64,000 nt of DNA from Thermoanaerobaculia bacterium. GTDB lineage: Bacteria; Acidobacteriota; Thermoanaerobaculia; Multivoradales; Multivoraceae. Below are positions 1 through 64,000 of this stretch, piece by piece. A model generated the notes under the pieces. The model did no database searches, was not told the DNA's origin, and saw nothing but the letters and a program-made list of their open reading frames with translations. A program made the translations under genes and the position numbers. How positions within the stretch are numbered: the first letter of the stretch is position 1; every line of letters starts with the position of its first letter. The DNA lies in the NCBI GenBank assembly GCA_022823665.1, contig JAJEHN010000009.1:310001-374000 (forward strand). Reading direction: 5' to 3'.

Positions 1-2047
1 GACGTCGCCTCAGGTCGGTGTCGAAGGTGTTCTGGTCCCGCACCGAGAGGATCATCCGTTCGCGCCGGTCACGAATGGGCGCGAACACGACGTTCGCCGC
101 CTTCGATTCCTCGCGTCCGTTCTGCGCCAGAACGTTGAGCTCGAGCAGCTCGGAGCCGGCGACATGCGGCCGGAGTTCCACACGCATGCGCTCGTCGACG
201 TCGTACTTGCCCCGCCAGAGATCGAGCCACTCTTCGAGCAAGCGGGGCGGCACCTCGGTCTGCGCCAGGTGCTGAACATGGGTCGACCCCTTGCCCATCG
301 CCTTGGTCGTCGCCGTATGCCCGGTTGCGGCCGCAAGCCCGCCGTCGAGGCGGGCGCCGCCGACGTGGGCCTGCGGCGTGCGGTACGGCGATCCCACCAG
401 GCGCAGCTTCCGCTGCAGCCGGGCCAGGGCCAGCATGCCGTCCTCGCGCAGGGCGGTGGCGAAGTCCTCGGCCGCCAGACCGTCGACCTGGTGACCGCCG
501 TAGGTGATGAAGTTGAACACGTAGCCGAGCTTGCCCAGCTCCTCGGGGAACTGCTTCATCTCCTCATCGGACATGCCGGTCGTGTCCCAGTTGAAGGAGG
601 GCGACAGGTTGTAGGCGAGCAACTGATCCGGATACACGGCATGGATCGCCTCGGCGAACCGCCGGGCATCGGCCAGGTTGGCCGTCGCCGTCTCCATCCA
701 GATCAGGTCGGCGTAGGGAGCGGCATGCAGCGAACGGGAAATCGCGTACTCGATGCCGCCCTGAATCTGGTAGTAGCCCTCGGGCGTCCGGGCGATCTCG
801 GCGTTCCAGACCAGGTTGATGCCCATCTTGCGCGCCCGGGCCGCCGCCTCTTCGACCGACACGGAGTGGGCGAACTCCAGCCACTCCTCCACCGAGAGCT
901 CGAAGACCGCGCCCTCCTCTTCCCGGAACGCGATCACCTCCGCCACCGCCTGCGGGTAGGTCTTAAGCCCCGCCTCCGACTGCCAGGCGTCGAGGAAGGA
1001 GACCATCGTCTCGTCGAGCACGGCCTCGACAGCCGTGCCGCCGTTCGCGGCCATCTTCCCGTAGGCCGATTCGAGCTGCCCGTAGACGCCGGCGCCTTCG
1101 AGCCAGACATCGGCGCGGTGGTAGGCGGCTTCCGATACTTCGTACAGCTCGTGGCCGCGGACGCCCTCCGCGCCGAGAGCGTTCAGCCGCCGCAGAATCG
1201 CCAGGGTCGCCGTCTTGCAGCTCGGCAGATCGAGGTTCGTGGCCCCCAGGATGAAAGCCTGGTCGCGCTCGTCGCCGTTGCCGTCGAGGAAGGTCGCGGC
1301 CTCCGAGTCGGTGCGGGCGACGATGAGTCCGGGCACCGCCATCACGTCCAACTGGAAGCGGGCGGAATTCAGACGCTTGTTCTGTTCGTCCTGGGGCACG
1401 AGGACCTTGCCCGCCTGGTGCCCGCACTTCTTCACTCCGGGCTTCTGGTCCTCGATGTGGTAGCCCGGCACGCCCACCTCGACGAAACGGCGAATCAGGT
1501 TGCGCACATGCTGCTCGCCCCCGTGGCCCGTGTCCGCGTCGGCGATGATGAACGGCCGGTAGTCGAAAGCAGGGTTCGCTCGCTGCTCGGCTTCACTCAT
1601 CCGCGAGCGGGTGAAGGCCTGGTTCTTGTCGGCCGTCAGCAGGGCGCGCACGATCGGCGCCGCCTCGTCCGGCACCTGGCTCAGGGGATAGCTGGCGAGA
1701 TCCGGTCCCGGATCCTCGGTGATCGAACCCTTGGCCGAGGTCGCCCAGCCGCCGAGGTAGATGCCCTCGATCCCCCGCCGCTTCATCGCCACCGCCTGGC
1801 CAGGTGAGTAGGGGCCGAAGCTCGTGATCGACTTCTTCTCGTCGAACAGCTCCCGCAGGCGCGTGTGGAAGGCCGCCGCGGCGTCCCGCGCCACCGTGTA
1901 GTCCTGCGGAATCGTGCCCCGCTGCGACGCCACTTCGCGCGCGGTGTGGAGCCGCCTGATGCCCTCGAAGCGATCATCGCCCATGAACGCCGCCGCGGCT
2001 TCGGTCTGCCGCTCCAGTGCCTCGTTGCCTGTCTCGCCGCTAACCAT
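1..2047 (-). CDS. aceA: Isocitrate lyase, long ICL2-type (C-terminus cut by window edge)
   Basis: Cleaves isocitrate to glyoxylate and succinate, the first step of the glyoxylate shunt, in the cytoplasm. The reading frame gives the active-site motif KKCGH at about residues 206-210 and, further on, the NLSPSFNW motif typical of the family. The readable part is already about 682 residues, far longer than the 430-residue E. coli enzyme, and continues past position 1, which matches the long ICL2 group of mycobacteria whose C-terminal domain senses acetyl-CoA or propionyl-CoA (family knowledge). Start chosen at the ATG at 2047 because a GGAG lies 9 bases upstream; an in-frame ATG at 2056 overlaps that GGAG and is less likely. 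It is transcribed divergently from the gene at 2188. The last C-terminal residues are not in the window. Confidence 0.93.
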
Positions 2048-2187
2048 CGCCGTCATCTCCGTCAGCTTCTCTGTGGACGCCCTGGAAAGGCCCGGAAGAG
2101 ACTAACCGTAACACCGGAAGGGCGCCTCCGGCCACGTCGTCGCGGCCGCCGCAGAAGGGCCGTCTTCTCCTGCTACCCTCCACGCCC

Positions 2188-3888
2188 ATGAGCCTGCCAG
2201 CGATGCGTCCCAAGCACAGTCCCCAACGCGGCGGCGACGTCCTGCTCGATGCCCTCACCGAGTACGACATTCCGTTCCTGTTCGGCAACCCCGGCACCAC
2301 GGAGAGTCCGCTGATGGACCGGCTCGCGGACCACCCGGACCTGCGCTACGTCCTCGCCCTGCACGAGTCCGTCGCGCTTGGCGCCGCGCACTACTACGCC
2401 CAGTCGACCGGCGTCACCGGAGTCGTCAACCTGCACGTGGCGCCGGGACTCGGCAACGCCCTCGGCATGCTCTACAACGCCTGGGAGGCGAACACGCCGA
2501 TGGTGATCACGGCCGGCCAGCAGGACACGCGCTCGCGGCTCCGCGAGCCCCTGCTCGGACATGACCTGGTGGCGATGGCGGAGCCCCTGGTCAAGTGGAG
2601 CGTCCAGGTCGAGCGTGCCGACGAGTTCGCGCCCATCCTCCACCGGGCCTTCAAGGTGGCGCACGATCCGCCTGCCGGACCGGTGTTCGTCGCCCTGCCG
2701 CTGAACGTCCTGGAGGAAGAGACCGCGGAACCGGTACGGCCGCTCGGCGACCTCTACCGGGCGCCGCAGCCGGAAGCGGCGGCGGTCGCCCGCATGGCCG
2801 GCGCGCTGAGAGAGGCGCGCCAACCGGCGATCGTGATCGGAGACGGGGTGGCCCGAAGCGGAGGGCAGCAGGAACTCGTGGCCCTGGCCGAGTTCGTCGG
2901 CGCCGGGGTCTACCCGGAAGGGCTGATGCAGCTCCTGAACTTCCCCCAGAGCCACCCCTGCTTCCGGCCGCGCATGCCGCTCAACCACGCCGGCATCCAG
3001 CACGCACTCGGCGGCGCGGACGTCGTCCTGCTGGTCGGCGGATCCTTCTTCGAGGAGGTCTGGTTCGATCCGGACTCGCCGTTCGGCGCGGACACGACCG
3101 TGCTGCAGATCGAGGACGCGCCGGGCCGCCTCGCCTTCAACTTCGCGGTCGAAGTGGGCATGCTCGCCGACCCCCGCGCCGGGCTCGCGGCCCTGCGGGC
3201 AGCGCTCGAAGAGTCCGCCGACCCGAGCTTCCGGGCCGCCGCCGCGGAGCGGATGGACAGGCTGCGAGCCGCCAGCGACGGCGCCCGAGCCGCGCGCCAG
3301 AAGCGGCTGGCCGCCCACTTCGACGACGCGCCCATGTCGCCGGCGCGCCTCATGTCCGAAGTCGCCAAAGCGCTGCCCGACGACGCCGTGATCGTCAACG
3401 AGTCGATCACCGCGGGCGGCGATCTCCTCGGCTTCCTGCCCGTCGACGATCCCGACCGCTACTGCGGCACCCGCGGCGGCGGCATCGGCCAGGGGCTGGT
3501 CGGCGGCATCGGCGCTTCCCTCGCCCACCCCGAGCGGCCGGTCATCGTCTTCTCGGGCGACGGTTCGGCGATGTACTCGATCCAGGCGCTCTGGACCGCC
3601 GCTCACTACGACATGCCGATCGTCTTCCTGATCCTGCACAACCGCGAGTACAAGATCCTGAAGATCAACATGGACATCTACCGCGAACGCTTCGGCATTC
3701 CGGCGGATCGGCCCTACCCCCACATGAACCTGACGGAGCCGGAACTCGACTTCGTCGAGATGGCCGCGGGAATGGGCGTTCCGGGAAGGAAAGTCGAGGA
3801 TCCGGCGGAGGTAGAGGGGGCGCTGCGGGAGGCCTTCGCGACCGGCGGCCCCTACGTGCTCGACGTGATCATCGGCGGCCGAATCTGA
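2188..3888 (+). CDS. ThDP-dependent 2-oxoacid decarboxylase-like enzyme (benzoylformate decarboxylase family)
   Basis: A 566-residue protein with the full pyruvate-oxidase/decarboxylase layout: N-terminal PYR domain with NPGTTE and the ThDP-activating Glu in LALHES, a central domain, and a C-terminal PP domain with the Mg/ThDP motif starting GDGS at residue 457 and ending at the Asn of LILHN. It tracks benzoylformate decarboxylase closely (NLHVAPGLGNA matching NLHSAAGTGNA, SALWTAAQY-like helix). Of the catalytic residues known in the Pseudomonas enzyme, His70 is kept, Ser26 is replaced by Thr, and the stretch that carries His281 reads GSFFEEVWF with no His, so substrate and even reaction may differ. 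Likely a 2-oxoacid decarboxylase or carboligase. Start ATG has no strong ribosome site. It lies 115 bp upstream of the Mo hydroxylase genes on the same strand, so it could supply an aldehyde to them (inference). Confidence 0.8.
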   Translation: MSLPAMRPKHSPQRGGDVLLDALTEYDIPFLFGNPGTTESPLMDRLADHPDLRYVLALHESVALGAAHYYAQSTGVTGVVNLHVAPGLGNALGMLYNAWEANTPMVITAGQQDTRSRLREPLLGHDLVAMAEPLVKWSVQVERADEFAPILHRAFKVAHDPPAGPVFVALPLNVLEEETAEPVRPLGDLYRAPQPEAAAVARMAGALREARQPAIVIGDGVARSGGQQELVALAEFVGAGVYPEGLMQLLNFPQSHPCFRPRMPLNHAGIQHALGGADVVLLVGGSFFEEVWFDPDSPFGADTTVLQIEDAPGRLAFNFAVEVGMLADPRAGLAALRAALEESADPSFRAAAAERMDRLRAASDGARAARQKRLAAHFDDAPMSPARLMSEVAKALPDDAVIVNESITAGGDLLGFLPVDDPDRYCGTRGGGIGQGLVGGIGASLAHPERPVIVFSGDGSAMYSIQALWTAAHYDMPIVFLILHNREYKILKINMDIYRERFGIPADRPYPHMNLTEPELDFVEMAAGMGVPGRKVEDPAEVEGALREAFATGGPYVLDVIIGGRI

Positions 3889-4003
3889 AGCTCCAGCGCA
3901 CCGCAACCCCACCCAAACGATGATGTATGCTCCTGAGCGCACAAGCTGACGACAGCCCGCCTCAGGCACACCGGCATGACTCCCCCAACGGAGGTTGGAG
4001 ACC

Positions 4004-4699
4004 ATGGATGAGTTGAGAGAAGACACCTTCCTGCAGGACGACCTGCTCGAGGAACTTCCGCAGGAAGACCAGCAACTGGAGGAGGACGGCGACGGTTCCG
4101 GCCCCTCGAACGTCACCCGACGGACCTTCATCCAGGGTTCGGTCGCCACCGGCGCCGCCGTCTCGATGGCGGGGGGCAATCTGCTCCAGCCCGATGTGCT
4201 GCGCGCCGCCACCGAACCCGTGGCCCGCACGATCGACCTCCGGGTGAACGGCGAGACCCACGAACTCGAAGTCGAGCCGATGGACACGCTTGCCATGGTG
4301 CTGCGCTACAAGCTGGACCTCACCGGCACCAAGCTGGGCTGCGACCGCGCAGAGTGCGGCGCCTGCACCGTGCTGATCGACGACGTTCCCCACTACGGCT
4401 GCTCGATCCTGGTGCACCAGGTGCGCGGCCGCGAGGTGACGACGGTCGAAGGGCTCGAGCAGGACGGCGTGCTCCACCCGGTCCAGCAGGCGGTGCTCGA
4501 CGAGATGGGCTTCCAGTGCGCCTTCTGCGCCCCGGGCTTCATCATGAGCATGGCCGCCCTGGTCAAGGCCAACCCGAACGCGACCCGCGCGGACGCCCAG
4601 AAGTGGCTTGCCGGCCACATCTGCCGCTGCGGCGACTACAACAAGATCCTGAACACCGCCGAACGCGCGCTCGAGAACGCACGCGCCACCCTGAGCTGA
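4004..4699 (+). CDS. Mo hydroxylase 2Fe-2S subunit with Tat signal (CoxS-like)
   Basis: Small electron-transfer subunit of a xanthine-dehydrogenase-family enzyme. Residues 1-37 are an unusually acidic leader; then comes a classical twin-arginine motif, TRRTFIQ with the arginines at 39-40, and a hydrophobic stretch to about 62. The plant-type 2Fe-2S ligands are C113, C118, C121 and C133 (GCDRAECGAC), the second cluster C172, C175, C207, C209 (CAFC, CRC). The 231 residues are longer than the usual 155-170 because of the leader. I start at the ATG at 4004, with GAGG 8 to 12 bases upstream; a TTG at 3995 is in frame but lies inside that ribosome site. The next gene follows after 10 bp. The Tat signal implies that the folded complex is exported, with the other subunits carried along (inference from related secreted Mo enzymes). 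Confidence 0.92.
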   Translation: MDELREDTFLQDDLLEELPQEDQQLEEDGDGSGPSNVTRRTFIQGSVATGAAVSMAGGNLLQPDVLRAATEPVARTIDLRVNGETHELEVEPMDTLAMVLRYKLDLTGTKLGCDRAECGACTVLIDDVPHYGCSILVHQVRGREVTTVEGLEQDGVLHPVQQAVLDEMGFQCAFCAPGFIMSMAALVKANPNATRADAQKWLAGHICRCGDYNKILNTAERALENARATLS

Positions 4700-4709
4700 G
4701 GAACAAAGT

Positions 4710-7160
4710 ATGGCCAAGACACTCGTAGGCACCGACTACGTTCCACCCGATCTGATCGAGAAGATCACCGGACGCGCCAAGTACGCGGAGGACTGGCGCG
4801 CCGAGGGCATGCTGTTCGCCAAGCAGTTGCTCTCGCCGATGCCCCACGCGCGGGTGCGGAACATCGACGCCTCCGCGGCGCTGGAGATGGACGGCGTCGA
4901 GGCGGTTCTCACCGCGGACGACCTCGCCGAGTACATGGGGGAAGCGGGTCCGCTGGATGAGCGTTCCCTGACGAACCATCCGAAGTACGAGGGCGAGCCC
5001 GTGCTCGCCGTCGCCGCCACGAGCGAGAAGATCGCCGCCGACGCGATCGAGAAGATCAAGGTCGACTTCGAGCCGCTCCCGTTCGCGCTCGACCCGCTGG
5101 ATTCGATCGCTCCGGGAGGCGCCGATTCGCTGCCGGACGGCAACAGCATCGTCCGCGAGCGCACCGACACGGGGGTCGAGACCGTTGTCAGGCGCGTCGA
5201 GTGGACGGCCGAAGACCTCGCCACGGCGAGGGGTTCCGATGGCGAGAAGGGCCGGATGCCCGAAGGCGTGTTCCAGGACGAGTGGACGAACGGCGACCTC
5301 GAGAAGGGCTTCGCCGACGCCGACTACATCATCGACGAGCCGCTCTTCTTCCAGTCGGTCACCCATCATCCGATGGAGCCGCGGAGCTGCATGGCCCACT
5401 GGGATGGCGAGACCTGCCACCTCTACCCCTCGACCCAGAGCGTCGCCTTCACGCTGCTCGCGGGACAGGGCACGGTCGGCGTGCCGCCGCAGAACCTGGT
5501 TGTCCACGCCGAGTACACCGGCGGCGGTTTCGGCAGCAAGATCGTCGGCACCAGCAACATGGCGGTGCCGGTCTACCTGGCCAAGAAGACCGGGAAGCCG
5601 GTCATGCACCGGGTCACCCGTTACGAGGAGAACTACATCGGCCGGGCCCGGCCGGGCTTCCAGGGTTGGGCGAAGATCGGCTTCAAGAAAAACGGCCGCA
5701 TCTCCGCCTTCGACTGGGCGGTGATCCAGGACAACGGCCCGTACGGCCGCCAGAGCGACATGGGCACCTCGGGCAACATGGTGTCCCTCACCTACCAGCC
5801 CGAGAGCATGCGCCACCGCGGCCTCTCCATCGCGACGAACACCCCCCCGCGGGCGCCGCAGCGGGCGCCGGGCGGCGTGCAGATGTCGGCCATGGTCGAG
5901 CCCCTGCTCGACCGCGCCGCCGACCACCTGGGAATCGACCGCCTGACCATCCGCCAGATCAACATCGCGAAGAACGGCGCCAAGTTCGGCGACGGGGAAG
6001 GTCGCAACGTGACCACCGCCTACGTCACCGAAGCCTGGGACCGGCTGGCCGAGATGGTCGACTGGGAAGACGCCAAGGCGCGCAGCGGACAGATGAACGG
6101 CTCGAAGGTCACCGGCGTCGGCCTCGCGAGTTCGACCTACACCGCCGGTTCGAGCGGCTTCGACGGACTGATGCTGATCACGCCGGAAGGCCGGCTCGAA
6201 ATCCACACCGGGATCGGCAACCTGGGCACCCACTCCTACTCCGACACCGCGCGGGTCGCGGCCGACCTGCTCGACGTGCCGTGGGAGAAGGTGGACATGG
6301 TGTGGGGCGACACCGGCAAGGGCGTGCCCCATACCTGCGTGCAGGCGGGCAGCCAGACCACGCACGCGATCACGCGCGCCACCCACGCCGCCGCCACCGA
6401 AATGCAGACGAAGCTCCAGGAGATCGCGGCCCAGGTCCATGGCGGCTCGGCCTCCCAGTACGTCGTCGCCGGTGAGCGCGTCTACCGCCGCGGCAACCGC
6501 GCGGCAGGCCTGAGCCTGGCCCAGGCCGCCGAGAGGGCGATCGAGATGGGCGGCCGCTACGACGGCACCGAACTGAACGAAGGACTGAGTCCGATCACGC
6601 TCGGCGGCGCCGCCGTCCTCAAGGGCCGCGGCCTGCTGGCCGCCGCCAAGGACAACTACGGTCGCGCCGGCGACGTCTACTCCTGGGTCGTCGCCTACGC
6701 CGAGATCGAGCTCGACAAGGAAACCGGCGTCATCGAACTGACCGACTACAAGGCGGTCACCGACTGCGGAACCGTCCTCAACCCGCGGAGCCTCGGTGGC
6801 CAGCTTCACGGCGGCGCCGTACAGGGCTTCGGCTGTGCGGTCGGCCAGAAGTGGGTCTACGACCCGCAGTGGGGCATTCCCTTCGCGAACCGCTTCTACA
6901 CCGCCCGGCCGGCGACGATCCTCGACGTACCGCTCGAGATGGAGTGGGACGCGGTGAACATGCCGGACCCGAACAACCCCGTGGGCTCCAAGGGCATCGG
7001 CGAACCGCCGATGGGCGCCGGCTGCGCTTCCCTGCTCTGCGCCATCCAGGACGCACTGGGGCAGGACACGGTGGCCTACCTGCCGCTCATGACCGACCAC
7101 ATCATCAACCAGCTCGAGGGCCGCGAACAGGACAGCGAGTTCCTGGCCGCGCACACCTGA
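4710..7160 (+). CDS. Mo hydroxylase large subunit, molybdopterin-binding (CoxL/XdhB-like)
   Basis: Catalytic subunit of 816 residues that binds the molybdopterin cofactor and hydroxylates a substrate carbon with water. The N-terminal a/b-hammerhead domain covers about residues 10-120 and the Mo-binding domains the rest. Diagnostic motifs are EYTGGGFGSK, the RAPQRAPGG loop and GSKGIGEP, where Glu765 is the expected catalytic base. The active-site loop is not the AYRCSFR of form I CO dehydrogenase, so this is not a CO oxidiser. Relative to form II enzymes it has an extra stretch around residues 140-190. It carries no signal of its own and would be exported with the Tat-bearing small subunit. 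A GAGGAAC ribosome site precedes the ATG. Natural substrate unknown; an aldehyde or an aromatic/heterocyclic compound is plausible. Confidence 0.9.
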   Translation: MAKTLVGTDYVPPDLIEKITGRAKYAEDWRAEGMLFAKQLLSPMPHARVRNIDASAALEMDGVEAVLTADDLAEYMGEAGPLDERSLTNHPKYEGEPVLAVAATSEKIAADAIEKIKVDFEPLPFALDPLDSIAPGGADSLPDGNSIVRERTDTGVETVVRRVEWTAEDLATARGSDGEKGRMPEGVFQDEWTNGDLEKGFADADYIIDEPLFFQSVTHHPMEPRSCMAHWDGETCHLYPSTQSVAFTLLAGQGTVGVPPQNLVVHAEYTGGGFGSKIVGTSNMAVPVYLAKKTGKPVMHRVTRYEENYIGRARPGFQGWAKIGFKKNGRISAFDWAVIQDNGPYGRQSDMGTSGNMVSLTYQPESMRHRGLSIATNTPPRAPQRAPGGVQMSAMVEPLLDRAADHLGIDRLTIRQINIAKNGAKFGDGEGRNVTTAYVTEAWDRLAEMVDWEDAKARSGQMNGSKVTGVGLASSTYTAGSSGFDGLMLITPEGRLEIHTGIGNLGTHSYSDTARVAADLLDVPWEKVDMVWGDTGKGVPHTCVQAGSQTTHAITRATHAAATEMQTKLQEIAAQVHGGSASQYVVAGERVYRRGNRAAGLSLAQAAERAIEMGGRYDGTELNEGLSPITLGGAAVLKGRGLLAAAKDNYGRAGDVYSWVVAYAEIELDKETGVIELTDYKAVTDCGTVLNPRSLGGQLHGGAVQGFGCAVGQKWVYDPQWGIPFANRFYTARPATILDVPLEMEWDAVNMPDPNNPVGSKGIGEPPMGAGCASLLCAIQDALGQDTVAYLPLMTDHIINQLEGREQDSEFLAAHT

Positions 7161-7221
7161 TCTGTTCGTGACCGCTTAGATCAGATCAGCACGATACTCC
7201 CCAGAAGGAGGAAACCACCGC

Positions 7222-8226
7222 ATGGCCGTCATCCACGACATGATCCCCGACTTCGAGCTGTACCAGCCCGAGAGCCTGGACGGCGCCCTCGAAGTCCTCG
7301 ACCGTCACCGCGACACGGCCTGGGTGCTGGCCGGCGGGATGGACACCTTCGACTGGTTCAAGGACCGCGTGAAGCGGCCCGAAGCGGTCGTCGACCTCGG
7401 CGCGATCCCGGAGCTGTCCGGGATCAGCGAGACCGACGGCGGCATCGAGATCGGCGCCATGACGCCGCTCACCGAGGTGGTCGAGAACGAGCTGGTCCGC
7501 GAGCGCTACAGCATCCTCGCGGAAGCCGCCGAGACCGTCGCCACCCCACAGATCCGCAACCAGGGGACGCTGGGCGGCAATCTGGTGCAGGACACCCGCT
7601 GCTGGTACTACCGCGCCGGCTGGCCCTGCTACCGGGCGGGCGGCAACATCTGCTACGCCGACACGCCGGAGTCGATGAACCGCGAGCACTGCATCTTCGA
7701 CGCTTCTCGGTGCGTCGCGGTCACGCCCTCGGACACCGCGCCGGCGCTGATCGCGCTGGACGCCGAGATGGTGATCCGCGGCCGCCGCGGCGAGCGCACG
7801 GTGGCCGCCGAGGACTTCTTCGTCGGCCCCGCGATCGACATCACCCGGATGACCGTCCTGCAGCCCAACGAGGTCCTGCAGTCCGTCCGCATCCCGGACA
7901 CCTGGGCCGGCGCCGACTTCTACTTCGAGAAGGTCCGCGACCGGAACGCCTGGGACTTCCCCCTGGTCAACGTCGCCTCCGCGATGCGGGTCGAGGACGG
8001 GGTCGTCCAGGACTGCCGGCTCTCCGTCGGCGCCGTCTCCCCGGTGCCGCTCCGCATGGACCGCTGCGAGGAACTGCTCCGCGGCCAGAGGATCAGCGAG
8101 GACATCGCGACCCGGATCGCCGAACTGGGCGTCATCGGCGCCAAACCGCTACGTCACAACGGCTACAAGGTGCCCCTGATGAGAAACCTGATCCGCCGGG
8201 CCATCCGCGGACAGGCGCCGGTCTAG
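7222..8226 (+). CDS. Mo hydroxylase FAD subunit with predicted extra 4Fe-4S cluster
   Basis: Medium, FAD-binding subunit (334 residues) that passes electrons from the iron-sulphur subunit to an acceptor. FAD-binding signatures are LAGGMD near residue 37 and NQGTLGGN at 113-120. Directly after it is a cysteine-rich insert with C127, C136, C144, C157 and C164 (DTRCWYY, PCYRAGGNIC, HCIF, CVAV). The spacing resembles the insert in the beta subunit of 4-hydroxybenzoyl-CoA reductase, which binds an additional 4Fe-4S cluster through four cysteines (family knowledge). A very good ribosome site, GGAGGAAA, sits about 10 bases before the ATG, and the cytochrome gene begins 6 bp after the stop. Together with the cytochrome b, the extra cluster suggests electron delivery to the membrane rather than to NAD+ or O2. 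Confidence 0.9.
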   Translation: MAVIHDMIPDFELYQPESLDGALEVLDRHRDTAWVLAGGMDTFDWFKDRVKRPEAVVDLGAIPELSGISETDGGIEIGAMTPLTEVVENELVRERYSILAEAAETVATPQIRNQGTLGGNLVQDTRCWYYRAGWPCYRAGGNICYADTPESMNREHCIFDASRCVAVTPSDTAPALIALDAEMVIRGRRGERTVAAEDFFVGPAIDITRMTVLQPNEVLQSVRIPDTWAGADFYFEKVRDRNAWDFPLVNVASAMRVEDGVVQDCRLSVGAVSPVPLRMDRCEELLRGQRISEDIATRIAELGVIGAKPLRHNGYKVPLMRNLIRRAIRGQAPV

Positions 8227-8232
8227 CACTCG

Positions 8233-9051
8233 ATGGAAATCGTCCAACGCGCCACCAACCCCTGGGGACAGGACGTCCTCCTGGGGATCGACTGGAGTCT
8301 GTTCTGGATCGCGCTGATCGCGGGCGGCGTCTTCCTGATCCTGCACCTGGCGCTTCGCCGCCGCTGGATCGGCGAGGAGAAGAAGGCCGCGGCAAACGCA
8401 CCCGATGATCCAGGCCTGCCGCAGAAGATCCAGCGGCACAGCCTGGCCTCCCGCCTGTTCCACGCGGTCATGGGGATCTCGATGATCCTCCTGCTGATCA
8501 CCGGTTTCCTGCCCAAGGTCGGCCTGCAGTTCGCCTGGCTCGAGATCCACTGGATCACCGGCCTGATCCTGACCGCGTCGATCGTCTTCCACATCATCCA
8601 CGCGACCTTCTTCCAGAGCCTGAAGAACGTATGGATCGGGCTCTCGGATCTCGGCGACATGATGCGCGAGATGCGCAAGGCCGTTACCGGCGGCGAGCCG
8701 CCCGCCAAGCCGGGCAAGTACCCGGCGGCGCAGAAGATGTTCCACCACGCGGCGACCCTGGCGGGCATGGCCGCGATCATCACCGGCATTCTGATGATGT
8801 GGCGCATCGAGCAGCCGCTCTGGGCCCAGGACGACTATGCGTTCTTCGGCGACGGCGGCTGGGGCTGGGTCTACGTCCTCCACGGCGTCGGCGGCGTCGT
8901 GCTGGTCACCCTGACCGTGGCCCACGTCTACTTCGCCATCCTGCCCGAGAAGCGCTGGATGACCTGGTCGATGATCCTCGGCTGGATCGACCGGAAGGAC
9001 TACCTGAGGCACCACGACCCGGCCAAGTGGCCGGTCACCGGCGGCAAGTAG
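8233..9051 (+). CDS. Cytochrome b membrane anchor (formate dehydrogenase gamma / Ni-hydrogenase type)
   Basis: A 272-residue integral membrane protein with about five transmembrane segments, near residues 22-40, 75-95, 104-125, 170-190 and 213-235. Candidate haem b ligands lie inside or at the ends of these: H77, H120/H123, H171/H172, H217 and H231. The GKYPAAQKMFH segment matches the GKYNAGQK-type motif of the formate dehydrogenase gamma and Ni/Fe-hydrogenase cytochrome b family. In those complexes the protein moves electrons from a periplasmic enzyme to quinone. As the last gene of the operon, 6 bp after the FAD subunit, it is most simply the quinone-reducing anchor of the Mo hydroxylase. 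Such an anchor is common for formate dehydrogenases but not for CoxLMS-type enzymes. Confidence 0.88.
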   Translation: MEIVQRATNPWGQDVLLGIDWSLFWIALIAGGVFLILHLALRRRWIGEEKKAAANAPDDPGLPQKIQRHSLASRLFHAVMGISMILLLITGFLPKVGLQFAWLEIHWITGLILTASIVFHIIHATFFQSLKNVWIGLSDLGDMMREMRKAVTGGEPPAKPGKYPAAQKMFHHAATLAGMAAIITGILMMWRIEQPLWAQDDYAFFGDGGWGWVYVLHGVGGVVLVTLTVAHVYFAILPEKRWMTWSMILGWIDRKDYLRHHDPAKWPVTGGK

Positions 9052-9081
9052 CCCGGGCCACGCGCGAAGGCCGCCAGCCGT

Positions 9082-12000
9082 TCAGTTCTCGATCTCCACT
9101 TCCACCGTGCGGCGCCGTTCCGTCCAGACGGTCCGCACCTGGTTGCCCCAGCGCAGGGTGTACTCGCCCTCGGGCAGGTTGGAGATGGTCTCGCCGACCG
9201 AGTAGGCCGTCGCGCCGCCGAACCAGATCCGGAGCGAGCCGAGATCCCAGCCGCCCGGACCGATGACCTGTACCGCCGCCGTCGATGGCTCGCCGGTCAG
9301 CACGATCGAAGACTCGGACTCGAAGGGGTCGAGCTCGATGCCGCGCTCCAGGGCGGGTTCGAGAGGCTGCCAGCCGGTCAGGACCCAGCGGCCGTCCACC
9401 TGGCAGGCTACGCGGACGCGGTCGGTGAGCGGCGGCGTCAGCTTCACCGTGGCCGATCCGCCGTCAACGCGGGCCACCTGCTGCGGGGACGCTTCCATCT
9501 CCACGAAACAGAAACCACTGCCGCCGCCCGGGAGCCGGATCACGAGCTCATCGTTCGATGGATCGTCGCGCAGCTCCAGTTGCACCGACTGGCGATCGTT
9601 GTAGTCGCGAAGCTCCACGTCGACCAGGTCGGAGCGGGAGTGCTGAAACCTCGCCCGCAACTGGTACGTGCCGGGCGCAAGATCCAAGATCTCGTAGCGC
9701 CCGTCGCGTCCCGTAACGACCGCCCGGCGGCCTGGAAAGATGTCGACCGTCGCGTGGGTCACGGGCTGTCCTTCTGGATCAACGACGATCCCATCGACGG
9801 ACACGCCGCCAAGGTGAAAGTCGACCACGACTTCCTCGCCCGGAGCGTCCGGCACCGTTACTTCACGCCCCTGTTGCATTCCTCCATCCCCCGACCAGAG
9901 CGTCACGCGCCAGTCGCCCGGGAGCATCGACTCCAGCCTGTACCGCCCCTCGAGGTCGATGGTCGCTTTCAACTCGAGCTTGCCACTCACGACCCGGGTG
10001 TGTCTCATGGGACCGCCCAGCGTGCGCATAATGGCCTCTGGCTGCGGATTCTCCACCTTCGAGTGCCAGAGCAACTCCCCCTTTCCGGGCTGTCCCGCGA
10101 GGGTTACCCGGCCGGTCACGGTCACCGTGCTCCGATCGCACCTGATCACCTCGTCGCCCGTCCCGGCCTCCTCGCGTCGCTCGCACACCGGCACGCCCTC
10201 GTCCATGACCCGAACCCGCAGTGGCTCCTCGGGCACGGCCTCGAACACCGCCTCGCCCTCCACCAGCTTGCCCGTCATCGGGCCCAGGGGATCGTGCTCC
10301 TTGCCCGGCGCGAGTTCCACCGTGCCGGCGTCGACATCGGAACGCACGGTGATCCGGCGCCCGCGCGAGAGTTCGACGAAACCGGCATCGATCCACCCGA
10401 TCGCCGCGGCCTCGACCTCTAACTCCAGCGGAGCGAACCCCTCCGCCTCCACGCGGAGGCTGGCCGCGCCGAGTTCCAGGCCGTGCATCTCGAAGTAGCC
10501 GTCGGCATCCGCCGTAACCTCCGCTACCCGTCCCATCGCGCGCGCCATCAAGATGCCGAACTCGGTTGGACGAAGATAGGAGACCTTCGCTTCGGGCACC
10601 GGTGCGAAGTCGGGACTCACGACGGTTCCGGACACCCAGGCCGAGGCCGGCGCCACGATGATCCCCAGGTCGCGCGTCTCGCCCGCCGACCCGGAGACCT
10701 CCAGCACTCGCCTTCCGGCATTCGCCGCGGTGAATTCCAGCGTGTAGGCGCCCGGCTGGAGATCCACGGAGAAGGAGCCGTCCGCCGCGAGAGTCCTGTG
10801 CGTCGTCCGACTCCCGCCAGCCATTGGCTGGGTGGCCACCAGACGCCCGCCACTGGCCGGAGTCACGCCGTCGGCCGCCACGAAGGTGCCTTCGACCGTA
10901 AGGGCCGGCGCCAGCCGCAGCACCAGCGGCTCCTGGGGTGTCTCGCCGGCGCCGCCCGCCACGTCGACGGGGACGGCCGGCAACCCGGGCAGAGGAGCCT
11001 CTTCGGCCCTGGGACCGCCGCCAGCGAACTCGAATCGCGCCGCTCTGTAGCCCTTCGCGGCGACCAGGAGCATCCGGCTGAAACGGGGCGACACCTGCGC
11101 GATGCCATCCTGGTCGGTCGTCGCTGCCTCCCCGCCCTCGAACAGTGCGCGCGCGCCGGATATCGGCGTTCCACGGCTCGCATCGACCGCCTGGATCCAG
11201 TACGTCTCCGGCGCCCTCAGCACGATCGCTCCAAGGTCCAGGGAGTCCTCCAGATCGAGAGCCCCGGAGTACTCCGCCTCGCCGCCGTCGGTTCTGAGCG
11301 ACGCTCTGCCCTCCGTGAAGCCGGTGAGCAGGAACCGGCCGTCGGGGCCGGAGAGGCCCAGGTGGCGCTGCATCACGGCCAGCTCATCCCCAACCCACGA
11401 CAGACCCAGCAGCCGCACTCCGGCAACGGGGCGCCCTTCAGGATCGACGGTCCGACCCGTGACGGAGAGACCTGGACCGAGCTCGACCACCGGCGGCACG
11501 TCTGCGGAGCGCTCGAACGCCGACGCGGTCCGGGCGACGTGGGAAACGAGGACCCCGGCGCCCTCGCGCTCGGACACGGTCAGATTCGCCCGGCCGTCAG
11601 CGTCCGAGATCGCAAAGCCCTGAGGCTCGGGTCGGACGGCCGCCATCCCCGAGCCCGACCGGACCAGGTACATGCGCGCGCCGGCAAGCGGCGAGCCGTC
11701 GGCCGTCACCTGCACGTCGAGATCCACAGCCTGCCGCAACGCGAGTTCCGCCGAGTCCTCTTCGGGCGTCACGTTCAGCCAGGTCGAGGCAAGGCCTTCT
11801 CCCAGCGCCTGGAGGCGCCACGTCTCGTCATTGCGGAGCAGGGAGAGTGCCCCGGATTGGACGATGGCCGTTGGCAGCAGGTCTCGCGGCACCTGCCGCC
11901 ACATCGCCGCGGGCGCCGCGGCTACGTGGTACTCAGCTGTGGGCGCCGTCCCGTCCGCCGGATCCCGGGCCACGTTCGAGGCCTCCGGGGCCAGCAGACG

Positions 12001-12312
12001 GACGGTCAGCGGCCTCGAAGCACCACTCCCGGCCCGGCAGGCGGCAGCGGCGTCCTGCCCGGGCTCGAGAAACCGGGGCGGACAGGAATCGCTCCACGCC
12101 CAGCAATCGGCCGGCGCACGGCCCCCCGCAGACTCGTTCCGCCGTTCCCAGATCCGGTCGGTCGGCACCGGGATCCCGTTGACGAATGCGGGTTCACGCT
12201 CCCTCGAGCAGACGAACTGGAACGCGTCGCCGGCAGCCGGTTCCTCCTGTCCAGCCGCCGGGACTGCCACGAGCCCGAGCAGGACCCAGAGGAGGCGGAT
12301 CGAAGACCGCAT
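9082..12312 (-). CDS. Secreted protein with carboxypeptidase-regulatory-like repeats, function unknown
   Basis: A 1076-residue protein beginning with a clear Sec signal peptide (hydrophobic core LLWVLLGLVAVPA, cleavage near AAG-QEE). The body is a chain of beta-sandwich repeats of the carboxypeptidase D regulatory type, seen as recurring GTVVDPEGQPV-like starts followed by DGRYEILDLAPGTY-like ends, at least near residues 285-345, 470-545, 560-640 and 835-895. There is no peptidase domain and no TonB-dependent barrel, so it is a secreted or surface scaffold; proteins like this are abundant in Acidobacteriota. The extreme C-terminus resembles a PEGA-like domain. It begins 4 bp after the stop of the upstream secreted protein at 12317 and is surely in the same operon. 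Confidence 0.75.
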   Translation of the reverse strand: MRSSIRLLWVLLGLVAVPAAGQEEPAAGDAFQFVCSREREPAFVNGIPVPTDRIWERRNESAGGRAPADCWAWSDSCPPRFLEPGQDAAAACRAGSGASRPLTVRLLAPEASNVARDPADGTAPTAEYHVAAAPAAMWRQVPRDLLPTAIVQSGALSLLRNDETWRLQALGEGLASTWLNVTPEEDSAELALRQAVDLDVQVTADGSPLAGARMYLVRSGSGMAAVRPEPQGFAISDADGRANLTVSEREGAGVLVSHVARTASAFERSADVPPVVELGPGLSVTGRTVDPEGRPVAGVRLLGLSWVGDELAVMQRHLGLSGPDGRFLLTGFTEGRASLRTDGGEAEYSGALDLEDSLDLGAIVLRAPETYWIQAVDASRGTPISGARALFEGGEAATTDQDGIAQVSPRFSRMLLVAAKGYRAARFEFAGGGPRAEEAPLPGLPAVPVDVAGGAGETPQEPLVLRLAPALTVEGTFVAADGVTPASGGRLVATQPMAGGSRTTHRTLAADGSFSVDLQPGAYTLEFTAANAGRRVLEVSGSAGETRDLGIIVAPASAWVSGTVVSPDFAPVPEAKVSYLRPTEFGILMARAMGRVAEVTADADGYFEMHGLELGAASLRVEAEGFAPLELEVEAAAIGWIDAGFVELSRGRRITVRSDVDAGTVELAPGKEHDPLGPMTGKLVEGEAVFEAVPEEPLRVRVMDEGVPVCERREEAGTGDEVIRCDRSTVTVTGRVTLAGQPGKGELLWHSKVENPQPEAIMRTLGGPMRHTRVVSGKLELKATIDLEGRYRLESMLPGDWRVTLWSGDGGMQQGREVTVPDAPGEEVVVDFHLGGVSVDGIVVDPEGQPVTHATVDIFPGRRAVVTGRDGRYEILDLAPGTYQLRARFQHSRSDLVDVELRDYNDRQSVQLELRDDPSNDELVIRLPGGGSGFCFVEMEASPQQVARVDGGSATVKLTPPLTDRVRVACQVDGRWVLTGWQPLEPALERGIELDPFESESSIVLTGEPSTAAVQVIGPGGWDLGSLRIWFGGATAYSVGETISNLPEGEYTLRWGNQVRTVWTERRRTVEVEIEN

Positions 12313-12316
12313 GGCC

Positions 12317-13873
12317 CTAGTCTCCCGACCCGGCCGGGGGACGAATGCGGGCCTCGAACGCGTCGGCCGCCCTCACGTCGCCTCCGCGCAACGCGCCGCC
12401 CCGGAGCAGGATGACCGCCCGGTCTCCCCGCAGGTCGGCCCGCAGGCGAGTGTCCGCGTACTCCGACTCGATCACACACGGTCGCATGGCCACCGTGCGG
12501 AGATCGTCCACACGGGCGTGGACCAGGTCCCAGCACACCCTGCCGGTCGGCGGAGGCACCGAGGCGACGACGAGATCCTCGACGTTCCCGGCCCGGATGC
12601 GATCCACGTCCTGTCGGCGCCAAGGCTGACTGCGTCCTCCCGGCGGCTGCTGCCGGAGCGGCTCCGCAGAGCGCGACTCCAGGCGGCCGGTCGAAGTTGC
12701 GCGCGCGGCAGAACGCAGCGCTACGTGATGGATCGAACGCCGGCGCGGAGAGTTCTCGGCGCGCCACACCGGCACCGGCCGCCAGTGGTAGGCGCTCGTG
12801 GCAGGCGTCAATCCCGGACTGGCGGGCTCGTAGCAAGCGGGAACGGGGCAAGCCGGATCCGTGTTCGCCAACGTCGCCGTGATGTCGGCGGCGACAGCCC
12901 GCCGGCCGGGAACGGGCAGCAAGCCGACATCGGCGGCAGGCTCCTCCGCAGGCTGTTCCGCGCCATAGCGGACGAAGAAGTACACGTTGCCGGCGCCGTC
13001 CGCCACGACCTCGTCGATGATGCGACGCGGGCCCAACCAGTCGGCCCGTACGTAGGCATCCGAGAGGGGCGAGTTGCCCCACTCGTTCGGTTCGACATCG
13101 CAGCCGCTCTCCGCGAAGAAGGTCGCCGCGTCCACACTGTCGCGCAACCCGCCCTCGCCGTCATAGACGAAGACGCCGGACTCAGCGCCTGGAATCACCA
13201 CCAGCCGATCGTTCGTTACGAAACGGATTACGGAGAGTTCCGCGTCGCTGCACACCTCCAGGGCGCGGCCGCCGTCCCTGGTCGGCAGAAGGCCCCGGGG
13301 CGGGCCGCCGGCATCTTCGATCAACCAGGCGGCGTACGGCGCCCAGCTATCGGCGTCCGCGCGCATCAGGCCCACGGCCGCCGTCCGGGAACGCCGTCGA
13401 TCGAGGTCGCCAACGAACTCGATATCCACCGGGCCGATGATCCCCCGCTCGTTCGCGACGTGGATCCCGGCGAAGAGGTCCGCGAACGCGATGCCCTGGG
13501 GCGAGACAGCCAGGCGGCCGTAGTCCCGTTCGCGGCTCGAACCGATGAACCTCCGACCTTCGACTTCGCGAACCTCCGCCTCCAGTTCCTCAAGCGCCAC
13601 CCGGAGTCGAACTCCGCTCTCGCCGATGCGCCAGGCGTGGACGCCCGGACCGATGACCCCGATGAGGACCGTGCCGTCCCCGAACCAGCGAACATCGGCC
13701 GCTCGCGCGATCTGCTGCGGCAAGTCGAGGCGTTTCAGGCCTTCGAGTCGCGGCCCGTTCCCCGCCTCCTGCACCACCGCCAGCGCCGGCGCCGCAGTGA
13801 GCCCGGCGACCAGCATGGAGACCTTGACCCTCGGTGGGAAGCGACGTCCTTCCCGGAGCAGGCTTCGCAGCAT
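12317..13873 (-). CDS. Secreted protein of unknown function, possibly beta-propeller-like
   Basis: A 518-residue protein that I do not recognise. It starts with a basic N-terminus (RREGR, PPR) and a short hydrophobic stretch ending at AAPALA, so it is probably exported. The first 330 residues show repeated short strands of the kind FGDGTVLIGVI, LAVSPQGIAFADL and RLVVIPGAESGVFVYD, which suggests a WD40-like or 6-bladed beta-propeller; this is an impression only. The second half has scattered cysteine pairs and a low-complexity Arg/Ser-rich stretch near 385-425. A strong ribosome site (GGGGAGGA) stands 8 bases from the ATG. It is followed after 4 bp by the carboxypeptidase-regulatory-like protein, a likely functional partner. 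Confidence 0.6.
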   Translation of the reverse strand: MLRSLLREGRRFPPRVKVSMLVAGLTAAPALAVVQEAGNGPRLEGLKRLDLPQQIARAADVRWFGDGTVLIGVIGPGVHAWRIGESGVRLRVALEELEAEVREVEGRRFIGSSRERDYGRLAVSPQGIAFADLFAGIHVANERGIIGPVDIEFVGDLDRRRSRTAAVGLMRADADSWAPYAAWLIEDAGGPPRGLLPTRDGGRALEVCSDAELSVIRFVTNDRLVVIPGAESGVFVYDGEGGLRDSVDAATFFAESGCDVEPNEWGNSPLSDAYVRADWLGPRRIIDEVVADGAGNVYFFVRYGAEQPAEEPAADVGLLPVPGRRAVAADITATLANTDPACPVPACYEPASPGLTPATSAYHWRPVPVWRAENSPRRRSIHHVALRSAARATSTGRLESRSAEPLRQQPPGGRSQPWRRQDVDRIRAGNVEDLVVASVPPPTGRVCWDLVHARVDDLRTVAMRPCVIESEYADTRLRADLRGDRAVILLRGGALRGGDVRAADAFEARIRPPAGSGD

Positions 13874-13874
13874 G

Positions 13875-13907
13875 TGAGCTTCCTCCCCGTACCTGAGCTT
13901 CCTCAGG
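13875..13907 (-). repeat. 11-bp direct repeat and short hairpin upstream of the secreted-protein operon
   Basis: The 11-mer TGAGCTTCCTC (plus strand) occurs at 13875-13885 and again at 13894-13904. The second copy forms a perfect hairpin CCTGAG-CTTC-CTCAGG at 13892-13907. On the minus strand both copies read GAGGAAGCTCA; the one next to the ATG provides the ribosome site and the other is buried in the hairpin. It could influence translation of the gene at 13873 or just be a local duplication. There is no U-tract, so it is not a typical terminator for the dehalogenase gene. Confidence 0.5.
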
Positions 13908-13948
13908 CGTCACACAATGAAAGTGGATATCGGGGAGGAGAACGTCAG

Positions 13949-14827
13949 CTACGAAGGCAACCATTCCGAGATCGCCTGTCCGATCTCGTCCGGGGAGTCC
14001 TCCTGGATGAAGTGGGAGCCCTTGACCGTCACTTCCGACTGGTTCGGCCAGGCGCGGCAGATCTCCCGCATGGCGCCCGTGAGAATGGCGCCGGGCTTCG
14101 CGTTGACGAAGAGCTTGGGCACGTTGGAACCGGCCAGCCAGTCGGCGTAGGACTGGACGATCTCCACCACGTCCTCCGGCTCGCCTGCGATCGGGATCTG
14201 GCGCGGCCAGGTCAGCGTCGGACGGCGCGACTCGCCCTCTTCCTCGAAGGGACGCCGGTAGACCGCCATCTCCTCCTCCGTCATCTGGCGCAACACCGAA
14301 CCCGGCAACACACGCTCGACGAACACGTTCTTCGCCAGCACCATGCCCTCGCCGGCCGGCGAGCGAAAGCCCTGGAAGACGCCCCTGGCCGCCTCGGGCC
14401 AGTCGTCCCAGCTCGGGACCGGGCTGACGATCGCCTCCATGTAGGCAATGCCGCGGACCGCGTCCCGGTGCCGGTTCGCCCAGTCGAAGCCGAGCGCGGA
14501 GCCCCAGTCGTGGATGACGAAGACCACGTTCGAGTCCACCCCGATCGCCTCGAGCAATCCGTCTAGGTAGTGGCGGTGTTCAACGAAGCGATACCGGTCC
14601 GGACCGCTGTCCGGCAACTTCGCGGAATCGCCCATGCCGATCAGGTCCGGCGCCACCAGCCGGCCCTGGCCCTCCAGGTGCGGCATCACATTGCGCCACA
14701 GGTACGACGAAGTCGGATTGCCATGCAGGAAGACGATCGGATCGCCCTCGCCATGGTCGACACAGGCCATCTCGCGGCCGTGGACCTCGATCCGTTTCTT
14801 CTCGTAGCGGGCGTCGGCGGAGATCAT
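13949..14827 (-). CDS. Haloalkane dehalogenase, LinB/HLD-II type
   Basis: An alpha/beta-hydrolase of 292 residues that hydrolyses carbon-halogen bonds in alkyl halides to give an alcohol and halide, in the cytoplasm. It aligns with LinB of Sphingobium nearly end to end. The full catalytic set is visible: halide-binding N37 (HGNPTSS), nucleophile D107 and halide-binding W108 (HDWGSALG), acid E131 (YMEAI) and base H272 (GSHFIQEDS). I place the start at the ATG at 14827 ([11 protein letters not shown]), 7 bp after the stop of the upstream gene; an in-frame extension to 14920 would overlap that gene and adds only basic low-complexity residues. The ribosome site is weak, so translation is probably coupled to the VWA gene. 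Activity is well supported; the natural substrate is not known. Confidence 0.93.
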
Positions 14828-14834
14828 CTGCGGG

Positions 14835-16373
14835 CTACGGGCCGGCCGACTCGCCGTAGCGGAAGCCGGTGCGGGAACGCACCTTGTACTTGCCGTCGCG
14901 GACCTTGACCTTGATGCCACGGTAGCCCTGGGTGCCGGCTTCGTACTCGGAGCGGAAGCTCACGAGGTAGTAGCCCTGGTTCTCCTCGGCGACCTGGCGC
15001 ATCGGCGACAGGATGTTCGTGAAGTTCGCGTAGTAGTGGCCGCCGGTTTCGTTCGAAATGTGGCTCAGTGAGTCGTTGAGGGACGCCGAAGCGATCGATC
15101 GGCGGCGACTGCCCATCGTGTCGATCGTGTACACGGCGACGTTGCCTGCGTTCAGCGCCTCACGCATCTGCGGGTAGTACCGCGGATCCGGCGTGTAGCT
15201 CCCGAACTGGCCGATCTCGCCGAAACCGAGACTGAACATGATCAGGTTCTTGCGACCCGCGATCCCTGCGGCCGCCTCTCCGACGAGCTCCAGAGCCTCC
15301 TGCAGCTTGCGGCTGCGCCTGGCAAGCTCCTTCTCCACCGGCAGATTGGCGAAGAGTGACGGCGAGTTCGGGTCGAACTCGGGATCCGACCGCGTGACCC
15401 AACGTTCGATGTCCTTCTTGCCCCGGGAGGCGGCGTCAACCGCCGCCAGGATCTCGTCGCGGTCGCGGCTGAAATCCAGGTAAACCTTGAGCCGTGCCTG
15501 GTACGCGAACACCGCCACCTGGTCGTTGGGCTGTAGTTCCTCCTCGATCCACCGCTTGAGCCAGCGCGCGTTGTCCATCTGGGGACCCGCCAGTTGCGGC
15601 GCCTGCATCCGCTGGTCGTGGAACATGAGGATGAAGTACCGGTCGGTTCGGGTCGTGGCGCCCTCGCCGGTGGCCGCCAACTCGCTCGGTCCGCCGTAGA
15701 AGGAAGCGCTTGTCACTTCCTGCTCCTCGCCGTCGTAGAGAACGACGAAGTCCTCGGCGCCCAGACCCTCGATGACATTGCCCTTGCGGTCCGTGACGAG
15801 GACATCGAGCAGCACCTCCGCGACCCGGATACGTTCGCTGAGTTCGTAGTCTCTCGGCGCCGGGGCAGGAGCCGGCGTCCTCGCTGGAGCTGTAGCCGGC
15901 TCAGACGCGGGTGGCTGCTCACGCAGCGGAGCCGGGGCCGGTTCGGCGGTTCGAACGGGTTCCGGCGCGGATACCGGCGTCGGTTCCGCTGCCGGGACTC
16001 GCGCCGGCTCAGGCTTCGGCGCCGGCGCCGGTTCAGGCGCGGAAGCCGGCGTGGTCGCCACCGCGGGTTCCGGCGCCGACGCCGCGGCCGGTTCGGATCC
16101 CGCGGCCGGCTCCGACGGCACGACAACCGCGCGAACCGTCCTGCCCCGCTGCCGGCGCTGCTTTTCCAGACGCCTCTGTTCCTTGGCCGCCCGAGCCGCC
16201 GCCTTCTTCTCCGCCTTGCGCTTCTTCTTCTCGTCGTCCTGGGCCGCAGCCTCAACGCCAACCGTGGCATCGGCGGCAACGGCCAACCCGAAACCGGTCG
16301 ACAACAGGAAGGCGCCGCCCGCCAACGCGGCAGCCAGCGCCAACCGTCGTCCAACCGTCGCAACTTTCTTCAT
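14835..16373 (-). CDS. VWA-domain protein, acidobacterial VWFA-related type, exported
   Basis: A 512-residue protein starting at an ATG with a good AGGAGGTC ribosome site; an in-frame GTG-like extension to 16454 is not needed. It has a signal peptide (basic [10 protein letters not shown] then a hydrophobic core ending AVAA-DA), a Lys/Arg/Glu-rich coiled segment at about 45-80, and a long Pro/Ala/Glu-rich linker at about 90-175. A VWA-like domain follows ([46 protein letters not shown]). This matches the VWFA-related family that is expanded in Acidobacteriota, normally exported and of unknown function. The classical MIDAS DxSxS is not obvious, so metal-dependent ligand binding is uncertain. 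Divergent from the AAA-VWA gene at 16543. Confidence 0.75.
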
Positions 16374-16467
16374 CCCTGGGACCTCCTGGTTTCCTGAATG
16401 CCGAACGCAAGCGAACGACGGCACGGGAACGCGACGCGTCCGCCATCCTACCAACCGCGGTTCCCGT

Positions 16468-16487
16468 CAGGTTCTTCCGGGAACCTG
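16468..16487. repeat. Inverted repeat in the divergent promoter region
   Basis: Perfect 7-bp inverted repeat CAGGTTC-N6-GAACCTG in the 169-bp space between the divergent starts at 16373 and 16543. Its size and symmetric form suit a dimeric regulator that could act on both genes. I see no convincing -10/-35 pair next to it, so the role is a guess. Confidence 0.4.
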
Positions 16488-16542
16488 CCACTCTGGCGCT
16501 GACGCAGGCGGGTAAGAACCGGCCAAGTAGCATTCCGCGGCC

Positions 16543-18465
16543 ATGACCCAACCCGCCCCGGATCGCCGAACCACGGAACTGGCCGCTGCCTTCGTCGACC
16601 TGCGGACCGCGCTCGGCCGGGTGCTGATCGGGCAGGACGATGCCGCGACGGGGCTGACCCTCGCGTTGCTGGCGGAGCAGCACGCCTACCTGGAGGGTCC
16701 TCCCGGTTGCGGCAAGTCGGAGCTTGCCGCGGCCCTGGCCGCGCTGTCGGGCGCCCGCACGCACACGCTGGTGTTTCATCGCGACATTCGGGAATCGGAT
16801 CTGCTCGGCGACGTCCTGCTGAGCCGCCACCGCCACCGGGGCCACGAGCGCCTGCGTCGGGAGCTGATCCCCGGACCGCTGCTCCAGGCCGAAGTCGCCC
16901 TGCTCGAGGACCTGCCGCGTTCCCCCGGCGAGGCTCTGGGACCGCTCCTCCGGATCCTCGCCGAACGGCACGCCCTGGGACAGCCGCTGCCGCTCGAGTC
17001 GGCGGTGGCAACCGGGCCGCTCGAGCAGGTCGAAGCCCCGATCGACCCGCTCGAACCCGGCCAGCTCGACCGCTTCGCGGTGCAGCTTCGCATGACCGGC
17101 CTGCTCACCGGCGAACTCTTCGACGAGGCAGCCGTCCTGCTCGAGCGAGAGGCGGCCCGAGAGCCGTCGCAGGCAGCCTCCCGGCCGGTCGCGGACAGCG
17201 CCCACGCCCGCGCTGTGGCAGGCGCCGCCCCGCGGTCCGCGGTGATGAGCACCGGCACCCGCAACGCGGCGCAACGGGCGGCCGCGTCCCTCAGGGTCGA
17301 AACGCGGACCATCGACGCCTACCACCGCCTGCTCGACCGGCTCCGCCAGCGCAGCGCCGACGAGTCCGCCTCCGGCGACCGCCTGATGTCGGACCGCTCC
17401 TTCAGCTCGGCGGCGCTCCGGCTCGTACGCGCACACGCGTTCCTGCGCGGCGCCCCGGCCGCGGCGCCGCGCGATCTCCACGCCATCCGCTACATGGTCG
17501 CCCACCGGCTGCCGGACGAGGTGCAGGAAGACTTCGACCACATCCTGGAGGAACTCCTCGGCGACCCGCCCAACGTGACGATGACGGAGACCGGCGCCCA
17601 GATGCCTGGAGCGCAGTCCCAGGGCGACGACTCCGACGGCGCCGCGGCGGCATCGCCGGCGTCCGACTCGTGGATCGACGATCAGGCCGACCTGCCGGCG
17701 CCCCCGACCCTGTTCGGCAAGCCGCCTCCGCCCGCCCAGGTCGACCCGCTCCTGCGGGCGCTCGTCGGGCGTATCGAGCGGGGACGAATCGACCCGGACA
17801 CCGACCCTGGCGGCCAGCCCCGCGGCTACCGGCCGCTGCGCGATCTCGATGAAGTCATCGACGCCGACGTGATCGAGGCGTTGCTGTTTACCGAGGGCCG
17901 CCTGCCCGGCGCGCCACGCACCTTCGAGCGCAAACGCAGGAGCGCCGGCGGCGCCGTCGCCGTCCTGCGGGACATCTCCGCTTCGATGGCCGGGCGGCTC
18001 ACCGTGTGGTCGAGTCAGGTCGTGCTCGGCATCCTGCGGGTCGCGGCCCGCAGGCGGATGCGCGTCGGCTACGTGGAGTTCCACCACCGCGCGCTGCCTC
18101 ACGAGGTCGGCGGCCGGCTGCTTCACCGCTCCTACTCGCGCCTCGCTGAACAGGCCGGCCAGGCCAAGGCGGTCGGCCAGACGAACTACGAGGCGCCTCT
18201 CCGCACGGCGCTGGAGGGTCTGCGCGGCGGCTCCGGACGCAACCGCCACATCGTCCTGCTGACCGACGGCCTGCCGATCATCGGCGACACGACCGTGCGC
18301 CGGGAACGGCAACTGGCGCGCCGGCTCGGCGTGGCCCTCCACACCGTGTTCCTGGGCAACGGCGACTGCCCGCCCGTCCTGGACGACATCTCGCTCGAGA
18401 CGGCCGGTCTGCGCTTCTACGGCCGGCCGACCGCCGGAGGCGGACTCAGGCTGGAGGAGCGGTGA
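16543..18465 (+). CDS. AAA+ ATPase-VWA fusion (magnesium-chelatase D-like)
   Basis: A 640-residue protein with an N-terminal MoxR/chelatase-type AAA+ domain (about 15-360), a Pro/Asp-rich linker (365-460) and a C-terminal VWA domain (468-640). Walker A is GPPGCGKS at 52-59 and Walker B reads ALLEDLP with E122-D123. The VWA MIDAS is complete: D477-x-S-x-S, a Thr in GQTNYEAP and an Asp in LLTDGLP. Where the neighbouring MoxR protein has ATGN (sensor-1 Asn), this one has ATGP, so ATP hydrolysis may be lost although ATP binding looks possible. That pattern recalls ChlD/BchD, the D subunit of magnesium chelatase. No porphyrin gene is nearby, so a generic metal-insertion or complex-remodelling role (as for MoxR/VWA or RavA/ViaA pairs) is more likely than chlorophyll synthesis. 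Confidence 0.82.
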   Translation: MTQPAPDRRTTELAAAFVDLRTALGRVLIGQDDAATGLTLALLAEQHAYLEGPPGCGKSELAAALAALSGARTHTLVFHRDIRESDLLGDVLLSRHRHRGHERLRRELIPGPLLQAEVALLEDLPRSPGEALGPLLRILAERHALGQPLPLESAVATGPLEQVEAPIDPLEPGQLDRFAVQLRMTGLLTGELFDEAAVLLEREAAREPSQAASRPVADSAHARAVAGAAPRSAVMSTGTRNAAQRAAASLRVETRTIDAYHRLLDRLRQRSADESASGDRLMSDRSFSSAALRLVRAHAFLRGAPAAAPRDLHAIRYMVAHRLPDEVQEDFDHILEELLGDPPNVTMTETGAQMPGAQSQGDDSDGAAAASPASDSWIDDQADLPAPPTLFGKPPPPAQVDPLLRALVGRIERGRIDPDTDPGGQPRGYRPLRDLDEVIDADVIEALLFTEGRLPGAPRTFERKRRSAGGAVAVLRDISASMAGRLTVWSSQVVLGILRVAARRRMRVGYVEFHHRALPHEVGGRLLHRSYSRLAEQAGQAKAVGQTNYEAPLRTALEGLRGGSGRNRHIVLLTDGLPIIGDTTVRRERQLARRLGVALHTVFLGNGDCPPVLDDISLETAGLRFYGRPTAGGGLRLEER

Positions 18466-18493
18466 TCCCGGTACGGATAGAGTCGCGCGTTCC

Positions 18494-19462
18494 GTGAGCG
18501 ACCTGACCCCTCTCCGCGATCTGCTCGATCACCACGTCGTCGGCCACGACGAGGTGAAGACGGCACTGCTCCTGGCTCTGATCACCCGGGAGCACATCTA
18601 CGTCGAGGGACCGCCGGGCACCGCCAAGACCAGGCTAGCCGAGGTCGCCGCCAGGGGCTCCGACCTCGACTTCTTCTTCTACCAGTTGCACCGCGACACC
18701 CGGCTCGCCGAGCTGGTCGGCGACATCGTCCTGGAGCGCCGCAAGGTCAGGACGGACGGCGCCGCGCCCGGGACGGCCGGCGAGGCCGAGCGAATCCACC
18801 AGCGGATCGAACCCGGCGGCCTGCTCACGGCCGAGATCGCCGTCCTCGACGACATCTCGCGCGCGCCCGGAGAGGCGCTCAACGTGTTGCTGCGGATCCT
18901 GAACGAGCGCCGTTTCGGCGCCGAGCCGATTCCGCTGATGGCAGCCATCGCCACCGGCAACCCGATGGACGACGAGTACTACAACGAGCCACTCGACCCC
19001 GCGAACCTGGACCGCTTCGCCCTCCAGTTGCGGGTCTCCGGCCTGATCCAGAGCGGCGTCGACGAGGCGAAGACGCTGATCGACCGCTTCGCCTCCGGCT
19101 CCGTTGTCGAGCAGCCCGACCCCGAACCCGTGACCGACCGCGTGACGCTCGACGCTTTGCACAAGCGGATGTACGCAGTCGAGGTCGGAGCGGCGGTCCG
19201 CGCCGCGCTGCTCGACGTGCTGCGCACGCTCGTGCTGGAGTTCGAGTGCAACGAGACGAACTCGCTGCTCACCGACCGCACCTTCCTGGTCAAGGCGATC
19301 AAGATCCTGCGCGGAGCGGCGCTACTGGCCGGCAGGGATGCGGTCGACCTCCAGGATCTTGCCGCCCTGTCCTGGATGACCACCTTCCGGGTGCCACCGG
19401 AGGCCCACGAGGCACTGCCCCGGATCATCGGGAGGGTGAACCGGCAGGTCCACGCGGTCTAG
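18494..19462 (+). CDS. MoxR-like AAA+ ATPase (magnesium-chelatase I-like partner)
   Basis: A 322-residue single-domain AAA+ ATPase: Walker A GPPGTAKT at 39-46, Walker B VLDD at 117-120, sensor-1 N156 (ATGNP) and an arginine-finger region LDRF at about 172-175. All the hydrolysis elements missing from the preceding AAA-VWA protein are present. It begins at a GTG 28 bp after that gene on the same strand; the ribosome site is weak. MoxR proteins act as chaperone-like ATPases that mature metalloenzymes or remodel complexes with a VWA partner (family knowledge). The two genes together look like one machine, with this subunit as motor and the AAA-VWA protein as adaptor. The client is unknown; the Mo hydroxylase at 20620 lies 1.2 kb downstream, and MoxR proteins next to CO-dehydrogenase-type enzymes are known. 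Confidence 0.88.
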   Translation: MSDLTPLRDLLDHHVVGHDEVKTALLLALITREHIYVEGPPGTAKTRLAEVAARGSDLDFFFYQLHRDTRLAELVGDIVLERRKVRTDGAAPGTAGEAERIHQRIEPGGLLTAEIAVLDDISRAPGEALNVLLRILNERRFGAEPIPLMAAIATGNPMDDEYYNEPLDPANLDRFALQLRVSGLIQSGVDEAKTLIDRFASGSVVEQPDPEPVTDRVTLDALHKRMYAVEVGAAVRAALLDVLRTLVLEFECNETNSLLTDRTFLVKAIKILRGAALLAGRDAVDLQDLAALSWMTTFRVPPEAHEALPRIIGRVNRQVHAV

Positions 19463-19474
19463 CGCCGCCCGACC

Positions 19475-20506
19475 CTACTCCTGGCCGGTGCTGGACTGGC
19501 CCTTCTCGTACTCCGCTTCCAGCAACCGCGCGCCGCGCAGCGTGTTGCCCGCCGCGTAGTTGCCCTCGTGGCAGGCGTACTCGTAGCTCTTCTGCGTCGT
19601 CTTCGCCCACGGCAGCTCACCGCTGAACGGAGCCTCGTACTCGGGGTTCTCGACCGTGAAGCTGTAGAGCAGGCTGTCGCCGTCGTTCGGACTGAACCGC
19701 TCGATCACCCGCACGCCCTCGCCCCGCAGGTCGGGCATGTCGCGGAAGTTCGTCGTCTCGACGACCAGCGTGTCGCCTTCCCACCAGCCGATCGAGTCGC
19801 CGGCAAGAGAGGTGTAGTCAGCCGGCATGTGCTCGCCCCCGATCCGGACGACCCGGGTCCAGTGCATCCACTCGATCATGATCATGAAGTGGTCTTCGGT
19901 CTGGACGATCGTCTTCACGTTGTTGTAGGGCAGCGGACGAATCGCGACCGAGGCCGTCGGCTGGTAGAGGCAGCGCACGCCGACGATGTTCGTTTCCGGG
20001 CCGTCGTACGGGATGTCGCCCGTCTCGAGCCACCAGGCATAGCCCTTGTTCGGCCACGCGAACTTCGGCGCGGCGGCCGCCCGGGCCTTGCCCTCCTCGG
20101 TCATCGGCGGCATCCGGCCGTTCGGGGGATCCGTCAGCACCGAGGTCCGGTACTTGCCGTCGATCATGTAGTTCTGGCTGCCCCACTCGAACCAGAAGTT
20201 GTTGTAGGCGCCGACGTTGCCGCCTTCTTCGGGCGCCGCCCGCTCCGGATCGCTGGGCGCGTCCTGGGTGGCGTTCGTCTCGGCGCGCCACTTGGCCCGC
20301 GCCTGCGCCTCCTCGACGGTCAGCGTCAGCTTGTCGCCGAACTCCTCCGGTCTCGCGAACGGCGTGATACTCGAGATGTCGTAGACGCCGGTGAAGTCCG
20401 GCTTGCCGCTGGGGGTCCTCTTGATCTCTCCTTCGGCGGCAACGACAGCCGAAGCGGCGGCGACGAGTCCAACGAGAACTGCGGTAGCGATCAGCGACTT
20501 CCTCAT
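19475..20506 (-). CDS. Exported protein of unknown function (PSGKPDFTGV family)
   Basis: A 343-residue protein beginning at an ATG with a GGGAGG ribosome site; an extension to 20617 would run through that site and is rejected. A signal peptide covers residues 1-25 (MRKSL, hydrophobic core, cleavage near VVAA-EG). The mature start, TPSGKPDFTGV, and the later GWWEGDTLVVETTNF followed by an ERF segment are the signature of a large family of exported proteins common in Acidobacteriota and marine Gammaproteobacteria. I know no biochemical function for it. It is convergent with the MoxR gene, 12 bp apart, and divergent from the Mo hydroxylase at 20620. Confidence 0.7.
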   Translation of the reverse strand: MRKSLIATAVLVGLVAAASAVVAAEGEIKRTPSGKPDFTGVYDISSITPFARPEEFGDKLTLTVEEAQARAKWRAETNATQDAPSDPERAAPEEGGNVGAYNNFWFEWGSQNYMIDGKYRTSVLTDPPNGRMPPMTEEGKARAAAAPKFAWPNKGYAWWLETGDIPYDGPETNIVGVRCLYQPTASVAIRPLPYNNVKTIVQTEDHFMIMIEWMHWTRVVRIGGEHMPADYTSLAGDSIGWWEGDTLVVETTNFRDMPDLRGEGVRVIERFSPNDGDSLLYSFTVENPEYEAPFSGELPWAKTTQKSYEYACHEGNYAAGNTLRGARLLEAEYEKGQSSTGQE

Positions 20507-20619
20507 GTCGGCCTCCCTGTGCGAACGCGCAAACTGGTGCGGTGGGTGGCTCATCATAGCGCGCCCGCGCTGCGATACGATCGCCGCCGCCAACTCAACC
20601 GGAACCGACAGGAGCATCG

Positions 20620-21102
20620 ATGCCAGACACCGTCCCCGTGACCGTCACGGTCAACGGCAGCAAGCACGAACGAGAGGTCGAGCCGCGCACGCTGCTGGTC
20701 CACTTCCTGCGTGAGGAACTCGACCTCACCGGCGCCCACGTCGGCTGCGAGAGCACCCTCTGCGGCGCCTGCACAGTGCATCTCGACGGTCGCGCCGTGA
20801 AGAGCTGCACCGTCCTGGCGGTCCAGGCAGACGGCCAGGAAGTGACGACGATCGAGGGCCTCGCGGCCTCCGCCGACGAGCTGCATCCGCTGCAGGTCGG
20901 GTTCTGGGAGAAGCACGGCCTGCAATGCGGCTATTGCACCCCCGGAATGATCATGGCGGCCAAACAGCTCCTGGACGACAACCCGAACCCGACCGAAGCC
21001 GAAATCCGGGAGGCGATCGACGGCAACATCTGCCGCTGCACCGGCTACCAGCAGATCGTCGACGCGGTTCAGCACGCCGCCGACGTAGCGGGAGCCGCCT
21101 GA
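20620..21102 (+). CDS. Mo hydroxylase 2Fe-2S subunit (CoxS-like), cytoplasmic
   Basis: A 160-residue protein of normal CoxS/XdhC-like size that carries two 2Fe-2S clusters: [10 protein letters not shown] plus a downstream Cys for the N-terminal ferredoxin-like cluster, and CGYC with CRCTGY for the C-terminal one. In contrast to the gene at 4004 it has no Tat signal, so this second Mo hydroxylase is cytoplasmic. A good ribosome site, AGGAG, lies 7 bases before the ATG. The stop overlaps the start of the large subunit by one base (TGATG), so the two are translationally coupled. Electrons from the Mo site pass through these clusters, but the FAD subunit that usually takes them is absent next door. 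Confidence 0.93.
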
Positions 21103-23441
21103 TGACGACGTTCAGACCGAACTCCGTCGGCCGGCCGATCAAGCGGCGCGAGGATCCGCGCCTCATCCGGGGTCTCGCCACCTACACCGACGACGTCAAG
21201 CTGCCCCGCATGACGTATGCCGCGTTCGTGCGCAGCGATTTCGCGGCCGGCGCCATCCGCTCCATCGACACCTCGGCCGCGGCCGCCCACCCGGGCGTCG
21301 TGGGCGTCTACACCTACGCCGACCTGGACGGAAAGGTCGGAGCGACCCCCATCGGCGTCGAGATCCCCGGGATGCCCGACCACCCGCTGCTGGCGAACGG
21401 CCGCGTCCTCTACGTCGGCCACCCGGTCGCGGTCGTCGTGGCCGAAACCACCTACGCCGCGCGCGATGCGGCGGCCCTGGTCGAGGTCGACATCGAGCCC
21501 AGGGAGGCCGTCGTGGACGTCGAGGCGGCGATCGCAGCTGGCGCGCCGAAGGTCTACGAGGAACTCGACAGCAACGTCTGCCTTCAGGTCCCGGCGCCGA
21601 ACCCGGAGGCCGACAAGCTCTTCGAGCAGGCCGACCGGACTCTCTCCATCCGGCTGCTCAACCAGCGCGTGGCGCCCTTCCCGATGGAGGGACGTGCGAT
21701 CTGCGCCCACTGGGAAGAAGGCCCGGGAAAGCTGACGATCTGGACGTCGAACCAGGCGCCCCACTCGGTCAAGCAGCAGATCGCGATGTGCCTGGGAATC
21801 CCCGAGATCCGCATCCGCGCCATCGCCCCCGAGGTCGGCGGCGGCTTCGGCGCCAAGATCCCCACCTACGCGGAGGACGCACTCCTGTGCTGGGTGTCCC
21901 GCGACCTCAAGAGGCCGGTCAAGTGGGCGGAGACCCGGACCGAGAACCTGCTCGGCATGACCCACGGACGCGGTCACGTCGAGAAGATCGACGTCGCCTT
22001 TCAGAGCGACGGGCGCGTGCTCGCCCTCAAGGGGCAGACGATCGCCGACATCGGTGCCTTCCGCTCCTTCTTCGGTCCCTTCATCGCTCTCTCGACGCAC
22101 ACCATGTCCTGCGGCTGTTACGACATCAAGGCAGTCGCCTGGGAGACCTCGTCCGTGTTCACGAACACCATGGCGACGGAGGCTTACCGCGGCGCCGGAC
22201 GGCCCGAGGCGGCCTACATCATCGAGCGCGTGATGGACGAGGTGGCGGCCGCCACCGGACTCGACCCGGTCGCGGTGCGGCGCCGGAACTTCATCAGCAA
22301 GGACGTCTTCCCCCACACCACCCCTTCGGGCGCCACCTACGACACCGGCGATTACGAGAAGCCGCTGGACCGTCTGATCGAACTCGCCGGCTACGACGAG
22401 GCGCGGGCGGCGCAGCGAAGCGCGCGGGAGGAAGGCCGGCTGGTCGGAATCGGGCTCGCCACGTTCACCGAGGTCTGCGGTCTCGGTCCCTCGACCGGCG
22501 CCACTCCGCAGCAGCGCATGGGCACCTGGGAGAGCGCGACGGTGCGGGTCGAGCCGACAGGCAACGTCACGGTCTACACCGGCGTCTCGCCGCACGGCCA
22601 GGGCCAGGAGACCGTGTTCGCCCAGATGGCGGCGGACGCCTTCGGCGTCGGCCTCGACGACGTGCTGGTGGTCCACGGCGACACGGACCAGGTGCAGCAC
22701 GGCGTCGGCACGTTCGGCAGCCGCGGCATCGCGGTCGGCGGCGCGGCGCTCGACATGGCGCTGGTCAAGGTCCACGCGAAGGCGACGCGCATCGCCGCCC
22801 ATCACCTCGACGCGCCCGTCGACCAGATCGACTACGAGGACGGCAAGTTCACCGTCAGCGGCACGGACCGCACCCTGACCTTCCGCGAGGTTGCCGAAAA
22901 GGCCCACCTCTGGAACGTCAACGTGCCCGGCGAGGAGCCGGGACTCGAGGCGGTCGCCCGCTTCGAACCGTCGGCGACGACATTCCCCTTCGGCGCTCAC
23001 CTCTGCCAGGTCGAGATCGATCCCGAAAGCGGCCAGATCGAGATCCAGCGGTACGTCGCGGTCGACGACTTCGGCGAAGTTCTCAACCCGATGCTCGCCG
23101 ACGGCCAGCGCCTCGGCGGCGTCGTTCAGGGCATCGGCCAGGCGATGTGGGAGGAGATCCAGTACGACGAGGGTGGCCAACTCCTCTCCGGCACCCTGAT
23201 GGACTACGCGGTGCCGCGGGCGAAGCACTTCCCGCGCATGGAACTCGACAACACGGTGACCCCGACGCCGATCAATCCCCTGGGCGCCAAGGGCATCGGC
23301 GAACTGGGGACGATCGGGGCGACCCCCTGCATCGTCAACGCGATCGTCGACGCGCTGCGGCCGCTCGGCATCACGAACATCGACATGCCGGCCAAGCCGG
23401 AGCGCATCTGGCAGGCGATCCAGTCGGCGGGGGCCGCGTAG
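21102..23441 (+). CDS. Mo hydroxylase large subunit, form II CoxL / aldehyde oxidase type
   Basis: A 779-residue molybdopterin-binding catalytic subunit. The hammerhead domain is at about 20-130. Motifs: EVGGGFGAK for cofactor binding, AYRGAGR at 361-367, which is the form II loop and not the AYRCSFR of true CO dehydrogenase, and GAKGIGELG with catalytic Glu734. Form II enzymes oxidise various aldehydes or heterocycles and CO oxidation is not expected. The start ATG at 21102 shares a base with the stop of the 2Fe-2S gene; longer in-frame readings into that gene are unlikely. No medium FAD subunit is found within the window near it, so it may use a subunit encoded elsewhere or a different acceptor. 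It differs clearly in sequence from the large subunit at 4710. Confidence 0.92.
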   Translation: MTTFRPNSVGRPIKRREDPRLIRGLATYTDDVKLPRMTYAAFVRSDFAAGAIRSIDTSAAAAHPGVVGVYTYADLDGKVGATPIGVEIPGMPDHPLLANGRVLYVGHPVAVVVAETTYAARDAAALVEVDIEPREAVVDVEAAIAAGAPKVYEELDSNVCLQVPAPNPEADKLFEQADRTLSIRLLNQRVAPFPMEGRAICAHWEEGPGKLTIWTSNQAPHSVKQQIAMCLGIPEIRIRAIAPEVGGGFGAKIPTYAEDALLCWVSRDLKRPVKWAETRTENLLGMTHGRGHVEKIDVAFQSDGRVLALKGQTIADIGAFRSFFGPFIALSTHTMSCGCYDIKAVAWETSSVFTNTMATEAYRGAGRPEAAYIIERVMDEVAAATGLDPVAVRRRNFISKDVFPHTTPSGATYDTGDYEKPLDRLIELAGYDEARAAQRSAREEGRLVGIGLATFTEVCGLGPSTGATPQQRMGTWESATVRVEPTGNVTVYTGVSPHGQGQETVFAQMAADAFGVGLDDVLVVHGDTDQVQHGVGTFGSRGIAVGGAALDMALVKVHAKATRIAAHHLDAPVDQIDYEDGKFTVSGTDRTLTFREVAEKAHLWNVNVPGEEPGLEAVARFEPSATTFPFGAHLCQVEIDPESGQIEIQRYVAVDDFGEVLNPMLADGQRLGGVVQGIGQAMWEEIQYDEGGQLLSGTLMDYAVPRAKHFPRMELDNTVTPTPINPLGAKGIGELGTIGATPCIVNAIVDALRPLGITNIDMPAKPERIWQAIQSAGAA

Positions 23442-23484
23442 ACACCTGTTCGCTCGCCTGACCGTCGTCGCGACGGCGGCGACA

Positions 23485-24573
23485 ATGCTCATGGCTGCCG
23501 GTTCCGCCGGCGCCCAGGACCAGCGATTCGGCCCGCTACCCGTGGCCGAAGCGTGGCTCGGCTCGGGCTCCGGGTTCCTGAGCCTGCCGGTCGAGGCGCC
23601 GGCGGACGCGGAGTCCCGAACGGGCCGCTGGCAGGTCACCGCGTCACTGGGCCTCTCCAGCTTCTGGCTGCGGTCGCCCTCCGTGTCCGAGGTCATCGAG
23701 GCGCGGAGATACCGGGGGCCGGTCACGGCCGGGGAACTCGACGGCGTCGCGCCCTGGCCCGGCTTCGAGGGGATCTACTTCGCCGACGCCGAGTACCACC
23801 GGCTGACCGTCGACGTGCGCCGGCACTTCGGCCGGCGACTCGAACTCGGCCTCAAGGCCGGCGTCGTCAACGGCGACGGAGGCGTGATCGACCCGCTGAT
23901 CGAGGGCTTCCACGACTTCTTCGGCTTCCGGCAGTCCGGCCGGCCGCAGACTCTCGAGAACGGCTACGCCCTCTACTTCCGCCGTGACGGCCCCGGCGGC
24001 TACGGCGAGCGGCTCCGTTTCACCCGCTTCGAGCAAGCCGGGCTCGGCCTTGGGGAAACGATCATCTCGCTCAAGTCCGGCCTGGGGCCGGAATCCGGCA
24101 CATGGCGGCAGGCCGTCAAGTTCCACCTCAAGCTACCGACCGCCAACGACGACGACTTCCTCGGCACGGGCTCAGTCGACGCAGCGGTCCAGTACCTCGT
24201 GTCCCGGCCCTGGCGGCGATGGACCCTCTACGCCAACGCCGGCTTCACCCGCCTGGGCAGCCACGACCTGCTGACGCTGGAACCGCAGAACATCGTCACC
24301 GTCGCGATCGCGGGCGAACGCCCACTCGGCCCGAAGACATCGTTCGTCGTGCAACTTCGCCACCAGCAAAGCCCCTTCCGCCAGTTGAACCTCTCGATCC
24401 TCGGCGTCACCGCGACCCTCATCGACGTCGGCTGGACGCGCAGCCTGAAGCCGGCCGAGGGCGGCCTGGGGCGCTCCGCCTACTTCAGCCTCACGAACAA
24501 CACCTTCAAGTACGGCTCCGCAGTCGACGTCAGCCTGAATGCAGGAATCAGGTTCCGCACGGGACCGAGCTAG
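23485..24573 (+). CDS. DUF3187-type outer-membrane protein
   Basis: A predicted outer-membrane beta-barrel of about 362 residues, rich in alternating strands and aromatic girdle residues, with DUF3187-like features (YFADAEYHRLTVDVRRHFG, LPTANDDDFLGTGS). Function unknown; the Mo hydroxylase genes end 43 bp before, so a link through uptake of a hydrophobic substrate is possible but unproven. The first ATG, at 23485, leaves only about 11 residues before the apparent cleavage site GSAGA-QD, too short for a signal peptide. In frame upstream, from a CTG at 23446, reads FARLTVVATAAT, which would complete a normal signal peptide. I give the ATG coordinate but think translation starts upstream at a non-ATG codon. 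The stop shares CTAG with the convergent M20 gene. Confidence 0.72.
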   Translation: MLMAAGSAGAQDQRFGPLPVAEAWLGSGSGFLSLPVEAPADAESRTGRWQVTASLGLSSFWLRSPSVSEVIEARRYRGPVTAGELDGVAPWPGFEGIYFADAEYHRLTVDVRRHFGRRLELGLKAGVVNGDGGVIDPLIEGFHDFFGFRQSGRPQTLENGYALYFRRDGPGGYGERLRFTRFEQAGLGLGETIISLKSGLGPESGTWRQAVKFHLKLPTANDDDFLGTGSVDAAVQYLVSRPWRRWTLYANAGFTRLGSHDLLTLEPQNIVTVAIAGERPLGPKTSFVVQLRHQQSPFRQLNLSILGVTATLIDVGWTRSLKPAEGGLGRSAYFSLTNNTFKYGSAVDVSLNAGIRFRTGPS

Positions 24574-26024
24574 CGCTCGGGCGCCTTGCGGTAGTCGAGC
24601 GGCGGCTGCTGACCCTCTTCCAGAGCCGCGCGGTAGGGACGGTCGGCCAGCCGGCGGTCGAACTCTTCCCTCGCCGCCTCGACGATCGACGGATCGGCGA
24701 GCAGGTCCCAGGCAGTCGCGGCGAGGACGCGGGCGGCCATCAGCATGCCCTGGCGGCCGATCGTCGTGCCGCCGGCGGCGACGGCCTGCCAGGAATGGGC
24801 CGGCGTGCCGGGCACCCAGCACGCCGTCCGGATGCCGGTCGTCGGCGCCACCCAGGAGACGTCGCCGACATCGGTCGAGCCGAGGGTCGTGTTGCCGGTC
24901 TCGTCGCGCAGTTCCGACACGGACGCAAGAGGCCGCGGTTTGAGCAGCGACTCCTGCAGCTTCATGGCCCAGCCCTTCTCCTCTTCCGTGTAGTCCATGT
25001 CGATCAGGGCCTCGAAGTTGCGAAGCGAGACCTCGGACAGGGTGTCGTTCGGAAGGAGGTTGTGGATGCCGCCGAGGAACTCGATCTCGAGTTCCGTCTC
25101 CGTGGCGTGGGCCGCGCCTTCGGCGACGAGTACCAGTCGGTCGTAGATGGAGCGCGCCACGTCGATGTCCGGGTGGCGGACGTAGTAGTACGCCTCGGCG
25201 AACGCGGGCACCACGTTAGGCGCATCGCCGCCGGCCGTGATCACGTGATGAATCCGCGTCCGGTCCGGCGTGTGCTCCCGGAGCAGCTCGGCGCCGTAGT
25301 TCAGGATCGCCACCGCGTCGAGCGCCGACCGGCCCGCCTCGGGCGACGCCGCGGCATGGGCGCTGCGGCCGCGATATCGGAACTTGGCCGCGACACGAGC
25401 CAGGTTGGTCGGATCGCCGGCCGAGTTCGAGTCGCCCGGGTGCCAGTGCAGCACCGCATCGACGTCGTCGAACAGCCCGGCCCGAGCCATGAACGCCTTG
25501 GCGCCGCCGCCCTCCTCGGCGGGCGTGCCGTAGAGGCGAACCGTTCCCTGGATCGCGCCGGCGCGAATGCCGTCGGCGACGGCAAGCGCGGCGCCCAGCG
25601 AGCCGGCGCCGAACAGGTGGTGGCCGCAGGCGTGGCCCCAATCGGGCCCCTCACGCGGAGAACGGGTCGGAACGGCTTCCTGCGACAGTCCCGGCAGGGC
25701 GTCGAACTCGGCCAGGATCGCGATCACGGGCTTGCCGGCGCCGAAGGAGGCGACGAAGCTCGTCGGGATTCCCGCGACGCCGCGCTCGACCTCGAAGCCC
25801 TCCTCCTCGACCAGCGAGGCGAGAAGCGCCATGGACTTCGTCTCCTGGTAGCCGGGCTCGGCCCACTCCCAGACCTTGCGCGCCGCGTCCCAGAGCAGAT
25901 CGGCGCGCTCGGCCACCGCGGCTTCCAGACCTCCCTTCTCCGCCACCTCGCCGGCCGCGGCCGGCGCCAGGGGCAGAAGAACAAGGGTCCAGGCAGCGAC
26001 TGCGACGGGTATCGGCCTAGTCAT
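24570..26024 (-). CDS. M20-family amidohydrolase, AbgB-like, exported
   Basis: A 484-residue metallo-amidohydrolase of the M20D group, close to AbgB, which cleaves p-aminobenzoyl-glutamate; related enzymes cleave N-acyl or indole amino-acid conjugates. It carries a signal peptide (TRPIPVAVAAWTLVLLPLAPAAAG). Metal and catalytic motifs are GHACGHH, the TPAEEGGG Glu pair, and HWHPG and RSAHAAASPE in the dimerisation domain. The gene starts 8 bases inside the end of the alcohol dehydrogenase gene, so the two are co-translated. At its 3' end it shares a CTAG with the stop of the DUF3187 gene. A periplasmic amide hydrolase next to gamma-glutamyltransferase and an M16 protease fits salvage of peptides or conjugated amino acids (inference). 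Confidence 0.88.
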   Translation of the reverse strand: MTRPIPVAVAAWTLVLLPLAPAAAGEVAEKGGLEAAVAERADLLWDAARKVWEWAEPGYQETKSMALLASLVEEEGFEVERGVAGIPTSFVASFGAGKPVIAILAEFDALPGLSQEAVPTRSPREGPDWGHACGHHLFGAGSLGAALAVADGIRAGAIQGTVRLYGTPAEEGGGAKAFMARAGLFDDVDAVLHWHPGDSNSAGDPTNLARVAAKFRYRGRSAHAAASPEAGRSALDAVAILNYGAELLREHTPDRTRIHHVITAGGDAPNVVPAFAEAYYYVRHPDIDVARSIYDRLVLVAEGAAHATETELEIEFLGGIHNLLPNDTLSEVSLRNFEALIDMDYTEEEKGWAMKLQESLLKPRPLASVSELRDETGNTTLGSTDVGDVSWVAPTTGIRTACWVPGTPAHSWQAVAAGGTTIGRQGMLMAARVLAATAWDLLADPSIVEAAREEFDRRLADRPYRAALEEGQQPPLDYRKAPER

Positions 26025-27120
26025 CGAACACGATGACCTGGCGGGCCACCTCGCCCGTCTTCAGGTTCTGCAGAGCCTCGTTGATCTGCGAGAACTCGAT
26101 CCGGTCCGAGATCAGTTCGTCGAGCTTCAGCCGGCCGCCCAGGTAGAACTCGACCAGGCGGGGCATGTCGATGCGGAAGCGGTTCGAGCCCATCGTGCAG
26201 CCCTGCAGGCACTTCGCCTGCAGCAGTTCGTGGCCCGGGATCTCGACCTTCTGGCCCATCGGCACCATGCCGATGACGGTGGCCGTACCGCCCGGCCGGA
26301 GCATCGCCCACGCCTGCTCCGCCGTCGCCTTGAGCCCGATCGCCTCGAACGCGTAGTGGACGCCACCGTCGGTGAGATCCCGCACCTGTTCCACCGTGTC
26401 GCCGGCCGATGCGTCGATCGTGTCGGTGGCGCCGAACGCCCTGGCCAGATCGAGCTTCGACGACACCCGGTCGATGGCGATGATGCGCGAGGCCCCGGCC
26501 AGGTCGGCGCCGTTGATCGTCGACAGGCCGATGCCGCCGCAGCCTATGACCGCCACCGTCGACCCGGGCTCCACCGCCGCGGTCCGGAACGCCGCGCCCA
26601 CGCCGGTGATCACGGCGCAGCCGATGACCGCCGCCCGGTCGAGCGGCATGTCCTTCCTGATCTTCACCACCGCGTTCTCATGCACCAGCATCTGCTCCGC
26701 GAACGAAGCCAGGTCGGCGAACTGAGAGATGGGGCGCGGAGATCCGCCGTTGCTCGGCGGCAGAGCCAGCCTTGGCTCGCTGCCTCGCGGCCGCCGGGTG
26801 GCCCGCTTGTCGCAAAGGCTCGGCTCGCCGCTCATGCAGTACTCGCAGTAGCCGCAAAACACCGAGAGACAGGTGATCACGTGGTCGCCCGGCTCGACGT
26901 AGCGCACCTCGGAACCCACCTGCTCGACGATCCCCGACGCCTCGTGTCCCAGGATCACCGGCGTCCGGATCGGCCACAGCCCGTCCACGAAGTGCAGGTC
27001 GCTGTGGCAGACCCCGACCACGGAGCTGCGGATCAGGATCTCGTGCGGTCCCGGCTTGCTGATCGCGACGTCGGTGATCTCGAGCGGTTGCCCGACTTCG
27101 TGGAAAACGGCTGCTTTCAT
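26017..27120 (-). CDS. Zinc-dependent alcohol dehydrogenase (class III-like MDR)
   Basis: A 367-residue medium-chain dehydrogenase that interconverts an alcohol and an aldehyde with a nicotinamide cofactor. Catalytic zinc ligands are in GVCHSD and GHEASG; the structural zinc lobe is present (CGYCEYCMSGEPSLC). The Rossmann motif is GCGGIGLS, and the Asp after the second strand (AIDRVSS) predicts NAD rather than NADP. Sequence around CAVITGVGAAF matches the class III/formaldehyde-type branch used for various alcohols, including mycothiol- or NDMA-type enzymes. Start at the ATG at 27120 (MKAAVF); upstream codons to 27246 would enter the divergent promoter of the gamma-glutamyltransferase gene. 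Substrate cannot be read from sequence. Confidence 0.9.
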   Translation of the reverse strand: MKAAVFHEVGQPLEITDVAISKPGPHEILIRSSVVGVCHSDLHFVDGLWPIRTPVILGHEASGIVEQVGSEVRYVEPGDHVITCLSVFCGYCEYCMSGEPSLCDKRATRRPRGSEPRLALPPSNGGSPRPISQFADLASFAEQMLVHENAVVKIRKDMPLDRAAVIGCAVITGVGAAFRTAAVEPGSTVAVIGCGGIGLSTINGADLAGASRIIAIDRVSSKLDLARAFGATDTIDASAGDTVEQVRDLTDGGVHYAFEAIGLKATAEQAWAMLRPGGTATVIGMVPMGQKVEIPGHELLQAKCLQGCTMGSNRFRIDMPRLVEFYLGGRLKLDELISDRIEFSQINEALQNLKTGEVARQVIVFDD

Positions 27121-27233
27121 GGAGCGGAGTCCTCGTAGCTTCAGGTGAGAAACCGGCAGGCTATCAGCGGCGACGGCTGCTTTTCGGCCACTTCGCAGCA
27201 GGGTCGCCCGCGCGCCGGCGATAAGCTGCCCCG

Positions 27234-29168
27234 ATGACCACCACAACGGCCCCGGGTACCCGCGTTCGCGTTCTGACGCTCGCCGTCGCCGCCGTCGCCG
27301 CCGTCACCGCCGCCGCTCCGGTTCTCGCCCAGCGCACCGTCAAGCCCGTGCTGCACGGGCGCCACTGGGTCGCGGTTACGGGCAAACCGCTGGCCGCGAC
27401 CGCGGGCGCCCTGATCTTCGCCCGCGGCGGCAACGCGGTGGATGCGACCTGCGCGATGCTCGCCGCGACCTCGACGATGTGGGACACGCTGGGCTGGGGC
27501 GGCGAGACGCAGGCGCTGATCTTCGACCCGCGCGAGGGGGGCGAAGTGGTCGGAATCAACGCGCTCGGCGCCGCGCCGACCGGCGCGACGGTCGAGTTCT
27601 ACCGCGAGAAGGGCCACGTGTACCCGCCGGAGTACGGGCCGCTCGCGGCGGTGACGCCGGGAACGCCGGGCGGCCTGATCGTCATGCTCGCGCACTACGG
27701 CACGATGAGCCTGGCCGAGGTCCTGGAACCCTCGATCCAGATGGCGGACGGCTACCCGATCGAGCGCGCCCAGGCCGACAACATGGAGCGCCGCAGGGAG
27801 ATGCTCCAGCAGTGGCCGGACTCGGCGCGGGTCTTCCTGCCCCACCTGTCGGCGTCCGGGGACGGCGACGGACGCGCAGCGCCACGCGCCGGTGAGATCT
27901 TCCGCCAGCCGGACCTGCTCGACACGCTGCGCAAGCTGGTCGAGGCCGAGGCGGCGGCCTTGAAACGGGGCAAGAGCCGCGAGCAGGCCCTGGCTGCCGC
28001 GTACGACCGCTTCTATCGAGGCGACATCGCCGAGGAGTTCGTGCGTGGATCGCGCGAACTGGGCGGGCTGATCACCATGGCCGACCTCGACCGCTGGCAG
28101 GTCCACATCGAGGAACCGGTGCACACGAACTACCGCGGCGTCGACGTCTACAAGCTGACTTCCTGGGTCCAGGGCCCGGTCATGCTCCAGGCGCTGAACA
28201 TCCTGGAGAACGCGGACCTCAGGTCGATGGGCTACAACTCCGCCCGCTACATGCACACTCTCTACCAGGCGATGAACCTGGCCTTCGCCGACCGCGACTT
28301 CTACTACGGCGATCCCTACTACCCGCCCGCGGAGCCGCTCGAGGGCCTGCTCTCGAAGGACTACGCCCGCGCCCGCTACGGGTCGATCGACTGGAAGAAG
28401 AACGACGAAGACGCCCGCCCGGGGAACCCCTACGACTTCCAGGAAGGCGACAACCCCTTCCTCGACCTTCTCGAACAGTGGACGCCGATCCCGCCGGCGG
28501 CGGAGGCGGAAGGCGAGCAGGGCTTCCAGCAAGCGTCGGCCGGCCGACAGCCCCTGCCCAAAATGACCTACGAGGAGGCCTTCACCGCCGGCACGACGTC
28601 GATCCAGGCCGCCGACGCCGAGGGCTGGGTGGTCTCAGTCACCCCGAGCGGCGCCTGGATCCCCGCCGTCATCGCCGGCCGCACGGGCATCGGCATGAGC
28701 CAGCGGATGCAGAGCTTCGTGCTCGACCCGGGGCTCAACCCGTACAACCTGCCGGAACCCGGCAAGCGGCCCCGCGCCACGCTGACCCCCGGCATGGCCC
28801 TCAAGGACGGAAAGCCGTACCTCTCGTTCTCCGTCCAGGGCGGCGACACGCAGGATCAGAACCTGCTCCAGTTCTTCCTGAACGTGGTCGAGTTCGGCAT
28901 GAACGTCCAGCAGGCCGCGGAGGCCGCCAACATCACCAGCCACCAGATGCAGAGTTCGTTCGGCGCCCACGAGTCCCGGCCGGGAGACCTCGACGTCCGC
29001 GGGGACGTGCCGCCCTGGGTGCGGGCGGAACTCCGCCGCATGGGCTACAGCGTTCGCGCGCTGGACCGCACTTCGGGACCGATCACCGCGATCTGGTTCG
29101 ACCGCGAGAGCGGCACGATGTGGGGCGGCGCCAGCGACTACGGCGAGGACTACGGCATCGCGTGGTGA
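27234..29168 (+). CDS. ggt: Gamma-glutamyltransferase (glutathione hydrolase), exported
   Basis: Cleaves or transfers gamma-glutamyl groups, for example of glutathione, in the periplasm. The 644-residue precursor has an N-terminal signal peptide (basic RVRV, hydrophobic core, cleavage near VLAQ). N-terminal nucleophile family features are visible: ARGGNAVDA near the start, the small-subunit start at the GTTS motif (Thr454/455) where the precursor should self-cleave, and AIWFDRESG at the end. Autoprocessing would give subunits of about 450 and 190 residues, normal for the family. The ribosome site before the ATG is weak. It is divergent from the alcohol dehydrogenase with 113 bp between starts and is followed after 62 bp by the M16 lipoprotein. 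Confidence 0.9.
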   Translation: MTTTTAPGTRVRVLTLAVAAVAAVTAAAPVLAQRTVKPVLHGRHWVAVTGKPLAATAGALIFARGGNAVDATCAMLAATSTMWDTLGWGGETQALIFDPREGGEVVGINALGAAPTGATVEFYREKGHVYPPEYGPLAAVTPGTPGGLIVMLAHYGTMSLAEVLEPSIQMADGYPIERAQADNMERRREMLQQWPDSARVFLPHLSASGDGDGRAAPRAGEIFRQPDLLDTLRKLVEAEAAALKRGKSREQALAAAYDRFYRGDIAEEFVRGSRELGGLITMADLDRWQVHIEEPVHTNYRGVDVYKLTSWVQGPVMLQALNILENADLRSMGYNSARYMHTLYQAMNLAFADRDFYYGDPYYPPAEPLEGLLSKDYARARYGSIDWKKNDEDARPGNPYDFQEGDNPFLDLLEQWTPIPPAAEAEGEQGFQQASAGRQPLPKMTYEEAFTAGTTSIQAADAEGWVVSVTPSGAWIPAVIAGRTGIGMSQRMQSFVLDPGLNPYNLPEPGKRPRATLTPGMALKDGKPYLSFSVQGGDTQDQNLLQFFLNVVEFGMNVQQAAEAANITSHQMQSSFGAHESRPGDLDVRGDVPPWVRAELRRMGYSVRALDRTSGPITAIWFDRESGTMWGGASDYGEDYGIAW

Positions 29169-29230
29169 CCGGAACCTCAACCGACTCAGCCTCGTTCAAC
29201 CGCCATGCCATTCAGACCAAGGAGAACGCC

Positions 29231-31993
29231 GTGAAACGACTGCTCGGCACCACCCTCGTCCTCGCGCTTCTTGCCGCCTGCGACAGTCCGGCCGACGACC
29301 CGTCGTCCGGGGCTTCCGACATCGTCGACATCCCCTACACGAAGTACGTCCTCGACAACGGACTGCGACTGATCGTCCATGAGGACCACAAGGCGCCGAT
29401 CGTCGCCGTGAACGTCTGGTACGACGTCGGCGCCGGCGACGAGAAGATCGGCAAGACCGGCTTCGCGCACCTGTTCGAGCACCTGATGTTCAACGGCAGC
29501 GAGCACTTCAACGACGACTACTTCAAGCCCTTCGACCGGGTCGGCGCCACCGGCATGAACGGCACGACGAACCAGGACCGGACGAACTACTTCCAGGTCG
29601 TGCCGACGACGGCGCTCGACATGGCGCTGTGGATGGAGTCCGACCGCATGGGCCACATGCGGGCGGCCGTCGACCAGGCCCGGCTCGACGAGCAGCGCGG
29701 CGTGGTGCAGAACGAGAAGCGCCAGGGCGAGAACCAGCCCTACGGCAAGGTGTTCCTGACGATCTTCGAGAACACGTATCCCGACGGCCACCCCTACGAC
29801 CACTCGACGATCGGCTCGATGGAGGACCTGAACGCGGCCTCGCTGGCCGACGTGCACGAGTGGTTCGATACCTGGTACGGCGCCGCGAACGCGGTCCTGG
29901 TCGTCGCCGGCGACGTCGAGGCCGAGGACGTGAAGGCCCGGGTCGAGAAGTACTTCGGCCACATTCCCTCCGGCCCGCCGCTGATCAAGCCGGACGTTTC
30001 GCTGGCCCGCCGCAGCGAACCGAGCCGCATCGTCCTGCAGGACCGCGTCCCGCAGGCGCGGGTCTACAAGGTGTGGAACGTCGCCACGGTGAAGGACGCC
30101 TCCGTCGACCATCTCTCCCTGGCCAGCGACGTCCTGGCCGGCGGCAAGAGTTCCCGCCTCTACAAGCGCCTCGTCTACGACGACCAGATCGCCACGAGCG
30201 TCAATGCCTTCGTCATGACGCGCCAGTTCGGCAGCCTGTTCCTCGTCTTCGCCACGGCGCAGCCGGGACAGGACCTGGCCGAGGTCGAGGCGGTGCTGGA
30301 CGAGGAACTCCAGGCCTTCCTCGCGTCCGGCCCGACCGCGGAAGAGCTCTCGCGCGCCCAGGCCAGCCAGCGGGCCAGCTTCATTCGCGGCGTAGAACGG
30401 ATCGGCGGCTTCGGCGGCAAGTCGGACGTACTGGCGGCCAGCGAGGTCTACCTCGGCAGCCCCGACGGCCACGAGCGGCAACAGGAGAACCTGCTGACCG
30501 CGACCGTCGCCGACGTCCACGGCGCGGCGACCGAGTGGCTGGACGACGGCGTCCTGACCGTCGAAGTGAGGCCCTTCGCCACCTACACGACGAGCGACAG
30601 CACGGTCGACCGCTCCTCCGGCCCGCCCAAAGTCGCCGACTTCCCCTCCGCTTCGTTCCCGGCCCGGGAAACCGCGAAGCTCGACAACGGTCTGAGCGTC
30701 ATTCTGGCCCGCCGCGACGCCGTGCCGGTGGTCAACCTGACCATGCTGCTCGACGCGGGCTACGCCTCGGACCAGTTCGCCCTGCCGGGCACCGCGCGGA
30801 TGGCGATGGGGATGCTCGACGAAGGCACGACGTCCAGGGGCGCGCTCGAGATCTCGGACACGCTCGACAGCCTCGGCGCCACTCTCGGAGCGGGCTCGAA
30901 CCTCGACGTGTCGACCGTGTCGATGAGCGCGCTCGTGGAGAATCTCGACGAGTCCCTCGACCTGTTCGCCGACGTCATCCTGAACCCCTCCTTCCCGGAA
31001 GACGAGTTCGAGCGTCAGCAGCAGCAGCAGCTCGCCGGCATCGGCCGCGAGAAGGTGCAGCCGGTGGCGATGGGCCAGCGCGTCCTGCCCCGCATCCTCT
31101 ACGGCGAGGGCCACGCATACAGCAATCCGCTGACCGGTTCGGGAACCGAGGAGTCGGTGGGCGCACTCGACGTCGACGCCCTGCGCTCGTTCCACGACAC
31201 CTGGTTCAGGCCGAACAACGCGACCCTGATCGCCGTCGGCGACATCGCGATGGACGAGCTCCTTCCCGCGATCGAAGCCCGGTTCGCCGGCTGGGAGGCC
31301 GGCGACGTGCCGGCGAAGAACCTGGCCGAGGTCGAACCGCAGCCCGGGACGGTCGTCTACCTGATCGACCGGCCGGACTCGGCGCAGTCGATCATCTTCG
31401 CCGGACAGGTCGCGCCGCCGAAGGGCGATCCCGCGAACCTCCGGATCGAGGCGATGAACGACATCATCGGCGGCGGCTTCACCTCGCGCATCAACCTGAA
31501 CCTGCGCGAAGACAAGGGCTGGTCGTACGGCGCCCGCGCCATCCTGCTGGACGCCGCCGGCCAGCGGCCCTACTACGCCTTCGCGCCGGTCCAGACGGAC
31601 CGGACGGCCGAGTCGATGGCCGAGATCGACATGGAGATCCGCGGCATCCGCAGCGGCGGCAGCAGACCGGCGACCGCGGACGAACTGGCCAAGGTGACGG
31701 ACCAGAACACGCTGACCCTGCCGGGACGGTGGGAAACGAACGGCGCGGTCATGGCGAGCCTGATCGAGATGACCCGCTTCGACCTGCCGGACGACTACTG
31801 GGACACCTTCGCCGACGCCGTGCGCGAGGTCGACCTCTCCGACGTCAGCGCACAGGCCGACCGCGTGCTCCAGCCCGACAACCTGGTCTGGATCGTGGTC
31901 GGAGACCGGGTGCGGATCGAGGAGAAGATCAGAGGCCTGGGACTCGGCGAGATGCGGTTCCTCGACGCGGACGGGAATCCGGTGGAGGGCTAG
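29231..31993 (+). CDS. M16-family zinc metalloprotease, two-domain lipoprotein
   Basis: A 920-residue insulinase/pitrilysin-like protease. It starts at a GTG with a GGAG 6 bases upstream, followed by a lipoprotein signal peptide with lipobox LAAC at Cys17, so it is anchored to the outer or inner membrane. Residue 18 is Asp, which in enteric bacteria would favour inner-membrane retention (the rule may not hold here). The first half carries the inverted zinc motif HLFEH at 80-84 with a likely third ligand Glu in the NEKRQGEN region. The second half is a second M16 fold without a zinc motif, as in related proteins such as PqqL-type peptidases. It degrades peptides in a clam-shell chamber (family knowledge). 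The stop shares CTAG with the convergent orphan gene. Confidence 0.92.
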   Translation: MKRLLGTTLVLALLAACDSPADDPSSGASDIVDIPYTKYVLDNGLRLIVHEDHKAPIVAVNVWYDVGAGDEKIGKTGFAHLFEHLMFNGSEHFNDDYFKPFDRVGATGMNGTTNQDRTNYFQVVPTTALDMALWMESDRMGHMRAAVDQARLDEQRGVVQNEKRQGENQPYGKVFLTIFENTYPDGHPYDHSTIGSMEDLNAASLADVHEWFDTWYGAANAVLVVAGDVEAEDVKARVEKYFGHIPSGPPLIKPDVSLARRSEPSRIVLQDRVPQARVYKVWNVATVKDASVDHLSLASDVLAGGKSSRLYKRLVYDDQIATSVNAFVMTRQFGSLFLVFATAQPGQDLAEVEAVLDEELQAFLASGPTAEELSRAQASQRASFIRGVERIGGFGGKSDVLAASEVYLGSPDGHERQQENLLTATVADVHGAATEWLDDGVLTVEVRPFATYTTSDSTVDRSSGPPKVADFPSASFPARETAKLDNGLSVILARRDAVPVVNLTMLLDAGYASDQFALPGTARMAMGMLDEGTTSRGALEISDTLDSLGATLGAGSNLDVSTVSMSALVENLDESLDLFADVILNPSFPEDEFERQQQQQLAGIGREKVQPVAMGQRVLPRILYGEGHAYSNPLTGSGTEESVGALDVDALRSFHDTWFRPNNATLIAVGDIAMDELLPAIEARFAGWEAGDVPAKNLAEVEPQPGTVVYLIDRPDSAQSIIFAGQVAPPKGDPANLRIEAMNDIIGGGFTSRINLNLREDKGWSYGARAILLDAAGQRPYYAFAPVQTDRTAESMAEIDMEIRGIRSGGSRPATADELAKVTDQNTLTLPGRWETNGAVMASLIEMTRFDLPDDYWDTFADAVREVDLSDVSAQADRVLQPDNLVWIVVGDRVRIEEKIRGLGLGEMRFLDADGNPVEG

Positions 31994-32715
31994 GGCTCGG
32001 GCCAGTGCAGGGCCCGTCGGGCACCGGCGAACTCGACCGTCCGGCAGTCCTCGGACACGGTTCGCAGCAGTGCGAAGCGAGGCGCGTCCGCGATCTCGAC
32101 CAGTCCGTGTTGCGCGGACGTGGCGAACAGCCGCTCCTCGTCATCCAGGCGCAGTGAATCGGGATCGAGCGTGTCGGTGCGGCCGTTGTTCAGGTCGGCG
32201 ACGACTCCCTCCTCCCCGGCCCCGCCTTCCTCCCGCAGCTGCACCGCGACCAGCGGCGTGGTCGCGCAGTCGAGATAGCACTTGTCCCACCAGCCGTCGT
32301 TGACCCGGTACTCGATGAACCAGACGCCGAGTGCCGGCTCGAAGCCGATGTGCTGCACGAAGAAGCGGCGGATGCGATCGGCGACCGGGCCACCCTTCCA
32401 CGACCAGCGCCGGTCCGCGTCGACGACGACCGGCGGGTAGTGGAACGACATCAGCGCGTCGTCGAAGGCGCGTCCACCGGCGACCGCCCTCGCCAGCGGC
32501 ACCGGAAAGTAGGTGCCACGCTCCAGCCGGTCCAGGCGCTCCGGGAGCTCCTCGCCAACGACCGCCACGACCGCGGGATCCCTCGCCGCCGCCGAGTCAA
32601 CCAGAGCTTCCCGGTCCGCGGGCGACAGCGGATTGCGAAACCGGGCCTGGTGGGAGAGGAAGATCGAGATCCCCTGAGGCCAGAGCCGCTCGCAGGCCCG
32701 CACCAGTTCGTCCAT
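31990..32715 (-). CDS. Protein of unknown function
   Basis: A 241-residue protein I cannot name. No signal peptide or membrane segment. Sequence features are a Trp-rich centre (WSWKGG, DGWWDKCYLD) and a C-terminal segment with TTPLVAVQL, faintly reminiscent of DUF1285-like small domains, but I would not assign it. It is the last gene of the minus-strand run that contains the RND efflux operon, starting 22 bp after the pump's stop, so it is probably co-transcribed with it. Its end overlaps the M16 gene by a shared CTAG. Confidence 0.6.
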   Translation of the reverse strand: MDELVRACERLWPQGISIFLSHQARFRNPLSPADREALVDSAAARDPAVVAVVGEELPERLDRLERGTYFPVPLARAVAGGRAFDDALMSFHYPPVVVDADRRWSWKGGPVADRIRRFFVQHIGFEPALGVWFIEYRVNDGWWDKCYLDCATTPLVAVQLREEGGAGEEGVVADLNNGRTDTLDPDSLRLDDEERLFATSAQHGLVEIADAPRFALLRTVSEDCRTVEFAGARRALHWPEP

Positions 32716-32737
32716 GACGCGAGGGGCCTGACCCGCT

Positions 32738-35700
32738 CTACCTGCCTCCGCCTCCGGGCTGCGGCGCCGGCTCCGGCTCGCCCGACTCAGGGCTCATCCC
32801 CACGAGCCAGCGCAGACCGTTCTTCAGGTCGTCGACCATCATGTAGGTGCAGGGCACGAGAATCAGGGCGATGCCGGTCACGAACAGCACCCCGAAGCCC
32901 AGGCTGAGCGCCATCGGCACCAGCCACTGGGCCTGGTTCGACCGCTCGAGAATGATCGGCATCAGGCCGAAGAACGTCGTCAGCGAGGTCAGGATGACCG
33001 GTCTCACACGCCGGGTCACGCCGCCGACGACTGAGTCGACCAGGCTCCGGCCCTCGCTCCGCAACTGGTTCACCGCGTCGATCAGGACCAGCGAGTCGTT
33101 GACCACGACGCCGGAAAGCGCGACCAGTCCGAAGATGCTGAGGAAACTCAGGTCGTAGCCCATGATCAGGTGGCCGACGACGGCCCCGAACATGCCGAAG
33201 GGCACCGCCGACAGGACGACGAGGGGCTGCAGATAGCTGCGGAAGGCGACCGCCATCAGGGCGTACATGGCGAGCATGGCGACCAGCAGACTGCCCGTCA
33301 GGGAGTTGACCGCTTCGGCCTGCGCTTCCTGCTCGCCGCTGAAGTTGAAGGTCAGTCCGGGCGTGTCGGCCACGACCTCCGGCAGAATGGTCCGGGCCAG
33401 GGCGGCGCGAATGTCGTTGCCGGTGGTGGCCGTCGGGTCGATGTCGGCAGTCACCGTGACGGTGCGGCGCCCGTCCACCCTCAGGATCTCGGTGAACGAT
33501 CTTCCGGGCCGCACGTACGCCGCCTGGTGGAGCGGAATCTCGCCGCCGCCCGGGGTACGGATCAGCAGGTTCTCGATCGCGTGAACGGAATCGCGCTCCT
33601 CCCGGGGCAGGCGGACGTAGACACGCAGTTCGTCGCGGCCCCGCTGCTGGCGGCTGGCTTCGGCGCCGAAGAAGGCGCCGCGGACCTGCGCCGCCAGGGC
33701 CCGTTCGGTGAGTCCCAGACCCTTGGCGGCCGGCTTGAGCACGAGGTCGAGCTGAGGCTTGCCGACCTTGAAGCCGTCGTCGACGTCGAACACGCCGTTG
33801 TAGGTCGCCAGCGACGCGGCCACGCGCGCCGCCGCCGCCTCGAGCGGCGGCGTCTGCGTGTGCTCGAGCTGGACCGAGACCTTGGCTCCCGCCGAGGGAC
33901 CGTCGTTGAAGTCGAAGGACAGGCGGTCCACGCCCGAGACCTCGCCGACCTGATCGCGCCAGCGCGCCGTGAACTCCGCCGAGCCGAACTCGCGCTCCGC
34001 GTCGGGCACGAGGTGGACCGTCACCACGCCGACGTGGCCGCCGGTCGCGGCAAAGCCCTGACCGGGTCCGAAGGCGCCGGTGTCCGCCGTGCCGATCTTG
34101 GCCTCGATCCCCCGGAAGACGGTGTCCGGCATCGTGCCGTCGCGACCCGGGCGCATCCGCCCTTCCGCCACGAGTTCGGCGCCGACCTCCTCCGCGGCCC
34201 GGGTCATCAGGCGCGAAACCTCCCGGGTATCCGCGACCGGCGCGCCGAACGGCAGTTCGATCACGCCGTTCGCGAACTCGCCCTCGATCCGCGGGAAGAA
34301 GTTGAACTTGATGTGCCCGCCGGCGACGATACTGACCGCCACGACCAGCCCAGAGAACATGACGGCCACCGTCAGGTAGCGGTCGCGCACCAGCCGACGG
34401 ATGATCGGTGGGACCTGCCCCGCGATCACGCGCTCCACCCACTCCGAGAAGCGGAGCTGAAGCGCGCCCAGCTTCTTGAACGGATTGAGCGCCGCCCGTT
34501 TCCGGCCCTTCCGCCCGCGCAGCTTCGTCCTCCCCACGTGCCGCAGGTGGGCCGGCAGGATGAACACGGATTCGATCAGGGACAGCAACAGGACCGGAAT
34601 GACGATGAACGGGATGTTGCGGAAGAACTTGCCGGTGATGCCGGGGACGATGGCCAGGGGGATGAAGGCGATGATCGTCGTGATGACGGCGAAGGTGACG
34701 GGCGTCAACACCTCGCGGGTGCCGACGATCGCGGCCTCGAGCCGGTTGTCGCCCCGGCGGTGGTAGAAGATCGCCTCGCCGACGACGACCGCGTCGTCCA
34801 CCGCGATCCCGAGCACCAGGATGAACGCGAAGAGCGAGATCATGTTGAGCGACACGCCGAGGATCGGGATGAGGAAGAACGAGCCGCAGAACGAGATGAA
34901 GATGCCCAGGCTGACCCAGAAGGCGACCGCCGGCCGCAGGAAGATGCCCAGAACGGTGACCACGAGCAGCAGTCCGATCAGGCCGTTCTTTCCGAGAATC
35001 GACAGCCGGGCCCGGTAGTCCTCCGACTCGTCGTTCACGATCGAGATTCCCACCGAGTCCGGCAACGTGCCCCGGCGGCGCTCGACCAGGTCGTAGACCG
35101 CGGACGAAACCTGGAGCGGCACCTCCTCGCCGACGCGGAAAACCTGCAGGTCGATCGCCGGCTGACCGTTGTAGTACAGCTCCTCGTCGGTCTCCCGGAA
35201 GCCGTCGACCACGGTGGCGACGTCGCGCAGGCGGACCCGGGTGCCGTCGGCCCGGGCGATCAGCGTGATCTCCCGGAACTCCTCGCCATAGTCGCGACGC
35301 TCCGTGGTGCGGACCAGGACCTCGCCGCCCTCGGTCTTGACGGAGCCGCCGGGAAGATCGATCGAGGCCGCTCGCACGGCCGTCGAGATCTGCGGCAGCG
35401 TGAGGCCGTAGCGCCGCAGGTTGTCCGCCGGCACCTCGACGCTGATCTCGGGCGGCGGTATGCCCGTCTTCTCCACCAGGGTGATCCGCTCGTCCGAGAG
35501 CAGTTCGCTCCGGAGCTCCTCGGCGAGCCGGTCGAGCGACTTCAGATCCAGGTCGCCGTGGACCAGCAGCGAGAGGACCTGCCTGCGGTTCGTCACGAGC
35601 GAGATGACCGGGCGTTCGGCGTCCTGAGGGAAGGACGTGATCCGGTCCACCGTGCTCTTGATGTCGTTGTACGTCCGGTCCGGGTTCGCGCTGGTGAGGA

Positions 35701-36022
35701 GTTCGGCCATCACCGTGCCGAGCCCCTCGACCGAGATCGAGTTGATCTTCTTGATGCCGTCGAGGCTGCTGATCTCGTCCTCGATGGCGAGGACGACGCC
35801 CTCCTCCACCTCCTGGGGCGACGCCCCCGGGTAGGCGACCACGACGGTCACCATGTCCATGTCGATCTCCGGGAAGACCTCCCGCTTGGTTCCGAAGGCG
35901 AACAGGATGCCGCCGATGACCAGGACTCCCATCAACAGGTTCGCCGCGACCGGGTGCGCCGCCATCCAGCCGATCGGTCCCTTCCGGTCGACGGGACCGT
36001 GGTCGTGGGACATGAGGCTCAT
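32738..36022 (-). CDS. RND-family efflux pump, inner-membrane permease (HAE1/AcrB-like)
   Basis: A 1094-residue proton-driven exporter with the AcrB layout: an N-terminal transmembrane helix near residue 25-45, two large periplasmic loops and two blocks of six helices. The proton-relay pair DD is present (GIAVDDAVVV, near residues 408-409). The helix that holds the Lys940 of AcrB reads LSGVVVNDSLVL, so that lysine is replaced, as in a subset of RND pumps with VVNDS. This suggests a variant proton pathway or a different substrate class from AcrB. The gene overlaps the adaptor gene by 4 bases (ATGA) and is translationally coupled. Substrates unknown. Confidence 0.93.
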   Translation of the reverse strand: MSLMSHDHGPVDRKGPIGWMAAHPVAANLLMGVLVIGGILFAFGTKREVFPEIDMDMVTVVVAYPGASPQEVEEGVVLAIEDEISSLDGIKKINSISVEGLGTVMAELLTSANPDRTYNDIKSTVDRITSFPQDAERPVISLVTNRRQVLSLLVHGDLDLKSLDRLAEELRSELLSDERITLVEKTGIPPPEISVEVPADNLRRYGLTLPQISTAVRAASIDLPGGSVKTEGGEVLVRTTERRDYGEEFREITLIARADGTRVRLRDVATVVDGFRETDEELYYNGQPAIDLQVFRVGEEVPLQVSSAVYDLVERRRGTLPDSVGISIVNDESEDYRARLSILGKNGLIGLLLVVTVLGIFLRPAVAFWVSLGIFISFCGSFFLIPILGVSLNMISLFAFILVLGIAVDDAVVVGEAIFYHRRGDNRLEAAIVGTREVLTPVTFAVITTIIAFIPLAIVPGITGKFFRNIPFIVIPVLLLSLIESVFILPAHLRHVGRTKLRGRKGRKRAALNPFKKLGALQLRFSEWVERVIAGQVPPIIRRLVRDRYLTVAVMFSGLVVAVSIVAGGHIKFNFFPRIEGEFANGVIELPFGAPVADTREVSRLMTRAAEEVGAELVAEGRMRPGRDGTMPDTVFRGIEAKIGTADTGAFGPGQGFAATGGHVGVVTVHLVPDAEREFGSAEFTARWRDQVGEVSGVDRLSFDFNDGPSAGAKVSVQLEHTQTPPLEAAAARVAASLATYNGVFDVDDGFKVGKPQLDLVLKPAAKGLGLTERALAAQVRGAFFGAEASRQQRGRDELRVYVRLPREERDSVHAIENLLIRTPGGGEIPLHQAAYVRPGRSFTEILRVDGRRTVTVTADIDPTATTGNDIRAALARTILPEVVADTPGLTFNFSGEQEAQAEAVNSLTGSLLVAMLAMYALMAVAFRSYLQPLVVLSAVPFGMFGAVVGHLIMGYDLSFLSIFGLVALSGVVVNDSLVLIDAVNQLRSEGRSLVDSVVGGVTRRVRPVILTSLTTFFGLMPIILERSNQAQWLVPMALSLGFGVLFVTGIALILVPCTYMMVDDLKNGLRWLVGMSPESGEPEPAPQPGGGGR

Positions 36023-37281
36023 GGCGCCACTCCCGTCGGCACTGCGCCCCAGGCCGACACGTCCCAGCGGCTGGCGGCGGAGAGGAACTCGGCAGCGACC
36101 ACCGGTGGCGCATCCGCGCCCAGGCGCAGCTTCATCCCCTCGATCGGGGTGGCGATGCGGCTCGTCACGACGAGTTCCCCCTCAGCCAGACCCGAGTCGA
36201 TGCAAACGCTGTCTTCGAAGCGCCAGGCCACTTCGACCGGCCGGCGCTCGAGCTGTTCTCCGCTGTACATCCAGAGGTGTCCGCCTTCCTGGAGCCATTC
36301 CCGGGGCACCTCGAACAGGTCGCGCACCGTGCCGCCCTCGAGCAGCAGGTCGACGTAGCTGTCCAGGAGCAGCAGTCCCCGGCCGGCGGGGCCGCCCGTC
36401 CCGCGCTCGAGTCCGAGCGGATCGTCGACTTCGACCAGGACCCGGGCCATCCGGCCCGCGGTGTCCAGGTCTCCCAGCAACCGGACGATGCGGCCCGGCA
36501 GGACGTAGTCGGTCTCGGGATCGAGCCGCACCAGCGCCCGCGAACCCGCGACGTCGCCATGGAGACCCGGAACCCGGAGTTGTTCGAGTTCGTCGGTTCG
36601 GACCGCGGCCCGTACCCAGAACGCATCGGTGCCCGCCAGCGTCACGGCCTGGCTTTGCGGCGTCACCGTCTGCCCCACCTCGATCGTCTCGGAGAGCACG
36701 ACGGCGTTGAACGGACTGCGCACCACCGTGCGCTCGAGGTCCAGCCTGGCCCGCGCCAGAGCCGCGCGGGCGGTATGGACGGCCGAGAGCCGCGACCGCA
36801 ACTGCGGCTCCCGGAGCGCCAGCGAGGCCTCCATCTGTTCCGCGTCCAGCTCGTCCTGGAACAGTTCCCACTCCCGCTCGGCCACGCGGCCGCGGCCCTG
36901 CTCGAGTTCGAGTTGGGCCGCCGCCTCGGCGACCGTGGCGGTGGCCCTGGCCACCGCCAGCTTGAAGTCGGCATCCTCGATCGCGAAGATGACCTCGCCC
37001 TCGCGCAGGAGCGTGCCGGGAGCGAGTTGCGGCATGACGAACGCGATCCGGCCGCTCACCTGAGGCTGAACGACGACCCTCTGGGCCGGCAGCACGGTTC
37101 CCTGGGCCTCGATGTCGATCCGCCGCGGCATCCGCCTCACCTCGGCCACCTCGACCAGCACGCCGGAGTCGTCCGGCGGCCTCTGGACCGCCTCAGGTCT
37201 GGCGCGAATGATCCCCACCGCGGCCACCACGCCGACCACCAGGACCAGCACCACGATGCCTACGCGGATCAGGACACTCAT
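36019..37281 (-). CDS. RND efflux periplasmic adaptor (membrane fusion protein)
   Basis: A 420-residue adaptor linking the pump to the outer-membrane channel. An N-terminal membrane anchor covers residues about 5-26 (hydrophobic VGIVVLVLVVGVVAAVG). Then come the first half of the lipoyl (biotinyl-like) domain with QGTVLPAQRVVVQPQVSGRI, an alpha-hairpin coiled coil rich in Ala/Glu/Arg at about 105-175, and the lipoyl return plus beta-barrel (VRSPFNAVVLSETIEVGQ). This is the HlyD/AcrA-like order. It lies between the outer-membrane factor (16 bp upstream) and the pump (4-base overlap), confirming a tripartite system. Confidence 0.92.
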   Translation of the reverse strand: MSVLIRVGIVVLVLVVGVVAAVGIIRARPEAVQRPPDDSGVLVEVAEVRRMPRRIDIEAQGTVLPAQRVVVQPQVSGRIAFVMPQLAPGTLLREGEVIFAIEDADFKLAVARATATVAEAAAQLELEQGRGRVAEREWELFQDELDAEQMEASLALREPQLRSRLSAVHTARAALARARLDLERTVVRSPFNAVVLSETIEVGQTVTPQSQAVTLAGTDAFWVRAAVRTDELEQLRVPGLHGDVAGSRALVRLDPETDYVLPGRIVRLLGDLDTAGRMARVLVEVDDPLGLERGTGGPAGRGLLLLDSYVDLLLEGGTVRDLFEVPREWLQEGGHLWMYSGEQLERRPVEVAWRFEDSVCIDSGLAEGELVVTSRIATPIEGMKLRLGADAPPVVAAEFLSAASRWDVSAWGAVPTGVAP

Positions 37282-37297
37282 CGGGACGTTCCGTCTC

Positions 37298-38806
37298 TCA
37301 GGACGCTCCGCCGGCGGCCGTTGTTTCGGGCGCCGCGGCGAGCCCGGTCGCCAGCCGCTCCACCGACGTGCCCGGCGCGAAACCCAGCGAGCGGCAGAGC
37401 TGCAGGCGGCTGGCCAATTGTTGCCGGCGGGCGTCGATCAGCGCCTGTTCCAGCCCCTGCTGGGACAGAAGCGCGGTCAGCACGTTCAGGTAGTCCGTGG
37501 CGCCCTCACGGTACGACTCGCTGGTGAGAAGCAGCACCCGGCGCGCCTCCCCCAAACGCTCCTCCAGGTTCGCCACCAGCTCGCGGCTGCTGCGGCCGAC
37601 CGCAAGGGCCGTCTGCACCTCGCCGACCGCGTTGACCAGGGACTGTGCGTAGGCGTAGAGGCTCTCCTCCGCCGCCGCGTACGCCTGATCGATCCGAGCC
37701 CGCCGGCCACCGCCGCCGTAGACGGCCTGCGAGGCGGTACCGCCGATCTGACGGACGAGGTCGCTCATCACGTCGGCGACCTCCAGTGCCCGCCCGGTCA
37801 CCAGCGCGGTCAGCGACAGCGACGGCAACCACTCCCTGACCGCGGCCGCCGCCCGCCGGTCGGCCGCCTCGACGCGCCAGCGAGCCGCCTGCAGGTCGGG
37901 CCGCCGGTCCAGCAACGCGGCCGGCACGCCGAGATCAGGCTGTTCGGCCGCATCCAGCAACGGCCCCAGGCCAGGCGCATCGTCCGGAGTCAGGCGCTCC
38001 GTACTGCCGAGAAGCGTTGCGAGCTGGAACTCCAGCGACTCCAGCCGGCCCCGCGCGAGTTCGATCTGACCCCGGAGGCTCAGCAACTGTTCCCGCTGGC
38101 GGCCGATGTCCTGAGCCGGCCCCAGGCCCTGTCCGAAGCGAAGCTGGGTCAGCTCCAGGAACCTCTCCGAAGTCCGCTGCTGACTCTCGAGGAGCGCGAT
38201 GAGTTCACGTTCCGCAACGACGCCGAACCAGACCTCGGCCAACCCCGACGACAGGCTGATCGCCAGTGAACGCAGGTCGTGGACGCTCGCCTCGGCATCC
38301 AGCAGGGCCGCCAGCTCGCGGTTGCGCAGGCGACCCCAGAGATCGATCTCGAAGCTGGACGCCAGGCTGGAGTCCCAGGCCGCCCCGGCGAGCAGGAACT
38401 GGTTCACGATGCCGCTGCCTGGGAACGTCAGGTCGTTGCCGGTCAGGGAAGCGTCGAGACGCGGCATCAGGTAGGCGCCGCTCTCCCGGGCGCGCGCGTC
38501 GGCGGCCTCGACCCGGCTCCAGGCAACCTGGAGATCGAAGCTCTGACCGGCCAGACGATCCTGGAGGTTCCACAGAGTCTGATCGCCCAGCGCGCTACAG
38601 GCGCCTGGCGCCGCCGCACCGTGCGCACGGTCGAACCCCAGGTCGAACTCCGGCGGCGGTTCCGCGACCTCCGGGATGCGCTCCAGCACGCTCGTGTGGG
38701 TACAGCCCATCGCAATCGTCGCCAGCGCGCACGTCGCAAGACAAGTCCCGTAGAGCCAGGAGGATGGGCTCCGGGAACGGGTGGCCGAATCGAGGAGGCA
38801 GCGCAT
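37298..38806 (-). CDS. Outer-membrane efflux factor, NodT/OprM-type lipoprotein
   Basis: A 502-residue TolC-superfamily channel. The N-terminus is a lipoprotein signal (ATCALATIAMGC, lipobox MGC), so the protein is probably lipid-anchored like OprM. Two internally repeated long helical blocks (about 95-260 and 310-470), each Ala/Leu/Gln/Arg-rich with a short beta segment, form the trimeric barrel and periplasmic tunnel. NodT family features include SFEIDLWGRLRN and LLDRRPDLQAA. The ATG at 38806 is preceded by a pyrimidine tract rather than a ribosome site, so its start is less certain than the rest. It begins the tripartite efflux operon. Confidence 0.9.
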   Translation of the reverse strand: MRCLLDSATRSRSPSSWLYGTCLATCALATIAMGCTHTSVLERIPEVAEPPPEFDLGFDRAHGAAAPGACSALGDQTLWNLQDRLAGQSFDLQVAWSRVEAADARARESGAYLMPRLDASLTGNDLTFPGSGIVNQFLLAGAAWDSSLASSFEIDLWGRLRNRELAALLDAEASVHDLRSLAISLSSGLAEVWFGVVAERELIALLESQQRTSERFLELTQLRFGQGLGPAQDIGRQREQLLSLRGQIELARGRLESLEFQLATLLGSTERLTPDDAPGLGPLLDAAEQPDLGVPAALLDRRPDLQAARWRVEAADRRAAAAVREWLPSLSLTALVTGRALEVADVMSDLVRQIGGTASQAVYGGGGRRARIDQAYAAAEESLYAYAQSLVNAVGEVQTALAVGRSSRELVANLEERLGEARRVLLLTSESYREGATDYLNVLTALLSQQGLEQALIDARRQQLASRLQLCRSLGFAPGTSVERLATGLAAAPETTAAGGAS

Positions 38807-38927
38807 GGGGGAGGAAAGAGGCGGGAACCCGCAACTCTACGCCACTCCCGCCAGCGGTCAGTCGAGAACGACCCTTGGTACGTCCTTCCGCCCCGAAAGT
38901 TCCGCCCGCGTGCCGGCGGGAAGCCCC

Positions 38928-41180
38928 CTATGCCCCCTGCGCCTTTTCGAGGACCAGCGCGTGGGCCTCGTCGACACGCAGCTTCCAGCGCGGCTCCACC
39001 ACCGTGATGCTGTGCTGCTCCTGCACCAGGCACGGACCCGAGCGTTCGAAACCCGGAGCGAGGTCCTCGCGGCGCAGGAGCGCGGCCGTCCCCCAGCCGG
39101 CGAACCAGGCCCGGTACTCACCGGATTCGACTTCGCGGCCCCCGGCGGTTCCGGCGCGATCGAGCCGCGCCGCGGCGGGAGCGGTCGAGGCCAGGACGCG
39201 GATCGACTCGACCTCGATCGGATGTTCCGGGGGCGGATAGCCGTAGACCGCCTCATAGCGCTCCGCGAAGAGCGCGGCGACGGCGTCGGCGGACCGCGCC
39301 TCCTCCGCGGACCCCGGTTCCACCTCCAGCGCCGTTTCCTGGCCGAGCAACCGCAACCGGACGATCCGGCGCCGGACCGCGGCGCCTTCGAGGTTCGCGC
39401 CACGCTCCTCCAGCAGCCGGCCCAGCGCTTCGCGCTCAAGCCGCTCGACCACCGATCCCACCCCGCCACCGTCGAGCGGCTCGAGGACCTGCCGGTGAGC
39501 GAAGCGCTCCAGCACGGCGTGGCCGAGCCCGACGGCACTGAGCAGCGATGTATCGACGGGCACGATGACCGTCTCCATGCCCAGCTCCGAGGCGATCGCG
39601 CAGGCGTGCTGGCCGCCGGCGCCGCCGAAGCTGACCAGGGCATAGTCCGTCGGGTCATAGCCGCGCGAGATGGAGATGCGGCGAATCGCGTCGGCCATCC
39701 GTTCGTTGGCGATCGCGAGAAAACCCCCAAGGAGTTGCTCGTCGACGCCGCCGAGCCCCGCCAGCGCCTCGGCGGCCCGCCTTTCGGCTGCCGCCACATC
39801 GATGGGCAGGCCAAAGGCCGTCGGATCGATCCGGCCCAGCAGCAGGTTCACATCGGTGATCGTGAGCGGCCCGCCGGCGCCGTAGCAGGCGGGGCCGGGA
39901 CGCGCCCCGGCACTCTCGGGCCCGACCTTGAGCTGGCCGTGATCCACCCGGCAGATCGAGCCGCCGCCGGAGGCCACGGTCTCGATCGCCAGGGCCGGCG
40001 CCACGACGACCGCGTCGCCGACGCGGAACTCGAAGTTGTACTCGAAGTCGCCGTCGTAGCGCGACACGTCCGTACTGGTGCCTCCCATGTCGAAGCCGAT
40101 GACCCGGTCATGACCGCTCGCGCGTCCCGCCGCGGCCGCGCCCACGACGCCCCCGGCAGGGCCGGACAGCAGACTGTCCTTGGGCCTGTAGCTCGAGAAG
40201 CCCGCAAGGCCGCCGGCGCTGGTCATCACGCGGGGCGCGACACCGCCCGCCTCGCCCGCTTCCGACTCGCGCCCTCCCGAGAGCGCCGCCCCCGTGGTCT
40301 CCAGGTAGCCGCCGACCGCCCGCCCCAGGTAGGCGTCGACCACGGCCGTGTGGGCCCGCGGCACGATCTTGATCAGCGGCGCCAGTTCCGCCGAGCAGGA
40401 CACCGTACGAAAGCCGGCAGAGCGGAGGATCCGCTCGGCGCGCCGTTCGTGATCCGGATTCCGGTAGCTGTGCATCAACGCCACGGCCGCGGCGCGGAAG
40501 CCCTCGTCGACGAGGGCGCGGGCCGCGGTTCTCAGGCCCTCCTCATCGAGCGGCTCGAGCTCCCGGCCCCCGGCGTCGAGCCGTCCGGTCACCTCGACCG
40601 ACCGTTCGTACAGGGGAGCCGGGCGCTCGACCGCGAGCGCGAAGATGTCCGGTCGTGCCTGGTCGCCGATCAGCAGCAGGTCGGCGAATCCTTCGGTAAC
40701 GAAGAGCACCGTGCGGGATCCCGCCCGCTCGAGCAGGGCGTTCGTGCCGCGCGTCGTGGCAAGCCGGAGATCGCACGGCGGCAACGGCTGGTCCAGCGCC
40801 CTGGCGGTCGCGATGCGTGCCGCGAGAATCGGCGCGTTCTCCGGCGACAGGAGTTCCAGCACCTGGCCAGGCTCGAAAGCGGGAGTTCCGGCGCCGTTCT
40901 CCGCCGGCAGGAGCCTGCAGGTTCCATCCGCCAACCACTCTTCCACCAACGCCGGCGTGCCTTCGCCAAGGGGTACCGCGCGGTAGCCGGCGAAGAAGCC
41001 CTCAGGCAGGTCGAAGCGCGTCTCGAGCCGGGGCCCCCGAGGTCCGTTCGAAACCACGGTGGCCCGGACCGCGCCCGAGCTCAGGACCTTCACGCACTGG
41101 GACGAGCCCTCCGGATCGAGCGCTATGCAGTCGGTGAACGTGCCGCCGGTATCGATCCAGAGCTGCCAGAGGGGCGGCAC
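38928..41180 (-). CDS. Hydantoinase/oxoprolinase A-type subunit (HyuA), ATPase-fold
   Basis: A 750-residue protein of the HyuA family: ATP-dependent opening of cyclic amides such as hydantoins or 5-oxoproline, or acetone carboxylase beta-like chemistry. Diagnostic features are WIDTGGTFTDCI at the start (ASKHA phosphate loop), TTRGTNALLER, SGPAGGVVGA, GFDMGGTSTDVS (second phosphate motif) and SFGGAGGQHAC. Such proteins normally pair with a HyuB subunit encoded next door or fused to them. No HyuB is found in the window. It starts at a GTG with no clear ribosome site, 33 bp after the TPR gene, and is followed after 121 bp by the efflux operon. Substrate cannot be told. Confidence 0.86.
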   Translation of the reverse strand: MPPLWQLWIDTGGTFTDCIALDPEGSSQCVKVLSSGAVRATVVSNGPRGPRLETRFDLPEGFFAGYRAVPLGEGTPALVEEWLADGTCRLLPAENGAGTPAFEPGQVLELLSPENAPILAARIATARALDQPLPPCDLRLATTRGTNALLERAGSRTVLFVTEGFADLLLIGDQARPDIFALAVERPAPLYERSVEVTGRLDAGGRELEPLDEEGLRTAARALVDEGFRAAAVALMHSYRNPDHERRAERILRSAGFRTVSCSAELAPLIKIVPRAHTAVVDAYLGRAVGGYLETTGAALSGGRESEAGEAGGVAPRVMTSAGGLAGFSSYRPKDSLLSGPAGGVVGAAAAGRASGHDRVIGFDMGGTSTDVSRYDGDFEYNFEFRVGDAVVVAPALAIETVASGGGSICRVDHGQLKVGPESAGARPGPACYGAGGPLTITDVNLLLGRIDPTAFGLPIDVAAAERRAAEALAGLGGVDEQLLGGFLAIANERMADAIRRISISRGYDPTDYALVSFGGAGGQHACAIASELGMETVIVPVDTSLLSAVGLGHAVLERFAHRQVLEPLDGGGVGSVVERLEREALGRLLEERGANLEGAAVRRRIVRLRLLGQETALEVEPGSAEEARSADAVAALFAERYEAVYGYPPPEHPIEVESIRVLASTAPAAARLDRAGTAGGREVESGEYRAWFAGWGTAALLRREDLAPGFERSGPCLVQEQHSITVVEPRWKLRVDEAHALVLEKAQGA

Positions 41181-41213
41181 AGCAGAAACCCGGTCGCGCG
41201 GCCGTCAGGCGGC

Positions 41214-42389
41214 TCAGGAGGCCGCCAGCAGACGAACCAGGCGATCGATCCGCCGGTCGCCGTCAGGCTCCAGCCGCTGCGCACGACGAAGCAGTCTCTC
41301 GGCGGCCTTCCGCTCGCCCCGGCGCAGCAGCACCTCGCCCAGCGCCGCCGCCGGCGCCGCCTCGTCGGGTCCAAGCCGCCGCGCCCGGCTGTAGAAGCGC
41401 TCCGCCTCGTCCAGACGGCCGTACCGCAGACTCAGATCGCCGAGGGCGATGTAGGTGAACGGGTTGCGGTTGCGCCTGGCGTCCGCCATCAGCAGCAGGT
41501 CGTCCGCCTCCTCCGTCCGGCCGTTCAGCCGCAGCAACACGGCCAGGTTGACCAGGGCTGAACTGAGCCCCGGATCGACGACCAGGGCCTGCCGGTAGCT
41601 CGACTCCGCCTCGTCGGTCCGGCCGCTCCGGCGCTGGGCCACTCCCAGGTTGGCCCAGGCGGACGCCAGTTCGGGGTCGATTCGGACAGCGTCCTCGAGC
41701 CAGGCGACGGCTTCGTCGAGCCGTTCGGCCCGCAGCGCTTCGGCGCCACGGTTCGAGTAGTAGAGGGCCGTCGCCGTGAGATCGCTGATTGGCGAGACCC
41801 TGAAGCCCCGCTCGTCCTCGCGCAGACCGAAGTCGATGATCCGCATCGCGTGCCTGGGCCCGAATCCCACGGCAACGTGGTCGGAAATGACGACCAGGTC
41901 GCCCTCGCGCTCGAAGTTCTCGACGTGCGACACCTCGACGAAGTAAGCCGCGAGATCGAGTTCCCTGGCCATGCCGACGAACATCTGGGTGAAGGCCAGG
42001 CAGTTGGCGGTCCTGCTCTCGAAGACCTCCACCGCGGATCCGGTACGCCCGGCCTTGTACTCCACGCCGAGCATGGACGTCTCGGTCACCGCCTCGACCA
42101 GGCGATCCAGCCGCTTGTCCCGTTCAGCCGCGCCGACCGCTTCGTGAACCCAGGCGGCCATCTGGTCGTTCAGAGCGAACGGCACGAGAGCACGGCTGAC
42201 TTCGCGGCGCTCGAGTTCACGCAGTAGCGCGTTCTCGCCCGTCTCGCGCACGCCGGTCGAGGCGCAGGCCAGAGCCAGCGCAGCCGGAAGCGTCGCCACA
42301 GCCAGCCGATTCAGCCAGCGGCGCCCGACTCGCGGTTCGATGTCCCCCGAAGTCACAGCGGTTACACCCTCCATCGGCGCCCGCACCAT
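41214..42389 (-). CDS. Lipoprotein with transglutaminase-like domain and TPR repeats
   Basis: A 391-residue protein with lipobox LALAC following a short hydrophobic segment. Residues about 95-215 form a transglutaminase-like cysteine-hydrolase fold: the Cys of SRTANCLAF, the His of SDHVAV and an Asp of RIIDFG form the usual triad. After it come about five TPR repeats (215-380), for example NRGAEALRAERLDEA and WANLGVAQRRSGRTDEA. Such proteins occur in Acidobacteriota and proteobacteria with unknown substrates. Start uncertain: ATG 42389 or ATG 42374, with a GTG at 42356 having a GGAGG upstream; all retain the lipobox. It precedes HyuA by 33 bp. Confidence 0.75.
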   Translation of the reverse strand: MVRAPMEGVTAVTSGDIEPRVGRRWLNRLAVATLPAALALACASTGVRETGENALLRELERREVSRALVPFALNDQMAAWVHEAVGAAERDKRLDRLVEAVTETSMLGVEYKAGRTGSAVEVFESRTANCLAFTQMFVGMARELDLAAYFVEVSHVENFEREGDLVVISDHVAVGFGPRHAMRIIDFGLREDERGFRVSPISDLTATALYYSNRGAEALRAERLDEAVAWLEDAVRIDPELASAWANLGVAQRRSGRTDEAESSYRQALVVDPGLSSALVNLAVLLRLNGRTEEADDLLLMADARRNRNPFTYIALGDLSLRYGRLDEAERFYSRARRLGPDEAAPAAALGEVLLRRGERKAAERLLRRAQRLEPDGDRRIDRLVRLLAAS

Positions 42390-42495
42390 CTTACAGCGCC
42401 GTTGATCCCCAACCGGCACGGATGCTTCAGGATTCCCGCGGCGCCGAAGGCCGTCCGTACCCCTCCGCCGCACGCCCTCGGAAGCTCGGGCCGCG

Positions 42496-43071
42496 TCAGG
42501 ACCCGGCGCGCCGCGCCTTGAGCACCCGCCGCCGCAGGAGTCGGACACTGACCACAGCGACCAGGAACGCCACCGCGGTCAGAGCAAGCACGGGCATCGT
42601 GATCGCCAGGAGCGACAGGCCGGCGGCAGACGCGGCCTCGCCGGTCGACACGACGGGATTGCCGATCCCGGCCGTCGCCATCGTGGAGGCTCCCCTCAGC
42701 AGCGTCGTCCCGGTCTGGACCACTGCCGCCGCCGTTCCACCGGCCACCGCCGCGAGAGCCCAGCCAACCAGTGGCGTCGCGGTCTCGATGTTCGCCGCGG
42801 CGACGACAACGCCGGCGGTCACCGCAGCCGGCATCGCGGCTACGTCGAGCACGTTGTCGAGCCAGGGTATGTAGTAAGCGCCGATCTCGCAGACGGTGGC
42901 CACGGCCAGCGCGAGGAGCGCGGGAGTGCCGGCCATCCACTCGAAGCCGTCGGCCAGCTCGAGCGCTCCGGCCCTGGCCCCGACGCCCATGACCAGGACG
43001 GGCAGAAAGACCCGGAAGCCGCAGGCGGCCGCCAACCCGATGCCAAGACCGACGCTGAGCAGAATCTCCAT
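42496..43071 (-). CDS. DUF4126 membrane protein
   Basis: A 191-residue hydrophobic protein with about four to five transmembrane segments and a short basic C-tail (RRRVLKARR). The N-terminus MEILLSVGLGIGLAAACGFRVF and AYYIPWLDNVLD fit DUF4126, which has no known function. A strong ribosome site (AAGGGGAG) lies 8 bases from the ATG. It follows murJ after 45 bp, a space mostly filled by three 10-bp repeats. Confidence 0.85.
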   Translation of the reverse strand: MEILLSVGLGIGLAAACGFRVFLPVLVMGVGARAGALELADGFEWMAGTPALLALAVATVCEIGAYYIPWLDNVLDVAAMPAAVTAGVVVAAANIETATPLVGWALAAVAGGTAAAVVQTGTTLLRGASTMATAGIGNPVVSTGEAASAAGLSLLAITMPVLALTAVAFLVAVVSVRLLRRRVLKARRAGS

Positions 43072-43088
43072 CTCGCGGCTCCCCTTCC

Positions 43089-43118
43089 GGTTCAGACTGG
43101 TTCAGCCTGGTTCAGACT
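43089..43118. repeat. Three tandem 10-bp repeats between murJ and the DUF4126 gene
   Basis: GGTTCAGACT, GGTTCAGCCT and GGTTCAGACT follow each other without a gap at 43089-43098, 43099-43108 and 43109-43118, differing by one base. The last copy overlaps the murJ stop codon (43117-43119). The spacing equals about one DNA turn. It may be a slippage product or a cooperative protein-binding array. Confidence 0.7.
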
Positions 43119-44823
43119 ACGTCGAGGGCCGGCGGCGGGTTTCGATCAACCAACGGCGCAGGGCCAACGCTTCGGGCACCTTGAGCACGTTGGCGGCGCC
43201 CAGGTAGGTGACGGCGAAGCCGACGACCGGAACGACGCCGGCTATCCAGGGCGGACCCGGCACGAGGGTCTGCGTCGCCGCCCAGGGCGCCACGCAGGCC
43301 GCGCCCAGTGCCAGGTGCAACATCCACGACCGCCATGGCGCCCGGACAGCGACGTCTCGTCGCTTCAGCCGCCCAAGCAACAGGCCCAGCTCGAGCCACG
43401 CACCCACCGCGGACCCCAGCGCGAGCCCGACCGCGCCAAGGCGCAGAGCCTGGGCCCCCTCTGGAGCCGCCGCCCGCAACCAGGGCAACACCTCTCCGAG
43501 CGGGATACGGTCGAGCAGAATCATCAAGACGGTGCCGAGCCCGGCCGCGAGGACGAGTCGCATCGCCGCGATCCGGGCGGGGCTTCGGGTGTCTCCCAGC
43601 GAAAAGAACACGCTCTGCAGAAGCCGCGAGGCACTGGAAGCCAGCAGGCCGAGAGAGTAAGCGCCCAGAACGAGGAACACGAGCCCGTTGTCCGCAAGGT
43701 CGAACTCACCGCGGCGGTAGATTGCGCCGACGATCCCGAACCCCAGCAGCACGTAACCGACCAGGGTCGGCGCCACCAGAAACGACATCGCCGCCAGGGA
43801 CCGTTGGGCACGCTCGGAGGCGGCCCGCGCGCGTTCGGGGGCGTCCCCGCGAAGTCGCGAGAGTTCCGTCAGTTCCGCTGCCGCCACGGAAACGGCGAAG
43901 AGGGAGATGGGGAGCAGATACAGACGCTGACCCCAGGTCAGGGCCGCCAGGGCGCCCTTGACCAGGAAGGACGCAAGGAAGAGATCGACGTAAGCGCCAA
44001 GCTGGCCTACGCCCCGGCCGGCGATCGCCGGGCCCAGGTTGGCCAGGGTCGTCCGAACGCCCTTTACCCGGAGGCTGAGGGACAGACGCAGACCTTCCGT
44101 AACCCGGAGGACCAGAGGCAGCTGCACCGCGAACTGAAGGAGGCCGCCGCCGAGACCGCCCCAGCAGACGGCAAGCGCGAGCGTTTCGACGCGATCGCTC
44201 CCAACGCTCGTGGTCCGCATCGCGACGAAGAGGATCGTGGCGATCACGCTCGCGTTCCAGAAGCACGGCGCCAGGTACGGAAGCAGAAAACGGCGGTGGC
44301 TGTTCAGGACGCCAAGGCACCAGGCCGACAGCGTGATCGCCGCCACCATCGGGAAACAGATGCGAACCGCGGTCGTGGCCAACTCCAGTCGATCGATCGC
44401 CTCCGTTCCGGCCGCCACGGCATCCGCGTCCGCGGCGAAGCCGGCAACGAGCAGGCGCACGATCTGAGGCGCCAGGAGGACGCCAAGCAGGCTCAACGCG
44501 GCCATCGCGGACAACAGAAGACCGAAGATGGCACCGGCCAGAGCGCCGGCCTCGCGGCGCCGGCCCTCGGCCAGCAAACGGCTGTACGTCGGAATGAACG
44601 ATGCCGAGAGCGCCTGGTCGCCGAGCAGGTTCTGCAGGACGTTCGGCGCCCGAAAGGCCACCGCCAGCACATCGGTCAGGGCGCCGACGCCGGCGACACC
44701 CGCGATCACGGCTTCCCGGACCAGGCCGAGAACGCGACTGGCCACGATGCCGGCCGCGATCCGCGGCGCACCGCTCACGGCCGCCGGCGCGCTCGCTCCT
44801 CCGGCGGACTCCGCCAGGGTCAA
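43117..44823 (-). CDS. murJ: Lipid II flippase MurJ
   Basis: Flips lipid-linked peptidoglycan precursors across the inner membrane (family knowledge). A 568-residue MATE/MOP-fold protein with about 14 transmembrane helices. N-terminal family signatures GIVASRVLGLVRE and FRAPNVLQNLLGDQALSASFIPTY are fully present. Its TTG start at 44823 overlaps the stop of the PilZ-AMIN gene (TTGA); a GTG at 44778 in the same frame would still retain the conserved N-terminus, so the true start is open. Either way the gene directly follows the PilZ-AMIN gene. Confidence 0.93.
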   Translation of the reverse strand: MTLAESAGGASAPAAVSGAPRIAAGIVASRVLGLVREAVIAGVAGVGALTDVLAVAFRAPNVLQNLLGDQALSASFIPTYSRLLAEGRRREAGALAGAIFGLLLSAMAALSLLGVLLAPQIVRLLVAGFAADADAVAAGTEAIDRLELATTAVRICFPMVAAITLSAWCLGVLNSHRRFLLPYLAPCFWNASVIATILFVAMRTTSVGSDRVETLALAVCWGGLGGGLLQFAVQLPLVLRVTEGLRLSLSLRVKGVRTTLANLGPAIAGRGVGQLGAYVDLFLASFLVKGALAALTWGQRLYLLPISLFAVSVAAAELTELSRLRGDAPERARAASERAQRSLAAMSFLVAPTLVGYVLLGFGIVGAIYRRGEFDLADNGLVFLVLGAYSLGLLASSASRLLQSVFFSLGDTRSPARIAAMRLVLAAGLGTVLMILLDRIPLGEVLPWLRAAAPEGAQALRLGAVGLALGSAVGAWLELGLLLGRLKRRDVAVRAPWRSWMLHLALGAACVAPWAATQTLVPGPPWIAGVVPVVGFAVTYLGAANVLKVPEALALRRWLIETRRRPST

Positions 44824-46262
44824 TCCGAAAGGTTGACGACGACCCGGTCGCCGCGTCGCTCGACCGTCGCCACGACGTTGGGCGCCGCCAGGTCGAGCAC
44901 CACGTGCAGGTTCCGCGTCGCTCCCCTGCCATGAACGCCGGTGCGCACGCCACGCAACCGGGGAGCGCTGACCGCGCTCGCATCGTAGTCCCGCTGCACG
45001 CCGATCAACCGCACGAGCAACCGCGGCGGCGCGTCCAGCGGCATCACATGGTGGCGCTCGAAGGGGGCGTTGCCCGTGATCTCGACCAGCGTCCGGTCAT
45101 CCCGCACCGAGGCTGTGATCGAGCGAAGCGCGGTCGCGTTGGCGGGCGCTGCGGTCGGCGCCGGAACTGACGGTGGAGGCGCCGAAGGACGCGGCCTGGC
45201 TGCCGGCTCGGGAGATGGGGCCGTCGCCTCGGGAGCTTGGATTGCCGACTCGGGAGACGAACTGGCCGCCTCGGGAGATGGGCTGGTCGGCTCGGAAGGC
45301 CTAGCGGGAACTTCGCCGGCGACCGGGGCCGGAGCCGGCGTCGACTCGGTCGAAGGCCGGGCGGCCGCGGGCGGATCCACGGGTCCGGTCGGTTCCTCGA
45401 CCGGCGCCGCAACCTCAAAGCTCTGCGCTACGGGAGCCGGCTGCTCCCCGCCGCCGTTCCCACCCATGCCGACGAGCCGCATCAGAGGCCCCCGCAGGAA
45501 GATCAGCAGGATGCCAACCAGGATGACGCCGGCCACCGTCGGCCAGACCCAGGAAGGTCTCTCGGACTCCCGGTTCATCCAGTCCTCATCGTCGCCCGCG
45601 AGGTCGCCGAACAACTCGGCGCGCGTACCGCCGGCTTCGCCGTCCTCGATTGCCGATCCCTCCGGGGACGCGGCCTCGTCCGCAGGCGGTTCCTCCGCGG
45701 CTGCCACGACATCGACCGGCTCCGCCTCATCCGCCTCTTCCCGTTCCTCCGCTGGCTCGACATCGTCCTCGACAGCCGCCGGCTCCACAGCGGGCTCGTC
45801 CGGTGTGTCGTCGACCGTCTCGGCGTCCTCCACTTCGGCCTCCTCCGGTTCTGCGGGCGCTGGCGGAGCCGCTTCGGCGGCCGGGTCCGAACCAGCCGCG
45901 TCGTCCGGCTGCTCGGAAAACAGCATCGCCAGGCGTTCCTCTCCCGGCGGCTCCACACGCGTGAACTGCATGCCCATTCCGGCCGGCTGGTCGGCGCCGC
46001 CCGGCGCCTCGCGCACCCAGACCACCGCGGCCTCACCCTGGACCGTGTCGGGCGGGTCCCCCGACCCCAGTTCGAGAACGAACGCCGCGGCCGTACCCAC
46101 GGGGCGGACGTCGGAGCTGGCCACGAACATCCCGCCGATCGCGATGTCGCGCGTCCGGGCGACGAGTTCCCCGTCCTCGCCGGACACCGTCAGGCGAACC
46201 GGCGCCTCCCGCAGCAGGCGGCGGGACTCGCGGAAGCGGAAACTCTGACTAGCCGGGGACAT
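44820..46262 (-). CDS. PilZ domain - transmembrane segment - AMIN domain protein
   Basis: A 480-residue protein of unusual architecture. Residues 11-115 form a PilZ domain with R14-x-x-x-R18 and D39-x-A-x-G-G, a slightly modified c-di-GMP-binding signature that would bind c-di-GMP in the cytoplasm. A very acidic low-complexity linker fills 117-236. One transmembrane helix lies at 238-256. A Pro/Ala/Ser/Glu-rich linker (274-375) leads to an AMIN domain (376-480), which in PilQ and amidase AmiC binds peptidoglycan. With the N-terminus inside, the AMIN domain would be periplasmic; charges around the helix do not settle the topology, as positive residues follow it. The stop overlaps the murJ start (TTGA). 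Confidence 0.75.
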   Translation of the reverse strand: MSPASQSFRFRESRRLLREAPVRLTVSGEDGELVARTRDIAIGGMFVASSDVRPVGTAAAFVLELGSGDPPDTVQGEAAVVWVREAPGGADQPAGMGMQFTRVEPPGEERLAMLFSEQPDDAAGSDPAAEAAPPAPAEPEEAEVEDAETVDDTPDEPAVEPAAVEDDVEPAEEREEADEAEPVDVVAAAEEPPADEAASPEGSAIEDGEAGGTRAELFGDLAGDDEDWMNRESERPSWVWPTVAGVILVGILLIFLRGPLMRLVGMGGNGGGEQPAPVAQSFEVAAPVEEPTGPVDPPAAARPSTESTPAPAPVAGEVPARPSEPTSPSPEAASSSPESAIQAPEATAPSPEPAARPRPSAPPPSVPAPTAAPANATALRSITASVRDDRTLVEITGNAPFERHHVMPLDAPPRLLVRLIGVQRDYDASAVSAPRLRGVRTGVHGRGATRNLHVVLDLAAPNVVATVERRGDRVVVNLSD

Positions 46263-46306
46263 GGACGCAAGCGCTCAATCGCAACTGACGCCGCAATAGT
46301 AACCCT

Positions 46307-47659
46307 TCAGGCCGTCTCCGCCCCCTTGCGCGCCACCAGCAACGCCATCTCCAGCGCCTGCTCGTAGTTCAGCCGCGGATCGACCTGGGAACGATAGGCC
46401 CGGCGCAGTCCCCGCTCGTCGAGGCCGCGTGCGCCGCCCGTGCACTCGGTGACGTCCTCGCCGGTGAGCTCGAAGTGGACGCCGCCCAGAATCGTGCCGT
46501 GGTCGGCGTGGAGGTCGAATGCCTGCTCCAGCTCCGAAAGGATGGCGTTGAAGTCCCTGGTCTTCATGCCGTCGGAGGTGCTCTTCGTGTTTCCGTGCAT
46601 CGGATCGCAGATCCAGAGCACGGGCTTGCCGGTGGCCGAGACCGCCTCGATGATCGGCGGCAGCTCCCGAGCCACCTTCTCGGCGCCGCAGCGGTGAATC
46701 AGCGCGAGCCGGCCTTCCTCGCCGCCGGGATTCAGCACCTCGACCAGGCCGGCCACGTCGGCGGGATCCATACCGGTTCCCACCTTGACGCCCAGGGGGT
46801 TCCGAATGCCGCGCGCGTACTCGATGTGGGCCGAGCCCGGGAACGCCGTCCGCAGCCCGATCCACGGCAGGTGTGTCGACAGGTTGTACCAGCCCGCCCG
46901 CCGCGGCACGGTCCGGGTCTGCGCCTGCTCGTAGACGAGGTGCAGGGCTTCGTGGCTGGCATAGAAGTCGACGCGGTCGATGTGGCCGACCTCGACGCCG
47001 GCGAGGGTCTCCATGAACTTCAGCGAATCGGCGATCGACTCGACCCGGCGCTGGTACTCGGCCGCGTTCTGCGAGTGGCCCACGAAGTCGAGGTTCCAGT
47101 ACTCCGGATGGTGCAGATCGGCGAACCCGCCGTCGATCAACCCCCGGATGAAGTTCAGCGTCAGCGCCGAACGCTGGTAGCCGCGCAGGAGGTTGAGCGG
47201 GTCGGGCTCACGCGCGCCGGCGTCGAAGTCGAGCGAGTTGACGAGGTCGCCCCGGTACGACGGCAGGGTCTCGTCGCCGCGGGTCTCGGTATCGGACGAC
47301 CGCGGCTTGGCGTACTGGCCGGCGAAGCGGCCGACGCGGATCACCCGCTTCTTCAGGCTGTGGGTCAGGACCAGGCTCATCTGCAGGAGGATCTTCAGCT
47401 TCGCCGTGATCGAGTCGGAGGTGCATTCGGCGAAGCTCTCCGCGCAGTCCCCGCCCTGGAGGACGAAGCGCTCGCCGCGCGCCGCGGAGGCCAACTGCCC
47501 CTTCAGCGTCTCGACCTCCCACGACGTCACGAGCGGCGGCAGCGCCGCGAGCCTGCCGGCCGCCGCCTGGAGCGCGTCCTGGTCGGCATAGGTCGGCTGC
47601 TGGCGCACGTCGGCGCTCTGCCAGGACGTCGGGTTCCAGTTGTCCGCTGCGTTGCTCAT
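46307..47659 (-). CDS. aroF: Class II 3-deoxy-7-phosphoheptulonate synthase (DAHP synthase)
   Basis: Condenses phosphoenolpyruvate and erythrose 4-phosphate, the first step of the shikimate pathway, in the cytoplasm. The 450-residue protein belongs to the plant/mycobacterial class II group. Metal site residues are visible: Cys in GGDCAES, His in CDPMHGNT, Glu in GGVHFELTG and Asp in VDPRLNYEQ. N-terminal WQSADVRQQPTY is also typical. No regulatory chorismate mutase domain is attached. It starts at an ATG at 47659 with GGAG nearby. Gene symbol naming varies (aroG in mycobacteria). Confidence 0.95.
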   Translation of the reverse strand: MSNAADNWNPTSWQSADVRQQPTYADQDALQAAAGRLAALPPLVTSWEVETLKGQLASAARGERFVLQGGDCAESFAECTSDSITAKLKILLQMSLVLTHSLKKRVIRVGRFAGQYAKPRSSDTETRGDETLPSYRGDLVNSLDFDAGAREPDPLNLLRGYQRSALTLNFIRGLIDGGFADLHHPEYWNLDFVGHSQNAAEYQRRVESIADSLKFMETLAGVEVGHIDRVDFYASHEALHLVYEQAQTRTVPRRAGWYNLSTHLPWIGLRTAFPGSAHIEYARGIRNPLGVKVGTGMDPADVAGLVEVLNPGGEEGRLALIHRCGAEKVARELPPIIEAVSATGKPVLWICDPMHGNTKSTSDGMKTRDFNAILSELEQAFDLHADHGTILGGVHFELTGEDVTECTGGARGLDERGLRRAYRSQVDPRLNYEQALEMALLVARKGAETA

Positions 47660-47689
47660 CGCTCCACCGCTCCCGAAAGGCGCTGAATC

Positions 47690-48487
47690 CTAGTCCATCG
47701 TCGATTGGTGCAGGTCTTCACCTTCCTCGATCTCGAGATACCTGCGCAACCAGCGGGTGCCCAGGTAGAAGGGCAACGTATCGACCGCGGCCGCCAGGAA
47801 CTTGAACACGTAGGCCGTGCCGATGAAGACCCACAACTGCGGCCAGATCGGTTCCCCCGTCTCGACGGGAATCGCAGCCGCGGCGAAATGGGTGATCGTG
47901 ATGACGGAGAACGAGTCGACGAACTGGCTGACCACGGTCGACCCGTTGTTGCGCAGCCACAGGTGGCGTCCCTTCGTCAGCCGCTTCCAGAAGTGGAAGA
48001 CCCAGACGTCGCAGAGTTGCGCGCTCAGGTAGGCGATCATCGACGCCGCGATCACGCCCAGGGTCATCGTCCGGATCTCGAAGAAGATCGGCAACCGGCC
48101 ATCCGGACCGGGCACAGGCGCGTCGAAGCCGGGCAGCGCGCCGCCCACCCACAGGATGACGGCCAGCCAGAGGTTGACGAGGAAGCCGACCCAGACCAGG
48201 AAGTTCGCCCGCTTGCGGCCGTAGATCTCGGAGATGAAGTCCGTGCACAGAAAGGTCAGCGGGTAGGGCAGGACGCCGACCGCCAGCGGCATCGGGATGC
48301 GCAGGCCAAACACGGTGAAGCTCAGGTCCAGGAAGCGCGTCACGCCCAGGATGTTCAGCATCGTCATCGAGCCGAGGAACAGTCCGGCCAGGATGAGAAA
48401 GACCCGTTCGCGGCGCGCATGCAGCGCGCTCGCCTCGATCGGGTGCAGGTCGGGTGGGGACGCTGCCGCCGGAGTCGCTTGCGTCAT
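47690..48487 (-). CDS. Queuosine precursor transporter, YhhQ/QPTR family
   Basis: A 265-residue inner-membrane protein of the DUF165/YhhQ family, which imports queuine precursors (family knowledge). About six transmembrane segments. Motifs include LTFLCTDFISEIYGRKRAN and SQFVDSFSVITITHF, typical of the family. The start ATG at 48487 overlaps the stop of the TerB-like gene by one base (TGATG). No other queuosine gene is near. Confidence 0.9.
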   Translation of the reverse strand: MTQATPAAASPPDLHPIEASALHARRERVFLILAGLFLGSMTMLNILGVTRFLDLSFTVFGLRIPMPLAVGVLPYPLTFLCTDFISEIYGRKRANFLVWVGFLVNLWLAVILWVGGALPGFDAPVPGPDGRLPIFFEIRTMTLGVIAASMIAYLSAQLCDVWVFHFWKRLTKGRHLWLRNNGSTVVSQFVDSFSVITITHFAAAAIPVETGEPIWPQLWVFIGTAYVFKFLAAAVDTLPFYLGTRWLRRYLEIEEGEDLHQSTMD

Positions 48488-48954
48488 CACTGGCCGGCGC
48501 CCTCCTCGACGCGTCTCCGCGCGCGCTGTCTGGCGGCGATGAAGTCCTCGTGCGGAAGATGCAGGAGCCTCGCGATCTTCCGGATCAGGAACTCCTCCTG
48601 CGCTTCCAGCACACGGTCGGCGAACGCCACACGCCACAGTTCCTCGATGAGCCGGCCCTTGCGGGCGTCGTCGAAGGACTCGTGGATCAGCCGGGTGAAC
48701 TCGTACAGGCAGACGGAACCCTCGGTCTCCGACTCGGCGAGTTCCACCAGCTCGCCGGTCTGCTCCTCGGAGAGGCCGAGATGACGCCTGACCCCGGCCA
48801 GCACGGCCTCCTTCTCCTCCTCCGCGGCGTCGAAATCGGCGCGCATCACCTCGACCATCAGCGCGGCCGCTGCCAGCCGCAGGCGAGCGTCCGGATTGTC
48901 CGCCCGCTCGGGGTCGATCCGTTCGCCGAAGAAGCTGCGTATGCGGTCGAGCAT
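48487..48954 (-). CDS. TerB-like protein
   Basis: A 155-residue all-helical acidic protein of the TerB/DjlA N-terminal family, with acidic metal-binding-like segments (MRADFDAAEEEKEAVL) and the ending helix LRRIARLLHLPHEDF-like. Function is unknown in general; TerB members were first linked with tellurite resistance and often act in envelope stress. Start at the ATG at 48954 with a GAGG site; no gene at all is needed upstream. It ends overlapping the yhhQ-type gene by one base, so they are co-translated. Confidence 0.82.
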   Translation of the reverse strand: MLDRIRSFFGERIDPERADNPDARLRLAAAALMVEVMRADFDAAEEEKEAVLAGVRRHLGLSEEQTGELVELAESETEGSVCLYEFTRLIHESFDDARKGRLIEELWRVAFADRVLEAQEEFLIRKIARLLHLPHEDFIAARQRARRRVEEGAGQ

Positions 48955-48962
48955 CGCCGGCC

Positions 48963-49967
48963 TCAGCTCGCCGACGCTCCGAGGCGCGCCCAGGCCCCCT
49001 GCCGCCGGAGTTCCTTGGCCCGCGCGGCCACCCCGCCGCCGGCAGCGGCGCGCCGCCAGGCGGCGGCCGCGTCCTCGTCCACGAGTGCCCAGTGCTCCGC
49101 GTGGTCCGCCCGCACCCGGGCCGTCGCCCGGGACAGGGCCGCCACTCCGAGGTGCGCGGCGGGCCCGTCCAGCGGGCCGAACGCCAGCGCGGCCGCGGCA
49201 ACGAGCAGGAGCAGCAGATCCTCGACCGCCGCTTCGGGCCATCCCCACCGCCGGGCGAGCGCCAGGTTGTACGCGGTCGTCGCCGCGCCGATGTACAGAT
49301 CCTCGATCGTCCGGAAGGGCTTGATCGCGTCCGTGTAGCCGTCGCCGTCCATCACCTCGCCGGCGGCCACCGGCACGGCGGTCAGATCGACGATCGCATG
49401 ACGGACCTCCGGGTTGGTCGGCGTCCGCCCCTCGAGCTCCATGGGTGCGATTCCGATCCCCGGCCGATCGCTCGGCACGCAGAGCGCCCGCAGGCGATTC
49501 CGGTCGCCGTCACGGCCCACCGAGGCGATGACCAGCAGCGCGGCCGCGGACGGCGCCAGGGTGGCCCAGCGCTTCTGGCCGTCAAGACGGAATTCGCCGT
49601 CGGGCGCCTTCCTGAGCGACGAGTGGACGGCGCGCGGATGCGCTCCGCCCTCCTCGCTGGCACAGAAGGCGACGATGCCGCCGTCAGGAACCAGCTCCAG
49701 GCCGCCGCGTTCCCAGGCCAGACGCCTCACCGCCGCCTGATGCCCCGCCACCATCGCCCAGGCCGGACGATCGGCGACGAAACCGCCGAGCAGACCGTGG
49801 GCGAAGTGATCGCGGCCGGGAAGGCCGGCGCCGCCGTTTGCGCGCGCCTGCCACGGCGCCAGCACCTGCCCGGAGAAGGCCCGGTACCAGCCCGCCGGAT
49901 CGTCGCCGGCCGCAAGCGCGGCGGGCTCCGCGGAAAGCAGATGACTCAGCACCGGGTCGAGAGTCAC
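48963..49967 (-). CDS. Short acyl-CoA dehydrogenase-like protein
   Basis: A 334-residue protein that resembles the middle flavin domain of acyl-CoA dehydrogenases: FCASEEGGAHPRA followed by FRLDGQKRWATLA, as in the T/S-motif and strand region of the family. The full enzymes are 380-400 residues; here the N-terminal helical domain and the C-terminal helix bundle are both shorter and the usual catalytic Glu is not recognisable. It may be a related flavoprotein or a degenerate member. I start at a GTG at 49967 with a GGGAG 8 bases upstream; a longer in-frame reading would reach toward the divergent aminotransferase. It ends 9 bp before the TerB-like gene. Confidence 0.6.
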   Translation of the reverse strand: MTLDPVLSHLLSAEPAALAAGDDPAGWYRAFSGQVLAPWQARANGGAGLPGRDHFAHGLLGGFVADRPAWAMVAGHQAAVRRLAWERGGLELVPDGGIVAFCASEEGGAHPRAVHSSLRKAPDGEFRLDGQKRWATLAPSAAALLVIASVGRDGDRNRLRALCVPSDRPGIGIAPMELEGRTPTNPEVRHAIVDLTAVPVAAGEVMDGDGYTDAIKPFRTIEDLYIGAATTAYNLALARRWGWPEAAVEDLLLLLVAAAALAFGPLDGPAAHLGVAALSRATARVRADHAEHWALVDEDAAAAWRRAAAGGGVAARAKELRRQGAWARLGASAS

Positions 49968-50092
49968 GAACCGACTCCCGAAACGACTCCTCGCGACGCC
50001 GGGCGCACTCGAATAAGCTCGGCCGCCCGCGGACGACAAGGGCTCGATCCACTGTCGCCCTGGTCCCGCTTCGCGAAGTACATCGGCCCAAG

Positions 50093-51403
50093 ATGATAGA
50101 GGAAATGACACCAACCACGAGCGGCGCCGCGACCGGCCCCGAGACGCCGGGCTTTCGCCGGGTGCCGCGGACCGGCGTCATCTACGTGATGCACCGGGCC
50201 GCGGCCGCCGGCCACGGCACCGACGGCCGCACCTGGTACAACCTCGGCCAGGGATCCCCGGAGGTCGGTCCGCTGCCCGGGGCGCCGCCCCGCCGCGACG
50301 AACTCCACATCGACCCGCGCCGCCAGACCTACGCGCCCGTCGACGGCATCGACGAGTTGCGCGAGCGGGTTGCCGAGCTCTACAACTTCCTCTACCGGCG
50401 CGACAAGCGCTCGCAGTACACCCGGGAGAACGTGAGCATCGCTCCGGGCGGCCGGCCGGCGATGACGCGGATCGCGGCGGCGATGGGCGAGATGAACCTC
50501 GGCCACTTCATCCCCGACTACACCGCCTACGAGGAGCTCCTGACCGCCTTCAAGGGCTTCATTCCGATCCCCATCCTGCTCGACGCGGCCCACGGCTACC
50601 GCGCCTCGCGGCGCCTGCTCGAGAAGGAGATCGTCGGCCGCGGCCTCTCCGCGCTCTGGTGCAGCAACCCTTGCAATCCGACGGGTCAACTCGTCGAGGG
50701 CGATCTCCTGGCCGAGTGGGTCGGCGTCGCCCGCGACAACGCCTGCACCTTCATTCTCGACGAGTTCTACTCGCACTACATCTACACGCCGGCGCCCGAC
50801 TCCTGCGTCCAGATCGCCGACAACGCGAGGATGGTCTCGGCGGCCGCGCACGTCGACGACGTGAACCGGGATCCCGTTATCCTGGTCGACGGACTGACGA
50901 AGAACTGGCGCTATCCGGGCTGGCGGGTGTCCTGGATCGTCGGGCCGGTGAGCGTGATCGACCGCGTGACCAGCGCGGGCTCCTTCCTGGACGGAGGCGG
51001 CAACCACCCCTTCCAGGAAGCCGCCGTACCGCTGCTCGAACCGGAGCTCGTACTGCAGGAGACGCGGGCGATCCAGACCGAGTTCACGCGCAAGCGCAGG
51101 TTCCTCGTCGACCGGCTGCGGGCCCTGGGCATCGAGGTCGAGCACGAGCCCAGCGGCGCCTTCTACGTCTGGGGCAATCTCGCCGATCTGCCGGCGCCGC
51201 TCAACGACGGCATCGAGTTCTTCAAGGCCCTGCTCCAGGTCCAGGTCATCACGGTTCCGGGCGTCTTCTTCGATGTGAACCCGGGCCAGCGCCGCCGCAA
51301 CGCCCGCTACCACAGCTACTGCCGGCTCAGCTTCGGCCCGTCGATGGAGACCCTGGAACGCGGCATGGAGCGGATCGAGAAGCTGATCCGCGGCCACTCC
51401 TAG
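50093..51403 (+). CDS. Class I/II PLP-dependent aminotransferase
   Basis: A fold-type I aminotransferase of 436 residues. Landmarks: NPCNPTG, the cofactor-phosphate and Schiff-base Lys270 in DGLTKNWRYPGWR and the substrate-carboxylate Arg in SYCRLSFG. The amino acid specificity cannot be told, though the extra TKNW/GWR group is common in branched-chain or aromatic transaminases and in 1-aminocyclopropane-carboxylate-synthase-like members. Start ambiguous between ATG 50093 and ATG 50105; the latter has an AGAGG only 2 bases upstream. The stop shares a CTAG with convergent trpS. Confidence 0.88.
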   Translation: MIEEMTPTTSGAATGPETPGFRRVPRTGVIYVMHRAAAAGHGTDGRTWYNLGQGSPEVGPLPGAPPRRDELHIDPRRQTYAPVDGIDELRERVAELYNFLYRRDKRSQYTRENVSIAPGGRPAMTRIAAAMGEMNLGHFIPDYTAYEELLTAFKGFIPIPILLDAAHGYRASRRLLEKEIVGRGLSALWCSNPCNPTGQLVEGDLLAEWVGVARDNACTFILDEFYSHYIYTPAPDSCVQIADNARMVSAAAHVDDVNRDPVILVDGLTKNWRYPGWRVSWIVGPVSVIDRVTSAGSFLDGGGNHPFQEAAVPLLEPELVLQETRAIQTEFTRKRRFLVDRLRALGIEVEHEPSGAFYVWGNLADLPAPLNDGIEFFKALLQVQVITVPGVFFDVNPGQRRRNARYHSYCRLSFGPSMETLERGMERIEKLIRGHS

Positions 51404-52416
51404 GCGAAGCCCACCAGCCGGCGGATCTCGGCCGCCTTCGGCTCGGCGACTTTCCGCGCGCGCTCCGCGCCGATGGCGAGCAGCCGGTCGAGCTCCTCCG
51501 GCGCGGCCATCAGCTCTTCGTAGCGCCGCCGGATCGGCGCCACGACCTCGATCACCGCCTCCGCGACACCCATCTTCAGGTCGCCGTAGCCGCGGGCCCC
51601 GGCGAAGTCGGCCAGGACCTCTTCCCCGCCGCGATCCGTGATCGCCTGGTAGATCAGGAGCAGGTTGTTGACGCCCGCCCGGGCCGGGTCGTCGCTGAAC
51701 TCGATCTCACGCCCCGAGTCGGTGACCGCGCGCTTGAGCGAACGCCTGATCTCGTCGTCCGTGTCGGTCAGGCGAACCGCATGGCCACGCCCGGCGGTCT
51801 CGCTCTTCGACATCTTGACGGTCGGATCGTCAAGGGCCATCACGCGGGCGCCGGCGGTCGGAATCACCGCCTCGGGCAGGACGAAGGTCTCGCCGTAGAG
51901 ATGGTTGAAGCGGCCCGCGATGTCCCGGGCGAGCTCCACGTGCTGCTTCTGATCCTCCCCGACCGGTACCTCGTCCGCGTCGTAGAGCAGGATGTCCGCC
52001 GCCTGGAGCACCGGATACGTGAACAGCCCGACGCCGATCCGCTCCCGCCCCCCCTGACGTTCCGACTTGGCCTTGTACTGCGTCATCCGCTCGAGCCAGC
52101 CGATCGGCGTCGTGCATCCCAGGATCCAGGCCGCCTCAGCGTGCGCGCGGACGTGGCTCTGGACGAAGAGGGTCGTGCGCTCCGGGTCGATGCCGCAGGC
52201 GAACAGCATCGCCGTCAGTTCGCGGGTGCCCGAGCGCAGCGCCTCCGGATCCTGGCGCACCGTGATCGCGTGCAGGTCCACGACGCAGATGAAGTTCTCG
52301 CGGTCGTCCTGACGCGCGGCCCAGTGCTTGACGGCGCCCAGGTAGTTCCCCAGGTGGAGCACGCCGGACGGTTGAATGCCGGAGAACACCCGGCGCCTGC
52401 GCACCGCCCCGCTCAT
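51400..52416 (-). CDS. trpS: Tryptophanyl-tRNA synthetase
   Basis: Charges tRNA-Trp with tryptophan using ATP. A 338-residue class I synthetase of normal bacterial length, with the HIGH-like SGVLHLGNYLG and VKMSKSE motifs, and GIQPSG at the start. The tryptophan site AILL-type segment and GEDQKQH are present. It is convergent with the aminotransferase gene via a shared CTAG, and 14 bp downstream of the symporter's stop. Confidence 0.96.
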   Translation of the reverse strand: MSGAVRRRRVFSGIQPSGVLHLGNYLGAVKHWAARQDDRENFICVVDLHAITVRQDPEALRSGTRELTAMLFACGIDPERTTLFVQSHVRAHAEAAWILGCTTPIGWLERMTQYKAKSERQGGRERIGVGLFTYPVLQAADILLYDADEVPVGEDQKQHVELARDIAGRFNHLYGETFVLPEAVIPTAGARVMALDDPTVKMSKSETAGRGHAVRLTDTDDEIRRSLKRAVTDSGREIEFSDDPARAGVNNLLLIYQAITDRGGEEVLADFAGARGYGDLKMGVAEAVIEVVAPIRRRYEELMAAPEELDRLLAIGAERARKVAEPKAAEIRRLVGFA

Positions 52417-52429
52417 GCTGGAGAGAACC

Positions 52430-53935
52430 TCACGCGGAGGCGGGTTCCGGCCGACGCGCCGGTCGTAGTACGGTCCAGCCGACGCAGACGCCGTAGTTCA
52501 GGAGCAGGCCCCATACGCCGGCGCCCACTCCCCACGGGCTGCGGGTCGCCCAGACGTCGAAGGCGGCGCCGCACCAGATGACCAGGGTGAGAAGCGTGCC
52601 CAGCACCATGCCGGTCAGAACGGCCGAAGCAGGCATCCGTCGCCAGTAGACGCCGAGCATGAAGACCGGCGAGAGCTGGACCATGAACTCGAGCTTCAGT
52701 TCGATCAGCACCCAGATCGAGCTTTCCGTCTCCAGCGACACCCAGGCCATCAGGATCAGGATCGCCATGATGCCCCAGGCGAACGTCTTGCCGACGATCA
52801 GCATCTCGCGGGCCGACGCCTCGCGGCGGAAGTAGCTCTTGTAGATGTCCTTCGTGAACATGGACCCGATCGACAGGAGGGCCGAATCCGCGGTCGACAT
52901 GATCGCCGCCACGACCGCCGCGAACACCATCACGATGAGCCAGTACATCACCGGCGAGCGGTCGATCAGACCGCCCAGGACGTAGATCGTGACCTTGTCG
53001 CTCTCGAGCTGCGAGAGTCCCGGGAACCGGCTCAGCGCGATGAAGCCGATCAGGAAGGCGAGCAGGGTCGTGCCCAGGGGCATGAACGCCATCGCTCCGA
53101 GCGACCGCCGCAGGCTGATCTCGTTCTTGGCCGCGAAGATTCGCTGGACCGCATGCGGGTACAGCGCGACGCCGAGACCGAGCATGAGGAGCGTGCTGAC
53201 CCAGGTCCGCAGACCGCGGGCGTCCGGCGCATCGAGCCTCTCCGGCGCCGTGGCGCGAATCCCCTCCGACGCCGCCGCCAGGCCGCCGTCCGCGGTCACC
53301 AGCGTGTAGAGAATGACGGCGCAGCCGCAGAGCAGCAGCGTACCCTGCACGGCATCGGTCCAGGCGACCGCCCGCATGCCTCCGAGCGACTCGTAGATCA
53401 GCATCACGCCGACCAGCAGGAGCACGCCCTGCATGAAGGTCATCCGACCGCCACTGATCGCCTCGACGCCGTGTCCCATCGCCACCAGTTGCTCCAGCAC
53501 GTAGTTCGCCAGGCCCCAGCAGAGGAGCACGACGCACAGGACGCGCAGCGGATGGGAGCCGAAACGGTGGTACACGAAATCCGTCGGCGTGATGTAGCCG
53601 AAGCGCCGGGCCAGGCGGAACAGACGCGGAGCGTAGATCATGAACACCGTGATGACGAGGATCATGAAGGTCACGCTGACGATGTAGGTCGCCCCCTGAA
53701 CATACGACCGCCCGGCGAAGCCGAGCAGCGTGTTGCCGCTGTACTGGGTGGCGAACAGGGTCAGGAACAGGACCGCGAAGCCGAAGGTCGAGCCGCCGAG
53801 ATAGAAGTCCCTGAGCGAGCGTTCCCGCTGCTTCAGACGGCCGAGCAGACCGAGGCCGAGCATGACGACGAGGTAGCCGCCGAGAACGGCCAGGGCGCCC
53901 GGGCCGAAGGTCACGTCGGGGACGGAGGTGTTCAC
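52430..53935 (-). CDS. Sodium:solute symporter (SSS family)
   Basis: An inner-membrane symporter of 501 residues with about 13-14 transmembrane segments, PutP/PanF/ActP-like. Features: the early FYLGG-type motif (DFYLGGSTFG), the sodium-site region FATQYSGNTLLG, YESLGGMRAVAWTDAVQG and the STADSALLSIGSMFTKDIY segment that is strongly conserved. Begins at a GTG that overlaps the stop of the upstream small membrane protein (GTGA), with GGGAG 5 bases before it. Its substrate is not evident; the divergent neighbours include a propionyl-CoA synthetase and an isoaspartyl peptidase, so a short-chain acid or amino acid is possible. Confidence 0.92.
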   Translation of the reverse strand: MNTSVPDVTFGPGALAVLGGYLVVMLGLGLLGRLKQRERSLRDFYLGGSTFGFAVLFLTLFATQYSGNTLLGFAGRSYVQGATYIVSVTFMILVITVFMIYAPRLFRLARRFGYITPTDFVYHRFGSHPLRVLCVVLLCWGLANYVLEQLVAMGHGVEAISGGRMTFMQGVLLLVGVMLIYESLGGMRAVAWTDAVQGTLLLCGCAVILYTLVTADGGLAAASEGIRATAPERLDAPDARGLRTWVSTLLMLGLGVALYPHAVQRIFAAKNEISLRRSLGAMAFMPLGTTLLAFLIGFIALSRFPGLSQLESDKVTIYVLGGLIDRSPVMYWLIVMVFAAVVAAIMSTADSALLSIGSMFTKDIYKSYFRREASAREMLIVGKTFAWGIMAILILMAWVSLETESSIWVLIELKLEFMVQLSPVFMLGVYWRRMPASAVLTGMVLGTLLTLVIWCGAAFDVWATRSPWGVGAGVWGLLLNYGVCVGWTVLRPARRPEPASA

Positions 53936-54294
53936 GGGTTCTCCCGGGACACGGTCGACGACTCCGGGTCGCTCGCGGCGTCGCCGCCTTCATCGGCGCC
54001 GTCCCGCCACAGGCGCAACGAAGCGAAAGAGGTGATGACCGCCAGGGCCAGGCCGCACGCGATCGTGATCCAGGTCCAGACAGGCAGGCCGGCCGCCAGC
54101 CGGCCGCCCACCGAAGGCGGCAGGTACCACGGCACGCTGACGGCGAGGATCAGAAGGACCGCAGGCAGGAACCAGCGATGCCGCAGGGGTTCGTCGGCAG
54201 GACGAATCGCCTCCCAGAAGGCGTCCTGGTCCCGCTCGTCTTCATAGTCCGAGAGACGTTTCGTGTTGGCCACCGAGCGCGCATTATGCCCCAC
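53932..54294 (-). CDS. Small membrane protein preceding the symporter (DUF3311-like position)
   Basis: About 120 residues with two transmembrane segments (near 43-62 and 74-93) and acidic ends. It is translated as a coupled partner of the symporter, whose GTG overlaps its stop by four bases. Small two-helix proteins in this place (DUF3311 or YjcH/DUF485) are common accessory partners of SSS transporters. Start is a GTG at 54294; a GTG at 54273 (MANTKRLSD) is also possible. Confidence 0.72.
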   Translation of the reverse strand: MGHNARSVANTKRLSDYEDERDQDAFWEAIRPADEPLRHRWFLPAVLLILAVSVPWYLPPSVGGRLAAGLPVWTWITIACGLALAVITSFASLRLWRDGADEGGDAASDPESSTVSRENP

Positions 54295-54398
54295 CGGGAG
54301 CCGGCGACCGCCGTGCTAACGTCCACCGTTCCGGTTCCGGCCGGCACCCCCTGGTTACCGCCTCGGACCAGGCGCCTCGACGACGAGGGGGCCTGCAC

Positions 54399-55541
54399 AT
54401 GGTGAACGGTTTTCGACTGTGTCCTCCGACTCTCGCGGTGGCCGTCTGCGCGGTCCTGGCCGTGGGACTGGGAGCGTGCGGTTCGGCTGAACCCGAGACG
54501 ACCGCGGAAGAGCAACAGGACTTGAACCAGCCAAGCGAAGCAACGCCCGCCCCCGAATGGTCGCTCGCCGTTCACGGAGGCGCGGGCAGCGCCCGGCGCG
54601 ACACGACGGACGCCGAGGACTACTACCAGGCCCTGCGCGACGTCCTGACGCTGGGCAGCGAGCAGTTGGCGGCGGGCGAAGCGAGCCTCCGGGTGGTCGA
54701 GGAGGTGGTCGCGGCGCTGGAGGACGACCCCCGCTTCAACGCCGGCCGCGGCTCCGTGTTCACCTCCATCGGCACCCACGAACTGGACGCCGCGATCATG
54801 GACGGCCGCACCCTCGCCTGCGGCGCGGTGGCCGGCGTGAAGAACGTCCGCAATCCCGTGCGGCTGGCCCGGCGCGTCATGGAGGACACGCCCCACGTTC
54901 TCCTCAGCGGCCAGGGCGCCGACAACTTCGCGGTCAACGCCGGCGTGCGCCGGAACGTCCAGGCCTACTTCTCCACCGAACCGCAACTGGAGCGTTTTCG
55001 CGCGATCAGGAACCAGCGGAGGGGCGGCGACTCGGGAGGTGACGGAGCTCCGAGTCCCGAGGGCGACTACACCGGCAACGCCGGCCCGGAACCCGGCCAG
55101 GGCGGCGCCTCCCATCTCGGCACCGTCGGCGCCGTGGCCATGGACCGCTACGGCAACCTGGCGGCGGCCACCTCGACCGGGGGCACGATGTACAAGCAGA
55201 TCGGCCGCGTCGGCGACGTGCCCGTCATCGGCGCGGGCACCTACGCGAACAACGAAACGGCGGCCATCTCCTGCACCGGCCGGGGCGAGGAGTTCATCCG
55301 CCACACCGTGGCCTACGACGTCTCGGCGCTCATCGAGTACGCCGGCTTCTCCGTCGAGGAGGCTGTGCGCAAGGTCATCGGCGAGACGTTGAAGCCCGGC
55401 GACGGCGGCATCATCGCGATCGGCAGGAACGGCTCCATCGCGATGGAGTTCAATACGAACGCGATGTTCCGCGGCGCGGCCAACTCGCTCGGCCGGTTCG
55501 ACGTCGGGATCTGGGAGGACGTCCGCAGCGGCCGACCGTGA
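54399..55541 (+). CDS. iaaA: Isoaspartyl peptidase / L-asparaginase type, exported lipoprotein (Ntn hydrolase)
   Basis: A 380-residue N-terminal-nucleophile hydrolase that removes isoaspartyl residues from peptides or hydrolyses asparagine. A lipoprotein signal with lipobox LGAC (Cys27) precedes a Ser/Glu/Pro linker. Family motifs include SLAVHGGAGS, FNAGRGSVFT and HLGTVGAVAMD with the nucleophile Thr242, where autocleavage should occur. Catalytic substrate residues TSTGGTMYK and GAGTYANN are present. GAGGGGG lies about 9 bases before the ATG. Its stop overlaps the start of the propionyl-CoA synthetase gene by four bases (GTGA), an unexpected coupling for a secreted enzyme and a cytoplasmic one. 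Confidence 0.9.
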   Translation: MVNGFRLCPPTLAVAVCAVLAVGLGACGSAEPETTAEEQQDLNQPSEATPAPEWSLAVHGGAGSARRDTTDAEDYYQALRDVLTLGSEQLAAGEASLRVVEEVVAALEDDPRFNAGRGSVFTSIGTHELDAAIMDGRTLACGAVAGVKNVRNPVRLARRVMEDTPHVLLSGQGADNFAVNAGVRRNVQAYFSTEPQLERFRAIRNQRRGGDSGGDGAPSPEGDYTGNAGPEPGQGGASHLGTVGAVAMDRYGNLAAATSTGGTMYKQIGRVGDVPVIGAGTYANNETAAISCTGRGEEFIRHTVAYDVSALIEYAGFSVEEAVRKVIGETLKPGDGGIIAIGRNGSIAMEFNTNAMFRGAANSLGRFDVGIWEDVRSGRP

Positions 55542-57463
55542 GCACCCGCTACGAACAGACGCTGCACCGGGCCCGAACCGACCCGGAGGGGTTCTGGGCC
55601 GAGGCCGCCGAGGCGATCTCCTGGCACCGGCGCTGGGACCGCGTGCTGGACGACGCGAACCCGCCGTTCTACCGCTGGTTCGCCGGTGCCGAGGTCAACA
55701 CCTGCTACAACGCGGTCGACCGGCATGTCGAGGCCGGACGCGGTACGCAACCGGCCCTGATCCACGACAGCCCCGTCACCGGCACGAAGCGGACGCTTTC
55801 GTACTCCGATCTGCAGGAGCAGACCGCGCGGCTGGCCGGCGTCCTGCGCAGCCTCCGCGTGGAGACCGGCGACCGGGTGCTGATCTACATGCCCATGGTG
55901 CCGGAGGCGGCCGTCGCCATGCTGGCCTGCGCCCGCATCGGCGCCGTCCACTCCGTCGTCTTCGGCGGCTTCGCCTCCAGGGAACTCGCGACCCGGATCG
56001 AGGACGCCAGGCCGAAGGTCGTCCTTGCCGCTTCCTGCGGCATCGAGACCGCCCGCATCGTCGAGTACAAGCCTCTCCTCGACGAGGCGATCGCGATGTC
56101 CGCCCACAAGCCGATGGCGACCGTTCTGCTCCAGCGCCCCCAGCACACCGCCGAACTCGGCCAAGCCGATCTCGACTGGCACGACGCGATGGCCGCGGCC
56201 GAACCGGCCGACTGCGTACCGGTCCTGGCCACGGACCCGCTCTACATCCTGTACACGTCCGGCACGACCGGCGTCCCCAAGGGAGTCGTCCGCGACAACG
56301 GCGGCCACATGGTGGCCCTCGACTGGAGCATGGGCAACGTGTACGGCGTGGCGCCCGGCGAGGTCTACTGGGCCGCGTCGGACATCGGCTGGGTGGTCGG
56401 ACACTCCTACATCGTCTATGCGCCGCTGATCCACGGCTGCACGACCGTGCTCTACGAGGGGAAACCGGTCGGCACGCCGGACGCCAGCGCTTTCTGGCGG
56501 GTCATCTCCGAGCACGGCGTCTCGGCGCTGTTCACGGCGCCGACCGCGTTCCGCGCGATCAAGCGGGAGGACCCGCGGGGCGAACTGATCGACAAGTTCG
56601 ATCTGAGCTGCCTGCGCACCCTGTTCCTGGCCGGCGAGCGAGCCGACCCGGACACCGTGCAGTGGGCCGAGGACAAGCTCGACGTGCCGGTCATCGACCA
56701 CTGGTGGCAAACGGAAACCGGCTGGGCGATCGCCGCCAACTGCGTCGGTCTGGGCGCCCTGCCGGTCAAGCACGGCTCGCCGACCAAGGTCGTGCCCGGG
56801 TACGACGTGCGGATCCTCGACCACGACGATGCGGGTACGCCCGGCTCGTGTCGGGAAATGCCGCCCGGCGAGAACGGCGCGATCGCGCTGCGCCTGCCGC
56901 TGCCGCCCGGCTGCCTGCCGACCCTGTGGCGGAACGACGAGGGCTACGTCGAATCCTACCTCCGCGAGTACGACGGCTACTACCAGACCGGCGACGCCGG
57001 GCACCTCGACGACGACGGCTACCTCTACATCATGAGCCGGACGGACGACCTGATCAATGTGGCCGGCCACCGCCTGTCGACCGGCGCCATGGAGGAGATT
57101 CTGGCTTCCCACCGCGACGTCGCCGAGTGCGCCGTCATCGGAGTCGCCGACTCGCTCAAGGGACAGGTGCCCCTGGGGCTGGCGGTGCTGTACGCGGGTT
57201 CGAGCCGCAGCGAAGCGGAGATCGTCCCGGAACTCGTGCAGAGCGTGCGCGACCAGCTCGGACCGGTCGCCTCGTTCAAGGTCGCTGCCATCGTCGAACG
57301 CCTGCCGAAGACGAGGTCCGGCAAGGTGCTCCGGGGCACGATGCGGCGCATCGCCGACGGCGAGCCCTGGACGGTGCCGCCGACGATCGACGATCCCGCG
57401 ATCCTCGACGAAATCGAGCAGACCCTCACCGAGCTGGGCTACCCCCGCCCGGCGACGGCCTGA
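55538..57463 (+). CDS. prpE: Propionyl-CoA synthetase (PrpE-type acyl-CoA synthetase)
   Basis: Activates propionate (or acetate) with ATP to acyl-CoA through an acyl-AMP. A 641-residue ANL enzyme: the P-loop-like YTSGTTGVPKGVVRDNGGH motif (the VVRDNGGH extension is characteristic of PrpE), the hinge region TGDAGHLDDDGYLYIMSRTDD and the C-terminal catalytic lysine in PKTRSGKVLRG. GTG start, 4-base overlap with the isoaspartyl peptidase gene. Product would feed the methylcitrate or glyoxylate route. Acetate cannot be excluded as substrate. Confidence 0.93.
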   Translation: MSTRYEQTLHRARTDPEGFWAEAAEAISWHRRWDRVLDDANPPFYRWFAGAEVNTCYNAVDRHVEAGRGTQPALIHDSPVTGTKRTLSYSDLQEQTARLAGVLRSLRVETGDRVLIYMPMVPEAAVAMLACARIGAVHSVVFGGFASRELATRIEDARPKVVLAASCGIETARIVEYKPLLDEAIAMSAHKPMATVLLQRPQHTAELGQADLDWHDAMAAAEPADCVPVLATDPLYILYTSGTTGVPKGVVRDNGGHMVALDWSMGNVYGVAPGEVYWAASDIGWVVGHSYIVYAPLIHGCTTVLYEGKPVGTPDASAFWRVISEHGVSALFTAPTAFRAIKREDPRGELIDKFDLSCLRTLFLAGERADPDTVQWAEDKLDVPVIDHWWQTETGWAIAANCVGLGALPVKHGSPTKVVPGYDVRILDHDDAGTPGSCREMPPGENGAIALRLPLPPGCLPTLWRNDEGYVESYLREYDGYYQTGDAGHLDDDGYLYIMSRTDDLINVAGHRLSTGAMEEILASHRDVAECAVIGVADSLKGQVPLGLAVLYAGSSRSEAEIVPELVQSVRDQLGPVASFKVAAIVERLPKTRSGKVLRGTMRRIADGEPWTVPPTIDDPAILDEIEQTLTELGYPRPATA

Positions 57464-57487
57464 AGGCGGTCCCGCGGCGCCGGGAGT

Positions 57488-57502
57488 CCGCAGAATCTGC
57501 GG
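57488..57502. repeat. Perfect inverted repeat CCGCAGA-A-TCTGCGG
   Basis: A 15-bp palindrome, 7-bp arms around one base, 25 bp after the prpE stop. TCTGCGGAAA is repeated directly just downstream (57507 on). It could be an operator or a weak terminator stem, although no run of T follows. Confidence 0.5.
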
Positions 57503-57535
57503 AAAACTCTGCGGAAAGCAACCATCTTCATACCT

Positions 57536-57564
57536 TGTAAGTCCTTTGTTATCAGCAACTTACA
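57536..57564. repeat. Inverted repeat TGTAAGT-N15-ACTTACA
   Basis: Two 7-bp arms, 57536-57542 and 57558-57564, separated by 15 bases of AT-rich sequence. A further GTAAGTTAC occurs at 57605-57613. This spacing and repetition suggest binding sites for a regulator. Confidence 0.5.
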
Positions 57565-57571
57565 GCCATTC

Positions 57572-57589
57572 CGCACCGGATACGGTGCG
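57572..57589. repeat. Perfect hairpin CGCACCG-GATA-CGGTGCG
   Basis: Strong 7-bp stem with a four-base loop, 73 bp before the etfD start. It might form in RNA as a leader hairpin or serve as an operator; the missing U-tract argues against an intrinsic terminator. Confidence 0.6.
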
Positions 57590-57661
57590 AGCCATCGACT
57601 CACCGTAAGTTACTCATGAACAAGAGGTTAAGCCGGCCCGGCGACTGACCGGCATTGCCGG

Positions 57662-59773
57662 ATGTTTCGAGTCGGCGGTACAGTGCCCGTCATGGACCCC
57701 ACGCAGGCCACCCGAGAGGTCTTCTGGAACATCGAATACACCTGGTTGGTGTACGTGCTCATGGTCCCCACCCTGGCGGTCTTCGGCTGGGGCTTCTGGC
57801 TCAAGATCCGGCGCTGGCGGTCAGGGCAGCCGGCGCTCCGCTTCGACCGGCCGGGCGAGCGGCTGCAGCTCTTCCTGAGAAACGCCGTGGGCCAGGGGCG
57901 CACGATCAAGAGGCGCTACGCGGGCCTCTTCCACACGCTCGTCTACACCGGCTTCATCGTGCTGTTCCTGGCGACCACGGTGGTCGCGATCCACCACGAC
58001 ACGCCCCTGCACATCATGAAGGGGCACTTCTACCTCATCTTCCAGTCCCTGATCGTCGACATCTTCGGCCTCTTCGTGCTCGTGGGCGTCGCCCTGGCCG
58101 CGATCCGACGCTGGATCTCGAAGCCGAAGCTGCTGGTCTACACCGACGAAGCGAGCTGGATTCTGGTCACGATCTTCGTCATGGCCCTGACGGGCTTCAT
58201 GATCGAGGGCTGGCGAATAGCCGTCACCGACGACCCCTGGGCCGCCTGGTCGCCGATCGGCAACCTGTTCGCTCTCGGTTCCGATCCCTGGATGACGGAT
58301 ACGGCGATGCAGCGCGGCCACGTGATCATCTGGTGGTTCCACCTGGTGGTGGCGTTCGGCTGGATCGCCTGGGTGCCGTTCAGCAAGATGTCCCACGTCT
58401 TCACGGCCCCGCTGAACATCTTCACCGCCAACCTGGACGGCTACGGCGGCTCGCTCAAGACGATCGACTTCGAGACCGCCGAACGCTTCGGGATCAATCA
58501 CCTGGGCGACTTCACCTGGAAGGACCTGCTCGACTTCGACGCCTGCACCGAGTGCGGCCGCTGCACCGACGTCTGTCCCGCGAACACGGTCGGCAAGTCG
58601 CTGTCGCCGCGCGACATCATCCTCGACCTCCAGGGGCTGATGCACAAGCGGGGCGACGAGTTTCTGGGCAGCCGGGCGGGCAACGGCAACGGCGACGGCG
58701 GCAACGGAAGCGGCGAGCTCCTGCCGATCATCGACCAGAAGACGGCCGTATCGCCTGAAGCGCTCTTCGCCTGCACCACCTGCGCCGCCTGCATGGAGGC
58801 CTGCCCGGTCCACATCGAACAGATGCCGAAGATCGTCGACGCGCGCCGCTACCTCGTCATGGAGGAGGCGGACTTCCCCGAGGGGATGATGGACATGATG
58901 AACTCGCTCGAGTCGCGCCAGCATCCGTTCGCGGGCACTCAGTTCAGCCGCGTCGACTGGACCGAGGGTCTCGACATCGACGTGATGGCCGAGATGGACG
59001 ATCCGCACGAGGCCGAGGTTCTGATGTGGGTCGGCTGCGGCGGCGCCCTGGTCGAGCGCAACCGGAACACCGTCCGCGCCACCGCGAAGCTCCTCAAGAA
59101 GGCGGGCGTCAAGTTCGCGATCCTCGGCCGCGAGGAATCCTGCACCGGCGATCCCGCCCGCCGCGTGGGCAACGAGTTCCTGTTCGAGATGCTGGCCAAG
59201 GGCAACGTCGAGACGATGGAGCGCTACGGCGTGCGCAAGGTCGTCACCTCCTGCCCCCACTGCTTCAACTCGTTCAGGAACGAGTACCCGCACTTCGGCG
59301 GCAGCTACGAGGTCTACCACCACACCCAGTTCCTCGATCAACTGCTCGAGTCGGGCCGTCTCGACGGGAACGGCGCCGGGGGCCGCTCGAACGGGAGTTC
59401 GACGATCACCTTCCACGACCCCTGCTACCTCGGCCGCCACAACGGCGAGTACGACGCGCCCCGCAACCTGCTCGCGCAGGTGGGCGGCGCGAGGCAGGTC
59501 GAGATGGAGCGCAGCCGGAACACGAGCTTCTGCTGCGGCGGCGGCGGCGGCATGGCCTTCGTCGACGAACCGCCCGACCAGCGGGTGAACCAGGAACGCG
59601 CCCAGGAGGCGGTCGACACCGGCGCCGACGTGGTGGCCGTGGGCTGCCCCTTCTGCGCCACGATGCTCGACGACGGCGTGAACGCCCGCCGGGGCGACCG
59701 CGACGTCCAGGTCAGGGACGTGGCGGAGCTGCTCTGGGACGCGGTCGGCGACTCCGAAGAGGCTGCGCCCTAG
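57662..59773 (+). CDS. etfD: Membrane-bound ETF:quinone oxidoreductase-type iron-sulphur protein (EtfD)
   Basis: A 703-residue three-part protein. The N-terminal half is a NarI-like cytochrome b domain with about five transmembrane helices (25-48, 88-110, 125-150, 165-185, 218-240) and likely haem ligands H91, H111/112, H220 and H227. Then two 4Fe-4S sites: C295, C298, C301, C305 and C371, C374, C377, C381. The C-terminal half carries HdrB-like CCG domains (CCGGGGGM, SCPHCFNSF, GCPFC). Same layout as mycobacterial EtfD (Rv0338c), which moves electrons from ETF, reduced by acyl-CoA dehydrogenases, to menaquinone. The EtfB and EtfA genes follow after a TetR gene, strongly supporting this job. 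The start is either ATG 57662 or ATG 57692; neither has a good ribosome site. Confidence 0.9.
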   Translation: MFRVGGTVPVMDPTQATREVFWNIEYTWLVYVLMVPTLAVFGWGFWLKIRRWRSGQPALRFDRPGERLQLFLRNAVGQGRTIKRRYAGLFHTLVYTGFIVLFLATTVVAIHHDTPLHIMKGHFYLIFQSLIVDIFGLFVLVGVALAAIRRWISKPKLLVYTDEASWILVTIFVMALTGFMIEGWRIAVTDDPWAAWSPIGNLFALGSDPWMTDTAMQRGHVIIWWFHLVVAFGWIAWVPFSKMSHVFTAPLNIFTANLDGYGGSLKTIDFETAERFGINHLGDFTWKDLLDFDACTECGRCTDVCPANTVGKSLSPRDIILDLQGLMHKRGDEFLGSRAGNGNGDGGNGSGELLPIIDQKTAVSPEALFACTTCAACMEACPVHIEQMPKIVDARRYLVMEEADFPEGMMDMMNSLESRQHPFAGTQFSRVDWTEGLDIDVMAEMDDPHEAEVLMWVGCGGALVERNRNTVRATAKLLKKAGVKFAILGREESCTGDPARRVGNEFLFEMLAKGNVETMERYGVRKVVTSCPHCFNSFRNEYPHFGGSYEVYHHTQFLDQLLESGRLDGNGAGGRSNGSSTITFHDPCYLGRHNGEYDAPRNLLAQVGGARQVEMERSRNTSFCCGGGGGMAFVDEPPDQRVNQERAQEAVDTGADVVAVGCPFCATMLDDGVNARRGDRDVQVRDVAELLWDAVGDSEEAAP

Positions 59774-59799
59774 CATCCTCTCTCCGCCCACCGGGTCCA

Positions 59800-59828
59800 T
59801 TGCGAACCTACCGGGCGGTCGGTAGACT
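59800..59828 (+). promoter_or_regulatory. Promoter with TetR-type operator upstream of the TetR-etfBA operon
   Basis: A -35-like TTGCGA (59800-59805) is spaced 17 bases from a -10-like TAGACT (59823-59828). Between and over them sits a near-perfect palindrome, CTACCG-N6-CGGTAG at 59808-59825, whose centre also reads ACCG-GG-CGGT. TetR-family operators often have this form (TACCG..CGGTA). It lies 36 bases before the TetR start, which points to self-repression of the TetR gene with etfB and etfA. Confidence 0.7.
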
Positions 59829-59861
59829 ACTCTTCGTGACCTTCCGAGGACCCTCGACCCG

Positions 59862-60548
59862 ATGACTGCCCTGGACAACGCGGCCCTCCGGGCCGCCACC
59901 GGCGCAGCCAACGGTGAGCAGGACCGGCGGGCGGAGATCTACCGCAGCGCCGCGCGGATCTTCCACCGCAAGGGCTACCACGCCACCTCGATCAACGACA
60001 TCGCCGCCGCGGTCGGACTGACCAAGGCAGGCCTCTACTACTACATCAAGGGCAAGCAGGACCTTCTGTTCGCGATCATGGGCTTCGCCATGGACCAGCT
60101 CGACGAGCAGGTCATCGAGCCGGCCCGGCGCGTAGAGGATCCTCAGACCCGCCTGGAGACGATCGTCGCGCGCCACGCCCGGCTGATCACCCAGGACTCC
60201 TCGGCCCTGACCATCCTGGTCAACGAACTCGAGGGGCTTCTCCCGGACGACCGCGCCGACATCATCGGCAGGCAGCGGGACTACGTCGACTTCATCGCCG
60301 ACACGCTCGCCGCCCTGCGCGACGAGGGCAAGGTCCTGGGCCTCGACCCCACGGTGGGAGCGTTCAGCCTGGTGGGGATGATCCTCTGGATCTCGCGCTG
60401 GTATCGGGCGGACGGCCGGCTGGACGGTGACGAAGTGGTGGCGGAAGTGACCCGCATGGCGATCTCGGCGGTGCTGAACCGCGGTGAAGACAGCAACGCC
60501 GGCAACCCGGCCAGGACCGGGCAGCCGGCGAAGGAGACGCGAGAATGA
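59862..60548 (+). CDS. TetR-family transcriptional regulator
   Basis: A 228-residue protein with an N-terminal helix-turn-helix at about 25-70 (IYRSAARIFHRKGYHATSINDIAAAVGLTKAGLYYYI, in short segments HATSI and GLTKAGLYYY). The C-terminal ligand domain is of the type seen in FadR/KstR-like acyl-CoA-sensing repressors (weak inference). A fatty-acyl-CoA ligand would fit its position between etfD and etfBA. Its end overlaps the etfB start by four bases (ATGA), so regulator and targets are in one operon. The palindrome at 59808 is its probable operator. Confidence 0.9.
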   Translation: MTALDNAALRAATGAANGEQDRRAEIYRSAARIFHRKGYHATSINDIAAAVGLTKAGLYYYIKGKQDLLFAIMGFAMDQLDEQVIEPARRVEDPQTRLETIVARHARLITQDSSALTILVNELEGLLPDDRADIIGRQRDYVDFIADTLAALRDEGKVLGLDPTVGAFSLVGMILWISRWYRADGRLDGDEVVAEVTRMAISAVLNRGEDSNAGNPARTGQPAKETRE

Positions 60549-61369
60549 GAGTGCTCGTCTGCCTGAAACAGATTCTCGATCCGGACGTTCCCGCGCGGGA
60601 CTTCCAGATCGATCCCGACGCCAGGGCCGCCAGACGGGGCGGCGCCAACCTGGTGACGAACATCTTCTGCGAGAACGCGGTCGAGACGGCTCTCCAGTTC
60701 CGCGAGGCGGCAGGGGGCGACGTGAAGATCACCGCACTCTGCTACGGCGAGTCCTCGGCCGAGGACTGCCTGCGCAAGGCGATGGCGATGACGGTCGACG
60801 AGGCCTGCCTGGTCGAGCGCGACGGCAACACGAACCCCGACGCGGCGGCCGTCGGTCGCGTGCTGGCGGCGGCGATACGACGGCTGGAGCAGGACGGCGG
60901 CGCCTTCGACGCCGTGCTCGTCGGCCGGGAGTCGGGCGACTGGGGCGTGGGACAGACGGGCGGCGTGCTGGCCGAGGAACTTGGCCGGCCCGCGCTGGGT
61001 TTCGTCGAGAGCCTACAGCCGGGCAATGGCAGCGTAACGCTCCGCCGTCAGACCGACGTCGGCATCGAGGTCGCGGAGGCCGAGCCGCCCTTCCTCGTCA
61101 CCATCACGAACAACGAGGACAACGTGCCCCGCATCCCCAAGACGCGCGACGTCATGATGTCCTACCGCAAGCCCCTCCAGAAGCTGAGCCTCGCCGACCT
61201 GGAGCTGGACAGCGAGGAGATCCGGGCCGGATCATCGATCTTCGAGGTCGAGGAGATCTTCATCCCGGCGGACGAAGTCGAGTGCGAGCTGGCGGAGGGC
61301 GACACCCTGGAGGAACGGGTCGACCAACTGGCGACGCGCATCCACGAAGTCGTCGCCTCCATCGGCTGA
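60545..61369 (+). CDS. etfB: Electron transfer flavoprotein, beta subunit
   Basis: A 274-residue EtfB of normal length, part of the heterodimer that accepts electrons from acyl-CoA dehydrogenases and related flavoenzymes. N-terminal MRVLVCLKQILDP, the AMP/FAD region GRESGDWGVGQTGGVLAEEL and TNNEDNVPRIPKTRDVMMSYRKP (short pieces: PRIPKTRD) agree with the family. The start overlaps the TetR gene by four bases. EtfA follows 41 bp later. Confidence 0.96.
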   Translation: MRVLVCLKQILDPDVPARDFQIDPDARAARRGGANLVTNIFCENAVETALQFREAAGGDVKITALCYGESSAEDCLRKAMAMTVDEACLVERDGNTNPDAAAVGRVLAAAIRRLEQDGGAFDAVLVGRESGDWGVGQTGGVLAEELGRPALGFVESLQPGNGSVTLRRQTDVGIEVAEAEPPFLVTITNNEDNVPRIPKTRDVMMSYRKPLQKLSLADLELDSEEIRAGSSIFEVEEIFIPADEVECELAEGDTLEERVDQLATRIHEVVASIG

Positions 61370-61410
61370 CGCGGACGGAACCCGGCGGCAAAGGGCAGAA
61401 GGAGAAAACG

Positions 61411-62382
61411 ATGGCGAACGTTGCAGTCTGTGTCCTGGGCAGTCTCGGCTATGACCGCGCCGCGCAAGGCGCGGCCGGCGCCGGCCGGGCCCTTGCCGAG
61501 AGCGTCGGCGGCGAACTCCACGCTCTGGTGATCGGTCCCGCCGAGGACAACGCGGTCGCGGCGCTCGCGAGCGTCGCCGACCGCGTGGTGGTCGGCGCCA
61601 ACGAAGCGCTCCGCGACTACCAGCCCGAACAGGCGCTGCAGGCGGCCGAGCAACTCCACGCCGCGGGCGGCGGCGACTACGTCGCGGTGCTGCTCAGCAA
61701 CGACACCTACAGTCAGGAGATCGCGCCGCGCCTCGCCCACCGCCTGGGCGGCAGTTCGATGGCCGACGCGGCCGCGATCCGGATGGACGGCGACCACCTG
61801 CTGGCGCAGCGCACGGCCTACGGAGGCAAGGCGATCTCGATCTACCGGCTGAAGAAGCAGCCGGCCGTCGTCTGGCTGCGGGCCCGCGGCTTCGAACCCG
61901 CGCCAGAGCAGCCGTCGGCCGGCGAAGTGACGCCCGTCGATCTGGCGCTCGATGCACCGCGTATCCGCATCACCGGCCGCGAAGTCGCGGAACAGGAAGG
62001 CGTGCGCCTCGAGGACGCGCAGATCATCGTCTCCGGCGGTCGCGGCCTCGGCGGCCCCGAGCCCTTCCAGGAACTGAAGAAGCTCGCCGATTCGATCGGC
62101 GCCGAGCAGGGCGCCTCGCGCGCCGCCTGCGACGCCGGCTGGGTACCCCCGAACTGGCAGGTCGGCCAGACCGGCAAGAAGGTGGCCCCCGAGCTCTACA
62201 TCGCGATCGCGATTTCGGGCGCCAGCCAGCACCTGCTCGGCATGGGCGACAGCAAGGTCGTCGCGGCGATCAACACGGACGCCGACGCGCCGATCTTCAA
62301 GCACTGCAGCTTCGGCATCGTCGAGGACTACAAGGCGGTCGTGCCGCTGCTCACCGAGAAGCTCCAGGCGATCGCCCGGTAG
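61411..62382 (+). CDS. etfA: Electron transfer flavoprotein, alpha subunit
   Basis: A 323-residue EtfA that binds the FAD cofactor. The C-terminal FAD site is clear: VSGGRGLGGPEPFQ, VGQTGKKVAPELYIA, SGASQHLLGM and AINTDADAPIF. An AGAAGGAGAAAACG ribosome site precedes the ATG. In the operon with TetR and EtfB, it reduces the quinone pool through EtfD. Confidence 0.97.
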   Translation: MANVAVCVLGSLGYDRAAQGAAGAGRALAESVGGELHALVIGPAEDNAVAALASVADRVVVGANEALRDYQPEQALQAAEQLHAAGGGDYVAVLLSNDTYSQEIAPRLAHRLGGSSMADAAAIRMDGDHLLAQRTAYGGKAISIYRLKKQPAVVWLRARGFEPAPEQPSAGEVTPVDLALDAPRIRITGREVAEQEGVRLEDAQIIVSGGRGLGGPEPFQELKKLADSIGAEQGASRAACDAGWVPPNWQVGQTGKKVAPELYIAIAISGASQHLLGMGDSKVVAAINTDADAPIFKHCSFGIVEDYKAVVPLLTEKLQAIAR

Positions 62383-62450
62383 AGCCATCGCGGGCAGGTT
62401 CGGGAGGTTCCCCGGTTCGTATGCAGAAAGACGTATAGAATCCGGCTTTC

Positions 62451-64000
62451 ATGCACAGAACCTCCTGCTGCGGTTGCGCTCTGGCCCTGGTCGCTCTTTC
62501 CTTCGGACCGGCCCGGGCGGCTGAACCAGGCGATTTCGCAAGCGACGGCGCGACGGAACAGCAACTGGTAGAGGAAGCGGTCCTCGGAGGTTTCGCGCGC
62601 GGCATGCTCCTTGGCGCGACGGACACGGTGGTGCAACGGTTCGCGAAAGGGCCGGGCCGAAACCGCGTGAAGATGAAGTCACTCGACCGTTGCGAAGGCG
62701 GACGTCGACAGCGCATCGACGTGGAGCGCACCGCTCTGGATGGAGGCCGGGCAGCGGGCCGGGAGGTGTGCGGAACGCCCGACATGGACTTCGACTTCGC
62801 GACCGACAGTTTCGAGTTCGTTCACAAGGTCGAGCCGCTCGACGAGGAGCGCCCGGGCGGAACGCTGTCGCTCTGGGGAGCCGGGGCTCGCCGCTCGCTT
62901 CGCGGACGAGCGGGTCGGAACTCGTACTCGGTCGCGCCGGAACTGCCCTTCGTCGGCGTCGACTACTCCGCCGGACACCTCATGGTCGGGACCGCCGTGT
63001 CCTGGTTCGACGCCACCGGGCGCTACCGGCTGGCGAACACCGGCGGCGCCGCCATGCGTCTCGACCTCAGCGGCATCTACCCCTACGCCCGCTACGCGTC
63101 CGGTTGTCGCGGGCCGTCCCGGAAGTCGTGCCGGACGGAGCTCTGGGCAGTGGGCGCCATGGGCCACGGCGACCTCGTTGGAGACGCGGACCAGACAGCG
63201 GGATCACCTCCGTCTTCCGACGCACGCATGCGGCTCGGCCTCGCCGGCTTCCGCCAGCGGGTGGCGACCGCCGGGTCACTCGAGTTCGCCCTGCGCGGCG
63301 ACGTCGGCTCCGCCGTCATCGAGGGCGGCGACGACTTCGGCCGACAGGCCGGGGACGCCAGTCTCGGCGGCGACGCGAGCAGGGGACGAATCGGTCTCGA
63401 AGGCTCCCTGACCCGCAAGGTCGGCGCGGTCGTCTTCCGCCCCTTCACCCAGGTGGCCCAGCGCTATGACGGCGGTTCCTCGACGAGCGGAACCGGGACG
63501 GAACTCGCCGGAGGCCTGGAGCTGATCGCCGCCGACGGCCGGCTGCGCGTCCATGCCACCGGCAGGACGCTGGTCACTCAGGGCCTGGCGCGCTACGAGG
63601 AAGAGGGCGTGGGCGCCACGATCGAGCTGCGTCCAGCGACAAGGGACGGCGAGGGACTGTCGTTGCTGGTCGCCCGGCAGTTTGGCGGCGCATCCGCGCG
63701 TGCGAACGCCCTGTGGCGCTCCGACGCTCCCCGGTGGCTCGGCATGTCTCCCGATACGCTGGCGAGCGTCTCCGCCCGCCGGGATCCCGGAGCGTCGCAC
63801 ACCAGGGCCGAAGTCGCCTGGGGCATGGGAATCGGCACATCCATGGTGACGCCCTTCGCCCAGGCCGTGGCCGCCACCTCAACCGGGCGGGAGCACCTTC
63901 GCCTCGGCGTGCGCCACTCGATGCGCAAGGGCTCGCCTCACCGGTTGAACCTGGAAATCACGGCCGAGCGGCCGGAAGTCACGCTGAGCCGAGACCTTGC
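62451..64000 (+). CDS. Outer-membrane beta-barrel protein, autotransporter-barrel-like (runs off window)
   Basis: An open frame of at least 517 residues with no stop before the window edge. The signal peptide is MHRTSCCGCALALVALSFG to PARA-AE. A small middle section (80-140) has scattered cysteines. Residues about 160-517 are made of alternating amphipathic strands with the look of an outer-membrane barrel, especially RYDGGSSTSGTGTELAGGLEL, ARYEEEGVGATIEL and DGEGLSLLVARQFGG, which resemble barrel domains attached to surface proteins in marine bacteria. The ATG has only a weak ribosome site. Function and length unknown because the C-terminus is missing. Confidence 0.65.
   Translation, partial: MHRTSCCGCALALVALSFGPARAAEPGDFASDGATEQQLVEEAVLGGFARGMLLGATDTVVQRFAKGPGRNRVKMKSLDRCEGGRRQRIDVERTALDGGRAAGREVCGTPDMDFDFATDSFEFVHKVEPLDEERPGGTLSLWGAGARRSLRGRAGRNSYSVAPELPFVGVDYSAGHLMVGTAVSWFDATGRYRLANTGGAAMRLDLSGIYPYARYASGCRGPSRKSCRTELWAVGAMGHGDLVGDADQTAGSPPSSDARMRLGLAGFRQRVATAGSLEFALRGDVGSAVIEGGDDFGRQAGDASLGGDASRGRIGLEGSLTRKVGAVVFRPFTQVAQRYDGGSSTSGTGTELAGGLELIAADGRLRVHATGRTLVTQGLARYEEEGVGATIELRPATRDGEGLSLLVARQFGGASARANALWRSDAPRWLGMSPDTLASVSARRDPGASHTRAEVAWGMGIGTSMVTPFAQAVAATSTGREHLRLGVRHSMRKGSPHRLNLEITAERPEVTLSRDL

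Follow-up and report, generated by a model that had tools for sequence, protein, structure and literature searches.

A PilZ domain and an AMIN-fold domain joined by one membrane helix in uncultured Acidobacteria: a candidate link between a cyclic dinucleotide and the cell wall

A PilZ domain, a single transmembrane helix and an AMIN-fold domain are joined in one conserved protein, here termed PilZ-AMIN, encoded within 64,000 nucleotides of a Thermoanaerobaculia genome (the window, meaning the whole stretch of DNA analysed). The protein is best read as a bitopic inner-membrane receptor for a cyclic dinucleotide, with PilZ in the cytoplasm and a Pro-rich arm that would carry the AMIN-fold domain from the membrane helix to peptidoglycan. 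A cyclic dinucleotide on PilZ would change where, or with whom, the AMIN-fold domain engages, and through that engagement a membrane-anchored N-acetylmuramoyl-L-alanine amidase (Amidase_3), encoded by a gene of its own, would be recruited or licensed; this amidase would act together with a MamK-like actin filament. The arrangement would amount to an AmiC split in two, its AMIN half answering to a second messenger. The ligand in the window's genus (3′,3′-cGAMP and/or c-di-GMP) is probably the product of a single Hypr-type GGDEF enzyme. From sequence we infer ligand binding by PilZ and the direction of its effect; the explanation as a whole, a cyclic-dinucleotide receptor acting through AMIN on an amidase, has in our judgment about an even chance of being right.

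Architecture and conservation of the PilZ-AMIN protein

The gene is the minus-strand open reading frame 46262..44820, as the earlier sequence-only reading of this DNA had placed it. The domain order proposed there (PilZ, acidic linker, helix, Pro-rich linker, AMIN) is upheld, with the helix assigned by AlphaFold2 to residues 239-263. The features of the gene and its two neighbors are as follows:

44820..46262, minus strand: PilZ-TM-AMIN gene, whole open reading frame of 480 amino acids, ATG to TGA, with 15 full-length orthologues
45918..46232, minus strand: PilZ domain, residues 11-115, with RxxxR at R11/R15 and DxAxxG at D39/A41/G44 (Pfam, fold, motif)
45555..45917, minus strand: acidic disordered linker, predicted cytoplasmic, residues 116-236
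45474..45548, minus strand: single transmembrane helix, residues 239-263 (AlphaFold2 helix)
45138..45473, minus strand: Pro-rich disordered linker, predicted periplasmic, residues 264-375
44823..45137, minus strand: AMIN-fold domain, residues 376-480 (profile to PilQ; fold to AmiC and PilQ)
43117..44823, minus strand: gene for MurJ, the lipid II flippase (Pfam MurJ, E 1e-73)
46307..47659, minus strand: class II DAHP synthase gene, the conserved upstream neighbor

Conservation was assessed in an alignment of 16 sequences, the window protein and 15 full-length orthologues from related Acidobacteriota contigs, several of which carry the labels Holophagales, Thermoanaerobaculia or Candidatus Multivorans. 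Mean pairwise identity is 87-88% in both domains and ~50% in the linkers, and dN/dS is 0.18-0.21 in the PilZ and AMIN domains versus 0.41-0.57 in the linkers. These contrasts indicate that the gene is real and that both domains are under selection rather than products of chance. The plus-strand reading frames that overlap the gene are a product of high GC. Across the orthologues, the acidic linker carries a net charge of -35 to -42.

The identity of the first domain is confirmed by profile and by modelled fold. Pfam PF07238 matches residues 11-113 of the window protein with 33.9 bits (cut-off 22.5, E 4e-8) and is found in all 16 aligned sequences. No further Pfam domain matches the window protein, and the only other match among the 16 is insignificant. 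The AlphaFold2 model of the window protein has a PilZ barrel at residues 20-115 and disorder in both linkers; with VIA-align, the barrel reaches Z 13.5 to MotI and Z 11.8 to the c-di-GMP-bound PilZ structure 4xrn. Membership of the TIGR02266 family of PilZ paralogues was rejected at 46.0 bits, below the NCBIfam cut-off of 68.7.

The C-terminal domain is called an AMIN-fold domain because it misses the Pfam cut-off for AMIN. PF11741 has no match in any of the 16 aligned members, and one relative (L076) scores 19.0 bits, under the cut-off of 20.5. Searched against the PDB, a profile built from the C-terminal 106 residues has Myxococcus xanthus PilQ as its sole significant match (E 9e-5), and BLASTP of the domain finds the single Pfam-AMIN protein of its own genome with E 6e-5. 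The AlphaFold2 model is an eight-stranded sandwich at residues 379-479, which VIA-align places at Z 14.0 to AmiC and Z 13.9 to PilQ. Small-heat-shock and CS-domain matches (Z 7-8) were set aside as lower-ranked, generic sandwich matches. By profile and predicted fold, the domain is grouped with the AMIN domains of PilQ and AmiC, which bears out the AMIN domain previously proposed at residues 376-480. The genome's only Pfam-AMIN protein (L017:1045-1830, G000:C32) is small and consists of a signal-like N-terminal stretch, AMIN and an acidic, disordered tail.

The window protein has one membrane helix and lacks an N-terminal signal, so its PilZ and AMIN domains would lie on opposite sides of the membrane. 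Its own flanks are ambiguous by the positive-inside rule, with Arg on both sides and an acidic N side. Relatives from other families have RR or RRR directly ahead of the helix, and on this basis the same rule assigns PilZ to the cytoplasm and AMIN to the outer side of the membrane. An N-in topology is thus strongly supported by the relatives' sequences, in agreement with the inside-to-outside architecture first proposed.

The architecture is widespread in the order. The C-terminal profile finds its domain in 21 of 21 genomes of the genus and has weaker matches in most other genera, and the arrangement PilZ, linker, helix, linker and AMIN recurs in the reading frames read from families f2 to f9. 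Family f4 (L083, L084, L089) carries two PilZ-TM-AMIN genes in tandem, one without a recognizable RxxxR. Among the openly licensed papers searched, none mentions both 'PilZ domain' and 'AMIN domain'.

Gene neighborhoods and candidate partners

The likeliest partner of PilZ-AMIN is a peptidoglycan amidase, given that Escherichia coli AmiC holds AMIN and amidase in one chain. In AmiC, the AMIN domain is combined with Amidase_3, and the AMIN domains of AmiC and PilQ bind septal or polar peptidoglycan (PMC10653833). At eight loci from families f2, f5, f7, f8 and f9, PilZ-AMIN adjoins genes for a TM-anchored Amidase_3 and a MamK-like actin, in the order PilZ-AMIN, amidase, MamK in f5, f7 and f8 and amidase, MamK, PilZ-AMIN in f2 and f9. 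The clustered amidases are membrane-anchored and have no AMIN domain of their own. Match coordinates show PilZ and Amidase_3 as neighbors in 16 genomes from these five families; the AMIN part was verified by reading or profile in 11 of them. These clusters support a role of PilZ-AMIN in placing or licensing an amidase, and they strengthen the earlier suggestion that the protein acts on something that touches peptidoglycan. In the window's genus, PilZ-AMIN sits between DAHP synthase and MurJ, not next to the amidase, and it is likewise unlinked to an amidase in families f3, f4 and f6; an amidase partner in the genus is a proposal transferred from the other families.

The TM-anchored Amidase_3 and MamK-like actin pair itself was seen in all nine families examined, and no description of it was found in the papers searched. 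The window's own genome has the pair without AMIN (L134:5042-7114, G000:C34).

A second candidate partner is MurJ, the predicted start codon of which shares bases with the stop of PilZ-AMIN (TTGA). MurJ directly follows PilZ-AMIN in 16 of 16 loci of the genus, with the overlap in 15, and also in one sister genus, where the order DAHPS-PilZAMIN-MurJ-DUF4126-TPR is retained. The protein might thus regulate lipid II or cell-wall synthesis by coupling messenger level to MurJ instead of to an amidase. This is rather improbable, however: MurJ is not adjacent to PilZ-AMIN at the loci of other families that were read, and conservation around MurJ extends to a full block of unrelated genes, such that the linkage may be passive.

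A type IV pilus or secretin partner had also been suggested from the sequence, with c-di-GMP controlling the encounter of AMIN with PilQ or some other secretin. The AMIN domains of PilQ from M. xanthus and Neisseria meningitidis are among the closest fold matches, and that of M. xanthus is the closest in sequence, although PilZ-AMIN has no secretin domain as PilQ does. Other genera of the order additionally have PilQ-type reading frames with AMIN plus secretin. In the window's genus, however, nearly every genome has one secretin match (two in one fragmented assembly), the secretin of the window genome has no Pfam AMIN domain, and yet PilZ-AMIN is kept throughout. The loss of the PilQ-type secretin alongside retention of PilZ-AMIN argues against a pilus partner, which was set aside as the main reading, and no pilus genes were recognized beside PilZ-AMIN in the loci read. 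The suggestion is weakened to the point of being very unlikely. The window genome's only secretin (L100:4266-7334, G000:C28) has a weak match to a C-terminal cohesin domain, 23.1 bits against a cut-off of 24.1.

The PilZ motif and the candidate messenger

The ligand motif of PilZ had been described as mostly intact. This holds for RxxxR (R11, R15) and for the Asp and Gly of D39-x-A41-x-x-G44, all invariant in the 16 aligned sequences. The exception is the serine of the canonical [D/N]xSxxG, which is replaced by Ala41 in the window's genus. Ala stands at this position in 20 of 20 readable genomes of the genus (the 21st locus is incomplete), and Ser in all 57 other PilZ domains of the order, 21 from fusions and 36 controls. 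The serine of PilZ DxSxxG contacts the base and sugar of the ligand (PMC7288161), and its change to Ala could abolish binding.

PilZ-AMIN might instead be a ligand-free scaffold or localization factor, with PilZ serving as a protein-binding module and AMIN anchoring a complex at the septum or pole. Besides the Ala of the ligand motif, RxxxR is not seen in the aligned region of L085, L086, L088, L139 and the second copies of family f4, from which it follows that ligand control is not universal among PilZ-AMIN proteins. A precedent is PlpA of M. xanthus, a PilZ protein reported without c-di-GMP binding (PMC8844925). On the other side, RxxxR and the motif Asp and Gly are invariant in the genus under strong purifying selection, and a single GGDEF gene is maintained in 21 of 21 species. 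A scaffold of this kind is unlikely.

In the genus, all 21 genomes have exactly one PilZ and one GGDEF match apiece; the single PilZ protein is PilZ-AMIN, although 'only PilZ' does not equal 'only receptor'. Genomes of other genera have 0-19 PilZ and 4-30 GGDEF matches. The D344 and R300 positions were placed according to the PleD sequence and published alignments. In all 21 genomes, the GGDEF enzyme has Ser at the D344 position and an intact GGDEF motif. All 15 readable control GGDEF domains, taken from other genera, have Asp there; this set is biased by being drawn from high-scoring matches. Under the Hypr rule, which requires Ser or Thr at this position together with GGDEF, not GGEEF (PMC6456294), Ser with GGDEF is a signature of cGAMP synthases (PMC6456294, PMC9140294). 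At the cross-dimer position, where Arg is associated with c-di-GMP output (PMC6456294), the genus's enzyme has Asp, Gly or Asn and never Arg.

The genus's only GGDEF protein (G000:C33:35243-35761; L101, L110:1330-2055) carries the Hypr signature as GHVTGSRVL, and its I-site RxxD is apparently lost (RETG). It resembles the Hypr enzymes GacA of Geobacter and Bd0367 of Bdellovibrio in its Ser at the D344 position with GGDEF (PMC6456294). It differs from them in being small and without a recognized sensor domain, and its product is putative, read from sequence.

The Ser-to-Ala change in PilZ and the Asp-to-Ser change in GGDEF each represent an event in a single clade; that they coincide is therefore suggestive and not a statistical proof. 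With Ala at the ligand serine and a Hypr-type GGDEF, the ligand is left between 3′,3′-cGAMP and c-di-GMP. PilZ-AMIN may bind 3′,3′-cGAMP rather than c-di-GMP, and the original label 'c-di-GMP-binding' is not established for this genus. A minimal circuit can be drawn in which the Hypr GGDEF and PilZ co-diverged, PilZ becoming a 3′,3′-cGAMP receptor that would act across the membrane, via AMIN, on an amidase; this version is speculative and more probably wrong than right. To our knowledge, no PilZ cGAMP receptor has been described. The change in the receptor alongside that in the synthase offers a natural test of PilZ ligand choice. The genus seems to have cut GGDEF and PilZ down to one each, which makes both ends of the circuit accessible to expression and assay in vitro.

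Relation to known systems and significance

Alg44 of the Pseudomonas aeruginosa alginate system is alike in topology, with a cytoplasmic PilZ domain, one membrane helix and a periplasmic part. The Alg44 PilZ structure (4rt0/4rt1) is also among the fold matches of the window PilZ. The periplasmic part of Alg44 is not AMIN, whereas PilZ-AMIN has a domain of the peptidoglycan-binding type. Alg44 belongs to the alginate operon; in contrast, no exopolysaccharide genes were recognized adjoining PilZ-AMIN.

AmiC shares the AMIN fold and the linkage of AMIN to Amidase_3, which in PilZ-AMIN relatives is one of gene adjacency rather than fusion. AmiC is one exported chain without a cytoplasmic receptor, whereas AMIN in PilZ-AMIN is tethered to PilZ, and in the relatives the amidase is a protein of its own, anchored in the membrane, its gene paired with that of a MamK-like actin. 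The AMIN-containing FliO proteins of Campylobacter and other phyla likewise have AMIN outside and another domain inside, with a proposed role in envelope anchoring (PMC12403147). On the inside they carry a component of flagellar export and not PilZ, and their AMIN is N-terminal, the reverse of PilZ-AMIN.

The repeated clustering of PilZ-AMIN with an amidase and a MamK-like actin suggests a module for cell-wall remodelling, of which the papers searched give no description. We are not aware of any case in which a second messenger controls an amidase across the membrane by way of an AMIN domain. Sequence seldom reveals a direct link between a cyclic dinucleotide and the cell wall; here it would lie within one protein. 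In these uncultured Acidobacteria, cell-wall remodelling may be directly controlled by a second messenger.
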